Below, in pieces: positions 1 through 49,364 of a stretch of 49,364 bases of DNA. Source of the stretch: an uncultured Lachnospiraceae bacterium. Its GTDB lineage: Bacteria > Bacillota > Clostridia > Lachnospirales > Lachnospiraceae. The DNA is taken from contig CANQBX010000023.1 of the NCBI GenBank assembly GCA_947589095.1, positions 1-49,364 of the forward strand, read 5' to 3'. Position numbers and translations under genes: made by a program. A model generated the notes under the pieces. It searched no databases. It saw nothing but the letters and a program-made list of their open reading frames with translations, and was not told the origin of the DNA. The stretch's first letter is position 1, and the number at the start of each line of letters is the position of its first letter.

Positions 1-315
1 AATATCCTTTCCTGCAACACTAACGGCAACTTTTTTGCCGGGGTCTTTAGAAGTGGAAGTTAACTTTTCACTTCACTTCATTTTTTGAGGAGCTTTTTTA
101 GCTCCTGCGAGCACTCCAGAAGCGTCTTCTGCGCTCTTTTTCATGCTGTCTTAGCTCCTCCGGAATAGTGGGATAATGCTGAAAAGAACGTCGCCAGCAC
201 TCTTCTGGCACACTTGCGTAATCCTCAAAATGACACCAACGCTTTTCTGGTATACTTACAATCCGCGCAGAGCGGCACATCCGGTGTACCGCCCTGCGCC
301 ATCAGTCGCACATCC
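1..315. other. Gene-poor region downstream of polC with degenerate repeats
   Basis: No convincing gene is visible. Two short hairpins occur: arms CGGCAA/TTGCCG at 24-29 and 35-40, and an AGGAGCT/AGCTCCT pair near 91-108. Neither has a clear T-run in the polC direction, so I do not call a terminator. On the minus strand, about 125-256 holds a degenerate repeat of 42-45 bases that reads as (S/T)(I/V)PE(E/K) three times when translated. A 60-codon open frame (98-280, minus) spans it but has only a weak GGCGG upstream, so I treat it as non-coding repeat DNA. Confidence 0.5.
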
Positions 316-3300
316 CTACATTCCGGCGAAATCAAACAGCGACAGCTGGTTGCTCTCCGGCAAATCCCCCAAAATCCCCAGATCCACCATCAGCGAGCAG
401 ATGGTCTGGCTGACCTTGGTGCGGTTGCGGAAATCCTCCTGGGACAGGAAGGGGCCGTCCTTCACCGCGTCCACCACGGCCTCCGCCGCCTTCTCGCCCA
501 TGCCGTCGATACTGGCTAGCGACGGCATCAGCTTCCCGTCAATGATCTGGAAATCCCTGGCCTTCGCCCGGTAAATGTCCATCGGCACGAACTCAAACCC
601 GCGGGCATACATTTCCTGCACGACCCGCATGTCGCGCAGCGTATCCTGCTCCTTCTTCGAAAGCTCGTCGGACCGCTTTTTATAATCCGCGATATAGTGC
701 TCCAGCTTCTCACGGCCCAGACACATCAGCTCGTAGTTGAACGCGCTGGCGCGGATGCTGAAGAACGCCGCATAGTAGGCCAGCGGATAGAATACCTTGC
801 AGTAGGCGATGCGCCACGCCATCATGACGTAGGCCGCCGCGTGGGCCTTCGGGAACATGTATTTGATCTTCTTACAGGAATCGATATACCATTCCGGAAC
901 TCCGTGGGAAAGCATTTCCTTCTCCCACTCCTCCTTAAGCCCCTTGCCCTTGCGGACCGATTCCATGATCGTAAAGGACAGGCTCTGGTCCAGGCCCTTC
1001 TGGATCAGATAGACCATGATGTCGTCGCGGCAGCAGATGGCCGTCTGGATCGTGGCCTGGCCGCTCAGGATCAGATCCTTGGCGTTGCCCAGCCATACAT
1101 CGGTGCCGTGGGCCAGGCCGGCGATGCGTACCAGATCGGAGAAATACTTCGGCTTGGCGTCCATAAGCATTTGCATGGCGAAATCGGTGCCGAATTCCGG
1201 CACGCCCAAAGCGCCCAGCCTGCAGCCGCCGATGTCCTCCGGCTTAACGCCCAGAGCGGACGTATCCTGGAACAGGGACATGACCTCCGGGCTGTCCAGA
1301 GGAATGTCCTTCACCGGATCCAGGCCGGTCAGATCCTGCAGCATCCGGATCATCGTTGGATCATCGTGTCCCAGAATATCCAGCTTTAACAGGTTGTGGT
1401 CGATGGAATGGTAGTCAAAATGGGTCGTCACCGTGGTGGTGGTCATATCGTTGGCCGGCCGCTGTACCGGTGTGAAGGAATCGATCTCCTCTCCGATGGG
1501 CAGTACGATAATACCGCCCGGATGCTGCCCCGTAGTCCTCCGGATACCGACGCAGCCCTGGACGATGCGGTTGATCTCGCAGTTACGCTTTCGCTCGCCC
1601 CGCTCGTCGTAGTAACGCTTCACATAGCCGTAGGCGGTCTTATCCGCCAGCGTTCCCACGGTACCGGCCCGGTAGGTCTGCCCCTTGCCGAAGATGACCT
1701 CCGTATAGTCGTGGGCGTGGCTCTGGTACTCGCCGGAGAAATTCAGGTCGATATCCGGCTCCTTGTCACCCTTAAATCCCAGGAACGTCTCAAACGGAAT
1801 ATCATGGCCTTCCTTCTTAAGCTTCGTTCCGCAGACCGGGCACTCCTTATCCGGCATATCGCAGCCGGACATACCGGAAAACGCCTTTACCTCCGGCGAG
1901 TCGAAGTCAGAGTAATGGCAGTTCGGGCAGTAATAATGTGGACTCAGCGGATTCACCTCGGTAATACCGGCCATCGTCGCCACCAGGGACGAGCCGACGG
2001 AACCGCGGGAACCCACCAGATAGCCGTCCTCATTGGACTTCCAGACCAGCTTCTGGGCGATGATATACATGACGGCAAAACCGTTGGAAATAATGGAATG
2101 AAGCTCTCTCTCCAGCCGCTCGGTCACGATCTCCGGCAAGTTCTCGCCGTAGATCTCGTGGGCTCGGTCATAACAGATCTTCCGGAGAGTTCCGTCGGAA
2201 TCCTCGATGACCGGTGGACATTTGTCCGGACGGACCGGCGCGATACGCTCGCACATATCCGCGATCTTTCTCGTGTTGGTGACCACCGTCTCATAGGCCT
2301 TGTCCGGGCCGAGATACTCAAACTCCGTCAGCATCTCTTCCGTGGTCCGCAGATAAAGCGGCGCCTGGTTGTCGCTGTTCTCGTAGGTGCGGGCCGCCAT
2401 GATGATCTTGCGGTAGATCTCGTCCTCCGGATCCAGGAAATGGACGTCGCAGGTGGCGCAGACCGGCTTATGAAACTGCTCCCCCAGGCGGACGATCTTC
2501 CGGTTCATTTCCTTTAAGTCTTCCTCGCTCTTAATCACGCTGTCGCCGTCCTCCAGCATGAAGGCGTTGTTGCCCAGGGGCTGGATCTCCAGATAGTCGT
2601 AGAAATTCACGATCTCGCCGATCTGCGTATCCGGTACGCCCCGAAGAAGCGCCTGATAAAGCTCGCCTGCCTCGCAGGCGGAGCCGATGATCAGCCCTTC
2701 CCTGTATTTTGAAAAAAGGCTTTTCGGGATCCTTGGATTGCGGTAGAAATAATCGATATGGGAGCGTGAAACCAGGCGGTACAGGTTGGTCCGCCCCACG
2801 TCGTTCTTCGCCAGTATAATGATATGATGCGACGGCAGCTTCTTCACCCGCTCGTCGTCCAAACGGCTCATCTCATTTAAAGCGTCTACATTGTCCACGC
2901 CCCGGTTCCGGAGCATTTTCAGAAACGCTTCGAAGATCTCCGCGGTGCAGCCCGCGTCGTCCACGGCCCGGTGATGGTTCTCCAGGGAAATGTTAAGCGC
3001 CTTTGCCACCGTATCCAGCTTGAAACGATTCAGCTGCGGCAGAAGGAGCCGGGCGAGCGACACCGTATCCAGTACCGTCGGATCGAAGGGCAGCCCCAGA
3101 AGCCGGGCGTTATGGTCGATGAAGCTGACGTCGAAGGAGGCGTTGTGGGCCACCAGGGCCGCCCCCTCGCAGAATTTCAGGAATTCCGGCAGCACCTGAT
3201 CGATCTTCGGCGCCGGAAGCACCATGGAATCGCTGATGCCGGTCAGCTGCTCAATGCGGAACGGGATCGGCATATCCGGGTTCACGAAGGTGCTGAACTT

Positions 3301-4944
3301 CTCGGAAATGACGCCGTTTTCTACTTTCACCGCGCCGATCTCGATGATATGGTCGTTAAGGGGGCTGAAGCCGGTGGTCTCGATATCGAAGACCACGAAG
3401 GGATCGTCGAAGCTCTGGCCTCTCGGGCTTTCCACCAGCTGCTTCATATCGTCCACCAGATAGCCTTCCACGCCATAGATGATCTTGAAGGTATCGCCCT
3501 TGTCCAGCGCATGGCTGGCGTCCGGGAACGCCTGCACCACGCCGTGATCGGTGATCGCGATGGCGGGCATGCCCCATTTCTTCGCGCGCTTAATAATGTC
3601 TCCCACTTCGGAGACGCCGTCCATATCGCTCATCTTTGTGTGGCAGTGCAACTCCACCCGCTTGACGGGACTGTTATCCACGCGCTTGCCGGTGAAGTCC
3701 TCGCATTTCTTGATGCCGACGATGGATCCGACGGTCAGTTCGCCGTCGTAGCGGTCGATGGTCGTCATGCCCTTCAGCTTGATGAAGCTTCCTTTAACCA
3801 CCGCCTTATCGATATCCTCCAGCGCTTCCTCCGCCGCGAAAAGCTTCACGGAGATCGTGTCGGTAAAATCCGTCATATCGAAGATAACCAGGGTCTTGCC
3901 GCTCTTTAAGAGCCTGCGGTCCGTGGAAATGATCCTGCCGCGGATGGTCACTTCTCCCTGGACGCCGTCGATATCTTTAATGGCAAGAAAACCGTCGTCA
4001 AAATCACGGCCGTAAAGAACGTCCGGGTTGTCGCTTTTTCTCTGGTAAGTGCCCATGCGCCGGCCGTCCTTTGAACCGGATCTCTTCCGGAAGCCGCCGG
4101 TACTGCCGCCGATACTGCCGGTGCCGCGCTTCCCGCCGAAGCCGCCGTTACCGGCGGCGCCGCTGCCCTCTCTGAAACCTCCTCCGCTGCCGCCGGTGCC
4201 GCTGCTGCCGAAACCACCTCCGCCGTTACCGCCGGCGCCGCTGCCGGCATTTCCGGCGCGGCCGTTTAAGCCGCCGGATCGGGCGGCGAAATTGCCGGAA
4301 GCTCCGCCGGTCTTACCGGCTGAAGCGCCTTTCGCTCCGGCCGCGGAGGCTGTCTCCCCGCTTCCGGCCGCTTCATATGCACGGAGCAGCGGCTCGGTAT
4401 CCGCAGCCTCTGCTTCATCCTTCCGTTCCGGTTCCTTCGCAGGCTCCGCAAACGCATACTCCACCGTCACCGGGAATCCGCAGCGCTCATAGAATACTTT
4501 CTCCAGCACACGCTTCAGATCGCCGGACTTGTCCCGGAAGATCGCGTTATCCTCCACCGTCAGGCGCATCTGGTCCTCATCCGTAAACTCGCACCGGGCG
4601 CGGCGGAACATGTTATATTCCACAATACTGTAATGCTTCAGTTCCAGAAGAATGCTGTCCTTATAAACAGTTAAAAGCTTCTCCGGCGTATACTGCCCCG
4701 AAAGATGGTATTTCTCCACGATCTTCACGGCAAGGCGCTTATCCGGAAACAGCTGGTCCACAATGCCCTTTTCCAGCGCAAAGATATTCTTCTTGGCGAT
4801 AAGCCTGGGGCTGACGATATAGACGCGAAGAAGACTGCGGTCCCTGGTCGCGGATACGCGCTCCACCTCCACCAGTTTCAGCAGCTCCTTCAGATCTTCC
4901 GCAATATTCAGTTCCGGGAATACTTCCAGAAATCCCTTTCCCAT
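316..4944 (-). CDS. polC: DNA polymerase III alpha subunit, PolC type
   Basis: This is the Gram-positive replicative polymerase with built-in proofreading, acting at the replication fork. In order I see an N-terminal domain (about 1-180), a glycine-rich stretch (about 193-292), an OB-fold (about 325-415), and a PHP domain opening with HCH at 433-435. This is followed by a DEDDh exonuclease inserted in the PHP region (DIETT at 520-524, HNASFD near 600) and a VGSRGSVGSS motif near 977. A four-cysteine zinc site lies at about 1006-1038, and the catalytic DIDLNFSG motif starts at 1064. At 1542 residues it is about 100 longer than Bacillus subtilis PolC, and the extra length is the glycine-rich linker. 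It is the last gene of the pyrH-to-polC block, 31 bases after ispG, and ends in TAG. Confidence 0.97.
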   Translation of the reverse strand: MGKGFLEVFPELNIAEDLKELLKLVEVERVSATRDRSLLRVYIVSPRLIAKKNIFALEKGIVDQLFPDKRLAVKIVEKYHLSGQYTPEKLLTVYKDSILLELKHYSIVEYNMFRRARCEFTDEDQMRLTVEDNAIFRDKSGDLKRVLEKVFYERCGFPVTVEYAFAEPAKEPERKDEAEAADTEPLLRAYEAAGSGETASAAGAKGASAGKTGGASGNFAARSGGLNGRAGNAGSGAGGNGGGGFGSSGTGGSGGGFREGSGAAGNGGFGGKRGTGSIGGSTGGFRKRSGSKDGRRMGTYQRKSDNPDVLYGRDFDDGFLAIKDIDGVQGEVTIRGRIISTDRRLLKSGKTLVIFDMTDFTDTISVKLFAAEEALEDIDKAVVKGSFIKLKGMTTIDRYDGELTVGSIVGIKKCEDFTGKRVDNSPVKRVELHCHTKMSDMDGVSEVGDIIKRAKKWGMPAIAITDHGVVQAFPDASHALDKGDTFKIIYGVEGYLVDDMKQLVESPRGQSFDDPFVVFDIETTGFSPLNDHIIEIGAVKVENGVISEKFSTFVNPDMPIPFRIEQLTGISDSMVLPAPKIDQVLPEFLKFCEGAALVAHNASFDVSFIDHNARLLGLPFDPTVLDTVSLARLLLPQLNRFKLDTVAKALNISLENHHRAVDDAGCTAEIFEAFLKMLRNRGVDNVDALNEMSRLDDERVKKLPSHHIIILAKNDVGRTNLYRLVSRSHIDYFYRNPRIPKSLFSKYREGLIIGSACEAGELYQALLRGVPDTQIGEIVNFYDYLEIQPLGNNAFMLEDGDSVIKSEEDLKEMNRKIVRLGEQFHKPVCATCDVHFLDPEDEIYRKIIMAARTYENSDNQAPLYLRTTEEMLTEFEYLGPDKAYETVVTNTRKIADMCERIAPVRPDKCPPVIEDSDGTLRKICYDRAHEIYGENLPEIVTERLERELHSIISNGFAVMYIIAQKLVWKSNEDGYLVGSRGSVGSSLVATMAGITEVNPLSPHYYCPNCHYSDFDSPEVKAFSGMSGCDMPDKECPVCGTKLKKEGHDIPFETFLGFKGDKEPDIDLNFSGEYQSHAHDYTEVIFGKGQTYRAGTVGTLADKTAYGYVKRYYDERGERKRNCEINRIVQGCVGIRRTTGQHPGGIIVLPIGEEIDSFTPVQRPANDMTTTTVTTHFDYHSIDHNLLKLDILGHDDPTMIRMLQDLTGLDPVKDIPLDSPEVMSLFQDTSALGVKPEDIGGCRLGALGVPEFGTDFAMQMLMDAKPKYFSDLVRIAGLAHGTDVWLGNAKDLILSGQATIQTAICCRDDIMVYLIQKGLDQSLSFTIMESVRKGKGLKEEWEKEMLSHGVPEWYIDSCKKIKYMFPKAHAAAYVMMAWRIAYCKVFYPLAYYAAFFSIRASAFNYELMCLGREKLEHYIADYKKRSDELSKKEQDTLRDMRVVQEMYARGFEFVPMDIYRAKARDFQIIDGKLMPSLASIDGMGEKAAEAVVDAVKDGPFLSQEDFRNRTKVSQTICSLMVDLGILGDLPESNQLSLFDFAGM

Positions 4945-4975
4945 ATGTACTATCTGCCTTTCCGGCCGGAACGCT

Positions 4976-6046
4976 TTACTGCCGCTGCGCGGCGCTCATC
5001 TTCTCCAGCTCTTCCCGCAGCGCCCCCAGAAGTTCTTCCTCCGGCATCTTGCGGATGATCTGACCTTTCTTAAAAAGCAGGCCCTCGCCGTTACCGCCGG
5101 CCACGCCCAGATCCGCCTCCCGGGCCTCGCCGGGGCCGTTGACCGCGCAGCCCATAACGGCCACCTTGATATTCAGATGATCAAATTCCGTTACCATCGT
5201 TTCCACCCGGTTCGCCAGCCCGATCAGATCAATGCGCGTTCTGCCGCAGGTAGGGCAGGACACCACCTCGATCCCTCCCTGCCTCAGTCCCAGCGTCTTA
5301 AGGATCCGCTTCGCCGACTTCACTTCCTCCACCGGATCGCCGGTCAGGGACACGCGGATCGTGTCGCCGATCCCCTCATGGAGCATGATCCCCAGCCCGA
5401 CCGCGGACTTGATATTGCCGGACGCGACGGTTCCGGCCTCCGTGATCCCCACATGCAGCGGATAATCGGTCCTCTTCGCGATCAGCTCATGGGCCTTCAC
5501 GCACATCATCACATCCGACGACTTAATGCTGATGACCAGATTGCCGTAGCCCATTTCCTCGATCATCCGGACCTTGTCAAGAGCGCTCTCCACCAGTCCC
5601 TCGGCGGTGACGCCTCCGTACTTTCCGATCAGAGCCTTCTCCAGGGAACCGCTGTTGACGCCGACCCGGATCGGAATATCCATCTCCCTGGCCTTATTGA
5701 CCACAGCTTCCACCCGCTCGCGGGAACCGATATTGCCGGGATTGATACGGATCTTGTCCGCGCCGCACTCCATGGCCGCGATCGCCAGCTTATAATCGAA
5801 ATGAATATCCGCCACCAGCGGAATATGAATCTGCCTCTTGATCTCCCGGATCGCCGCGGCCGCCTCCATCGTGGGTACCGCCACACGGATGATGTCGCAG
5901 CCGGCCGCCTCCAGACGCAGGATCTGCTCCACGGTTGCCGCCGCGTCCTCCGTCTTCGTATTGCACATGGACTGGATCAGGATCGGACTGCCGCCGCCGA
6001 TCACGCGGTCGCCGATGCGGATCTGTCTTGTCTCATTTCTGCCCAT
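4976..6046 (-). CDS. ispG: 4-hydroxy-3-methylbut-2-enyl diphosphate synthase (flavodoxin/ferredoxin)
   Basis: This cytosolic 4Fe-4S enzyme carries out the penultimate step of the MEP isoprenoid pathway, converting MEcPP to HMBPP. The cluster ligands are visible as CPTC (Cys264 and Cys267) and GCAVNGPGE (Cys300, followed by the conserved Glu307). The TIM-barrel half contains the ADIHFDYKLA and RINPGNIG motifs. The frame is open up to a GTG at 6079, but I chose the ATG at 6046 (356 aa): it follows AAAGGAG and begins directly with the conserved MGRNETRQIRIG. It sits between rseP and polC in the usual Firmicutes order, with dxr of the same pathway two genes upstream. Confidence 0.95.
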   Translation of the reverse strand: MGRNETRQIRIGDRVIGGGSPILIQSMCNTKTEDAAATVEQILRLEAAGCDIIRVAVPTMEAAAAIREIKRQIHIPLVADIHFDYKLAIAAMECGADKIRINPGNIGSRERVEAVVNKAREMDIPIRVGVNSGSLEKALIGKYGGVTAEGLVESALDKVRMIEEMGYGNLVISIKSSDVMMCVKAHELIAKRTDYPLHVGITEAGTVASGNIKSAVGLGIMLHEGIGDTIRVSLTGDPVEEVKSAKRILKTLGLRQGGIEVVSCPTCGRTRIDLIGLANRVETMVTEFDHLNIKVAVMGCAVNGPGEAREADLGVAGGNGEGLLFKKGQIIRKMPEEELLGALREELEKMSAAQRQ

Positions 6047-6174
6047 ATTCGGATATTCTCCTTTCGTATCCGTAATCACGGCTGAATCATTCTTCGGCGG
6101 CTCGGTATCTCAGCAGACTTCTTCCTGTCCGTTCCCGGTTCCGCCTCTCCGTCCGCGTGTCTTTCGGCATGATC

Positions 6175-7230
6175 TCAATGAAAGAACACATTCGATATAT
6201 CATTAAATAACACAAATATCATCAGGCACATCAGAAGCGCCATGCCGACCAGATGCACCAGGCCCTCTTTCTCCCGGTCGACCGGTTTGCCGCGGACCGC
6301 CTCGATCAGCATGAATACCAGCCGCCCGCCGTCCAGCGCCGGGATCGGCAGCAGATTCATGACGCCCAGATTCGCGCTGAACAGCACGCAGAGATTCGCC
6401 ACGCTTAAAAGCATGGTCACGATCCCGTAGGAAATGCTCTCGTCCACCGTCTCGTCGACCATGGCTACCATGCGGATCGGCCCCGCCAGATCCTCCGAAT
6501 GGACCTGGCCTCCGATCATCATGCCGATGCTCTTGATGACAGCCTTGATCCAGTAAACTACCTCATAAGCCCCATATTTCAGCGTATTCAGGAACCCGCC
6601 CGCCGGCACGCGGTAGCCTCTCGTGATGATGCCCAGCATATAGGTCCCGGTCTCTTCGCTGATCTTCGGCGTCAGGACCGCGGTCCGCTTCTCCACGGAA
6701 CCGTCCGCAAGCGTGCGCCGGTATTCCACGCGGATCGGAGCGTCGGTATGCGTCAGCATGAACATCGTCAGATCCCGGTAAATGACCACCGGCGTATTGT
6801 CAAGCCTCGTAATGACGTCGCCGGCCTGCATGCCCTGCTCCTGGGCGGAAAAACCGTCCTGAACGCCGGTCAGCTCCGGCGCGTCATACCCGACAACCCC
6901 CACAATAACTGTGGACAGCACAAACGCCAGCAGGAAATTGAAGACCGGTCCCGCCGCGACGACGGCGATGCGGGACCAGACCGGTTTATTATTGAATGCC
7001 CTCGGATCCGGATCGGATTCATCCTCGCCCAGCATCATGCAGGAACCGCCGAAGGGGAACGCCTTTATGGAATAGCGGGTCTCCCCCCGGACTGTGGTCA
7101 GGAGCCTGGGCCCCATTCCGACGGAAAACTCCACGACGGCGATGCCGTTCTTCTTGGCAACGATGAAATGACCGAACTCATGGATCAGTATGATCAGTCC
7201 GAATACAAGGATCGAGATTATCAAACTCAT
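6175..7230 (-). CDS. rseP: RIP metalloprotease RseP (site-2 protease, M50)
   Basis: This intramembrane zinc protease of the RseP/RasP family cleaves membrane-embedded anti-sigma factors and signal-peptide remnants. The zinc motif HEFGH lies at residues 17-21 inside the first membrane helix. A second helix begins near residue 90 (VVAAGPVFNFLLA), a PDZ domain covers about 120-205, and the C-terminal half carries NLLPIPALDGGR, which supplies the third zinc ligand. A hydrophobic helix ends the protein. The length of 351 aa is normal for Firmicutes. It is located between dxr and ispG, as in Bacillus. Its substrates here are unknown. Confidence 0.95.
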   Translation of the reverse strand: MSLIISILVFGLIILIHEFGHFIVAKKNGIAVVEFSVGMGPRLLTTVRGETRYSIKAFPFGGSCMMLGEDESDPDPRAFNNKPVWSRIAVVAAGPVFNFLLAFVLSTVIVGVVGYDAPELTGVQDGFSAQEQGMQAGDVITRLDNTPVVIYRDLTMFMLTHTDAPIRVEYRRTLADGSVEKRTAVLTPKISEETGTYMLGIITRGYRVPAGGFLNTLKYGAYEVVYWIKAVIKSIGMMIGGQVHSEDLAGPIRMVAMVDETVDESISYGIVTMLLSVANLCVLFSANLGVMNLLPIPALDGGRLVFMLIEAVRGKPVDREKEGLVHLVGMALLMCLMIFVLFNDISNVFFH

Positions 7231-7295
7231 AGAGATTTACAGCCTTCTTTCCATTTTCAATGCTTTCGCTCTCCGGCCCGGGGCGGCCGGCAATT

Positions 7296-8501
7296 TCAGT
7301 ACCGCGACCGCAGGAATTCATAAGTTTCCCGCTCTGCCTCAAGGATCTGCTCCAGCGTCGGATCCGGGACCGGCTTGTGGGCGCTCATGGCGTCCTCGAT
7401 CATATCGGTGATCGTCAGATACGGGATCCAGTGGTTGATAAAGCGGGCCACCGCATGTTCGTTCGCCGCGTTAAAGACCGTCGGCATGGTGCCTCCGGCT
7501 TCCGCCGCCCGATACGCCAGCTTAAGAGCGCGAAACGTCTCCGTGTCCGGCTTCTCGAACGCGATCTGCGCAAGCGACCAAAAATCCAGCCGGTCCCCGC
7601 CAAGCGGCCTGCGCTCCGGATAATACAGCGCGTACTGGATCGGAAGCTTCATATCCGGCGTGCCCAGCTGTGCCAGGACCGCGCCGTCCGCAAACTCAAC
7701 CATGGAGTGAATGATACTCTTCGGCTGGATCACCACCTGGATCTGCGAGACCGGTACGTCAAACAGCCAGCGGGCCTCCATGACCTCCAGTCCCTTGTTG
7801 ACCATCGTAGAGGAATCGATGGTGACCTTACGGCCCATGGACCAGTTCGGGTGCTTCAAAGCGTCCTCCAGCGTCACATCCTGAAGCTGCTGCCGCGTAT
7901 ATCCGCGGAACGGGCCGCCGGACGCAGTCAGAAGGATCTTCGCAAGCTGGCTTTTGCTGCGGCTTCCGAAAGCGCCATCCGTTTCGGCCTCATCCCACTC
8001 AAGCGGCGGAGCGCCCACCCCCAGCGTGGTCAGGCACTGGAAAATGGCGCTGTGCTCGCTGTCCACCGGAAGGATCCGCACACCCTTCCTGCGGGCCAGC
8101 GGCATGATCAGATGCCCCGCGGTCACCAGCGTCTCCTTGTTGGCCAGGGCAATGTCCTTGCCAGCCTCAATGGCGGCGATCGTCGGCCGTATGCCGATCA
8201 TCCCGACCACGGCGGTGACGACGGTCCGGGCCGAAGCCTCCGTAGCCGCTTCGATCAGGCCGTCCATGCCGGATACCACCTTTACCGGCAGGTCCGCTAC
8301 GGATATCCGAAGCTCCGCGGCCCTCCGCTCATCCCATACGCAGGCGACCCGCGGCTTAAACTCACGGATCTGCTTCTCCAGCTCGGTAATATTATGGTCG
8401 ACGGCGAGCGCCGTCACCTGTATGTCTCCGTTGGCTCTTACAATGTCAAGCGTCTGGGTGCCGATGGAGCCGGTGGAACCCAGAACCGATATTTTTCTCA
8501 T
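7296..8501 (-). CDS. dxr: 1-deoxy-D-xylulose 5-phosphate reductoisomerase
   Basis: This NADPH-dependent enzyme makes MEP from DXP, the first committed step of the MEP pathway. The nucleotide-binding GSTGSIGTQTLDIV is at residues 8-21. The metal and substrate region shows SGGPFRG, then KHPNWSMGRKVTIDSST and NKGLEVMEA. It is 401 aa, close to the E. coli enzyme. A short insertion (about 160-180, around EWDEAETDGAFGS) is unusual but lies in a variable loop. The ATG at 8501 follows GGGAG by five bases. It is separated from cdsA by about 214 bases of GC-rich DNA in which I see no gene. Confidence 0.95.
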   Translation of the reverse strand: MRKISVLGSTGSIGTQTLDIVRANGDIQVTALAVDHNITELEKQIREFKPRVACVWDERRAAELRISVADLPVKVVSGMDGLIEAATEASARTVVTAVVGMIGIRPTIAAIEAGKDIALANKETLVTAGHLIMPLARRKGVRILPVDSEHSAIFQCLTTLGVGAPPLEWDEAETDGAFGSRSKSQLAKILLTASGGPFRGYTRQQLQDVTLEDALKHPNWSMGRKVTIDSSTMVNKGLEVMEARWLFDVPVSQIQVVIQPKSIIHSMVEFADGAVLAQLGTPDMKLPIQYALYYPERRPLGGDRLDFWSLAQIAFEKPDTETFRALKLAYRAAEAGGTMPTVFNAANEHAVARFINHWIPYLTITDMIEDAMSAHKPVPDPTLEQILEAERETYEFLRSRY

Positions 8502-8715
8502 GGATGCTCCCGCTTTCTCATTCTATATCGCCTGCGGTCCGCGTCCCGCGATCTGCGGATGCCGCCGGCCGGTCTTTATCGCCCTGCCAGTCCGGGCGGC
8601 TTCCGGTACTCCGCGATTCCACCGGCAGGTCTTTGCTGTGCCGAACGCCCGGGCGCCGGTTTCCTGCCCCGGCGCATCCTCCCGTACCGAGCCGCCTCCG
8701 TCCTTAACTGTCCCG

Positions 8716-9516
8716 TTACCGCAGGAACGTGATCGCGAAATAGATCGCCGGCGCTGTGAAGATCATGCTGTCAAACCGGTCCAGGATCCCTCCGTGACCG
8801 GGGATCAGATGGCCGTAATCCTTCACGTCATGGTTCCGCTTGATGGCCGACGCAGCCAGATCTCCCACCTGGGATATGACCGCCGCGATGGCGCAGGCCA
8901 GCGCGCAGGCCAGCATCGGATTGCCGACCTCCGCCATATTTCCCCCCAGCACCTTCGCGTAGAGAAGCCCCAGGACCGCCGAACCGGCTACGCCGCCGAT
9001 TGCGCCCTCCACCGACTTCTTCGGGCTCACGATTGGGGCCATCTTATGCTTTCCGATCAGCATTCCCACGCAGTAGGCGCAGGTATCGCAGCCCCAGGAG
9101 CTTAGGAAGATCAGCCAGACCAGATATTTGCCGTCCGGCATCCTGCGGACCTGATACAGATACGACAGCATCATCGCCACATAGAATACGCCGAAAAACG
9201 CCGCCGTGACCTGTTCGGTCTTGTATTTCGGAAATGTGAACACATAGACGGCCATCAGAAGCATCAGCGCCCCGATCGCCATCAGCGTCACATATTTCTC
9301 CCAGCCCATCCATAAGAGGACATAGTAATAGACCGCCGCGCCGTAACCGATCGCCGCCAGGGACGTCTTCTCGATCTTCAGAACCCGGTACAGTTCAAAA
9401 AGTCCTATCATGGAGATCAGCGCCGTTACGGTAAACAATAAATTCCCGCCTGCCCCCACCACGAAAACCGCCAGGATTACCAGGACGATCCCGCTGATCA
9501 GACGTGTCGTAAACAT
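8716..9516 (-). CDS. cdsA: Phosphatidate cytidylyltransferase
   Basis: This integral membrane enzyme makes CDP-diacylglycerol from phosphatidate and CTP, the branch point for phospholipids. The family signature is clear near the C-terminus: SAIKRNHDVKDYGHLIPGHG followed by GILDRFDS. Several hydrophobic segments precede it, starting at the N-terminus (LISGIVLVILAVFVVG). It is 266 aa, typical for the family. The ATG at 9516 follows GGAGGAG, and the gene starts 10 bases after uppS ends, so the two are almost certainly co-transcribed. Confidence 0.95.
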   Translation of the reverse strand: MFTTRLISGIVLVILAVFVVGAGGNLLFTVTALISMIGLFELYRVLKIEKTSLAAIGYGAAVYYYVLLWMGWEKYVTLMAIGALMLLMAVYVFTFPKYKTEQVTAAFFGVFYVAMMLSYLYQVRRMPDGKYLVWLIFLSSWGCDTCAYCVGMLIGKHKMAPIVSPKKSVEGAIGGVAGSAVLGLLYAKVLGGNMAEVGNPMLACALACAIAAVISQVGDLAASAIKRNHDVKDYGHLIPGHGGILDRFDSMIFTAPAIYFAITFLR

Positions 9517-9526
9517 ACGTCTCCTC

Positions 9527-10243
9527 CTACTTGCGGCCGCCGAAGCGCCGCTCCCTTTGATTATACGCCGCGATGGCTTTTTCTAATTCTTCCTGATTAA
9601 AATCCGGCCACAGGCAGTCGGTCACATAAAGCTCCGTATAGGCCAGCTGCCACAGCAGATAATTCGACAGCCGCAGTTCCCCGCTGGTCCGGATCATCAG
9701 GTCCGGGTCCGGGATATCCGCCGTGTCCAGATAGCCCGCAAAAGAAGCCTCGGTAATGTTCGAAACATCCAGGCCGTTCACGCGGTAATCCTGCACCAGC
9801 TTCCGGGCAGCCCGTACGATCTCGTCCCTGCCGCCGTAATTGATGGCCACCACGAATGTAAGGCCCGTATTGTCCTTCGTGCTCTCCACCATCCGGTCGA
9901 TACCGGCGATGATATCCGGAGCGAACCGGCTCTTCTCCCCGATCATCCGCACACGGACGTTATTGTCATTCGCGATCTTAATGATCCGTACCATGTAATA
10001 CCGGAACAGGTTCATCAGCGCCCCGACTTCTTCTTCAGAGCGCTTCCAGTTCTCCGTGGAAAATCCGTACACGGTGAAATACGAAAGCCCCATGCGGGCC
10101 GCCGCCTCCACCATCTTCTCCAGCGTCTCGCAGCCGGCCTTATGGCCCATGGCGCGGGGTACGCCGTGGCGGGCAGCCCAGCGGCCGTTGCCGTCCAGGA
10201 TCACCGCCACATGGCGCGGCAGCGTCATATTCTTCAGATCCAT
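9527..10243 (-). CDS. uppS: Isoprenyl (undecaprenyl) diphosphate synthase
   Basis: This cis-prenyltransferase makes the C55 lipid carrier used for peptidoglycan and wall polymers from MEP-pathway products. Motifs seen are HVAVILDGNGRWA with the catalytic Asp near residue 18, GHKAGCETLE, the FSTEN motif, and the C-terminal RTSGELRLSNYLLWQ with an ELYVTDCLWPDF tail. It is 238 aa, as expected. The ATG at 10243 is preceded by GGAGG. A terminator hairpin lies just upstream, between frr and this gene, so some transcription may start locally. Confidence 0.95.
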   Translation of the reverse strand: MDLKNMTLPRHVAVILDGNGRWAARHGVPRAMGHKAGCETLEKMVEAAARMGLSYFTVYGFSTENWKRSEEEVGALMNLFRYYMVRIIKIANDNNVRVRMIGEKSRFAPDIIAGIDRMVESTKDNTGLTFVVAINYGGRDEIVRAARKLVQDYRVNGLDVSNITEASFAGYLDTADIPDPDLMIRTSGELRLSNYLLWQLAYTELYVTDCLWPDFNQEELEKAIAAYNQRERRFGGRK

Positions 10244-10343
10244 ATATCCTCCAACCTGTAAAGGCCTGCTTTGGACCTGCGATCCGCGGCCGGCCGTCCG
10301 GAGCGCACCGGCTTCCGGAAGACTGCCGGCAGCAGGCTTTTCG

Positions 10344-10371
10344 GATAAAAGGGGCAGGAAAACCCGCCCCT
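10344..10371 (-). terminator. Rho-independent terminator between frr and uppS
   Basis: Read on the minus strand, a 9-bp stem (AGGGGCGGG with CCTGCCCCT, one G-U pair) and a TTTT loop are followed by TTTTAT. It lies 44 bases after the frr stop and about 100 bases before uppS, so it should end or attenuate pyrH-frr transcripts. Confidence 0.75.
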
Positions 10372-10414
10372 GATTCTGTTCTTCTTATAGCAGTCCGGCA
10401 GCCATCCGGCCCGA

Positions 10415-10972
10415 TCAGACCGTCATGATCTCCTTCGTCTTGGCTTCCACCGCCTTATCGACCTTCTCGATCATCTTATCGGTCAGCTTCTGCATCTTCG
10501 TCTCCGCCAGCTTCTGGTCGTCCTCCGAGAAATCCCCGGCCTTCTCCATCTTCTTGAAGGTCTCGTTGGCGTCCCGGCGAATATTGCGGATGGCCACCTT
10601 GGCGGCTTCGCCCTTCTTCTTCACATCCCGGGACAGATCCTTTCTGCGCTCCTCCGTAAGCTCCGGGAACACCAGACGGATCACGGAACCGTCGTTATTC
10701 GGGTTGATCCCCAGGTCCGAGGCCTGTATCGCCTTGCAGATATTCTTGATCAGGCTCTTCTCCCAGGGAGCGATCACGATCATGCGGGCCTCCGGTACGG
10801 AAATGTTGCCCACCTGCTGGATCGGCGTCGGCGTGCCGTAGTAATCCACCTTGATCTTATCCAGCACATGCGGGTTGGCGCGGCCCGCGCGGATACCCGC
10901 GTAGTCCTCCTGCAGGACGCTTAAAGTCTTCTCCATCTTCTCCTCATACTGCTTCAGTTCGTCTTCCAACAT
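10415..10972 (-). CDS. frr: Ribosome recycling factor
   Basis: With EF-G, this protein splits post-termination ribosomes. The 185-aa length and the hallmark sequence (SVLQEDYAGIRAGRANP near the start, LVFPELTEERRKDLSR in the middle, and a C-terminal coiled-coil helix with AETKMQKLTDKMIEKVDK) are diagnostic. The ATG at 10972 follows AGGAGGGG. It is directly downstream of pyrH, the conserved bacterial arrangement. Confidence 0.97.
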   Translation of the reverse strand: MLEDELKQYEEKMEKTLSVLQEDYAGIRAGRANPHVLDKIKVDYYGTPTPIQQVGNISVPEARMIVIAPWEKSLIKNICKAIQASDLGINPNNDGSVIRLVFPELTEERRKDLSRDVKKKGEAAKVAIRNIRRDANETFKKMEKAGDFSEDDQKLAETKMQKLTDKMIEKVDKAVEAKTKEIMTV

Positions 10973-10997
10973 AAATATACCCCTCCTGTGTGATTAT

Positions 10998-11702
10998 TTA
11001 TACGGTTACTATCGTACCGTTAATTCGGCCCTGCATCGCGTTTGCAATACTGTCCTTCTCGTTCAGGTCAAATACCGCCATCGGGATCCTATGCTCCATG
11101 CACATGATCGAAGCGGTCAGATCCACCACCGCCAGCTTCCTGTCGATGACCTCCTGAATGGGGATCGTATCGTAGCGCTTCGCGTCCGGGTTCACCGCCG
11201 GATCACTGTCATAGACGCCGTCAACGGACTTGGCCAGCAGGATACAGTCCGCCTCCAGCTCCACCGCCCGCAGCGTGATACCCGTGTCGGTGGAAAAATA
11301 CGGATGGCCCGTGCCGCCCGCGAAGAACGCCACGCCGCCGCTTTCCATCACCGCCAGCGCCTCATCTTTGGAAAAAAGCGCAGTCATGGAGCCGCACGCA
11401 AAGGGCGTGAATATCCTCGTCCGCATCCCCTCGCTCCGGAAGATCTCGGAGACATAGATGCAGTTCATGACCGTAGCCAGCATACCGATCTGATCCGCTT
11501 TCGTGCGGTCGATGGCGTTCGAGGTACGGCCGCGCCAGAAATTGCCTCCGCCGATGACGATTCCGACCTGGACGCCGGATTCCACCGGTCCCCTGACCTG
11601 CCGGGCTACCTCCTTGACCGTATCTTCGTCAAAACCGGTCTTCTTCGGACCTGCAAGCGCCTCGCCGCTCAGCTTCAGTAACACGCGATTCCATCTGTTC
11701 AT
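10998..11702 (-). CDS. pyrH: UMP kinase
   Basis: This hexameric amino-acid-kinase-fold enzyme phosphorylates UMP to UDP for RNA, wall and DNA precursors. It opens with NRWNRVLLKLSGEALAG (phosphate-binding Lys), then IVIGGGNFWRG, and ends with the usual ...GRINGTIVTV. The frame is open further upstream, but the ATG at 11702 (234 aa) is preceded by GGAGG at nine bases and matches the family start. In many Firmicutes rpsB and tsf precede pyrH. Here the next gene upstream is rarA, so the ribosomal pair has been separated from the block. Confidence 0.95.
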   Translation of the reverse strand: MNRWNRVLLKLSGEALAGPKKTGFDEDTVKEVARQVRGPVESGVQVGIVIGGGNFWRGRTSNAIDRTKADQIGMLATVMNCIYVSEIFRSEGMRTRIFTPFACGSMTALFSKDEALAVMESGGVAFFAGGTGHPYFSTDTGITLRAVELEADCILLAKSVDGVYDSDPAVNPDAKRYDTIPIQEVIDRKLAVVDLTASIMCMEHRIPMAVFDLNEKDSIANAMQGRINGTIVTV

Positions 11703-11741
11703 AAAATGCTGCCTCCGGATCCATTTGCTTAAACTAAATCT

Positions 11742-11763
11742 AGCATACCACATATTTCCATAT
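11742..11763 (-). promoter_or_regulatory. Possible pyrH promoter (extended -10)
   Basis: On the minus strand TGGTATGCT at 11742-11750 resembles an extended -10 (TGnTATAAT), about 40 bases before the pyrH start. The -35 match (TTTCAG, 16-base spacer) is poor. It would supply the promoter needed because pyrH is not behind tsf here. Confidence 0.35.
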
Positions 11764-11885
11764 CTGAAAAGGGACAACTTTCTTAAAATACAGGAAGCGT
11801 GCCGCCGGCGTTCTGTTCGCCTGAGAATGCCGCCGGGTGCCTTCAGCCGTCTTGCGGCCGGCGCCGTGCCGCCGACTCCTGCCGC

Positions 11886-13208
11886 TCACTCTCCCCGCTT
11901 CCACGCCTTGATCTCCTCCAGGCGCTTCTTCAGCGCGGCCTCCGCCCCCTGTCCGTCCGGAGTATAGTATTCCCGTCCGGCCAGGGAATCCGGCAGGCAC
12001 TGCATGCGCGCCATCTTCTCCTCGGTGTCGTGGGCGTAAATGTATCCCTTGCCGTAATCCAGTTCTTTCATCAGCTTCGTGGGAGCGTTGCGGATATTTA
12101 AGGGCACCGGCTCCGCCAGCATCGTCTCCGCGTCCGCCTTCGCCCGGATATAGGCCACATCCGCGGCGTTGGACTTGGGAGCCATGGCCATATAGATCAC
12201 CGCGTGGCTCAGGATCACATTGCACTCCGGCATCCCGATGAAATGGCACGCCTGGTACGCAGCCACCGCCAGAGGCATCGCCTGGCTGTCCGCCAGCCCC
12301 ACGTCCTCGCTGGCAAAGCGGACGACGCGGCGCGCCACGTAAAGCGGATCCTCCCCGGCCTCCAGCATCCTGGCCAGCCAGTAGACCGCCGCGTCCGGAT
12401 CGGAATTGCGCATGGACTTATGCAGGGCCGAGATCAGATTGTAATGCTCTTCGCCTTTCTTATCGTACAGCAGGCTCTTCTTGCCGATGCACTGCTTTAA
12501 CGTCTCCATACTGACCGTGGTGCCGTCGGGACCGATATCGCCGTTCGTCACCGCCATCTCCAGCACATTCAGCGCCGTGCGCGCGTCTCCATTGGCAAAC
12601 TCGGCGATCCTGTGCAGCATATCGTCGGTAATGTGAAGATTCAGATATCCGAACCCGTTATCGCTGCGGATCGTACGCTTCAGGAGCTTCATCAGATCCT
12701 CCGCTGTCAGCGCCTGCAGCACAAACACACGGCACCGGGACAGAAGCGCGCTGTTGATCTCAAAGGACGGATTCTCTGTCGTCGCGCCGATCAGGATGAT
12801 GCTCCCCTTTTCTACATATGGCAGGAACGCGTCCTGCTGGGCCTTATTAAAACGATGGATCTCGTCCACGAATACGACGGTCTTCGCGCCCACGCGGCGG
12901 CTCTGCTCCGCCTGGGCCATGACCTCCTTGATCTCCTTGATACCGCTTGTAACCGCGCTGAAATTGATAAACCGCGCGTTCGTCCGATGGGCGATGATAC
13001 CCGCCAGCGTGGTCTTGCCTACGCCCGGCGGTCCCCAGAAGATCATGGACGGGATCCGGTCCTGCTCGATCAGCTGCCGCAGGAGCTTTCCTTCTCCCAG
13101 CAGATGCTCCTGCCCCACGAATCCGTCCAAATCCTCGGGCCGCATCCGGCTGGCCAGAGGACGGTAGGTCTCCTGCACATCAAAAAGCGACATCTGTTCC
13201 ATGGACAT
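11886..13208 (-). CDS. rarA: Replication-associated recombination protein RarA (MgsA), AAA+ ATPase
   Basis: This clamp-loader-like AAA+ ATPase acts at stalled forks and single-strand DNA gaps. Walker A GPPGVGKTT is at residues 59-67 and Walker B VVFVDEIHRF at 111-120. The sensor region is GATTENPSFE, and the MgsA C-terminal domain shows PLNIRNAPTKLMKELDYGKGY. The length of 440 aa is typical. The N-terminus contains QMSLFD, close to the QxSLFD-type sliding-clamp-binding motif, which suggests contact with the beta clamp (inference). The ATG at 13208 follows GAGGG by six bases. Confidence 0.95.
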   Translation of the reverse strand: MSMEQMSLFDVQETYRPLASRMRPEDLDGFVGQEHLLGEGKLLRQLIEQDRIPSMIFWGPPGVGKTTLAGIIAHRTNARFINFSAVTSGIKEIKEVMAQAEQSRRVGAKTVVFVDEIHRFNKAQQDAFLPYVEKGSIILIGATTENPSFEINSALLSRCRVFVLQALTAEDLMKLLKRTIRSDNGFGYLNLHITDDMLHRIAEFANGDARTALNVLEMAVTNGDIGPDGTTVSMETLKQCIGKKSLLYDKKGEEHYNLISALHKSMRNSDPDAAVYWLARMLEAGEDPLYVARRVVRFASEDVGLADSQAMPLAVAAYQACHFIGMPECNVILSHAVIYMAMAPKSNAADVAYIRAKADAETMLAEPVPLNIRNAPTKLMKELDYGKGYIYAHDTEEKMARMQCLPDSLAGREYYTPDGQGAEAALKKRLEEIKAWKRGE

Positions 13209-13370
13209 ATGGTTCCCTCTTTTCTCTTACGATCCAATCTCCCTGCCGGGTTCTCCGGCCGCGTCAAACCGCGAAGGCGGCATTCTTCTTTCAGAATCAT
13301 CTTATCACATTTCCATGAAAATGGCAATTCCGGCTGCGGCTGCATCCGGGATCCGTTTCAGAAAATACTT

Positions 13371-13397
13371 TTCATTTCGGAAAATCCGGTGTATACT
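13371..13397 (+). promoter_or_regulatory. Possible promoter for the GNAT gene
   Basis: TATACT at 13392-13397 lies about 70 bases before the ATG, with a weak TTTTCA -35 at a 17-base spacer. It lies in the divergent region shared with rarA. Confidence 0.35.
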
Positions 13398-13469
13398 CAT
13401 CAAGCAGGCTTTTATACATAAGCGCTGCCCACTTCCAGTACCGATAAAAACAAAAGGAGCAGACCAATC

Positions 13470-13940
13470 ATGGAAATCAGACGAGCAACAGAACAGGACA
13501 TGGACGGCATCAACAGCCTTCTCTACCAGGTGTGCCGCGTTCATCAGCAGGGCCGCCCGGATCTGTTTACAGACGGCGGCAAAAAATATAACGACGACGA
13601 GCTGCGGGAGATCATCCACGACGACGAGCGGCCCATTTTCGTGGGTGTGGATGAAGCCGGCCGCGTCCTCGGCTACGCGTTCTGCGTCTTCGAGCGCTAC
13701 GACGGCAGCGGCTCGATGGTGAAGCGCTCTACCCTCTATATCGACGATCTCTGCGTGGATGAGCATATCCGCGGACAGCATATCGGAACGCGTATCTACG
13801 AGGCCGTCCTGGATTTCGCCCGTTCAAGCGGCTGCTATAACGTGACGCTCAACGTCTGGTACTGCAATCCCTCCGCCATGAAGTTCTACGAAGCGCGGGG
13901 CCTCAAGCCGCTAAAGCTCGGAATGGAAACGATTCTGTGA
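13470..13940 (+). CDS. GNAT-family N-acetyltransferase
   Basis: This is one of only two plus-strand genes in the window. The fold is recognisable from beta strand 4 (TLYIDDLCVDEHIRG), the acetyl-CoA pyrophosphate loop (RGQHIGTRIYE), and the C-terminal NPSAMKFYEARGLKPLKLGME. It is 156 aa, a complete single domain. The ATG at 13470 follows AAAGGAG at ten bases. The closest family I can name is the broad Acetyltransf_1 group. The substrate (an amine, or a protein N-terminus or lysine) cannot be predicted from sequence or neighbours. Confidence 0.85.
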   Translation: MEIRRATEQDMDGINSLLYQVCRVHQQGRPDLFTDGGKKYNDDELREIIHDDERPIFVGVDEAGRVLGYAFCVFERYDGSGSMVKRSTLYIDDLCVDEHIRGQHIGTRIYEAVLDFARSSGCYNVTLNVWYCNPSAMKFYEARGLKPLKLGMETIL

Positions 13941-14034
13941 TCATCCGCGGAAAGCGCCGGCGGTCTTACCTCCCCTCATGGGCCGGCGCGCTGCAGAAAC
14001 ACGCCGCCGGTTCCATTCCCGCATGCTGACGCAA

Positions 14035-14080
14035 AACAGCGCGGTCCGTCTCCGATGCAAACCGGAACGGCCGCGCTGTT
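14035..14080. terminator. Bidirectional terminator between GNAT gene and isomerase gene
   Basis: Arms AACAGCGCGG (14035-14044) and CCGCGCTGTT (14071-14080) pair perfectly, with further internal pairing. The GNAT gene reads in from the left and the isomerase gene from the right. T-runs are short (TTTTGC on minus, TTCTTACATTT on plus), so efficiency is uncertain. Confidence 0.6.
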
Positions 14081-14099
14081 CTTACATTTCCGATATTTC

Positions 14100-15578
14100 T
14101 TATGCGAACGGATTCTCTGTCGGGTACGGCAGGCTCTTGGGCTGGTTGTATCCGATGCTCTCCGCACCCAGATACTTGAATACCTCAAACAGCGCCTTGC
14201 CGTAATGGCCGAAGGCCACGGCGCCGTGATGCGGGAAGCCGCCCTCGATCAGCACATGACGGTAGAAACGTCCCATCTCCGGGATCGCGAAAACGCCGAC
14301 GCCGCCGAAGGAACGGGTCGCCACCGGCAGGATCTCGCCCTGGGCCACATAGGCGCGAAGATGATTGTCCGCGGTGGACTGCAGGCGGTAGAATGTGATA
14401 TCGCCGGGCATCAGGTCGCCTTCCAGCGTACCCTGGGTCACTTCCTCCGGCAGGGACCTGGCCATGATCAGCTGATACTTCATGGAGCAGCTGGTCAGCT
14501 TCTTGGAGCAGGTATTGCCGCAGTGGAAGCCCATAAAGGTATCCTTGTGGGTGTAGTTGTATTTGCCCTTGATGTCGGCCTCGTACATATCCGCCGGCAC
14601 GGAGTTGTTGATATCAAGCAGCGTTACGATATCGCCGCTCACGCAGGTGCCGATGAACTCGCTCAGGGCGCCGTAGATATCCACCTCGCAGGATACCGGG
14701 ATGCCGCGTCCGGTCAGGCGGCTGTTCACATAGCAGGGAACAAAGCCGAACTGGGTCTGGAACGCCGGCCAGCATTTGCCCGCGATGGCTACGTATTTGC
14801 GGTAGCCCTTATGCGCCTCAACCCAGTCGAGCAGCGTCAGCTCATACTGCGCCAGCTTCGGCAGGATCTCCGGCTTCCTGTTGCCCTGGCCAAGCTCAGC
14901 CTCCATATCGGCCACGACCTCCGGGATCCTGGGATCGCCGGCATGCTTGTTGAACGCCTCGAACAGATCCAGCTCGGAGTTCTCCTCGATCTCCACGCCC
15001 ATGTTGTACAGCTGCTTGATCGGCGCGTTGCAGGCCAGGAAGTTGAGAGGCCTCGGTCCGAAGCTGATGATCTTAAGGTTGGCAAGGCCCACCATCGCGC
15101 GGGCGATGGGCAGGAACTCCTCGATCATATCGGCACATTCCTCGGCCGTTCCCACCGGATACTCCGGAATATACGCCTTCACATTGCGAAGCTTCAGGTT
15201 ATAGCTGGCGTTCAGCATGCCGCAGTACGCGTCGCCGCGTCCCTGGATCAGGCTGTCTCCGGCCTCCTCGGCGGCCGCCACGTACATGACCGGCCCGTCG
15301 AAATGCTTCGCAAGAAGCGTCTCGGAAATCTCCGGGCCGAAGTTGCCCAGGTAAACGCACAGGGCGTTGCAGCCCGCCGCCTTCACATCCTCAAGGGCCT
15401 GAACCATATGGATCTCGCTCTCCACGATGCAGACGGGGCACTCGTAGATATTGGCGGCGTCATACTTCTTCGTATAAGCCTCCACCAGCGCCTTGCGGCG
15501 GTTGACAGACAGTGACTCCGGGAAGCAGTCGCGGCTGACGGCCACGATCCCCAGTTTTACTACAGGTACGTTGCTCAT
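14100..15578 (-). CDS. L-fucose/L-arabinose isomerase-family protein
   Basis: This looks like a ketol isomerase of the L-fucose isomerase-like fold (COG2407 type), which interconverts aldoses and ketoses with a divalent metal. The N-terminal domain begins VVKLGIVAVSRDCFPESL. The C-terminal part holds the likely metal ligands and substrate histidines around MGFHCGN, SMKYQLIM and the GGFPHHGAVAFGHYG segment. It is 492 aa from the ATG at 15578, chosen because GGAGG lies eight bases upstream; the longer frame adds a non-conserved leader. It is the third gene of a module with xylulokinase and DUF4867, which points to a pentose (arabinose, ribulose or xylulose series). The exact sugar is not decidable by eye. 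Confidence 0.8.
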   Translation of the reverse strand: MSNVPVVKLGIVAVSRDCFPESLSVNRRKALVEAYTKKYDAANIYECPVCIVESEIHMVQALEDVKAAGCNALCVYLGNFGPEISETLLAKHFDGPVMYVAAAEEAGDSLIQGRGDAYCGMLNASYNLKLRNVKAYIPEYPVGTAEECADMIEEFLPIARAMVGLANLKIISFGPRPLNFLACNAPIKQLYNMGVEIEENSELDLFEAFNKHAGDPRIPEVVADMEAELGQGNRKPEILPKLAQYELTLLDWVEAHKGYRKYVAIAGKCWPAFQTQFGFVPCYVNSRLTGRGIPVSCEVDIYGALSEFIGTCVSGDIVTLLDINNSVPADMYEADIKGKYNYTHKDTFMGFHCGNTCSKKLTSCSMKYQLIMARSLPEEVTQGTLEGDLMPGDITFYRLQSTADNHLRAYVAQGEILPVATRSFGGVGVFAIPEMGRFYRHVLIEGGFPHHGAVAFGHYGKALFEVFKYLGAESIGYNQPKSLPYPTENPFA

Positions 15579-15751
15579 GTGAATGTCCTCCATTTTCTGA
15601 AATATGTTTATAAATCCGGCAGCTTGCGCTGCATAAAGCGCGCTCTCCGTCAAAACGCTTTCTGTCTCACACTCCGGCTCCGTACGTCAGCCGCCTTATG
15701 CGGCGCGCGGATCCGGCATCGGCGGTCGGGCCGCTGTCACGCTGCGCGGCG

Positions 15752-16372
15752 TCACAGGGTAATGTTCTCGCCCTTCAATCCGATGAACGCGCCCGCGTCC
15801 AGTCCGCCCTCCGCATGGCCGATGAGCCATTTATTCTTCGCAAACAGCAGCTTATCCTCGGCGAATACCTCGTCCACCGGATCCAGATCCGTATTCGTGC
15901 CCGCCGGAAGGATGACCACGCAGCGGAAGCCCCCGTCGTCCGTATGGCAGGGCGCGTAGTGAAGCGTCGTAGCGTATACCTCGATGACCGTTCCGGCCGG
16001 AACCAGATAAGCTGCGACCTTCGACGTGTCGTATGTATAGTCGGCTTCAATGTCCTGCTGCTTTCCGATCAGGAGAACCAGATCCGTAACAGCTACATTG
16101 ATCTCGGAGCTCCTGTGGTACTCCAGGGCGTTCAGCTTCTTATTGTGTCCGTTGCAGTAGCCCACCTGAACCGGGATCTGGCCGTACAGGTTCTTCTGCA
16201 GCTGCTTCGACACCGACAGCTCCTCTAACTCCTTTACGGACGGAACGTATACCACATCGTCCGGCAGCGGCGTCTTCTCCTTCATCGCCGCCAGCAGGCC
16301 GCTTACATCGTAACCGGTCACTACCTTTCCGTATTCGGCGAACGACGGGTCTGTAACCTTTCTGATTTCCAT
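15752..16372 (-). CDS. DUF4867 family protein
   Basis: I recognise this as the DUF4867 family by recollection (opening MEIRKVTDPSFAEYGKVVTGYD, then QVGYCNGHNKKLNALEYHRSSEINVA). It is 206 aa, soluble, with alternating strands and conserved His and Glu residues (ALEYHRSSE, TTLHYAPCH), suggesting a cupin-like metal-binding barrel. That is inference; no function is established to my knowledge. The ATG at 16372 follows AGGAGGG at eight bases. Its place between xylulokinase and an isomerase suggests a sugar lyase, isomerase or epimerase role in the same pathway. Confidence 0.75.
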   Translation of the reverse strand: MEIRKVTDPSFAEYGKVVTGYDVSGLLAAMKEKTPLPDDVVYVPSVKELEELSVSKQLQKNLYGQIPVQVGYCNGHNKKLNALEYHRSSEINVAVTDLVLLIGKQQDIEADYTYDTSKVAAYLVPAGTVIEVYATTLHYAPCHTDDGGFRCVVILPAGTNTDLDPVDEVFAEDKLLFAKNKWLIGHAEGGLDAGAFIGLKGENITL

Positions 16373-16451
16373 GGGAAATGCCCTCCTTTTATCCCTTTCG
16401 GGTGATATTTGCGTTTGCTGCTCTGTACAGCCGGCGTCCCGCCACAGCATC

Positions 16452-17975
16452 CTACAGTGCCGCCAGCTCCTTATAGCTGTTCTTCAGATCGATATACAGC
16501 TTCTTGTACAGCTTATGGTACTGCGCATACAGCTTCTCATTCTCCGGATCCGGCCTGCTGCACTTATCGGCGGAAACCAGCTTCTCGCAGGCCGCCTCCA
16601 CGCTCTCATAGATACCGCAGCCCACGCCGGCCAGGATCGCCACGCCCAGCGCCGGTCCTTCGGACTGGTGGACCGTCTTCACCGGACAGCCGTACAGATC
16701 CGCCAGCATCTGGCGCCAGATAGCGCTCCTGCCGCCGCCTCCGCAGGCCATCATCTCATCCACGGATACTCCCATCTCGCGAAGGATATCGTTGCAGTCC
16801 GCCAGCGAATAGGACACGCCCTCCATCACGGCGCGCAGCAGGTGGGCCTTGGTATGGATCGCCGAAAGGCCGAAGAATACGCCGCGGCAGTCCGGATCCA
16901 GATGGGGCGTTCTTTCTCCCATCAGATACGGCAGATAGATCAGCCGGTCGCTGCCCGCCGGAATATTCCGGATATCGTGGTTGATCAGATCGTAAACATC
17001 CACCCGCATCTCATCGGCGGCCGCCACATAATCCTGGCAGAACTGATCCTTGAACCACTTAAGCGACAGCCCGGCGCCCTGGGTCACGCCCATGACGTGC
17101 CACGCTCCGGGCACCGCGCAGCAGCAGGTGTGGACACGGCCCTTCGGATCGATCGTCACCTGGCTGGAATGGGCAAATACCACGCCGGACGTGCCGATCG
17201 TAGTAAAGGCCGTACCGTCCTTCACAACACCGGTTCCGACAGCCGCCGCCGCGTTATCCCCGGCTCCGCCGACCACCACGGTGTCCGCCGTCAGTCCGGT
17301 CGCCGCGGCCACCTCCGGAAGCAGCTTCCCGGTCACCTCACAGGACTCGTAGACCTTCCCCAGCCACTCCTTCGGGATCTGAAGCTTCTCCAGAACCACA
17401 TCCGACCAGCACCGTTCCGGCACGTCGAGAAGCTGCATACCGCTGGCGTCCGATACCTCGGTGGCGAACTCTCCGGTCAGTATGTAGCGGATATAATCCT
17501 TCGGCAGAAGGATATGGCGGCACCTGGCGTAATGATCCGGCTCGTTCTTACGGACCCACAGGATCTTGGCCGCGGTCCATCCGGTAAGAGGCGGATTGGC
17601 CGTGATCTCGATCCAATCCTCCCGCGGCATCAGGTTCAGCATGTCCTCCACCTCGGCGCCGGTTCTCTGGTCGCACCAGATAATGGAAGGACGGATCACC
17701 TCTCCCGCCTCGTCCAGCATCACCAGGCCGTGCATCTGTCCGGAAATACCGATGCCTTTGATATCCGCGGCAGCCACGCCCGCCTGCACCGTTACCTGCT
17801 TAAGCGTCTTAAGCACCGCGTCGCGCCAGTCCTCCGGCTTCTGCTCCGCCCAGCCGTTATGGGGCTGATACAGCGGATAATCGGCGGAAGCCGACGCCAT
17901 GATCGTCCCCTTCTCATCAAACAGAACCGTCTTCGTCGCCGACGTGCCCACGTCGATTCCTATCAGATAATACAT
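16452..17975 (-). CDS. xylB: Xylulokinase (FGGY kinase)
   Basis: This kinase phosphorylates D-xylulose to xylulose 5-phosphate, feeding the pentose phosphate or phosphoketolase route. The N-terminus carries the FGGY ATPase motif LIGIDVGTSATKTVLFD, then ISGQMHGLVMLDEAG (xylulokinase-type substrate loop), VVVGGAGDNAAAAVGTG in the middle, and ACGGGGRSAIWRQMLADLYG near the C-terminus. At 507 aa it is full length. The ATG at 17975 follows AAGGAGG. It is first in the sugar operon, behind a promoter overlapped by a palindrome. Related FGGY kinases for ribulose cannot be fully excluded. Confidence 0.88.
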   Translation of the reverse strand: MYYLIGIDVGTSATKTVLFDEKGTIMASASADYPLYQPHNGWAEQKPEDWRDAVLKTLKQVTVQAGVAAADIKGIGISGQMHGLVMLDEAGEVIRPSIIWCDQRTGAEVEDMLNLMPREDWIEITANPPLTGWTAAKILWVRKNEPDHYARCRHILLPKDYIRYILTGEFATEVSDASGMQLLDVPERCWSDVVLEKLQIPKEWLGKVYESCEVTGKLLPEVAAATGLTADTVVVGGAGDNAAAAVGTGVVKDGTAFTTIGTSGVVFAHSSQVTIDPKGRVHTCCCAVPGAWHVMGVTQGAGLSLKWFKDQFCQDYVAAADEMRVDVYDLINHDIRNIPAGSDRLIYLPYLMGERTPHLDPDCRGVFFGLSAIHTKAHLLRAVMEGVSYSLADCNDILREMGVSVDEMMACGGGGRSAIWRQMLADLYGCPVKTVHQSEGPALGVAILAGVGCGIYESVEAACEKLVSADKCSRPDPENEKLYAQYHKLYKKLYIDLKNSYKELAAL

Positions 17976-18005
17976 ATTGATCCTCCTTGCGGTTTTAGGG
18001 CTTGG

Positions 18006-18051
18006 TATAATCTTTTACTAAGATTATAGCATCATTCCGGCGGATAATAAA
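18006..18051 (-). promoter_or_regulatory. xylB promoter with palindrome over the -10 box
   Basis: On the minus strand a TTTATT -35 (18046-18051), 17-base spacer and TATAAT -10 (18023-18028) precede xylB. The -10 is the first arm of a perfect 9-bp inverted repeat, TATAATCTT-N5-AAGATTATA (18006-18028). Its position across the -10 and start site suits a repressor operator. On the plus strand TGGTATAAT in the other arm could also act as a promoter. Confidence 0.6.
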
Positions 18052-18054
18052 GCA

Positions 18055-18089
18055 AAAAATGTGAATTATGAATATATTTTGATAATTCA
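18055..18089 (-). terminator. Possible terminator of the ABC exporter operon
   Basis: An AT-rich 8-bp stem (TGAATTAT/ATAATTCA, 18062-18069 and 18082-18089) is followed on the minus strand by CATTTTTTGC. It lies just after the exporter stop and before the xylB promoter. The weak stem lowers confidence. Confidence 0.45.
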
Positions 18090-18100
18090 TGCCGGCCGTT

Positions 18101-20131
18101 TTAATCCAGCTCCGAGAGTCCGGTATACAGCTCGTAATACCGCCCCTTCTGCGCCAGCAGATCGTCGTGGTCGCCCCGCTCGATGATCTCGCCCTTCTCC
18201 AGCACCATGATCGCGTTAGCGTTGCGGACCGTGGACAGCCTGTGGGCGATCACGAACGTGGTCCGGTCCTTCATCAGCCGGTCCATTCCGTGCTCGATGT
18301 GCCGCTCCGTCCTGGTATCGACCGAGCTGGTCGCCTCGTCCAGGATCAGGATCGGCGCCTTGGAAATCGCCGCGCGGGCAATGTTCAGAAGCTGCCGCTG
18401 CCCCTGGCTTAAGTTGGCGCCGTCGCCGGTCAGCTCCGTGTCATACCCCTTGGGCAGACGCATGATAAAGGAATGGGCCGACGCCGTCTTCGCCGCCTGG
18501 ACCACTTCCTCGTCTGTGGCGTCCAGCCGTCCGTAGCGGATATTCTCCCGAACGGTTCCCGTAAACAGGTGGGTGTCCTGCAGAACCATGGCGATATTTT
18601 CCCGCAGGTTATCCATTTTCAGGTGCTTGATATCCACGCCGTCGATCGTGATGGTTCCCGACTGGATATCGTAGAACCGGTTGATCAGATTGGTGATCGT
18701 GGTCTTGCCGGCGCCGGTGGAACCGACGAACGCGATCTTCTGCCCCGGCTTCGCGTAAAGGCTGATGTCCTTAAGGATCGTCTTATCCGGGTTGTAGCCG
18801 AAATACACATGATCCAGGATCACATGCCCCTGCATGGGCGCCAGCGCCACGGCGTCCGCGTCGTCCGCGGGCTCCGGCTTCTCGTCCATCACCGCGAAGA
18901 CCCGCTCCGCGCCGGCCAGGGCCGAGAACACCTGGCTCACCTGCTGGGAGATCTCATTGACCGGGCGGGAGAACTGCCGGGAGTAGTTAAGGAACACCGT
19001 CAGTCCGCCGATGTCAAAGCCCCGCAGCACGCAGAGCACGCCGCCGATGGCCGCCGTCAGGGAGTAATTCACCTGGCTTAAGCAGTTCATGACCGGGCCC
19101 ATCAGGCCGCCGAAGAACTGAGCCTTGATCTGATTTTCCCGCAGGTCGTCGTTTAAGATATTGAACTCTTCCTTCGCCACATCCTCGTGACAGAAGACCT
19201 TCACTACTTTCTGGCCGCTGACCGTCTCCTCCACGTAGCCGTTGACCGCGCCCAGGGACTCCTGCAGCGATTTGAAATACTTTCGGCTCCGCATGGCCAC
19301 CGCGCCGCCGGCTTTCAGCATCAGCGGCATCATCAGAAGCGTCACCAGCGTCAGCCAGATATTAGTGTAGATCATGAGCGCCAGGGTGCCGATGATGCTT
19401 AGCGCGCCGGAGAACAGCTGCACCAGCGTGTTGGAAAGCATCTGGCCCAGCACATCCACGTCGTTGGTGAAACGGCTCATCAGGTCACCGTTGTTGTTAT
19501 TGTCGTAGAAACGCACCGGCAGCTCCTGCATTTTCGTAAACAGGTCGTCGCGGATCCGCTGCAGGGCGTTCTGGGCGATGTTTAACATGGTCCTGGCCTG
19601 CAGGTAGTTGGCCGCGACTCCCGCCAGATAGATGGCCGCCATCACAAGCAGGGACCTAAACAGTCCGGCCGCGTCGCCGCGGCTGCCGTCAAGGGGCGCG
19701 ATGTAGGTGTTGATGATCGGGCGGAGCATATAGGAGCCCGCCAGGTTGGTGACGGTGCTGACCAGCACGCAGGCAAAGGCGATCAGCATCTTGGGCTTAT
19801 CCTCGTCCAGATAGCCGAAGATCCGGCGGATGGTCTTGCCGCTGTCCTTCATGGCTCCCTTCGCGATCGGCTGCTGGGCCGCGTTCCTGCCGCGCCGTCC
19901 GGGGCCGCCGGGACCGGGGCCGCGCATACCGCCGCCGGCCGAGGAAGCGTATTTGCTGTAGCGTCTCTTCAGGCTGGCGACGCGGGCAGCCTTGTCGGCA
20001 GTTTTGTTGGCAACGGATGCGGTTTGCATTCCGGCACCGGCTGCGGCTCCGGCAGTATTCGTTCCGGCAGCTGACAATGTGTTTGCCGCCGTATTTGTAT
20101 TTTCAGAATTCATGTTCCTGCTGCTCATCAC
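18101..20131 (-). CDS. ABC exporter half-transporter, catalytic-site subunit
   Basis: This is a fused membrane plus ATPase half-transporter (type IV ABC exporter), the second subunit of a heterodimer. The ATPase domain has Walker A GSTGAGKTT (about 472), signature LSQGQRQLL (about 574) and an intact Walker B LILDEATSSVD (about 597) with a normal switch His (IAHRLS). The LSQGQ in place of LSGGQ is typical of the TM288/BmrD side. The first 105 residues form a low-complexity Ala/Thr/Asn then Gly/Pro/Arg tail (SSAGGGMRGPGPGGPGRRG) not found in most homologues. Start is GTG at 20131 or ATG at 20128; both overlap the preceding stop, implying translational coupling. Confidence 0.93.
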   Translation of the reverse strand: MMSSRNMNSENTNTAANTLSAAGTNTAGAAAGAGMQTASVANKTADKAARVASLKRRYSKYASSAGGGMRGPGPGGPGRRGRNAAQQPIAKGAMKDSGKTIRRIFGYLDEDKPKMLIAFACVLVSTVTNLAGSYMLRPIINTYIAPLDGSRGDAAGLFRSLLVMAAIYLAGVAANYLQARTMLNIAQNALQRIRDDLFTKMQELPVRFYDNNNNGDLMSRFTNDVDVLGQMLSNTLVQLFSGALSIIGTLALMIYTNIWLTLVTLLMMPLMLKAGGAVAMRSRKYFKSLQESLGAVNGYVEETVSGQKVVKVFCHEDVAKEEFNILNDDLRENQIKAQFFGGLMGPVMNCLSQVNYSLTAAIGGVLCVLRGFDIGGLTVFLNYSRQFSRPVNEISQQVSQVFSALAGAERVFAVMDEKPEPADDADAVALAPMQGHVILDHVYFGYNPDKTILKDISLYAKPGQKIAFVGSTGAGKTTITNLINRFYDIQSGTITIDGVDIKHLKMDNLRENIAMVLQDTHLFTGTVRENIRYGRLDATDEEVVQAAKTASAHSFIMRLPKGYDTELTGDGANLSQGQRQLLNIARAAISKAPILILDEATSSVDTRTERHIEHGMDRLMKDRTTFVIAHRLSTVRNANAIMVLEKGEIIERGDHDDLLAQKGRYYELYTGLSELD

Positions 20132-21873
20132 GCGCTCACCTGCCTTTCCTTCTCCTGATCTCTCTGGGAGTAATAGATTTCCTGGTAAGCCTCGCAGGTC
20201 TTGATCAGCTCGTCGTGGGTGCCCATGCCGATGATCTGTCCGTCGTCCATCACCAGGATCTTATCGGCGCCCTCCACGGAGCCGATGCGCTGGGCGATGA
20301 TGATCTTCGTCGTGTCCTTCAGCGACGTGCGGAACGCTTCCCGGATCTTCGCCTCGGTGGCCGTATCCACGGCGCTGGTGCTGTCGTCCAGGATCAGGAT
20401 CTTCGGCCGTTTCAGAAGCGCTCTGGCGATGCAGAGACGCTGCTTCTGGCCTCCGGATACATTGGTGCCGCCCTGTTCGATCTCCGTCTGATAGCCGTTC
20501 GCAAAGCCCATGACGAATTCGTCCGCCTGGGCGCTCTCCGCCATCTGCCGGATCTCCTCCATGGACGCGGTCTCATCGCCCCAGCGCAGGTTCTCTTCCA
20601 CGGTGCCGGAGAACAGCTCGTTCTTCTGCAGCACCATAGCCACGCCGTTGCGCAGATTTCTCAGGGAGTACTCCCGCACATCCACGCCGTCCACCAGCAC
20701 CTGGCCTTCGGTGGCGTCGTAAAGCCTGGGGATCATCTGTACCAATGTGGTCTTGCCGCTGCCGGTGGTTCCGATGATGCCGATGATCTGGCCCGGCTCC
20801 GCCGTGAAGCTGATGTGCTCCAGAACCTTCTCACTGGCGTCGGAGCTGTAGCTGAAGCTGACGTCCTTAAATTCCACGCGGCCCTTCGCCACCTGCAGAT
20901 CCTTCCTGGAAGCGGCGTCGTCGGTCAGGTCGATCTTCGCGTCCAGAACCTCATTGACACGCTTCACGGACGCCATGGCGCGGGCGCCGTTTAAGAAGAT
21001 CATGGAAAGCATCATCAGGGACGACAGAATCTGTACGATATAGGTGGTAAACGCGGTCAGGTCTCCGACTGCCATGCTGCCCGCGATGATCTGGTTGCCG
21101 CCGAACCACACGACCAGGATCGTCGTAATGTTCATGGCCAGCATCATGACCGGCATCGTCGTGATAACGATGTTCATGGCCTTTAAGCTGTGCTGCTTCA
21201 AATCCAGGTTCATGTCGTAGAACCGTTTATTTTCAAAATCCTCGCGCACGAAGGACTTGATCACGCGCACATTGGTCAGCGCCTCCTGGATCCCGGAGTT
21301 GAGGCGGTCGATCTTCTGCTGCATGACGCCGAACAGCGGGTAGGCCTTGACCATCAGGAAAGCAATCGCGCCTGCCAGCAGCGGGATCACGATCAGCACG
21401 ATCACCGCCAGGCTGGCGTTCATCGAAAGGGCCATGATCAGCGCGCCCACGAACATGCCGGGCGACCGGAAAGCCATCCGCAGGCACATCATGACCACCA
21501 TCTGGATCTGGGTCAGGTCGTTGGTCAGCCTGGTCACCAGGGAGCCGGTGCTGAACTGGTCGATATTATTGAAGGAAAATTCCTGCACCTTGGCAAACAG
21601 GTCCCGGCGCAGGTCGGCGGTAAAGCAGGTGGACGCCTTGGTCGAGAAATAGGCGCCGCCCACGCCGCCGATGATCATGACGCAGGCCATCAGGATCATC
21701 ACGAAACCGATCTCAATGATATAGGCCACGTCGTGGTTGGCGACGCCGTTGTTGATGATCAGGGACATGAGCTTGGGCAGAGCGATCTCGCCCACCACCT
21801 CCGAGAGCATCAGTACCGGCGACAGAATGAACGCCGCCAGGTACGGCATGATATACTTCTTGTAGCGTTTCAA
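20128..21873 (-). CDS. ABC exporter half-transporter, degenerate-site subunit
   Basis: This is the partner half-transporter (581 aa). About six membrane helices precede an ATPase domain with Walker A GTTGSGKTT (about 373) and signature VSGGQKQRL (about 476). Walker B is ILDDSTSAVD, where the catalytic Glu is Asp, and the switch region is IIAQRIGSV, where the usual His is Gln. These two changes are the hallmark of the degenerate ATPase site in heterodimeric exporters such as TM287/288 and BmrCD. The start is TTG at 21873 after GAGG; the next Met, at residue 9, is less well placed. It lies directly downstream of a MarR regulator, which suggests inducible drug or metabolite export. Confidence 0.93.
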   Translation of the reverse strand: MKRYKKYIMPYLAAFILSPVLMLSEVVGEIALPKLMSLIINNGVANHDVAYIIEIGFVMILMACVMIIGGVGGAYFSTKASTCFTADLRRDLFAKVQEFSFNNIDQFSTGSLVTRLTNDLTQIQMVVMMCLRMAFRSPGMFVGALIMALSMNASLAVIVLIVIPLLAGAIAFLMVKAYPLFGVMQQKIDRLNSGIQEALTNVRVIKSFVREDFENKRFYDMNLDLKQHSLKAMNIVITTMPVMMLAMNITTILVVWFGGNQIIAGSMAVGDLTAFTTYIVQILSSLMMLSMIFLNGARAMASVKRVNEVLDAKIDLTDDAASRKDLQVAKGRVEFKDVSFSYSSDASEKVLEHISFTAEPGQIIGIIGTTGSGKTTLVQMIPRLYDATEGQVLVDGVDVREYSLRNLRNGVAMVLQKNELFSGTVEENLRWGDETASMEEIRQMAESAQADEFVMGFANGYQTEIEQGGTNVSGGQKQRLCIARALLKRPKILILDDSTSAVDTATEAKIREAFRTSLKDTTKIIIAQRIGSVEGADKILVMDDGQIIGMGTHDELIKTCEAYQEIYYSQRDQEKERQVSA

Positions 21874-21952
21874 TGGGAAATGTCCTCACTTTCTATGTTT
21901 GTCGCCGCGCGCATACGCGCGGAAATGCTTCTTACGGCCGCGATACAAAGGC

Positions 21953-22462
21953 TTACGGCTTCCCGGCGTCAAAATTGCCTTTTTCACGCCCGCCGGAGCC
22001 TTCGCCCAGCTCCAGCCGCACCAGATTCTCCATGATCCGGTCAAAATAGCCGCCCATGGCCGAAAATTCCTCTTCCGTAAAGCCCGAAAACATGGCCTTC
22101 TCCACTTCCGAGAAGATCCTCCGGCTGTCCTTTACGACCTGCTGGCCCTTCTCCGTCACCGTGATCTGGTTGAACCGGTTGTCCCGCTCGTCCACCGCGC
22201 GGCTGATGTAGCCGCCCTTCTCCAGTTTCTTCAGCGTCACGGCGATGGTCGCCGATGTGACGTCGTTCATCTGCGCCAGATCCTTCTGGGAAATATTCGG
22301 ATGATCGTGGATGCACATCAGCACCCGGTGCTGGCTCCGGTATACGCCCGTGGAATTCAGCCGTTTCTCCAGAACGCACCGGTGCTTGCGGGCGATCCGC
22401 ATGTACTGGTTCAGAAGCCTGCCCTCCGGCGTATCGTGCCGCGGCTTCCTGCAATTACTCAA
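21953..22462 (-). CDS. MarR-family transcriptional regulator
   Basis: This is a 169-aa winged-helix regulator. The recognition region reads HPNISQKDLAQMNDVTSATIAVTLKKLEKGGYI, followed by the wing RAVDERDNRFNQITVTEKGQ, both classic MarR. It probably represses the exporter operon it heads and is relieved by a ligand (family knowledge; the ligand is unknown). The start is a TTG at 22462, supported by GGAGG seven bases upstream. It is 79 bases before the first exporter gene, so the three form one operon. Confidence 0.9.
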   Translation of the reverse strand: MSNCRKPRHDTPEGRLLNQYMRIARKHRCVLEKRLNSTGVYRSQHRVLMCIHDHPNISQKDLAQMNDVTSATIAVTLKKLEKGGYISRAVDERDNRFNQITVTEKGQQVVKDSRRIFSEVEKAMFSGFTEEEFSAMGGYFDRIMENLVRLELGEGSGGREKGNFDAGKP

Positions 22463-22586
22463 GATCTCACCTCCGTATTCCGCCGCCGGACAGATGGCCT
22501 TGCGGCCGCGCGAAGAAATACTTTCTCCCGGAAAGCATTTGCCGCAGCCGCGCGCAGGTCCGGCGTAATTAGATGGCTGATAGTTA

Positions 22587-22596
22587 GTTAATTAAC
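22587..22596. promoter_or_regulatory. Possible MarR operator
   Basis: A perfect 10-bp palindrome GTTAATTAAC lies about 125 bases upstream of the marR-type gene, in an AT-rich island (22568-22645) within GC-rich DNA. A CTGACA-like -35 with a poor -10 overlaps it on the minus strand. The assignment rests on position and symmetry only. Confidence 0.35.
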
Positions 22597-22649
22597 CGTT
22601 TGTCAGTATACTATCCCGATTTTGGAAATGCAAGGACTTTATAGAAATT

Positions 22650-23189
22650 TTATGACTTCCCGAATCGCTGCTTACGCTTCTCCATACCGTCCGCCAGCAC
22701 CTTCTCCAGCGCCAGTACGAATTTCTCCAGGCCTGCCTTCTCTTCCTCCTTAAACCGGCCGTATAACGGGCTGTCGATGTCCAGAACGCCGTACAGAGAG
22801 CCGTTTCTGCGGATCGGGACCACGATCTCCGAATTCGACGCGCCGTCGCAGGCGATATGTCCCGGAAACTGATGTACATCCTCCACAACCAGCGTCTCGT
22901 CCCGCTGCGCGGCCGTCCCGCAGACGCCCTTCCCGACGGCGATGCGCGTACAGGCCGTCTTCCCCTGGAACGGCCCCAGGCGGAGTTCGCCCCCCTGATA
23001 CAGATAGAAACCGGCCCAGTTCAGATCCGAAAGCGTCTGATACAGAAGAGCCGAGGCGTTGGCCAGATTGCTGATCTCGCTCTCCACGCCCTCCGCCAGA
23101 GCCTGCATCTGCGCCGCCAGAAGCTCATAATCCACGGCGTCCGCAGACGGCTCCGCCGTATTCTTCGAGTTTTTTCCGTAATATACCAT
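22650..23189 (-). CDS. Free methionine-(R)-sulfoxide reductase (GAF domain)
   Basis: This GAF-fold enzyme reduces free Met-R-sulfoxide, defending against oxidation. The three cysteines expected from the E. coli enzyme are present with the same spacing: Cys80 (KTACTRI), Cys90 (GKGVCGTAA) and Cys114 (HIACDGASNSEIVVP). Other family marks are LNWAGFYLY and GVLDIDSP. It is 180 aa from the ATG at 23189, which has GGAGG five bases upstream; longer starts lack a good site. It appears monocistronic, between the MarR operon and a spore protein gene. The oxidant-defence role is family knowledge. Confidence 0.88.
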   Translation of the reverse strand: MVYYGKNSKNTAEPSADAVDYELLAAQMQALAEGVESEISNLANASALLYQTLSDLNWAGFYLYQGGELRLGPFQGKTACTRIAVGKGVCGTAAQRDETLVVEDVHQFPGHIACDGASNSEIVVPIRRNGSLYGVLDIDSPLYGRFKEEEKAGLEKFVLALEKVLADGMEKRKQRFGKS

Positions 23190-23317
23190 AATTGCCTCCA
23201 TTCCGCCGCCGTCCGCGCGGATACGCGCGCCAGCGGCGGGCTTACCCGCTCTTTTATACAATCAGTGCTATTATAGCGCCGGCGCCCCGGCTTGTCACGC
23301 GGAAATTGTCCGTACAG

Positions 23318-23341
23318 AAAAAGCCGCGATCCACGCGCGGC
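23318..23341 (-). terminator. Terminator of the SASP gene
   Basis: On the minus strand the stem GCCGCG...CGCGGC (7-base loop, 23323-23341) is followed by TTTTT. It lies about 65 bases downstream of the spore protein stop and upstream of the sulfoxide reductase gene, isolating the two units. Confidence 0.7.
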
Positions 23342-23407
23342 CCCTTCTGCTTATACCGTTCTTACGCGTCCTGCCGCATCCTCGCGGCGGTCTTCCGCGT
23401 TTTTGTT

Positions 23408-23650
23408 CTAATTGCCCTGCGCCTCTTCCGCCTCCGGATCCGGTCCTTTAAGCGCCTCTCTCTTCAGTTCCCTCTTCCGCTTGGTCATCAGGCCGCCGAT
23501 GCGGCCGCTCTCCTTGGCCGTCAGGCTGCGCCAGCCGCTCGCGATCACCTTATCGCTTAAGCCCAGCTCCGTTGCGATCTCAAATTTCAGAAGCTCCTCC
23601 GGCTTTAGATTCTTCGGGTCGAACGGCTCGTCCTTTTTCCTTTTCGACAT
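23408..23650 (-). CDS. Small acid-soluble spore protein, alpha/beta type
   Basis: SASPs coat and protect DNA in the dormant spore and are degraded by the GPR protease at germination. The GPR cleavage motif is recognisable as FEIATELGL (residues 24-32). The second conserved motif is SLTAKESGRIGGLMTKR. The N-terminus is Lys-rich (MSKRKKDEPFDP), and a charged tail follows the second motif. It is 80 aa from the ATG at 23650. An upstream in-frame ATG at 23662 would add four residues but sits only one base from GGAG, too close to use. A sigma-G-like promoter lies upstream. This is direct evidence for sporulation. Confidence 0.85.
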   Translation of the reverse strand: MSKRKKDEPFDPKNLKPEELLKFEIATELGLSDKVIASGWRSLTAKESGRIGGLMTKRKRELKREALKGPDPEAEEAQGN

Positions 23651-23684
23651 AGCAACAGGCATACTCCTTTCTCAAATCTGCTTA

Positions 23685-23713
23685 GAGTATGCCCGTTTTA
23701 TAAAGGCCTATGC
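23685..23713 (-). promoter_or_regulatory. Sigma-G/F-like forespore promoter of the SASP gene
   Basis: On the minus strand GCATA (23709-23713), a 17-base spacer and CATACTC (23685-23691) match the sigma-G consensus GHATR-N17/18-CATNHTA at all but one base. It sits about 35 bases before the start codon, as expected for forespore expression. Confidence 0.7.
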
Positions 23714-23769
23714 AGCGCCGGCAAAGATCGCCGTACCGGAGCCTTTCCCGGCGCCTGTCCCCGATCCTC

Positions 23770-23970
23770 TCAGAAATTCGGATCCTGCGGGATAATGATG
23801 GCGGCAATGATATACGCGACGATTCCGGGCGCGATGCCGAACAGCGTCACGACCGCCCACACCAGCCGCACGATCGTCGGATCCACCGCGAAATACTCCG
23901 CGAGTCCTCCGCATACGCCGCAGACCATCCGATTTCGGTTCGAACGGTATAACCTTTTCCCGTTTTCCAT
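23770..23970 (-). CDS. PspC-domain membrane protein
   Basis: This 66-aa protein is essentially one PspC domain: KRLYRSNRNRMVCGVCGGLAEYFAVDPTIVRLVW, followed by a hydrophobic segment (VTLFGIAPGIVAYIIAAIII) ending in PQDPNF. In proteobacteria PspC is part of the phage-shock envelope stress system; in Firmicutes short versions accompany HAAS/DUF4097 genes. The start at 23970 was chosen for GGAGG six bases upstream. It is last in the PadR-HAAS-DUF4097-PspC operon, 44 bases after DUF4097. Confidence 0.85.
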   Translation of the reverse strand: MENGKRLYRSNRNRMVCGVCGGLAEYFAVDPTIVRLVWAVVTLFGIAPGIVAYIIAAIIIPQDPNF

Positions 23971-24014
23971 AATGACCCTCCTCTCCGGCCAACCCGGCCG
24001 TCTTCTTCCTTCCA

Positions 24015-24953
24015 TTACCGGAAATACATCTCCACGCTGCCCATATCGCACTTAAGGCCGGCTGTCTTTCCTGCGCCGTCGTGCCGGATCGTCCGTTTCT
24101 CCTCCACGCCTTTTTCCGTCTCCAAAAGGCCCTCGACCACGATACTGCCTATGGATCTCTCTATCTTATAATTGAAATCCTCCGCCGCGCCGTCAATGGT
24201 AAAAACGATGCTTCCCATCTCGCAGTCCGCCTCAACGGAATCCTCCGCCGCGCCGGTATAGGTCACGCTTCCCATGGCGCTCTCGGCCTCCAGCGTACCG
24301 ACGGAACCGTCCAGGATCTCGATGTTTCCCACAGCCGCATCCAGCTTCAGCTTCTCCGCCGTCACGCTGCCTACCGTAACGGAAGCGGCGTCGGAGGAAA
24401 TATCCAGTTCATCCGCCGCGAGACGGTCCGCGTCGATACTGGCGGCAGACGCCTCAAGCTCTGCCTTGCGGAAGGAGCAGCCCTTCGGTATCGTGATCGA
24501 AACCGCCTCTCCCTCCGGAAGATTGACGATCCCTTTCCCGTTCTCAAACGTCAGCTTCAGGCTGTCGCCGGAAAGTTCATCGCTCAGAACGATCCTGTCC
24601 GAGGTACGCTCCACCCGGATCGGACCGTCCGTCTGTCCCTCCCGGATCACAATGCGCGAGGGCGCTGCGACGATCTTAAATTCGCGGATACCGCCGGACG
24701 GATATACGCTGACCAGAAGATCCCCGTCCCTCTCTTCATACGGGCCGTCCTCCCGGTTCGCCGCTTTGCGGAACAGATCGCTCCCGGCAATCCGCCCGGC
24801 AAGGCTCTTCATCCATCCGCCATACGCGAGGCGGTTTCCTGTTCCGGAGCCGGGAAGCGTTCCGCCCATGGCCGCCGCGCATCCGCACATCAGAAGGCCC
24901 GCCGCAAGACAGACCGCCGCGGCGATCAGTACATTTTTGATAAAACGGTTCAC
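24015..24953 (-). CDS. DUF4097 beta-strand repeat protein, membrane anchored
   Basis: This 312-aa protein starts with one hydrophobic segment (FIKNVLIAAAVCLAAGLLMC) that may be a lipoprotein signal (LMCGC) or an anchor. The rest is a DUF4097-type right-handed beta repeat. It is visible as recurrent short strands such as ASAASIDADRLAAD, SDAASVTVGSVTAEKL and DAAVGNIEILDGSVGTL, with GS(I/V) turns. The family is annotated as a putative adhesin, but in PadR operons it more likely works at the membrane surface; the function is unknown. The start is GTG at 24953 behind AGGAGG, with GTGA overlap to the HAAS gene stop, so the two are translationally coupled. Confidence 0.8.
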   Translation of the reverse strand: MNRFIKNVLIAAAVCLAAGLLMCGCAAAMGGTLPGSGTGNRLAYGGWMKSLAGRIAGSDLFRKAANREDGPYEERDGDLLVSVYPSGGIREFKIVAAPSRIVIREGQTDGPIRVERTSDRIVLSDELSGDSLKLTFENGKGIVNLPEGEAVSITIPKGCSFRKAELEASAASIDADRLAADELDISSDAASVTVGSVTAEKLKLDAAVGNIEILDGSVGTLEAESAMGSVTYTGAAEDSVEADCEMGSIVFTIDGAAEDFNYKIERSIGSIVVEGLLETEKGVEEKRTIRHDGAGKTAGLKCDMGSVEMYFR

Positions 24954-25858
24954 GCTGTCCGCCTCCTTCCGTGCAGCATTCCGCTGACCCCGTCGAGCGC
25001 GCCCCTAAACAGCCAGGGCATCAGCTTACCGTAAACCAGTACCGAAAGCGCAACTCCCACAAGACCCAGAGCCAGCAGCACCAGTCCGGCTCCCGCGCAC
25101 ATGACTCCGCTCACCGGGTCGGAAAAAGCCGCGGCGATCCCCGCCGCTGTCACAGCAGCGCCGGCCGCCAGGAATACAATCGTCAGGATCGCGGTCAGCA
25201 GGAAGAAGACAAGCAGCACCGCCAGTACCCCCACCACGATTCCGAACGCGCCGCCGGCCAGTCCCAGAAGCGCCGGCAGAACCGCTATGGCGACAGCCGC
25301 CGCCAGAATGATCCAGAGTACCTTCGTAGCTGTATTGGCGCCGGGCCTGCCTGCATTCCCGCCGTTGCCGCCATTGCCGCCTGCGGCGACGCCTGAATCG
25401 CCGGCAGCACCGCCTGAACCGCCTGCGCTGCCGCCAGTACCGCCTGCAACGCCTGCGAAGCCGCCAGTACCGCCTCCGCTGCCTGCGAAGCCGCCGGTAC
25501 CGCCGCTGTCTACGCCGCTCGCGCCCTCCCGGTTTCCGTAATCAAAAGTTCCCGCTCCGCCCGGCTGCCGCTCCGCTTCTTCCTCGCGTCTCGCCAGCAT
25601 GCAGTTGGGATCCCGGAACCTTTCGTCCGCGTATCCGGTATCCGTCAGCTCCCCGCCGCTCTTAAAGCCGCCCTGCAGCTCCGACCGGATGATGGAGGCG
25701 ATCCGCTCCGGACTTCCGAACTCCCGCACGGCCTCCTCCGCCGCGTCGCCTGCCTCTTCCAGATAACCGCGGTAATAATCCAGCGCGTCCTCCGTCTCCT
25801 CCTCCGGAAGATCCGAGAGCAGATATTCCAACCGGTCTAAAAATTCCTCTTTGCTCAT
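24950..25858 (-). CDS. HAAS/DUF1700-domain membrane protein with Gly-rich linker
   Basis: The first 60 residues are a HAAS (DUF1700) helical domain: MSKEEFLDRLEYLLSDLPEEE, then DALDYYRGYLEEAG and EFGSPERIASIIRSEL. A central linker of about 75 residues is built from repeated GGTGGFAG, GGSAGGSGG and GGNGGN blocks. Three or more hydrophobic helices follow (for example LWIILAAAVAIAVLPALLGL), then a short basic tail. HAAS domains are thought to couple to PadR-type regulators. It starts at 25858 behind GGAGG, overlapping the padR stop by four bases (ATGA). The 302-aa length is long for the family because of the linker. Confidence 0.82.
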   Translation of the reverse strand: MSKEEFLDRLEYLLSDLPEEETEDALDYYRGYLEEAGDAAEEAVREFGSPERIASIIRSELQGGFKSGGELTDTGYADERFRDPNCMLARREEEAERQPGGAGTFDYGNREGASGVDSGGTGGFAGSGGGTGGFAGVAGGTGGSAGGSGGAAGDSGVAAGGNGGNGGNAGRPGANTATKVLWIILAAAVAIAVLPALLGLAGGAFGIVVGVLAVLLVFFLLTAILTIVFLAAGAAVTAAGIAAAFSDPVSGVMCAGAGLVLLALGLVGVALSVLVYGKLMPWLFRGALDGVSGMLHGRRRTA

Positions 25859-26175
25859 ATCCGCGCCTCCTCGAATATTCTGGTGATCCTGCCGGAATAG
25901 CCGGTCCACTCGCTCTTATACAGATTCAGCTGGACCCGCCCCTTCTCCGTAATCCGGTAATACCTGCGGTTACGGCCGTCAATTGCCATGTCGTAGGTCT
26001 CAAGACACGCATCCTTCTGCAGCCTGCGGAGCACCGGATACAGGGTGGATTCCGACACCCCGATGACTTCCCGTACATCCTGGGTGATCTTATATCCGTA
26101 GGTGCCTGCCGCGTCCCTGGAGACCACCGCCAGAACGATCGCGTCCAGAAGCGCCGTTCCCGTATTAAACACCAT
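25855..26175 (-). CDS. PadR-family transcriptional regulator
   Basis: This is a compact winged-helix regulator of 106 aa. The PadR pattern is clear: LLDAIVLAVVSRDAAGTYGYKI, then IGVSESTLYPVLRRLQKDACLE and the wing GRNRRYYRITEKGR. It probably represses its own operon by binding the palindromes over its promoter; the signal may come through the HAAS protein encoded next (inference). The ATG at 26175 follows AAGGAG at ten bases. It is the first gene of a four-gene operon with two 4-base overlaps. Confidence 0.92.
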   Translation of the reverse strand: MVFNTGTALLDAIVLAVVSRDAAGTYGYKITQDVREVIGVSESTLYPVLRRLQKDACLETYDMAIDGRNRRYYRITEKGRVQLNLYKSEWTGYSGRITRIFEEARI

Positions 26176-26250
26176 ACCGCTTCAGCTCCTTACTACGTTT
26201 CCCTCTTTCGCAGATTCTATACGACCGCAGCACATTGCTCTGTCAATCTG

Positions 26251-26285
26251 TATAATATTATACGCTATATAATATTATATGTCAA
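26251..26285 (-). promoter_or_regulatory. padR operon promoter with twin palindromic operators
   Basis: On the minus strand a perfect sigma-A promoter is present: TTGACA (26280-26285), 17-base spacer, TATAAT (26257-26262). Two perfect palindromes overlap it: ATATAATATTATAT (26267-26280) between the boxes and TATAATATTATA (26251-26262) over the -10. Their centres are 17 bp apart. This layout strongly suggests repression by a dimeric regulator, most likely the PadR protein encoded downstream. Confidence 0.8.
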
Positions 26286-26313
26286 TATATAATCTTGCGT
26301 TTTCCGTGAAACC

Positions 26314-29300
26314 CTACGGTCCGTCCGGTTCCAGCAGCCCTGCGATCTCCTCAAAGCTCAGGCTTCCCAGCGATACGTTCTCCCCGGTCACCACCTGATC
26401 CGCCAGTGAAGCCTTCGCCTGCTGCAGCTTTAGGATATTCTCCTCAATGGTGCCGCGGGTGATCAGCTGGATCACCGTGACCGTCTTCTCCTGGCCGATG
26501 CGGTGGGCGCGGTCGGTGGCCTGGTTCTGGGCCGCCACGTTCCACCACGGATCATAATGGATCACCATATCCGCCTTCGTCAGATTGAGGCCCGTACCCC
26601 CGGCCTTCAGCGAGATCAGGAAAACCGGCGCCTCGCCCCGCTGGAACGCGTTCACGCGCTGCTGCCGCTCCTCCTTTGCGGTCTCCCCCACCAGGAGCAG
26701 GCTGGCGATCCCTGCCTCGTCAAGCCGGCTGCGGATCCGATCCAGCATAGATGTAAACTGGGAGAACAGCAGGATCCGGTAACCGGCCTCCACGCCGGAA
26801 TACAGAAGCTCCATGCAGGTCTCCAGCTTGGCCGAGCCGCCGTTATAGTTCTCATAGATCAGCCGCGGATCGCAGCAGATCTGCCTGAGCCTGGTCAGCG
26901 CCGCCAGGATCTGGATCTTATTTTCAGGTGAGCGGGGCGACGGCGGCGCTTTGCCCGTATTCTCTGTCTCACGGCCCTTCAGCGCTTCCTTAAGCTGCAG
27001 CGCCCGGGCTGTATAAAGCTCTTTCTGCTCTCCCTCCATCTGCGAATAGACCACCGTCTCCAGCTTCTCCGGCAGCTCCTTCAATACATCGCGTTTCAGC
27101 CGTCTCAGGATAAACGGTCCCGTCATCCGGCGCAGCATTTCCATCGCTTCATCATCCCCGTCCCGCACGATCGGCGATTCAAAACGCTCCCGGAAACGCT
27201 GATACGAGTACAGAAACCCCGGCATCAGGAAGTCGAAAATGCTCCACAGCTCGCTCAGACGGTTCTCGATCGGAGTTCCTGTCAGGGCATAACGTGTCTG
27301 CGCCCGGACCGCTTTCACCGCTCTCGCGCTCTGGGTAGACGGATTCTTGATATACTGGGCCTCATCGATGACCTGAAAGCGGAAATGAAGCTCCCCGTAA
27401 AGGGGCAGATCCCGCTTCAGCAGATCATAGGATGTAATCACCACGTCATGCTCCGCCGTATTCCGAAGCTTCTCCCCGCGCTCCGCCGCGCTGCCGGTGA
27501 TCAGAAGCACCCGCAGGGAAGGCGCGAATTTCAGAAACTCACATTCCCAGTTGTAGATCAGGGAAGCCGGACACACGATCAGGGAAACGGCGGGATCCGG
27601 GCCGTCTTTCCTCCTCTGTACCTCATCATAGATCACGCTGATGACCTGTACGGTCTTTCCCAGTCCCATATCGTCCGCCAGAATACCGCCGAATCCGAAG
27701 AAATCCAGCGTCTTAAGCCACCGGAAGCCGATCTTCTGGTACCCTCTAAGCACCTTCGCAAATCTCTCCGGCACCTCAAAATCGCTGTCCTCCACCGACT
27801 TCATTCCCCGCACGACGGCTTTAAAATGAGAATCTCTCTCCAGCCGTATGTCATGCCTCTCCCGGTACAGGCTGTCCAGATAAAGGGCCCGATATTGGGG
27901 CACACGAAAAACCGTCTTTCCGGCCGGTCCGTCCGTCGCTGCCCCGTCCGGCCGGACCCCGCCTCGGACGCCTCCGGCCGCCGCGTATTTCCCCGGCGCT
28001 CCCACATAATCCACCATGCGGGCCACCGTCAGCAGGCCGTTGTCGTCCAGCCGCAGATATTCGCCGGACCGCAGACGGTAGTAAGGCTTCTTCTCCCGGT
28101 ACGCGCTCAGAATGCGTTCCAGCTCCCCGCCGCTTAGGTCGCCGGCGTCCACCGTCAGCGTCAGCCAGCCGCCGGCTGCCTGGATGCCGACCGACACCTC
28201 CCTCGGCGGCAGCACCTTCAGATCCCGCATATTATCGGCGAGCAGCACTTCGCCCAGTTCTCTGAGCTCCCCGATCCCCTCCGACAGCAGCTTAAAAATC
28301 GCCGCCTCGTCATTTTGGATCACCAGATCGTTCGTCAATTGGTCCCGATACGGGAAATATTTCGTCAGGGTCCGGCTGATACGGAATTCGCCCGGCACGT
28401 CGCGTACCACGGACGGCGGCACATACTCGTCCTCCAGGGGATGGAAGCTGCAGGAGCCGTAGCGGAGCTGCGGATGCAGGACCACCTTATCCGGTTCCGG
28501 GCTTTCAAGCTCGAAACGCGCCTGAAGGGCCGCCGGCCGGTAACTCTCCAGCTCCACCCCGTCGGAATGAAGAACGCCCAGATCCTCCATTTTCCGCAAA
28601 ACCCGCTCATAGAACAGGGGGATATCCTTTTCATTGACCGTCACCTCGTACGGGGCGCCGTAGCCCTGGGTCATCTGGGCGAAGAATACCTCCGCCGCGC
28701 GGCTAAATTCCCCGCTGCACTGGTACAGCCTGTCCCGCTTCAGTATATAGAGATGCTTTTCTCCGCTGAACGTGACAATATCCCTGTCAAGGGACACGCG
28801 GATCCCGCGGGCGCCGGCCCTGCGGACATCCACGACAAAGTCCGGATTGTCCCGGCACACCAGGATCCGGCGTTTATTCCCCTGATTGTCCTCCGCTTCC
28901 ACCTCCCGGTCCATCAAAAGATCAAAAAAACGATCCCTGCGCACCCGGCTCAGGTTCAGCTCGCGGATCGGGGGCACAGGAACGTATATACTCTTCTTGA
29001 ACTCAAAATAATGCTCCCGGTAGGAATCGGCCAGCTCCAGCACCATATCCAGAAGCCCCCGGCTGTCCTCCGCGAATGCCTCCCGGCTGTGATAGAACGC
29101 CAGGCCCTTGCCGTATTCCACATAGGAGCCCTTCTCGACCGCCTCCGCCAGGGCCGGCAGGTCCTTAACCACATAGCCGCGTGTGATTCCGATACGGAAT
29201 TCCACGCGGATCTCCTGACGGCGCAGCAGAAGGCGCGGCGTCAGCTCCACCGGCCTTCCGCGCCCGCTCCGCTCGATGCCTGCCACCTCCCGGTTGGTAT

Positions 29301-29574
29301 ATTCGCGGATCATGCTGCGAACCTGGGGGGAGGTGGATACGGGACGCTGGGGATCATCGTCGATGTGTTCCAGATAATAGTTCAGAAGCGCCTTTTCATG
29401 GACGCAGGGCCGCGCATAGGTCGATTTTATCCCGCAGGAACAGGAGCAGCTGTAGATCTCTCTGCCCTTGACCTCAAGACGCACGCGGTATTTGAAGCCC
29501 AGATCCTCCACGACGCCTTCCACGCCGGTCTCGCCCTTCCAGAAGGTCCGGGTCTGCATACTTTCGATTCGCAT
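26314..29574 (-). CDS. SNF2-family helicase with SWIM zinc finger
   Basis: This is a large DNA-dependent ATPase (1086 aa) of the bacterial SNF2 type, expected to remodel protein-DNA complexes or help transcription or repair. A SWIM zinc finger lies at residues 43-59 (CSCSC then CVH). A long middle region, probably the SNF2-associated bacterial domain, precedes the motor. The motor shows motif I LADDMGLGKTVQV (about 630), motif II DEAQYIKN (about 735), motif III LTGTPIENRLSELW, then LLFSQFTSMLDR, SLKAGGTGLNLTKAD and ATDRAHRIGQEKTV. The ATG at 29574 follows GGAGG. It appears monocistronic, downstream of argS, with no linked methylase or nuclease, so no defence role is implied. Confidence 0.92.
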   Translation of the reverse strand: MRIESMQTRTFWKGETGVEGVVEDLGFKYRVRLEVKGREIYSCSCSCGIKSTYARPCVHEKALLNYYLEHIDDDPQRPVSTSPQVRSMIREYTNREVAGIERSGRGRPVELTPRLLLRRQEIRVEFRIGITRGYVVKDLPALAEAVEKGSYVEYGKGLAFYHSREAFAEDSRGLLDMVLELADSYREHYFEFKKSIYVPVPPIRELNLSRVRRDRFFDLLMDREVEAEDNQGNKRRILVCRDNPDFVVDVRRAGARGIRVSLDRDIVTFSGEKHLYILKRDRLYQCSGEFSRAAEVFFAQMTQGYGAPYEVTVNEKDIPLFYERVLRKMEDLGVLHSDGVELESYRPAALQARFELESPEPDKVVLHPQLRYGSCSFHPLEDEYVPPSVVRDVPGEFRISRTLTKYFPYRDQLTNDLVIQNDEAAIFKLLSEGIGELRELGEVLLADNMRDLKVLPPREVSVGIQAAGGWLTLTVDAGDLSGGELERILSAYREKKPYYRLRSGEYLRLDDNGLLTVARMVDYVGAPGKYAAAGGVRGGVRPDGAATDGPAGKTVFRVPQYRALYLDSLYRERHDIRLERDSHFKAVVRGMKSVEDSDFEVPERFAKVLRGYQKIGFRWLKTLDFFGFGGILADDMGLGKTVQVISVIYDEVQRRKDGPDPAVSLIVCPASLIYNWECEFLKFAPSLRVLLITGSAAERGEKLRNTAEHDVVITSYDLLKRDLPLYGELHFRFQVIDEAQYIKNPSTQSARAVKAVRAQTRYALTGTPIENRLSELWSIFDFLMPGFLYSYQRFRERFESPIVRDGDDEAMEMLRRMTGPFILRRLKRDVLKELPEKLETVVYSQMEGEQKELYTARALQLKEALKGRETENTGKAPPSPRSPENKIQILAALTRLRQICCDPRLIYENYNGGSAKLETCMELLYSGVEAGYRILLFSQFTSMLDRIRSRLDEAGIASLLLVGETAKEERQQRVNAFQRGEAPVFLISLKAGGTGLNLTKADMVIHYDPWWNVAAQNQATDRAHRIGQEKTVTVIQLITRGTIEENILKLQQAKASLADQVVTGENVSLGSLSFEEIAGLLEPDGP

Positions 29575-29607
29575 GGATACGCCTCCATTGTATGCGTGAA
29601 AACATTT

Positions 29608-29636
29608 GCGGAGCCTCCCCCGGAGGGAGACTCCGC
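29608..29636 (-). terminator. Terminator-like hairpin after argS
   Basis: A 12-bp stem with one G-U pair (minus strand GCGGAGTCTCCC with GGGAGGCTCCGC) lies just after the argS stop, followed by AAATGTTTTC. The T-run is imperfect. It also sits 34 bases ahead of the SNF2 gene start. Confidence 0.55.
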
Positions 29637-29643
29637 TGCCGCT

Positions 29644-31467
29644 TTACATCCTCTCCGGCGCTTCAAAGCCGAGCAGATGGATACAGCTTTCGAGCACATC
29701 CTTCACCAGGCGGATCAGCCGGATGTATCCGGCCTTCTTCTCCTCATTCTCTTCCTTCAGGATCATCGTCGTATTATAGAAGCTGCCGAAAGCGTCGGAC
29801 AGCTCGTAGATGAACTGGCAGAGTCTGTGGGGGGCCTTCTCCTCAAAAGCGGTTTCCACTACATCGTTATACGCGGCAAGCTTCAGCATCAGGGACTTCT
29901 CCTCCGCAGAACCGGCAGGACAGATATTGCCGGACGGCAGACCATCCCCGCCGTCTGCGGCTGCCTGCGCCGGACTCCCCTGCGGCTGCGCCGTTTTCAG
30001 GCTCTCCTCGTATTTGGCCAGGATCGACTTGATCCGGACGATCGTATACAGGATATACGGCCCTGTATTCCCTTCAAACGACGTGAACCGGTCAATGTCG
30101 AACACATAGTCCTTCGATACCTGGTTGGACAGGTCGCCGTATTTCAGCGCCGCCAGACCGATGATGCGCGAGGCCTTCTCCGCCTCCTCCTTATCCATGG
30201 TCCGGTTCTCCATGATCCGGTCATAGACCGCCTCGTCGATCTCCCGAATCAGGTTCTCCAGGCGCATGACGCCGCCGGCGCGGGTCTTGAACGGCTTTCC
30301 GTCCTTTCCGTTCATAGTGCCGCACATCATATGGGTCATCTTCGTCTCCGGCTTCACATAACCGGCCTTCTTCGCCACGCGGAAGACCTGGATGAAATGC
30401 AGTTCCTGGCGCTTGTCCGTGATATAAATATATTCCTCCGGCGCGTAATCCCGTTCTCTCTCGATGATCGTCCCCAGATCCGAGGTCGCGTAGAGCGCCG
30501 CTCCGTCCGACTTGCGGATAATACAGGGCGGAAGCTCCTTGGGATCGTCCGGACTGGCGATATCCACCACCAGCGCCCCCTCGCTCTCATAGGCCAGCCC
30601 TCTCTTCTGCAGGTCCTCGATGAGCCCCGGGATATAAGGCTGGGCGTCGCTCTCGCCCTTCCACAGATCGAAGGTCACGTTCAGATTGCCGTAATTCTTC
30701 TTAAGATCCTCCAGCGACACATGCATGATATGGCGCCAGATCGCCCTGAAGGGCGCGTATCCGCTCTGCAGCTTAAAGGTGGCCTCCTGCGCCCGCGCCT
30801 TAAAGTCCTCGTCCTCCTTGGATCTGGCGCTGGCCGCCGGATAGATCTGTTCCAGCTCGCTGATCGTAAACGGAGGCTCCTGCGGGTATTCTCCCGTAAA
30901 CGTCTCATCAAAATACGGCAGATCCGGCTCCCGGTCCCGCAGCTCCTCTATGATCAGCCCCATCTGCAGTCCCCAGTCGCCCAGATGGACATCGCCAATC
31001 ATATGGTATCCCAGGAAATTCCCCATTCGCTTGATGCACTCGCCGATGATCGCCGTGCGCAGATGTCCCACATGGAGGGGCTTGGCCACATTGGCGCCGC
31101 CGTAATCCACGATGATCGTCTTACCGCCGCCGGTCTCCTCCACGCCCAGCTTATCCCCGCCGCGCATGCCGTCAAGATAAGCGGCCAGATATTCGCCGCT
31201 CAGCTTCAGATTGATGAAGCCCGGCATCACGGCCTCGACGGATTCGAACATGGCCGGCGCCTGCTTCTTCAGACGCGCCGCCACGTCGTTTGCAATATCG
31301 ATCGGCTTCTTATGGTATGCCTTCGCCGCCGCCATGGCGCCGTTGCACTGGTATTCACACAGATCGGGCCGGTTGGAAAGCGTCACCTTCCCGTAATCCG
31401 CCGCGTACCCGCAGCTTTCAAACGTCGCCCGCATCTGTTCCGCAATCAGATCAAGTATCTTTTTCAC
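29644..31467 (-). CDS. argS: Arginyl-tRNA synthetase
   Basis: This class I synthetase charges tRNA-Arg. The HIGH-type motif is HVGHLR within GGANVAKPLHVGHLRTAI. The N-terminal Arg-S additive domain is seen in VTLSNRPDLCEYQCNGAMAAAK. The KMSKS-equivalent region includes FKTRAGGVMRL, and the C-terminal anticodon-binding helices end in LLGFEAPERM. The frame opens at a TTG (31473), but GGAG is only three bases from it. The GTG at 31467, nine bases from GGAG, gives MKKILDLIAEQ and is preferred (607 aa). It lies between efp and the SNF2 helicase gene. A linker insertion rich in Pro/Ala/Gly (about 505-520) is lineage-specific. Confidence 0.95.
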   Translation of the reverse strand: MKKILDLIAEQMRATFESCGYAADYGKVTLSNRPDLCEYQCNGAMAAAKAYHKKPIDIANDVAARLKKQAPAMFESVEAVMPGFINLKLSGEYLAAYLDGMRGGDKLGVEETGGGKTIIVDYGGANVAKPLHVGHLRTAIIGECIKRMGNFLGYHMIGDVHLGDWGLQMGLIIEELRDREPDLPYFDETFTGEYPQEPPFTISELEQIYPAASARSKEDEDFKARAQEATFKLQSGYAPFRAIWRHIMHVSLEDLKKNYGNLNVTFDLWKGESDAQPYIPGLIEDLQKRGLAYESEGALVVDIASPDDPKELPPCIIRKSDGAALYATSDLGTIIERERDYAPEEYIYITDKRQELHFIQVFRVAKKAGYVKPETKMTHMMCGTMNGKDGKPFKTRAGGVMRLENLIREIDEAVYDRIMENRTMDKEEAEKASRIIGLAALKYGDLSNQVSKDYVFDIDRFTSFEGNTGPYILYTIVRIKSILAKYEESLKTAQPQGSPAQAAADGGDGLPSGNICPAGSAEEKSLMLKLAAYNDVVETAFEEKAPHRLCQFIYELSDAFGSFYNTTMILKEENEEKKAGYIRLIRLVKDVLESCIHLLGFEAPERM

Positions 31468-31557
31468 AGCCAAACTCTCCTTCTATCTATGCATATGTCG
31501 TCGTAATTGGCATTTAATTATACAGGAAAGTGAGACAAAAAGCAACTGTTTCTGAAA

Positions 31558-31690
31558 CATATGCCTGCTCATATGCCTGCTCATATGCCTGCTCGCATGA
31601 AAATCAGGCAAGGCATTCACCGGCGCCCTGCTCGCATGGAAATACAAGCAGGGAGTCACTGGCGCCCTGCCTGCATGGAAATAGAAAACC
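31558..31690. repeat. Intergenic 12-bp and 39-bp tandem repeats between argS and efp
   Basis: Three exact copies of CATATGCCTGCT occupy 31558-31593. The last runs into a degenerate 39-bp tandem repeat with copies starting at 31588, 31627 and 31666 (the third partial), each opening CCTGCTCGCATG or a close variant. 39 bases is 13 codons, so the plus strand stays open, but I see no ribosome site or family and call it non-coding. Confidence 0.75.
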
Positions 31691-31715
31691 CCTCCGGCCG
31701 ATTCGGCCGAAGGGG
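31685..31715 (-). terminator. Rho-independent terminator of efp
   Basis: On the minus strand a 12-bp stem with one mismatch (CCCCTTCGGCCG with CGGCCGGAGGGG) and a short loop is followed by TTTT. It lies 38 bases after the efp stop. Confidence 0.8.
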
Positions 31716-31752
31716 CGGACCCTGTATGCTATTCGTCTCCGGTTCTGTCCGC

Positions 31753-32310
31753 TTACGCTCTGGACAGATACTCGCCGGTGCGGGTATCGATCTTGATCTT
31801 GTCGCCGGTGCTGACAAACAGCGGCACAAATACGGTCGCTCCCGTCTCCACGACAGCCGGCTTGGAAGCGCCGGTAGCGGTGTCTCCCTTAAATCCGGGT
31901 TCGGTATCCGTGATCTCCAGTTCCACGAACAGCGGCGGCTCCACGGAGAACACCTTGCCGTTATAGGAGCAGACCTTGCACATCTCGTTCTCCTTAACGA
32001 ACTTGAGCGCATCGCCGATCAGTTCGCTGCTCAGAGCGATCTGCTCGTACGTATTCGTATCCATGAAATTGTACAGATCGCCGTCCTGATACAGATACTG
32101 CATGTCCACCCGGTCGATCCTGGCTGCCGGGAACTTCTCGGTCGGACGGAAGGTCTTCTCAACGACGCCGCCGCTGATGACGTTCTTGATCTTCGTACGG
32201 ACAAAGGCCGCGCCCTTGCCGGGCTTCACATGCTGAAATTCCAGGATCTGGTATACGTTCCCGTCGATCTCCAGCGTCACGCCGTTCCTAAAATCACCTG
32301 CTGATATCAT
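31753..32310 (-). CDS. efp: Elongation factor P
   Basis: EF-P binds between the P and E sites and relieves stalling at polyproline. The three beta-barrel domains fit 185 aa. The loop that reaches the peptidyl-transferase centre is [14 protein letters not shown] (Lys at about residue 32). The C-terminal OB signature is TGEYLSRA at the end. The ATG at 32310 follows GGAGGAG at eight bases. No EpmA/B-type modification genes are nearby. It is a single-gene unit with its own promoter and terminator. Confidence 0.96.
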
Positions 32311-32364
32311 AAATGTAGCTCCTCCTTCAAATACTGACTGGCTTTACGGTGTTTGATCCTTTTC

Positions 32365-32393
32365 ATTCTATACTAAATATGCCATACTTTCAA
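32365..32393 (-). promoter_or_regulatory. efp promoter
   Basis: On the minus strand TTGAAA (32388-32393), a 17-base spacer and TAGAAT (32365-32370) form a good sigma-A promoter about 55 bases before the efp start. Confidence 0.6.
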
Positions 32394-32455
32394 CCACTTT
32401 TTGCAAATTGCAGGAAATAAATGCAGAATAAACGCGCAAAAACCCGGCCGGACAG

Positions 32456-32887
32456 CTACTCCTTCCCGGTCAGATAGTCCATTGCCAGCGCATAGCCCTT
32501 CAGGCCGAGGCCCACAATCTGCCCGGTACAGGCCGGCGCAGTCACGGATGTGTGCCGGAACTCCTCCCGCTTGTGTACATTGGAAATATGGACCTCGATC
32601 TTCGGGATCTCCACCGACGCCAGCGCGTCGCGAACCGCATAGCTGTAATGGGTGAACGCGCCGGGATTGATGATGATGCCCTCCACCTTTGCATGATAGG
32701 CCTCCTGAATCTTGTCGATGATGCCGCCTTCACAGTTGCTCTGGAACACCTCCAGCTCATGGCCCTCCGCCTTCGCCTTGTTCTTAAGCATGGTCACCAG
32801 ATATTCGTAGTCCTCCGTCCCGTAGATCCCTTTCTCCCGAATCCCGAGAAAATTCAGATTGGGACCGTTAATTACCAAAAGCTTCAT
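32456..32887 (-). CDS. aroQ: 3-dehydroquinate dehydratase, type II
   Basis: This dodecameric shikimate-pathway enzyme dehydrates 3-dehydroquinate. Motifs are LVINGPNLNFLGIRE with the catalytic loop Tyr (KGIYG), INPGAFTHYSYAVRDAL, and EVHISNVHKREEFRH carrying the active-site His. It is 143 aa, standard length. The ATG at 32887 lies inside the end of aroK (20-base overlap), with GGAGG also inside aroK, so translation is coupled. It is last of the aroE-aroK-aroQ set. Confidence 0.95.
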   Translation of the reverse strand: MKLLVINGPNLNFLGIREKGIYGTEDYEYLVTMLKNKAKAEGHELEVFQSNCEGGIIDKIQEAYHAKVEGIIINPGAFTHYSYAVRDALASVEIPKIEVHISNVHKREEFRHTSVTAPACTGQIVGLGLKGYALAMDYLTGKE

Positions 32888-33461
32888 TGTTATGGCCGCC
32901 TCCTTTTCTTTCCTGCCGGCTGTAAGCGATGTGTAATCCGCTTAAGATCTCTTCCGCGATCTCCTCCGGTCCGCGTCCGTCCGTATCTACCGTCAGATGC
33001 GCCGTCTCCTCATAAACGGGCCCCCGCTGCCGCAGCAGCTCCTTCACCTTCTGCTGCCTGTCGTTTCCTGCGAGAAGCGGCCGGGTGGTATCGCCGGCCA
33101 GCCGTTTGCAAACCGTCTCCGGCTTCACGCGCAGATAGACCACATAACCCAGCTGACGCAGCGCCGTACGGTTCTCCGCGCGCATCGGCATTCCGCCGCC
33201 CGTGGAAACGATCACCGGCATCCGCCTTGCGGCAAGCCCTTTCAGTACCTCCGTCTCCGCGGCCCGAAACGCGTCCTCGCCGCGCACGGCAAAGATCTCG
33301 CGGATCGTCATACCGGCTCCGGCCTCGATCATCGCGTCCGTATCCAGGAGCTGCCGGGACAGCTTCCGGGACAGCCACCGGCCGACGGTCGACTTGCCCG
33401 CTCCCATGAACCCGATCAGGACGATGTGCCGCTCCGCCTGTATTCTTTCAGTCCCGTCCAT
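32868..33461 (-). CDS. aroK: Shikimate kinase
   Basis: This enzyme phosphorylates shikimate at the 3-OH. It has P-loop GFMGAGKSTVG, the DTDAMIE shikimate-binding Asp, the STGGGMPMRAENR region and a GDTTRPLLAG lid. The start at 33461 (197 aa) is inside the end of aroE, 14 bases before the aroE stop, and has GGAGG nine bases upstream. A longer frame exists but its extra residues only reflect aroE sequence. The Arg-rich lid and C-terminal RKGGGHNNEAFGN tail overlap aroQ. Confidence 0.94.
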   Translation of the reverse strand: MDGTERIQAERHIVLIGFMGAGKSTVGRWLSRKLSRQLLDTDAMIEAGAGMTIREIFAVRGEDAFRAAETEVLKGLAARRMPVIVSTGGGMPMRAENRTALRQLGYVVYLRVKPETVCKRLAGDTTRPLLAGNDRQQKVKELLRQRGPVYEETAHLTVDTDGRGPEEIAEEILSGLHIAYSRQERKGGGHNNEAFGN

Positions 33462-34404
33462 GCAGCTGTTCCTCCATACCGGCGCGGACCCTGTCCACGA
33501 CCTCCCGCGGCACCTTAACACCGGGATTCCACAGCTCCAGCGCCGCCACTCCCTGATAGATCAGCATGTCCAGCCCGCCGCAGGCGCGCCCGCCTGCCGC
33601 CTTCACATATTCCATAAAGCGCGTCTCCGACGGCGTGTAAACGACATCCACAGCCTGGGCGATCTTCTTATAGAATCCGCCGTCTTCAACCGGCGCCGCG
33701 TCCACATGCGGATACATCCCCACACTGGTGGTCTGTACCGCCAGATAGGAATCCCCCGTAAGCTGCCGCCACCGGTCCAGCGGAAGTGCGGATACAGAAA
33801 CCGCGCCGCTGCCAGACAGGCTTTCCGCCATCCTCTTCATGTCCGCAGCCAGCGCTTCCGCCTTATCCGTACTCCGGTTCAGAACCGTCACAGACGCCGC
33901 CCGCTCCCTGACCAGCAGATAAGCGGCCGCCCGCGCCGCGCCTCCGGCGCCGATCAGAAGGCAGTCCCGTCCGCGGATCTCCATACCGTGCCCGCGCATC
34001 GCGCGGAACAGGCCTTCGGCATCCGTATTGTAGCCCCTGTAGCCTGTCCGGCCCTTCTCTTCCTTTCCGGACGGCCGGCCCGCCTCCGCTTCCCGCGTAC
34101 CGGCACCGCCCTCCGGCAGCCGGACCAGCGTATTGCACGCGCCGATGCACCGCACCGATTCATCCGTCTCCGCCAGGAACGGAATCACCCGCTGCTTATA
34201 GGGAACCGTTACATTCAGCCCCTCAAATCCCAGCGCGTACGCGCCGCGGACCGCGTCACCGACCATGCCCTCGGCCACCGGACAGGGTACATAGATATAG
34301 TCCAGGCCTAAAGCCCGCGCGATCTCATTGTGCATAAAGGGCGAAAGGGAGTGCCCCACCGGATTCCCGATCACACCGCACACCTTCGCATTGCCTGTCG
34401 CCAT
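33448..34404 (-). CDS. aroE: Shikimate dehydrogenase (NADP+)
   Basis: This enzyme reduces 3-dehydroshikimate. The substrate domain has VIGNPVGHSLSPFMHN and NVTVPYK with the catalytic Lys; the NADP domain has GAGGAARAAAYLL. The C-terminus shows DMLIYQGVAALELW. An insertion at about residues 95-120 (GTREAEAGRPSGKEEKG) lengthens it to 318 aa against about 280 normally. The ATG at 34404, GGAGG at eight bases, was preferred to a TTG two codons earlier. It is first of the coupled aroE-aroK-aroQ group and follows yqeG, as in Bacillus. Confidence 0.94.
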   Translation of the reverse strand: MATGNAKVCGVIGNPVGHSLSPFMHNEIARALGLDYIYVPCPVAEGMVGDAVRGAYALGFEGLNVTVPYKQRVIPFLAETDESVRCIGACNTLVRLPEGGAGTREAEAGRPSGKEEKGRTGYRGYNTDAEGLFRAMRGHGMEIRGRDCLLIGAGGAARAAAYLLVRERAASVTVLNRSTDKAEALAADMKRMAESLSGSGAVSVSALPLDRWRQLTGDSYLAVQTTSVGMYPHVDAAPVEDGGFYKKIAQAVDVVYTPSETRFMEYVKAAGGRACGGLDMLIYQGVAALELWNPGVKVPREVVDRVRAGMEEQLHGRD

Positions 34405-34452
34405 GTGCAATACCTCCGATCTCTCTCTTCTCCGGGCCGCATACGGCAGCTC

Positions 34453-34968
34453 CTAACGCCTGTCACCGGCCGGTTCTGTTTTTCGTTTGTAGAAGAACAG
34501 CACCACCGCTTCCAGATACCGTTTCAGCACGATCTGGATCTCCTCGCGGGGATCGATCGGCTTCGTCAGATAGGTCCTGATCCCGGCCCGGTTGGCACCG
34601 TACACATCCGTAAATATCTGGTCGCCTACGAATACCGTCGTCTTCCGGTCTGTCCCCATCAGTTCCATCGCTCTCTCATAGCCCTTCACGCCCGGCTTTC
34701 CGGCCTTATGGATATACGGGGAACCCACCCGGTCCGCGAACGGCTTCACACGCGGCTCCTTATTGTTGGAGAGAAGGCATGTCCTCATTCCCATCCGGTG
34801 AAACCGTTCAAAAAGCGCGAGGGCCCTCGGATCGGCAGGGGCCCCATGGGGAACCAGGGTATTATCGATATCGAAGATAATCCCCCGGACGCCCTGTTCA
34901 TATAAGCTCTCGTACGGAATCCCGTAGGCGGAATCCACCCATCGGTCCGGATAAAACCTCTCAAGCAT
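34453..34968 (-). CDS. YqeG-family HAD IIIA phosphatase
   Basis: This is a 171-aa haloacid-dehalogenase-like phosphatase. HAD motif I is IIFDIDNTLVPHG, motif II LLSNNKEPR, motif III lysine is in HKAGKPGVKGYE, and motif IV is FVGDQIFTDVYGANRAG. The family resembles mitochondrial GEP4 phosphatidylglycerophosphatase and sits with shikimate and ribosome-assembly genes in Firmicutes. A role in PG-phosphate dephosphorylation is possible but unproven. The ATG at 34968 follows GGAGG closely (four bases). Confidence 0.9.
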   Translation of the reverse strand: MLERFYPDRWVDSAYGIPYESLYEQGVRGIIFDIDNTLVPHGAPADPRALALFERFHRMGMRTCLLSNNKEPRVKPFADRVGSPYIHKAGKPGVKGYERAMELMGTDRKTTVFVGDQIFTDVYGANRAGIRTYLTKPIDPREEIQIVLKRYLEAVVLFFYKRKTEPAGDRR

Positions 34969-35041
34969 ACTGCCTCCGCCGGCTTACCCGCTCCCGGCGC
35001 GCTCCTCCGCCGTCACCGGCCGGCCGCGCACGCGGGACGCG

Positions 35042-35494
35042 TTATTTCTTCAACAGCTTCCCGATCTCGTCGATAAACGTATTCACATCCTTGAATTCCC
35101 GGTAAACGGAAGCGAAACGGACGTAAGCGACCTCATCCAGCTCCTTTAATCCGGTCATGACCAGCTCGCCGATGACCGACGTGGCCACTTCCTTCTCTTC
35201 CAGATTGAACACATTGGCCTCCACCTCGTCGATCAGCGCATCGATCTGCTGGGGCGACACCGGGCGCTTATGGCAGGACCGCAGGATGCCGGCCTCAATC
35301 TTGGAACGGTCGTAGACCTCGCGGCTGCCGTCCTTCTTGACCACCATAAGCGGCATGGTCTCCAGCTTCTCGTAAGTGGTAAAACGCTTGCCGCAGCTCT
35401 CGCACTGGCGTCTGCGGCGGATCGCGGAGTTCTCCTCCGCCGGGCGGGAATCGATCACCTTCGTGTTGTCTTCATTGCAGTATGGACACTTCAT
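35042..35494 (-). CDS. nrdR: Transcriptional repressor NrdR
   Basis: NrdR senses (d)ATP and represses ribonucleotide reductase genes. The zinc ribbon cysteines are C3, C6, C31 and C34 (MKCPYCNED... QCESCGKRF), followed by the ATP-cone (VVKKDGSREVYDRSKIEAGILRSCHKRPVS). It is 150 aa. The ATG at 35494 follows AAGGAG. No ribonucleotide reductase genes are in the window. Thymidine kinase is the neighbour upstream, so both relate to dNTP supply. Confidence 0.96.
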   Translation of the reverse strand: MKCPYCNEDNTKVIDSRPAEENSAIRRRRQCESCGKRFTTYEKLETMPLMVVKKDGSREVYDRSKIEAGILRSCHKRPVSPQQIDALIDEVEANVFNLEEKEVATSVIGELVMTGLKELDEVAYVRFASVYREFKDVNTFIDEIGKLLKK

Positions 35495-35563
35495 AGGCTG
35501 TCTCCTTCAATGTATTATAGATCCGGCGGATACCGCGCATCCGCCTGTCTGTTTCTGCTCCGT

Positions 35564-36169
35564 TCACTTTCCGGCCGGAGCATCCGCCGCCGAAGACGGC
35601 CGCCCCGGTCCCAGATCCCCCAGCATATGGTGCCTGCGGCACAGGGAAATGTACCGGTCGTTGCCGCCCATCATCACCTGCTCGCCTTCCCGAACCATAT
35701 GGCCGTCCTCTCCGATGCGGGCGTTGCAGGTAGCCGCCTTGCCGCACCAGCAGACCGTCTTGATCTCCTCGATCTTATCCGCCCATGCCATCAGCCACAG
35801 GCTCCCCTCGAAGAATTCCCTTCTGAAATCCGTCCGCAGCCCGTAGCAGATCACCGGAACCTCCAGATCGTCCACGATATGGACCATGAATTCCACCTGG
35901 GCCTTGGTGGCGAACTGGGCCTCGTCCACGATGACGCAGTCGTATTGCAGAAGCGCTTCGTCGGTCATGTCCGTCAGCTGTTCGAGAAGGATGCCTTCCT
36001 TCGCCAGGCCGATCCGCGACCGGATCGTATAGTCTCCGTCCCGGCTGTCCAGCTTCGGCTTCACCAGAAGCGCCTTCTTGCCTCTCTCGAAATAGTTGTA
36101 CTCCACCATCAGGGCGTTCGCCGTCTTGGAACTTCCCATGGCTCCGTATCGGAAATATAATTTGGCCAT
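35564..36169 (-). CDS. tdk: Thymidine kinase
   Basis: This salvage enzyme phosphorylates thymidine. It is type II, with the P-loop RYGAMGSSKTANAL at residues 7-20, VIVDEAQF as Walker B, the lasso region and zinc-binding VCWCGKAATCNARIG. It is 201 aa, standard. The ATG at 36169 follows AAGGAG. It is not closely coupled to nrdR (about 70 bases between). Regulation is not evident from the sequence. Confidence 0.95.
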   Translation of the reverse strand: MAKLYFRYGAMGSSKTANALMVEYNYFERGKKALLVKPKLDSRDGDYTIRSRIGLAKEGILLEQLTDMTDEALLQYDCVIVDEAQFATKAQVEFMVHIVDDLEVPVICYGLRTDFRREFFEGSLWLMAWADKIEEIKTVCWCGKAATCNARIGEDGHMVREGEQVMMGGNDRYISLCRRHHMLGDLGPGRPSSAADAPAGK

Positions 36170-36216
36170 TCTGCTTCTCCTTCTCTTTCCTTCGAATTCA
36201 GCGGCGGCATGCGTCC

Positions 36217-36714
36217 TCAGTCCGCCGCAAACGGGATCTGCCGCGCCTTAAAAAACTTCTCCACCGCCGCGTCCCAGGCTCTCTCGAGGCTCTTATCCAT
36301 CGTGAAATAATTCACCGCCGTACCGGTAACGCACAGGATCTTCCCTTCGTCGTACCGCACGTTCAGGTACAGGCCCTTCACCTGCTCCGCCCGCATGGCC
36401 ACGCCGTTATCCGCAAGGAACCTCTCCATGGCCGCGGCCGGATACTGCAGCACGATCCGGAAGCTTTCCGGAAGCTTCTTCCCTTTGATCAGCGAAAAGC
36501 AGTACGGCTTCACCGCGGACCACAGAGAGTACTCCTCGATGCGCCCCTGCTCCAGCTCCTCCTCCGTAAAATATCCCTGGCGGATCCTGCCGTCGACGGT
36601 AAACGTGTTGAACGTAACGATCACCGCCTCCCGCAGAAAGAACCGGTCGAACATTTCACCGACGAACAGCTCCGATGTGAACCTTTTCTTATCCTCGATC
36701 CCAAGCGCGATCAT
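36217..36714 (-). CDS. Conserved Lachnospiraceae protein (DUF5721-like)
   Basis: This is a soluble protein of 165 aa. I associate its opening MIALGIEDKKRFTSELFVGEMFDRFFLREA with DUF5721, by recollection only. Other visible parts are ITFNTFTVDGRI-type strands, a LWSAVKPYCFSLIKGKKLPESF segment, and a C-terminal SLERAWDAAVEKFFKARQ helix. No catalytic motif is apparent and the function is unknown. The ATG at 36714 has GGGGGAG upstream. It is next to tdk and divergent from the M18 peptidase gene. Confidence 0.65.
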   Translation of the reverse strand: MIALGIEDKKRFTSELFVGEMFDRFFLREAVIVTFNTFTVDGRIRQGYFTEEELEQGRIEEYSLWSAVKPYCFSLIKGKKLPESFRIVLQYPAAAMERFLADNGVAMRAEQVKGLYLNVRYDEGKILCVTGTAVNYFTMDKSLERAWDAAVEKFFKARQIPFAAD

Positions 36715-36818
36715 CCGTCTCCCCCATCATCACATTTATTCTATCTTAATCTCAGTTTTATTTCAACCGGAACTTCAGCCGAAAACTTCATGTCGTACTT
36801 TCTCTTTTGCTGTAAATG

Positions 36819-36843
36819 TGGTATAATCTCGACAGAGATTATA
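36819..36843 (+). promoter_or_regulatory. M18 peptidase promoter with palindrome over the -10 box
   Basis: TGGTATAAT (36819-36827, extended -10) lies about 138 bases before the ATG, and no good -35 is seen. The -10 begins a perfect 9-bp inverted repeat TATAATCTC-N4-GAGATTATA (36822-36843), nearly the same as the one at xylB. The other arm also gives TATAAT on the minus strand, so the site may also drive the DUF5721-like gene. Confidence 0.55.
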
Positions 36844-36964
36844 CCCGCGCCGGTTCGCGCCCGACCGAAGGGAGGGCAAACACCGTAGCGAACCGTGCGC
36901 ATCCCCCGGAGGGAGCATGTCCGGAGGACATGGTACAATACCGATACTCATAAAGGAGCATGCC

Positions 36965-38260
36965 ATGAACCTTACCGAAGACACGAAACAGCTGATCACT
37001 CTTATAGACGCCGGCGTATCCCCGTTTCACTGCGTAATGGAGGCGGAACGCTTCCTCCTGGTCGCGGGCTTTGCGCCGCTGGAACTGACGGGCCGCTGGA
37101 AGCTGCAGCCGGGCCACGGCTATTTCCTGCCGCTGTTCGATTCGACCCTGGCGGCCTTCACGGTCGGCAAGAATCTGACCGGCCGGCCTTCCCTGCGGCT
37201 GGAAGCGGCCCACACGGACTGGCCGTGCCTGCGCCTAAAGCCGTCTCCCGAGGTCTCCTCGGAACGCTACGCCAAGCTGAACGTGGAGGTCTACGGTTCT
37301 CCGATCCTTAGCACCTGGCTGGACCGTCCCCTGTCCATGGCCGGACGCGTAAGCGTCGCCGGCGCGCGTCCGATGGAGCCGGAGACCCTTTTTGTCGATT
37401 TCGGAGAGCCTCTGCTTACGATCCCCAATCTGGCGATCCATATGAATCCGGAGGCCAACGAGGGTATGAAGCTGAACCCTCAGGTCGACATGCTGCCTCT
37501 CCTGGCCATGCTGACAGACGATCTGGACAAGGATCATTTCTTCTTAAACCGCCTGGCCTCGGAGGCCGGCTGCGCGCCGAAGGATATTCTGGATTATGAG
37601 ATCTGCGTCTACAACACAGATTCCTGCACGTTCTGCGGTTTAAACGGCGAATTCCTGAGCGCTCCCAGACTGGATAATCTGACCAGCGTCCTGGCATGCC
37701 TGCACGGCGTCACCTCCGGGATGCGGGATAACGGCGTCAATATGATCCTGCTCTACGACAACGAGGAGATCGGCAGCCGCACCAAGCAGGGAGCCTTCTC
37801 CGCCGTAACCGAGCGCATTCTGGAAAAGCTGTTCCTAGCCCTCGGATATGACCGTGAGACCTATCTGAACACGGTGATGGACGGATTCCTGCTCTCCATG
37901 GACGTGGCGCACGCCATTCATCCCAACCATCCCGAGAAATGCGATATCAAGAACAGGATCTGTATGGGCGACGGCGTGGTGCTGAAAATGAGCTCCCGCC
38001 AGTCCTACGCCACCGACGCCTCCTGTATCGGCGCGATCGAGAGCATCTGCCGCAGCGCAGAGATCCCTTACCGGAAGTTCTCCAATCGTTCCGACATGAG
38101 AGGAGGCTCCACACTGGGAGCCATCTCGTCCGCGGAGCTGTCCCTGCGAACCGTGGATATCGGCGTGCCGATCCTGGCCATGCACTCCGCCAGGGAACTG
38201 ATGGCCTGCGCCGACCAGACCGCCATCGACCGGTTAGCTTCCGAATTCTTCCTGGTATAG
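36965..38260 (+). CDS. M18-family aminopeptidase
   Basis: This is a tetrahedral metallo-aminopeptidase (aspartyl aminopeptidase/ApeB family, 431 aa) that removes N-terminal residues from cytosolic peptides. Metal and catalytic residues are in place: LEAAHTDWP (His83), DNLTS (Asp about 235), DNEEIGSRTKQGA (Glu pair about 264), and HSARELMACAD (His about 406). It has the SMDVAHAIHPNHPEK segment of the family. I chose the ATG at 36965 for GGAG six bases upstream. The gene end overlaps the converging foldase gene by 27 bases. Confidence 0.93.
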   Translation: MNLTEDTKQLITLIDAGVSPFHCVMEAERFLLVAGFAPLELTGRWKLQPGHGYFLPLFDSTLAAFTVGKNLTGRPSLRLEAAHTDWPCLRLKPSPEVSSERYAKLNVEVYGSPILSTWLDRPLSMAGRVSVAGARPMEPETLFVDFGEPLLTIPNLAIHMNPEANEGMKLNPQVDMLPLLAMLTDDLDKDHFFLNRLASEAGCAPKDILDYEICVYNTDSCTFCGLNGEFLSAPRLDNLTSVLACLHGVTSGMRDNGVNMILLYDNEEIGSRTKQGAFSAVTERILEKLFLALGYDRETYLNTVMDGFLLSMDVAHAIHPNHPEKCDIKNRICMGDGVVLKMSSRQSYATDASCIGAIESICRSAEIPYRKFSNRSDMRGGSTLGAISSAELSLRTVDIGVPILAMHSARELMACADQTAIDRLASEFFLV

Positions 38261-39256
38261 AGAGAAGAAATCCGTAGTGGTAGAACCGTCGCCGCCGAAG
38301 CGGATCTCCGGCCAGAAATCCTCCGTGAAAACGGCCGGGCTGTCCGCGCCGGACTGTTCATAGATCTGCCGAAAGACCTGATTCTTACGTTCCTCGTAGA
38401 TTCGGGTCTTTCTTAATTCCGTGGCTTCCGCGTCGTAATCGCTGACGCAGCGGATAATGTAGTACCATCCTTCACACTCTACCAGCGGACTCATCTCCCC
38501 GGACGCCAGCGAGAACGCGGCGTTCTCCACCGTCTCCGGCAGCTCGCCCCGGCCAAGCAAAAGCTCGGTCTTCTCTCCTTCGCTCGTCTCTCTGGCTACA
38601 GACAGGAAATCGATTCCGTCCTGGCTGACCCTTCGGTAGACCGCCTCCGCCGCCTCCTTGCTGGAGATCTGGATCATCTGGACCGAGATCACCTTGGCCT
38701 CGCTGTCGCTGACCTCCAGGTCGATCCCCTCGGTCAGGGCGCCGACCACCTTATTGGCCATATAATAATCCCGGTACACTGTCAGCACATCCTCTTCATC
38801 CGCGCCTGTATATTCCCGGTCTTCCTCCGTAAGCCCCTCATAATATCTCTCAGCCAGCGCCTTAAGGCGGCTCTGCTCCGCGCTGGTCAGAACGATCTTC
38901 TGCCGGTCCGCCAGCAGATCCATCGTCTTCAGATTCGTGAGAAATTCCTTCACCTGGTCCAGGAGATAGGCTTCGAATGTCCGTCCGTCCTCCAGGGAGA
39001 CGTTCCAGATCTGATCCGTATACACCTCTTCATAGCGGTTCTTCTCCGTGGCCACGACGATCATGGCCTGCGGCCTCGTATATTCTCCGGACGCCTCCTC
39101 CTCCTGAGCGAACGGAAATCCCGCGCCGCAGCCGGAGGCCGCCGTCACGGACGCCGTCATAAGAAGCATCGCCGCCCCGCGTCTCAGACGGCGTTTCCAT
39201 CTATCGTTAAGGCACCTTCCGTGCCGTTTGCTCCGCCTCATACGTTCATCCTTCAT
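38234..39256 (-). CDS. PpiC/SurA-type peptidylprolyl isomerase, probable lipoprotein
   Basis: This is an extracytoplasmic foldase (PrsA-like). A basic stretch (RRSKRHGR..RRLRRG) precedes a signal segment AAMLLMTASVTAASGC with a likely lipidation Cys at about 43, so it would be membrane-anchored outside. A SurA-like N-terminal chaperone part follows. The parvulin core is in VISVQMIQISSKEAAEAV to GRGELPETVENAAFSLASGEMSPLVECEGWYYIIR. The start could be the ATG at 39256 (340 aa) or at 39241. It has a 27-base tail-to-tail overlap with the M18 gene. Confidence 0.85.
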   Translation of the reverse strand: MKDERMRRSKRHGRCLNDRWKRRLRRGAAMLLMTASVTAASGCGAGFPFAQEEEASGEYTRPQAMIVVATEKNRYEEVYTDQIWNVSLEDGRTFEAYLLDQVKEFLTNLKTMDLLADRQKIVLTSAEQSRLKALAERYYEGLTEEDREYTGADEEDVLTVYRDYYMANKVVGALTEGIDLEVSDSEAKVISVQMIQISSKEAAEAVYRRVSQDGIDFLSVARETSEGEKTELLLGRGELPETVENAAFSLASGEMSPLVECEGWYYIIRCVSDYDAEATELRKTRIYEERKNQVFRQIYEQSGADSPAVFTEDFWPEIRFGGDGSTTTDFFSLYQEEFGS

Positions 39257-39360
39257 GAACCGGCTCCCTCTTTCCGAATATTCCGCAGCAGCGGTCCGGC
39301 CGCAGCCTGCCAAAGACACCCCCGTCCCTGCCTGTTCCCGCCGCGCGCTGCGCCCGCGCC

Positions 39361-40149
39361 TTACAAAAGCAGCTTCAATATCTTCAGCACGCCGTTATTG
39401 ACATTCGTATCGGCCGTAAACCGCGCCGCCTTCTTCGCTTCCGGCACGGCGTTGCCGACCGCGAAGCTGTAATATGCCTTCTCAAGCATGTCCACATCGT
39501 TCTGCTGGTCGCCGAAAGCCATCGTCTCCTCGGGACGGATCCCGAGATCGCTCTGCAGCCGGCCGATCCCCCAGCCCTTGCTGACGCCGGGCATCACAAA
39601 ATCCACCCATTTGTCGCCGGATACCATAACATGCAGCTGGCCGGCGTATTTCTCCCGCAGCCCAACCGTTTTCTCCGCGACGCCTCCCGCGCCGCAGTAG
39701 ACCGCCACCTTGATGACCGGCTCCGTCACCCCCGTTACATCCTCTACCCTCTCGATCGCGAACCGGTAGCCGGTCGCGAGCCATTCCAGGAAATCCCGGT
39801 CCTTCGTATCCATGTACACCAGATCCGGACCGCTGACCATATAATCCAGTCCCGGCTGACGGCGGATATCTTCCACCATCTCCATGGCCAGATCCCGGTC
39901 AAAATAGTTCAGAAACAGCCGCCGGCCGTGACATCCGACATAGGCGCCGTTATCGGAAATATAGAACAGCTTCTCCTTAACCGGTGCGAACAGCCTCTCG
40001 ATGCTGACCCACTGGCGTCCGCTGGCGCCCGCGAACTGGATGCCGCGGGCATGGAGCTTTTCGATCACGCCGTAGATCTCCGGATCGATCTCATGGGAGC
40101 CGTCTTTTACCAATGTGCCGTCTATATCCGATGCGATCAGTCTGATCAT
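39361..40149 (-). CDS. Cof-type HAD hydrolase (sugar-phosphatase family)
   Basis: This is a HAD-superfamily class IIB phosphatase of 262 aa, expected to act on small phosphorylated metabolites (sugars or nucleotide cofactors). Motif I is IASDIDGTLVKDG; motif IV is AFGDQQNDVDMLEKA. The C2 cap lies between them. Its Asp nucleophile is residue 8 and the motif III lysine is in SKGWGI (about 190). The ATG at 40149 follows GAGGAG. The substrate is unknown. It lies downstream of a terminator-separated PAP2 gene. Confidence 0.9.
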   Translation of the reverse strand: MIRLIASDIDGTLVKDGSHEIDPEIYGVIEKLHARGIQFAGASGRQWVSIERLFAPVKEKLFYISDNGAYVGCHGRRLFLNYFDRDLAMEMVEDIRRQPGLDYMVSGPDLVYMDTKDRDFLEWLATGYRFAIERVEDVTGVTEPVIKVAVYCGAGGVAEKTVGLREKYAGQLHVMVSGDKWVDFVMPGVSKGWGIGRLQSDLGIRPEETMAFGDQQNDVDMLEKAYYSFAVGNAVPEAKKAARFTADTNVNNGVLKILKLLL

Positions 40150-40202
40150 TCCATTCTCCTCTTAACCGAATTCCATCCGCCCGCGGACACGCGGCGGAAC
40201 AC

Positions 40203-40239
40203 GAAAGCATCTGCCTGCATACAACGCGCAGGCAGATGC
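40203..40239 (-). terminator. Terminator of the PAP2-like gene
   Basis: On the minus strand a perfect 12-bp stem (GCATCTGCCTGC with GCAGGCAGATGC, nine-base loop) is followed by TTTCGTGTT. It lies about 57 bases after the PAP2-like stop and upstream of the HAD gene. Confidence 0.75.
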
Positions 40240-40295
40240 CGGATTTGCCTTCTCTGCGGCGGCGGGCGGTCCGCCATGCCCCGAAAGCCGCATGG

Positions 40296-40754
40296 TCAAT
40301 ACGCCGCGTTCACCAGCACAGCCATCAGGATTCCCAACACGGCCCCCGCAAATACCTGCAGCGGGGTGTGTCCCACGAATTCCTTCAGCCTCTTCTCAAC
40401 CTCCTGATTATCCAGCCTGAACCAGTCCTGCTGCACGATCAGGTTCAGAAGCTTGGCCTGCTTGCCGGTCTCCTGCCGGACGCCGATGGCGTCATACATG
40501 ACGACGCTGGCCAGTACGAAGCTGACCGCGAATTCGAAGGAGGACAGACCGTATTTCATACCGGACGCCACCGTCAGGGCGCACACCGTGGCCGAATGGG
40601 AGCTGGGCATACCGCCGGAACCCACCAGCCGCTCCGGCCGGAAGGATTTGTTAAATCCCATATCGATCAGCGTCTTCAGCACCTGGGCTACCGTCCAGCC
40701 GGCCACCGCGCTGATCAAGATCTGATTGGCTATGATCTCCTGCCATACACCCAT
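40296..40754 (-). CDS. Divergent PAP2-family (DUF212) membrane protein
   Basis: This 152-aa membrane protein has the divergent PAP2 fold: NQILISAVAGWTVAQVLKTL, LVGSGGMPSSHSATVCAL, and a C-terminal FVGHTPLQVFAGAVLGILMAVLVN. The phosphatase histidines SSHS and GHTPLQV are retained in their positions. The family's reaction is uncharacterised; lipid phosphate hydrolysis is an inference from the PAP2 relation. It starts at 40754 (weak GGTGG) about 64 bases after glgA, with which it is likely co-transcribed. Confidence 0.88.
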   Translation of the reverse strand: MGVWQEIIANQILISAVAGWTVAQVLKTLIDMGFNKSFRPERLVGSGGMPSSHSATVCALTVASGMKYGLSSFEFAVSFVLASVVMYDAIGVRQETGKQAKLLNLIVQQDWFRLDNQEVEKRLKEFVGHTPLQVFAGAVLGILMAVLVNAAY

Positions 40755-40818
40755 AATTCCACCATCTCTCTTATGTCTGTCCGAAAACGGGTACGCCGCT
40801 CTGCTTCTTCTCCCGGAT

Positions 40819-42261
40819 CTAACCGATCAGCCAGTCGTACAGCTCCTGATACTTGAGCGCCGATGCGTTCCACGAGAAATCCTGCGCCATGGCCCGGTCG
40901 ATCATCTTGTTCCACTCGCGCCTTCTGTCATAGTAAATCTTCTCCGCGTAGCGGACCGTGCCCAGCATCTCATGGGCGTTATAGTTGGCGAAGGAAAAGC
41001 CGGTGCCGGTCCCCTCGTATTCATTATAGGGCTGTACCGTATCCTTAAGTCCTCCGGTCTCCCGCACGATCGGAAGCGTCCCGTAGCGCAGGGCCATCAG
41101 CTGGCTCAGGCCGCAGGGTTCGAACAGCGACGGCATCAGGAAAGCGTCGCAGGCCGCGTAGATCTTATGAGAAAGCGGATTCGAATAATAGATGTTGGCC
41201 GACACCTTATCCGGATACTTCCAGGCAAAATGGCGGAACATATTCTCATAGCGCTCCTCGCCGGTGCCCAGGACGACCAGCTGAACCGCGTCATGGCACA
41301 GATCGTCCATCACGTACTGGATCAGGTCGAAGCCCTTCTGGTCGGTCAGTCTGGAGACGATGCCGATCATCATGGCCTTGTCGTCCTCCGCAAGCCCCAG
41401 CTCCTTCTGCAGGGCCCTCTTGTTCTTAATCTTCTCCTTGCGGAAGGTCTGGGCGTTATAATGGGCCACGATATACTCGTCGGTCTCCGGGTTGAACTCG
41501 TCATAGTCGATTCCGTTGACGATGCCCCGCAGGCTGTTGGCGCGGGCCCGCATCAGACCGTCCAGGTTCTCGCCGTAGAACGGCATCTTGATCTCCTCGG
41601 CGTAGGTATCGCTGACCGTGGTGATGGCGTCGGCGTAGACGATGCCGCCTTTTAAGAGGTTGCCATTCTTATACGCCTCCAGCTTATCCGGCGTGAAATA
41701 GTAGTCGGACAGGCCGGTCAGCCTCTTGATCGTGGCCACGTCCCAGACGCCCTGGAACTTCAGATTGTGGATCGTGATAACGCTCTTGATGCCGCGGAAG
41801 AACTCGCCGCCCGCGAAACGGTCCTTCAGATAGACCGGGATCAGGCCGGTCTGCCAGTCATGGCAGTGGATCACGTCCGGCCGAAAGCCGATCACGGGAA
41901 GCGCCGAAAGCGCCGCATTGCAGAAGAAGGAGAACTTCTCCAGATCGTACAGCCAGTCGCCGTACAGGGTGCTTCCGTTAAAATACCACTCGTTATCGAT
42001 GAAATAGAACTTGACGCCCTCATATTCGCACATCAGTATGCCTACATAACGGCTCTGCCCTAGATAGTCCATATAGAAATGGTCGATATAGCTCAGTCTG
42101 TCCTTCCATTCCTGCCGCATGCACATATACTTGGGGATCATAACGCGGACGTCATAATAATCCCTGTTAAAGCATTTCGGAAGAGAACCGGCGACATCCG
42201 CCAGTCCTCCTGTCTTGATAAACGGAACCGCCTCAGACGCGACAAATAAGATATTCTTCAT
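40819..42261 (-). CDS. glgA: Glycogen synthase (ADP-glucose type, GT5)
   Basis: This enzyme elongates alpha-1,4-glucan from ADP-glucose, storing carbon as glycogen, often before sporulation. N-terminal FIKTGGLADVAGSLPK carries the ADP-glucose KTGGL motif. The C-terminal domain has GIVSRLTDQKGFDLIQ and FEPCGLSQLMALRYG (the catalytic Glu). It is 480 aa. The ATG at 42261 follows GGAGG. It is not beside glgB/C/D in this window. It lies just downstream of spo0A, separated by a 268-base region. Confidence 0.96.
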   Translation of the reverse strand: MKNILFVASEAVPFIKTGGLADVAGSLPKCFNRDYYDVRVMIPKYMCMRQEWKDRLSYIDHFYMDYLGQSRYVGILMCEYEGVKFYFIDNEWYFNGSTLYGDWLYDLEKFSFFCNAALSALPVIGFRPDVIHCHDWQTGLIPVYLKDRFAGGEFFRGIKSVITIHNLKFQGVWDVATIKRLTGLSDYYFTPDKLEAYKNGNLLKGGIVYADAITTVSDTYAEEIKMPFYGENLDGLMRARANSLRGIVNGIDYDEFNPETDEYIVAHYNAQTFRKEKIKNKRALQKELGLAEDDKAMMIGIVSRLTDQKGFDLIQYVMDDLCHDAVQLVVLGTGEERYENMFRHFAWKYPDKVSANIYYSNPLSHKIYAACDAFLMPSLFEPCGLSQLMALRYGTLPIVRETGGLKDTVQPYNEYEGTGTGFSFANYNAHEMLGTVRYAEKIYYDRRREWNKMIDRAMAQDFSWNASALKYQELYDWLIG

Positions 42262-42416
42262 GAATGAATCCTCCTCCGGTGCAGACAGGATGTCTCGTCA
42301 CCCTGTCCCGCATTCTGATGTAAAACGCAAACCGCGCCCGCAGCGCCCTTTTCCGCACAGACATAATGCAGAAAAGGCGCCGGCACGTTTTCTGGATACG
42401 AACCCCTTACAGATAT

Positions 42417-42445
42417 AGTATACAATACTTTTTCCGAATTAGGAA
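42417..42445 (-). promoter_or_regulatory. Possible glgA promoter
   Basis: On the minus strand TTCCTA (42440-42445), a 17-base spacer and TATACT (42417-42422) lie about 155 bases before glgA in an AT-rich island. The -35 is weak. Confidence 0.35.
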
Positions 42446-42529
42446 GTACATTCTTAGAAGTTTTATGTGAAGTTTTTCAGAATTACCCGCAGCAGAAAGT
42501 CCGCGCCGCGCGCTTTCCGCTGTCATGAA

Positions 42530-43342
42530 TTACATCCGCTTGTAATCCAGCCGGATCTTGTCGGACAGTAATGCGATAAACTCAGAATTGGTCGGCTTTC
42601 CTTTGCCGTTGCTGACCGTATAGCCGAAGATCTCATTGATCGTATCCATCTTGCCTCTGCTCCAGGCCACCTCGATGGCATGGCGGATCGCACGCTCGAC
42701 GCGGCTCGGCGTAGTCTGATGCTTCTTGGCGATATTGGGATACAGCACCTTCGTCACCGACGCCAGCATATCCTGGTCGCAGACAGAGGAAATGATCGCG
42801 TCGCGCAGATACTGATAGCCCTTGATATGAGCCGGTACGCCGATCTCATGCAGGATCTGGGTCACGTCGTTTTCCAGGTTCTGCTCCATGTACTCCACCT
42901 GATTCTCATAGGGACGTATCTTGCGGGAGCGCGGCAGGGACATTCCCCTGGGCTTAGACGCATAGCCGGCCAGGCGGCGTACCTTGTCCACCACCACCTC
43001 GCGTGTAAAGGGCTTCATGATAAAATAGTTCGCGCCCAGGCGGAACGCGTCCTCGGTCACATTCTCGCTTCCGGCCGCGGATACCATGATAAACGACGGC
43101 TTCTTCGCCAGCTTCTCTTCATTCTTCACTTTCTCCATGACCGTAAGGCCGTCCATCCCCGGCATGATCACGTCCAGAAGGACGACGTCGGGCTTGGTGG
43201 AGACGATCATCTCGTAGGCTTCATCGCCCGTCCCGGCTTTTCCTACGATCTGGATGCCATCCTCTCCGGACAGCATCTGATTCAGAAGATCCAGTGTTTT
43301 GGGGTTGTCCTCAGCGATTGCAACATTTAGAGTTGGTGTCAT
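42530..43342 (-). CDS. spo0A: Sporulation master regulator Spo0A
   Basis: This response regulator, when phosphorylated, starts sporulation. The receiver acidic pocket is Glu11/Asp12, the phospho-acceptor Asp57 is in [13 protein letters not shown], and the conserved Lys is in MKPF. The effector domain has the helix-turn-helix ([36 protein letters not shown]) and the C-terminal [19 protein letters not shown]. It is 270 aa. The ATG at 43342 follows AAAGGAGG. It has its own sigma-A promoter and an upstream Spo0A box. spoIVB, its usual upstream neighbour, is not seen here. Confidence 0.97.
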
Positions 43343-43411
43343 GATTTGTCCTCCTTTGGGTTAGTCTGTAACTGCAATAAAATTCTTGGGGACAGTTACT
43401 GCGATATCTCG

Positions 43412-43465
43412 ATTATAAACTTGCAGATTTGCAGGTGCAAATGGATTCTATCGCAAGTTTCGACA
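43412..43465 (-). promoter_or_regulatory. spo0A promoter and 0A box
   Basis: On the minus strand TTGCAC (43435-43440), a 17-base spacer and TATAAT (43412-43417) form a strong sigma-A promoter about 70 bases before spo0A. A perfect Spo0A box TGTCGAA lies upstream (43459-43465), positioned for activation at about -55 to -60, in line with autoregulation. Confidence 0.7.
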
Positions 43466-43475
43466 CGTTTAGGGC

Positions 43476-43515
43476 AAAAAAATATCCCCGTCCGCCGAAA
43501 TATCGACAGACGGGG
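43476..43515 (-). terminator. Terminator of the GH3 gene
   Basis: On the minus strand a CCCCGTC/GACGGGG stem with an inner CGA/TCG pair is followed closely by seven T's. It lies about 20 bases after the GH3 stop and just upstream of the spo0A promoter. Confidence 0.8.
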
Positions 43516-43536
43516 AAACGACCGGTTTCGTCCGCG

Positions 43537-46170
43537 TCAGACCGTATAAGGCTTCGATCCCTCATAGACGGAGCTTACCATGGTGACATAGAGAATCCTC
43601 TTCGCCGCCGCGCGCAGCTCGCCCAGCGTCAGCGGATACGCTGCTTCTCCTTCCGCCGCGCCCACAGACTTCACGATCTCGTCCACGTCGTTCTGGCTGC
43701 CCGGCATGGTCAGGTCGTTGCCTGCCTTCACGCAGCCGGCCGCGTTGGAGCAGCCGTATTTGAAGGATTTGCCCGGCTCCATCTCGATGGATCCCGTGGT
43801 GCCCCAGTCGGTCATCACGAAGCCCTTAAAGCCCCACTCCTGGCGGGCGATCGCCGTCAGAAGCTCGTAGCTGTTGGCGGTATGAATGCCGTTGACCAGG
43901 TTATAGGAGGTCATGATCGACATGGGCTGGGACCGCTTCACCGCGATCTCAAAGCCCTTTAAGAAGATCTCCCGGGCCGCCCGCTCGCTCACATGGGCGT
44001 TGGTATGCATCCGGTTGTCCTCCTGGTTGTTGAAAGCGAAATGCTTGATCGTGGTACCCACGCCCGGGTGCTTCTGCACGCCCAGCGTGTCCGCCGCCGC
44101 GCACATCCCGGCGATCAGCGGATCCTCGGAATAGTACTCGAAATTACGGCCGCACAGCGGGTTGCGGTGGATATTCATGCCGGGAGCCAGCCACAGGGTC
44201 ACGCCCAGCTCCTCCATCTCCTCGCCTACAATGTCGCCGGCTTCCGCAATCGCGTCCACATCCCAGGTCTGGGCCAGCAGCGTGGCGATCGGGATCGCCG
44301 TGCAGTACTGATAATAATGGGTCGCGTCGTCCGGGATCTCCGGCTTCGGCGCGCCGGCGCTCAGAAGCTCCATCCCCGGAATCGGCGCATCCCCGATCCC
44401 CGGGATCTGGTTGCCGTCATGATCTACGACAAAATGGGTAGACAGACGCAGCCCCGCCGGGCCGTCCGCCAGGATCATATTCCGGATATTGCGGTCGGGA
44501 AGCATCAGGGAGGTGGTATCGCCGGCCGCTCCCGGACACGCCGCCGACGCGGAGCCGATCACCGACTCGCCGCCGAAGCCGCCTCTCGCCGTGCCGACGC
44601 ACAGGGTGGCCATCTCCTCCACGGTCAGCTGGTTCACCAGTTCATCCAGCGTGTAGGTTCCGGCCTTCACCTCATCCATTGTGATCTTATGTCCATTGGT
44701 GTCCGGCTCCGGCTGCTCACCCGCGCCGACGGGAGTATAGACCGCCGTGAAGCAGGGAAGCTTCGCCGCGTCCACCGCCAGCTTCGGAGCCGCCGCCTTC
44801 TCTGCTTCTTCCCCTTCATAGGCGTAAGGCTTCGCTCCGGCGGAAGAGAGCATTTCCATCTCCACATCCGGCTTCAGATAGTTGGCCAGCTTCTCTGTCA
44901 CCACTTCTTTCTCAAGGACAAGGGCCGCCGCGATCTTCGACGCGCGGGAATGCTCTCCCACACGCACGTAATAAGCGCCCGGCTCCAGCACATAGGCCGC
45001 CTTCGCCTCGCTGTAGGAGGCCATATCCGTCACCTGAAAACCGATCGTAAGCGTCTGTTTCTCGCCGGGAGCCAGAAGCTTTGTCTTCGCATAGGCCGCC
45101 AGCTCCTGATAAGGCTTTTCAAGCGCGCCCTGCGGCGCCGAATAGTAAACCTGCACCACTTCCCTGCCGGAATAAACGGCGCCGGTATTGGTAACTTCCG
45201 CGGTAACGGTAACCTGATTCCCCTCTGCGGCTACGGATTTGCACTCTATGGCAAAATCCGTATACGATTTTCCATAACCGAACGGATAGGCCGGAGCCAC
45301 GCCAAAGGTATCGAAATACCGATATCCGACGTAGATTCCCTCTTTATAATACTCGTCGTTCACATCGCCGTTCACATGGCTGAAATCCATCGCGCCCGGA
45401 TAATCCGAATACCGCTCCGCCCATGTGGTCGTCAGATGTCCGCTGGGCGTCACCTTGCCCAGAAGCACGTCCGCCAGCGCATAACCGCCGATATTGCCGG
45501 CCTGGCTCATCAGAAGAATCGCTCCGATGCCCTTTGTGCCGCGCAGGAACCGGGTATCCAATACGCCTCCCACATTCAGCACCACGATCACGTTCCGATA
45601 GCAGGCGGTCAGCGCCCGGATCGCCTCCTCTTCCACCTCAAACAGCTCAAAATCCCCCCGTACCGGAGCCCGGTCCTTGCCTTCGCCGGAATTGCGGGAC
45701 AGAACATAGATGGCGGTATCCGTTTCCGACGCATCCATATCCTCCTTCGTCACCGGAATGATCGCCGGCTCCTTAAACGGGTTGTTAAACAACTCCATCA
45801 CCGCGGAACCGCCCTCTTCCGCGATCTTCTTCGCGAAATCGGCGAAATACTCCGCCCTTGCGCCTTCAACGACCTGGTCATACCGGTCAAGCCAATTCTT
45901 CGTGGTAACGGTCAGTCCCGCCGCTTCCAGGCCCTGCTCCACATTCACCACTTCCCGGCTGTTCACGTCGCCGGAACCGGTGCCGCCCTTGATGGTCCGC
46001 CGTCCGCCGTTTCCGAAAAGAGCCACCTTCTTCGTCTCCGCCTTAAGCGGCAGCGCCCCCGCGTTCTCCAGAAGCACCATCCCCTGCGACGCCACCTTCC
46101 GCGCCCTCTCCATGTTCCTGACCTCCCGCTCGCTTACCGCAGCGGATGTCGATGCATGAAACTTCGCCAT
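43537..46170 (-). CDS. Glycoside hydrolase family 3 beta-glucosidase, swapped domain order
   Basis: This retaining beta-glycosidase (877 aa) most likely cleaves beta-glucosides or related plant sugars. The order is inverted relative to most GH3 enzymes. The (alpha/beta)6 C-type domain comes first (VLLENAGALPLKAETKKVALFG), then a fibronectin-III-like stretch (about 390-520), then the catalytic barrel. The barrel contains DGPAGLR, then PGMNIHRNPLCGRNFEYYSEDP and GFVMTDWG with the nucleophile Asp788. This order is known from Butyrivibrio and Ruminococcus enzymes. The start at 46170 follows GGAGGG; no signal peptide is present, so it is cytosolic. It is downstream of GH31 with a repeat-filled gap. 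Confidence 0.92.
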   Translation of the reverse strand: MAKFHASTSAAVSEREVRNMERARKVASQGMVLLENAGALPLKAETKKVALFGNGGRRTIKGGTGSGDVNSREVVNVEQGLEAAGLTVTTKNWLDRYDQVVEGARAEYFADFAKKIAEEGGSAVMELFNNPFKEPAIIPVTKEDMDASETDTAIYVLSRNSGEGKDRAPVRGDFELFEVEEEAIRALTACYRNVIVVLNVGGVLDTRFLRGTKGIGAILLMSQAGNIGGYALADVLLGKVTPSGHLTTTWAERYSDYPGAMDFSHVNGDVNDEYYKEGIYVGYRYFDTFGVAPAYPFGYGKSYTDFAIECKSVAAEGNQVTVTAEVTNTGAVYSGREVVQVYYSAPQGALEKPYQELAAYAKTKLLAPGEKQTLTIGFQVTDMASYSEAKAAYVLEPGAYYVRVGEHSRASKIAAALVLEKEVVTEKLANYLKPDVEMEMLSSAGAKPYAYEGEEAEKAAAPKLAVDAAKLPCFTAVYTPVGAGEQPEPDTNGHKITMDEVKAGTYTLDELVNQLTVEEMATLCVGTARGGFGGESVIGSASAACPGAAGDTTSLMLPDRNIRNMILADGPAGLRLSTHFVVDHDGNQIPGIGDAPIPGMELLSAGAPKPEIPDDATHYYQYCTAIPIATLLAQTWDVDAIAEAGDIVGEEMEELGVTLWLAPGMNIHRNPLCGRNFEYYSEDPLIAGMCAAADTLGVQKHPGVGTTIKHFAFNNQEDNRMHTNAHVSERAAREIFLKGFEIAVKRSQPMSIMTSYNLVNGIHTANSYELLTAIARQEWGFKGFVMTDWGTTGSIEMEPGKSFKYGCSNAAGCVKAGNDLTMPGSQNDVDEIVKSVGAAEGEAAYPLTLGELRAAAKRILYVTMVSSVYEGSKPYTV

Positions 46171-46194
46171 TCTGTTACCCTCCTGTTGATTCAT

Positions 46195-46257
46195 TTATTC
46201 TTCAGCCTTCCGGCTTCCGTCACACCTTAACCGTTTCCATATCCAAACTGCCGCAGC
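46195..46257. other. Short spacer upstream of the GH3 gene
   Basis: This stretch is unique sequence with a small AGCC/GGCT hairpin near 46206. A weak AT-containing stretch on the minus strand could hold the GH3 promoter, but no good boxes are visible. Confidence 0.4.
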
Positions 46258-46584
46258 CCGATCCCCAGCTCCCGGCCAGACTGTCATTCAGCATGTCCGA
46301 TTCCCAGCGCCCGGCCAGACCGTCCTTCAGCATGCCCGATCCCCAGCTCCCGGCAACCTGTCATTCAGCATGCCGATCCCCAGCTCCCGGCAGACTGTCC
46401 TTCAGCATGCCGATCCCCAGCTCCCGGCAGACTGTCCTTCAGCATGCCGATCCCCAGCTCCCGGCAACCTGTCATTCAGCATGCCGATCCCCAGCTCCCG
46501 GCAACCTGTCATTCAGCATGCCGATCCCCAGCTCCCGGCAACCTGTCATTCAGCATGCCGATCCCCAGCTCCCGGCAGACTGTC
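46258..46584. repeat. Tandem array of 37-39 bp repeats
   Basis: Eight full units and one partial unit run head to tail, all opening CCGATCCCCAGCTCCCGG or a close variant. The first two are 39 bases; units 3 to 8 are exactly 37. Units differ mainly at a short block (AACCTGTCA or AGACTGTCC). There are no unique spacers, so this is not a CRISPR. 37 is not a multiple of three, so it does not encode a protein repeat. Unit 9 continues directly into the palindromic element at 46568. Confidence 0.95.
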
Positions 46585-46770
46585 TGCAGGTTCCGAATTT
46601 CAGAACGGTTAGTGCTTCTTAGTGAACAGTAATTTGTGTTATCACGAAAAATGGACGTGTTTGAGCGAAGCGAGTTGTCCATTTTTCGTGATGCTTTTAA
46701 CAAATTGCTGTGAACTTAGAAGCACTTCCGTCCTGAATCCTGAGGAACATGCAGACAGTCTGCCGGGAGC
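46568..46770. repeat. 203-bp palindromic (MITE-like) element
   Basis: Perfect 21-bp terminal inverted repeats (46568-46588 and 46750-46770; outer bases GCTCCCGGCAGACTGTC) flank a nearly complete palindrome. The central stem is a perfect 16 bp (46641-46656 with 46677-46692, ATCACGAAAAATGGAC) around a 20-base loop containing GAGCGAAGCGAG. Between ends and centre the arms match with small bulges (AGTGCTTCT near 46611 pairs with 46730). There is no gene inside. It could form a cruciform or, transcribed, a long hairpin. The region 46771-46858 after it shows nothing recognisable. Confidence 0.85.
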
Positions 46771-46858
46771 GGACCACCTGAACCAGCATCCTCCCCCCTA
46801 CATACAATCCGCCGTCGCAAACCATCCGCGCCCCATCACATCTGCAGTACCCCTACCC

Positions 46859-49339
46859 TCAGAACCTCACCTCATCCTTCTCAATATCCAACACAATATC
46901 GCCGCCATCCACCGCCGCAGTCACGCCATCCGTCTCCGGAACACCGTCCGCCGCGAGCGCCCCGCACGCCGATCCGCCCACCAGCCGGACCGTACATCCC
47001 TTCGCTCCGGTGACGCTCCCGGCAAGCCGCCCATTTTCCATCGCAAGCTTCAATCGAGCCTCTTCCGCCCCCTTCTGCATAACGCAGAATTCGACATCCT
47101 CAAACGGCCCGAACACCTTAAACTCCAGATTCCCGGCAAACTCATATTCCGCCCGCTCATACTTCTTCCCGACCGGAATCACGCTTCCCGCCTTCACCCA
47201 CAGCGGAATCGACAGATACCCGTGCTTCTCCTTCCTCCACACGCCGCCTTCCGCCGTCTCGCCGGTCAGGTAGCTGATCCATTTCCCCGCCGGCAGATAG
47301 TACTGCGCGATCCCCTGATCGTTAAAGATCGGCGCCACCAGCAGACTGTCTCCCAGCATATACTGCTTATCCAGATACCGGCAGTTGGGATCGTCCGTAA
47401 ATTCCATCGCCATGCTGCGCATCATCGGCACGCCCGTCCGCGACGTATTCACCGCGCTGCTGTACAGATACGGCACCAGGCTGTGCTTCAGATCCGTAAA
47501 GAACCGCACCACGTCCACGGCCTCCTCGTCATACAGCCACGGCACCCTATAGGACCCGCTGCCATGCAGCCGGCTGTGGGAGGACAAAAGCCCAAATGCC
47601 GCCCACCGCTTATACACATCCGGCGTCGACGTATTCTCAAAACCGCCGATATCATGACTCCAGAATCCGAACCCGCTGCTGGTCAGCGACAGGCCGCCCC
47701 GCAGACTCTCCGCCATGGACTCATAATCCGACCAGCAGTCGCCGCCCCAGTGAACCGGGAACTTCTGCCCGCCCGCCGTCGCCGACCGCGCGAACAGCAC
47801 CGCCTCGCCATGGCCTTTCTTCCGTTCCAGCAGGTCGAACACGGTCTTATTGTACAGGTATGTATAGAAATTGTGCATCTTCACCGGATCCGCGCCGTTA
47901 TAGTAGACGCAGTCCGTCGGAATCCGCTCGCCGAAATCGGTCTTAAAGCAGTCCACACCCATATCCAGCAGCTCCTCAAGCTTCTCCTGATACCAGCGGC
48001 AGGCCTCCGGATTGGTAAAATCAATGATCGCCAGCCCCGGCTGCCACATATCCCACTGCCACACGTCACCATTGGGCCGTTTGAGGAAATACCCGTTCTC
48101 CGCGCCCTCGTCGAACAGCACCGATTCCTGTCCCACATAGGAATTGATCCAGACGCAGATCTTCACGCCCTTCTCCTTGATCCGGGCGATCATCCCCTTC
48201 GGGTCCGGGAACACCCGGCTGTCCCACAGAAAATCCGTCCAGTGGAACTCCTTCATCCAGCAGCAGTCAAAATGGAACACCGACAGCGGGATTCCTCTCT
48301 CATGCATACCGTCGATAAAGCTCATCACCGTCTGCTCGTCATAATTCGTCGTAAACGACGTAGACAGCCACAGCCCAAAGGTCCACTGCGGCGGCAGCGC
48401 CGGCTTCCCCGTCAGATCCGTGTACCGCATAAGGACTTCCTTCATGGTCGGACCATTGAAGAAATAATAATCCAGGCTCTCCCCCTCCACCGCGAACGCC
48501 AGCTTGCTGGCCTGCTCCGTAGCCACCTCGAACTCCACCCGTTCCGGATGGTTGACAAATACGCCATATCCTTTGCTGGACAGGTAGAACGGAATATTCT
48601 TATACGCCTGCTCCGTGCTGGTGCCTCCGTCCTCATTCCAGATGGAGACCGACTGGCCGTTCTTCACAAACGGCGTGAACCGCTCGCCCATACCGTAGAT
48701 ATTCTCATCCACCGAAAGTCCCAGCTGCTGGCACATCCAGGCGTCCCCGCCCTTATCGTAGGCCATGCCGGTCCAGTTGGTCTTCACATAACCCAGGTCA
48801 CGCTGCCCCGCCTTCGTAATGACCTCCATCTGAGGAACCGTCGTACCGCAGGCATCCGTCTGCTCCGTCCGGCCGTTTCCAGCCGCCGTCCCAGTTTGTC
48901 CACATTCCGCGCCGGTTCCTTTCTGACTGCCGACAGCAGCCGTCCCGATCTGTCCTTCCGGCTTGCAGCCCCGCACAAACGTCATAGACCAGTTCTCCCG
49001 GTCGATAACAAGCCTTAAGCTTCCGCTTCCAACCGTCAGAAGATTCCCCTGTTCAGCCACACAAAGCGCCTTCTCCGCATCATTCTGCAGATCAAACTCC
49101 GGCGCCTTCCTCTGTACGCCCTTATGGTGATACGTCTGCACCCGGAGAACCTCCGGCGCCGGCGAGGTAATCCGCAACGTCAGATTGATCCCGCCCAGCG
49201 TATCCCCCTTCCCCCGGATCCGAGAAGTCGGCGCCACCAAACGCACTTCCTTCTCCGCAATATGGGTCTCATAGACATGCTGCGGCCCAAACCACGACAC
49301 GCCCTCCTTCATAAGCCAGCAACCATTGTGGAATTTCAT
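46859..49339 (-). CDS. Glycoside hydrolase family 31 alpha-xylosidase-like enzyme
   Basis: This retaining alpha-glycosidase resembles E. coli YicI, so the likely product is xylose released from xylo-oligosaccharides of xyloglucan. The nucleophile is Asp468 in CFKTDFGERIP and the acid/base is Asp534 in HWGGDCWSDYE, both in YicI-like context; WINSYVGQES precedes them. It is 826 aa against about 770 for YicI, from a low-complexity insertion (about 127-168, Gly/Thr/Ala-rich). The ATG at 49339 follows AAAGGAG at ten bases. No signal peptide, so it is intracellular. The GH3 gene and a xylulokinase gene elsewhere in the window fit xylose use. Confidence 0.9.
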   Translation of the reverse strand: MKFHNGCWLMKEGVSWFGPQHVYETHIAEKEVRLVAPTSRIRGKGDTLGGINLTLRITSPAPEVLRVQTYHHKGVQRKAPEFDLQNDAEKALCVAEQGNLLTVGSGSLRLVIDRENWSMTFVRGCKPEGQIGTAAVGSQKGTGAECGQTGTAAGNGRTEQTDACGTTVPQMEVITKAGQRDLGYVKTNWTGMAYDKGGDAWMCQQLGLSVDENIYGMGERFTPFVKNGQSVSIWNEDGGTSTEQAYKNIPFYLSSKGYGVFVNHPERVEFEVATEQASKLAFAVEGESLDYYFFNGPTMKEVLMRYTDLTGKPALPPQWTFGLWLSTSFTTNYDEQTVMSFIDGMHERGIPLSVFHFDCCWMKEFHWTDFLWDSRVFPDPKGMIARIKEKGVKICVWINSYVGQESVLFDEGAENGYFLKRPNGDVWQWDMWQPGLAIIDFTNPEACRWYQEKLEELLDMGVDCFKTDFGERIPTDCVYYNGADPVKMHNFYTYLYNKTVFDLLERKKGHGEAVLFARSATAGGQKFPVHWGGDCWSDYESMAESLRGGLSLTSSGFGFWSHDIGGFENTSTPDVYKRWAAFGLLSSHSRLHGSGSYRVPWLYDEEAVDVVRFFTDLKHSLVPYLYSSAVNTSRTGVPMMRSMAMEFTDDPNCRYLDKQYMLGDSLLVAPIFNDQGIAQYYLPAGKWISYLTGETAEGGVWRKEKHGYLSIPLWVKAGSVIPVGKKYERAEYEFAGNLEFKVFGPFEDVEFCVMQKGAEEARLKLAMENGRLAGSVTGAKGCTVRLVGGSACGALAADGVPETDGVTAAVDGGDIVLDIEKDEVRF

Positions 49340-49364
49340 ACTTACCGATCTCCTTTTCTTACAT

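Follow-up and report, generated by a model that had tools for sequence, protein, structure and literature searches.

A dispersed hairpin element of gut Lachnospiraceae, conserved as complementarity, with recurrent tandem arrays at its 3' foot

In the DNA of an uncultured Lachnospiraceae bacterium analysed here (49,364 nucleotides, hereafter the window), a tandem array runs directly into a 203-bp palindrome, and this palindrome is a copy of a hairpin family that is dispersed at low copy number in gut Lachnospiraceae. The family is real and widespread, with arrays recurring at the foot of its copies, and it is ordinary in kind, being a MITE-like element accompanied by minisatellites. What is unusual is that the element is conserved as complementarity and that, at the window site and a few others, the array includes the tip of the element itself. 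A link between array and palindrome is probable, and their arrangement is best explained by an array that grew through slippage at the terminus. To the whole reading, in which a MITE-like hairpin causes a polymerase to stall and slip so that an array grows at its foot, we assign a probability slightly better than even (about 0.52). The family offers a natural replicated experiment on stable palindromes in bacterial chromosomes, with many sites in several species, with and without arrays, as well as a concrete source for the intergenic minisatellites of gut Lachnospiraceae. Sequence-based repeat searches would tend to miss elements that are conserved in this way.

Array and palindrome at the window site

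The array occupies positions 46258 to 46584 (minus strand), where TRF reports a period of 37, 8.7 copies and 92% matches; its units are 37-39 bp long and successive copies are spaced at 39, 38 and then 37. It leads into the palindromic element at 46568-46770 (203 bp, minus strand). Eight and a half repeats of 37-39 bp entering a 203-bp palindrome, the last unit being the palindrome's left end, had been described in an earlier sequence-only reading, and the coordinates bear out both statements. Read on the minus strand, the element has its 5' foot at 46770 and its 3' foot, together with the array, at 46568. The outer arms, of 27 nt each, lie at 46568-46594 (the array side and 3' arm, whose tip is common to the array units) and 46744-46770 (the far side and 5' arm) and are 96% complementary. 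Within them are inner arms at 46611-46637 and 46700-46726 and, from the sequence and an inverted-repeat reading, an apical hairpin at 46641-46692 with the stem ATCACGAAAAATGGAC/GTCCATTTTTCGTGAT (46641-46656/46677-46692) and a loop with GAGCGAAGCGAG. The conserved core (46613-46724, minus strand) is matched over its full length, at 129.4 bits, by the covariance model R1 described below. Degenerate remains of the family's 5' motif, GTCGCGGAAGGTACGCG, were recognised by eye at 46769-46784 (minus strand), and at this site the motif has one mismatch in the copy of genome G012 and two in that of G017. The folding energy of the strand from 46800 to 46560 is -122.7 kcal/mol, against -65.2 +/- 4.4 for shuffles. 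In the frame list, frames of at least 60 amino acids over the palindrome are either short or long antisense frames crossing the neighbouring glycoside hydrolase (GH) genes.

Each array unit joins a flank part of 18-20 nt to the outermost 17-19 nt of the hairpin's 3' arm. It had been claimed that 17 bases of the terminal repeat stand in each B-type unit; the 17-mer from the palindrome end, GCTCCCGGCAGACTGTC, occurs without mismatch at 46383 and 46420, and four more units match it at 88%. Units adjoining the hairpin are 95-100% alike, and identity falls to 74-89% in the distal ones. A similar, less clean gradient is present at two other loci (L132 and L002), and a third (L327) has a short trend; the gradient is clear only in the window, and array edges tend to diverge in any case. 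The source assembly is a draft of 192 contigs, and the real length of the window array may therefore differ. In a search of its own genome the array sequence occurs at this site only, while 22 BLAST matches of the palindrome resolve to 14 places besides the palindrome itself.

The hairpin sits between two genes of equal direction, a GH31 gene upstream (Pfam PF01055; 46859-49339, minus strand) and a GH3 gene downstream (Pfam PF00933/PF01915; 43537-46194, minus strand). The best eight named relatives of the GH3 gene all come from uncultured Lachnospiraceae with isolates labelled Lapin. Just upstream of the GH31 gene start, a second element of the family is found at L003 (G000:C132), L167 (G017:C2:89346), L040 and L041; on contig C2 of G017 elements lie at 89346 and 92098, so that the GH31 gene is apparently flanked on both sides. 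Comparison by eye of the place corresponding to the window site finds the element in three species (the window's own, L049 and L050) and a remnant of it in L051 and L052, and it was not seen in L055. In L054 the 5' motif and array-like units are kept and the palindrome is absent; retention of the motif makes loss of the hairpin the likelier explanation there. The window palindrome is probably an old copy that is no longer mobile, and we infer that it arrived by transposition.

Architecture, pairing and mobility of the family

A side-by-side reading of the copies gives a shared architecture of 5' motif GTCGCGGAAGGTACGCG, outer arm, core, matching outer arm and a 3' foot CGCTG, the core holding conserved unpaired bases and a variable apical hairpin. 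With a script that required the motif (at most three mismatches) together with an arm able to pair, 71 distinct sequences were collected from loci other than the GH3 loci L049-L128. The window copy, whose motif is too degenerate for the script, was added by hand to give 72 entries, which include orthologous sites and both halves of composite elements. The collected elements are 166-315 nt long. In five genomes searched, a longer form of the motif often occurs in pairs of opposite orientation, most of them separated by 310 to 1050 bp, which indicates that many elements are composites in which two hairpins face each other across a linker; some composites hold arrays between the two hairpins. At one locus (L230, 1654-4541, on G017:C8) an inverted pair of elements 2.9 kb apart encloses an EamA transporter gene, a gene with a tRNA-binding domain and one further frame, possibly as cargo, and the neighbouring frames resemble rsmG and parA by eye.

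Conservation extends to a core of roughly 110-160 nt and to pairing between the outer arms, whose own sequence is nearly free. In an alignment of 24 copies from one subfamily group, other than the window copy, both partners have changed in 47 of 71 pairs (25 of 27 in the outer arms) and 96.2% of the cells are paired. None of 500 shuffles was as well paired, and shifting the partner by one column lowers the figure to 46%. The same is evident in the genus of genomes G071 and G323, in which nine copies of 277-290 bp have cores that are 94% identical between copies and arms that are 60-62% identical (minimum about 40%), while the two arms within one copy are 94-98.5% complementary.

It is a tentative and on balance doubtful idea that this is a mobile DNA hairpin selected for its fold and not its sequence, whose arms are rewritten pairwise, either through fold-back copying as the element transposes or when an extruded hairpin is repaired, and that the same fold-back and slip-back copying at the foot seeds the flank arrays. 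Arms rewritten as a pair would account for arm identity down to 40% between copies beside complementarity of 94-98.5% within a copy, and if the arms are free in this sense, one core could switch transposases via newly acquired ends. Two narrower proposals were set aside. A reset of the arms at each transposition drew on the observation that, at equal core identity (the 0.90-0.95 bin), arm identity is 0.87 in pairs with shared flanks and 0.73 in others; pairs with shared flanks do keep their arms better, but the set held composites with common linkers and the comparison is not decisive. The proposal that the arms are inverted copies of the local flank was dropped for L317, since the empty site described below has the palindrome, arms included, as the insertion.

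Within the window's genus, the core and the terminal motif are found in the same nine of 26 genomes. The covariance model R1 of the core, built from 21 sequences of the source genome and related ones (among them the G017 copy of the window site), has matches in 21 of 299 Lachnospiraceae genomes, in 20 genera, and in seven of 295 genomes at the level of the order, of which two lie beyond the family. Mobility is most readable in the G071/G323 genus, where 13 copies from one search were put through an automatic test for an 8-9 bp target duplication with inverted ends. Nine passed (eight exactly, one with one mismatch) and four failed (L359, L362, L368 and L371). One of the latter, L359, which is the same copy as L317, has an empty site in G323, the G071 site bearing a 9-bp near-duplication, CTTATTTCA/CTTATTTAA. 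The target duplications and the empty site identify the element in this genus as transposable. In the window's genus, a flank-joined search and alignments of three sites gave no readable empty site or target duplication, because the intergenic flanks are too diverged.

By eye, the terminal repeats differ by genus, being GTWACAGTTC-like in G071/G323, GGGGCTGTCGCACAAA-like in G322 and GCACATGGTCGCGG in the window's genus, and judging from these sequences the ends that enclose the core seem to change from genus to genus. The G322 loci with GGGGCTGTCGCACAAA-like inverted-repeat ends are L377, L379 and L381. Near-precise loss of the hairpin with the foot motifs kept was recognised by eye at three sites (L054; G010:C12 compared with G000:C78; G014:C69 compared with G000:C72). 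Hairpin-forming repeats are in general prone to deletion, as PMC3733652 also states.

A much smaller hairpin, with ends near GCATGGAAATA and a loop near GTCACTGGCGC, is present in two tandem copies at 31595-31682 of the window. Similar small hairpins with other stems lie inside or beside large elements at L159, L162, L006 and L007, and a stretch related to the small hairpin (query about 412-493) has matches at many places in the genus. These hairpins are perhaps a second, smaller family with variable stems; a script collection of that family obtained almost nothing.

Arrays at the foot and how they may arise

TRF was run around the 72 entries, with 587 windows of 150 nt farther out in the same loci as controls. 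Of the 72 entries, 23, representing about 15 distinct sites, have an array no more than 150 nt from the 3' foot, compared with 4 of 587 controls; on the 5' side the count is 6 of 72, some of these arrays being unrelated to the element. The corresponding Fisher P values, 3e-20 for the 3' foot and 2e-4 for the 5' side, are too small, since some entries are orthologues of one site or the two halves of one composite. The units are locus-specific, those of most sites being unrelated to one another. Recurrence at the 3' foot with units peculiar to each site makes a chance juxtaposition unlikely. The sequence-only reading had named an array found at many sites without the palindrome as a sign of such chance, and L054 does have array-like units with no palindrome, but it keeps the 5' motif. 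That reading had also asked whether arrays always abut the same terminus: the 3' foot is favoured, and 49 of 72 entries have no array within 150 nt of it.

In seven of the 72 entries array and 3' foot overlap, by 18-26 nt at L135, L023, L040 and the window and by 4-5 nt at L132, L002 and L007. A copy of the arm tip in the flank was scored at 13 of 16 bases or better, with each tip compared with the flanks of other entries as the control. On this test four of the 72 entries have a copy of the 3' arm tip in their 3' flank (L135, L003, L040 and the window; 39 of 5084 mismatched pairings), and these tip-carrying arrays amount to three sites, L003 and L040 being the same site in two species. In the 5' flank the tip is copied in 1 of 72 (L048; 5 of 5084 mismatched pairings). 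The presence of the element's tip inside the unit is thus the exception and was rejected as a rule. Since no more than three sites in the genus have units that include the tip, most arrays are linked to the hairpin by proximity alone.

Outside the genus the link is weak: arrays accompany 4 of 26 elements, and 5 of 52 foot windows contain one compared with 11 of 304 controls (P = 0.07; the script over-extended a few arms when placing the feet). One of these elements, at L327, has a 46-bp unit repeated five times that holds the 3' arm, and on its 5' side a 26-bp array with the arm tip; among four further copies in its genome, the arrays of two lie on the same side, and the other two have none.

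We infer both the mechanism of array growth and its direction. Once inserted, a stable hairpin would hinder replication, and a polymerase arriving from the 3' side would copy the flank and then stall at the foot or partway into the stem. The stalled 3' end could slip back and so duplicate the stretch just copied. A stall inside the stem, after 17-19 nt in the window, would place the arm tip in every unit, and an arm tip in each unit would make the slip repeatable, so that the array grows at the hairpin. Stalling and slipping of this kind would lead to arrays near the foot, a unit of its own at each site, the tip in few units and the youngest window units at the hairpin. The sequence-only reading had proposed slippage or end-joining at the terminus; the excess of 3'-foot arrays over controls and the identity gradient in the window favour slippage, and nothing requires end-joining. 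Replication direction was taken from GC skew (over 20 kb at 19 matches and over 3 kb at the 72 entries). No clear difference emerged at either scale: of the 72 entries, those in the leading sense make up 13 of the 17 whose foot has an array close by and 32 of the 55 others, a difference too small for these numbers, and GC skew did not bear out the bias in replication direction expected under a lagging-strand model.

The order of events could be the reverse, with a minisatellite present first, the element inserted at its edge and the 17 shared bases copied into the arm from the array. The array-like units without a palindrome at L054 would fit such a history, as would the fact that most arrays near other copies are without the arm tip. 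However, the motif kept at L054 resembles hairpin loss, the window array lies on one side of the element only, and the arrangement recurs elsewhere with unrelated sequences. Moreover, the bases in common form one half of an inverted pair peculiar to the locus, and this pair is also present in the G017 copy, where there are only about three diverged units; we consider the minisatellite-first history quite unlikely. A unit of arm tip plus flank such as that in the window could likewise come from cycles of insertion and imprecise excision, if every round left the arm tip and a target duplication behind as a footprint, and the three sites resembling near-precise hairpin loss are compatible with this. 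The target duplications of 8-9 bp nevertheless fall short of the flank part of the window unit, which is 18-20 nt long, and unit length varies widely between sites, which leaves this route very improbable.

A different objection concerns the nature of the element itself, which might be a structured RNA under selection (a processed mRNA hairpin, an attenuator or an sRNA), with the arrays incidental. The covariation is very strong, the window copy lies between two genes of the same direction and, on crude ORF calls, 44 of 71 elements have their 5' end behind a gene of the same direction, many of them at a distance of 10-90 nt; 26 of 71 nevertheless follow an oppositely oriented gene, and the copies are dispersed, with target duplications. 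If the pairing were in RNA, G.U should be the favoured mismatch on one of the strands. The mismatches in 60 distinct outer arms are 31 G.T and 29 A.C, a balance that fits maintenance at the level of DNA better than RNA folding and lowers the RNA explanation as a first choice; the nine G071/G323 copies have few mismatches, leaning to G.T, which is the weak point of the argument and leaves it not settled. Rfam gave no matches in the window, and in 15 related loci the matches at or near elements were below threshold and mainly to hairpin-like miRNA models, so that no Rfam family reaches threshold in the elements examined. The sole match above threshold in those 15 loci is a Clostridiales-1 RNA (RF01699, 137 bits) at 2939-3110 of L333, about 1.3 kb from one element. 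On balance we regard a structured RNA as unlikely.

Comparison with known systems

Full-text literature searches, in which titles and the starts of abstracts were screened, returned no paper about this hairpin element. REP and BIME sequences share several of its traits. In the main text of PMC3733652, REPs are intergenic palindromes, frequently in inverted pairs and mainly downstream of coding regions, and are reported to be tandemly reiterated together with flanking DNA; intergenic palindromes, inverted pairs, a position mainly downstream of genes and tandem repetition with flank are likewise features of the elements described here. The GTAG and CGTC superfamilies of that account are, however, 20-40 bp long and carry a GTAG or CGTC tag, whereas the present elements are 166-315 nt long and carry the motif GTCGCGGAAGGTACGCG. 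The same main text contains none of the strings Clostridi-, Firmicutes and Lachnospir-. A transposase search covering the Y1 family (PF01797) found it in three of nine carrier genomes and seven of 17 non-carriers, several of these genomes being incomplete. An origin from REP/RAYT systems was rejected, since Y1_Tnp does not track the element and both size and tag are wrong.

The element works like a MITE, and in the G071/G323 genus it has the MITE features for which we looked. It is short, non-coding and dispersed, has terminal inverted repeats and is apparently without a transposase gene, at 203 bp in the window and 277-290 bp in the nine G071/G323 copies. Target duplications of 8-9 bp (in 9 of 13 copies) and one empty site were seen in that genus and not in the window's, where the flanks are too diverged. 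It differs from MITEs in being almost entirely one hairpin, in having outer arms conserved by complementarity and not by sequence and, by eye, in having terminal repeats that differ between genera.

The BOX elements of Streptococcus pneumoniae and S. suis, as described in the relevant passages of PMC3049150, combine a mobile stem-loop repeat with a variable tandem array, boxB. The likeness lies in a mobile stem-loop associated with a variable array, and some composites of the present family do hold arrays between two hairpins. Compared by description, boxB is a module common to its loci, whereas the array units here are locus-specific; the array here may also include the arm tip of the hairpin itself and may be situated outside a single hairpin. 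MITEs and the pneumococcal BOX elements are the nearest analogues of this hairpin and its arrays.
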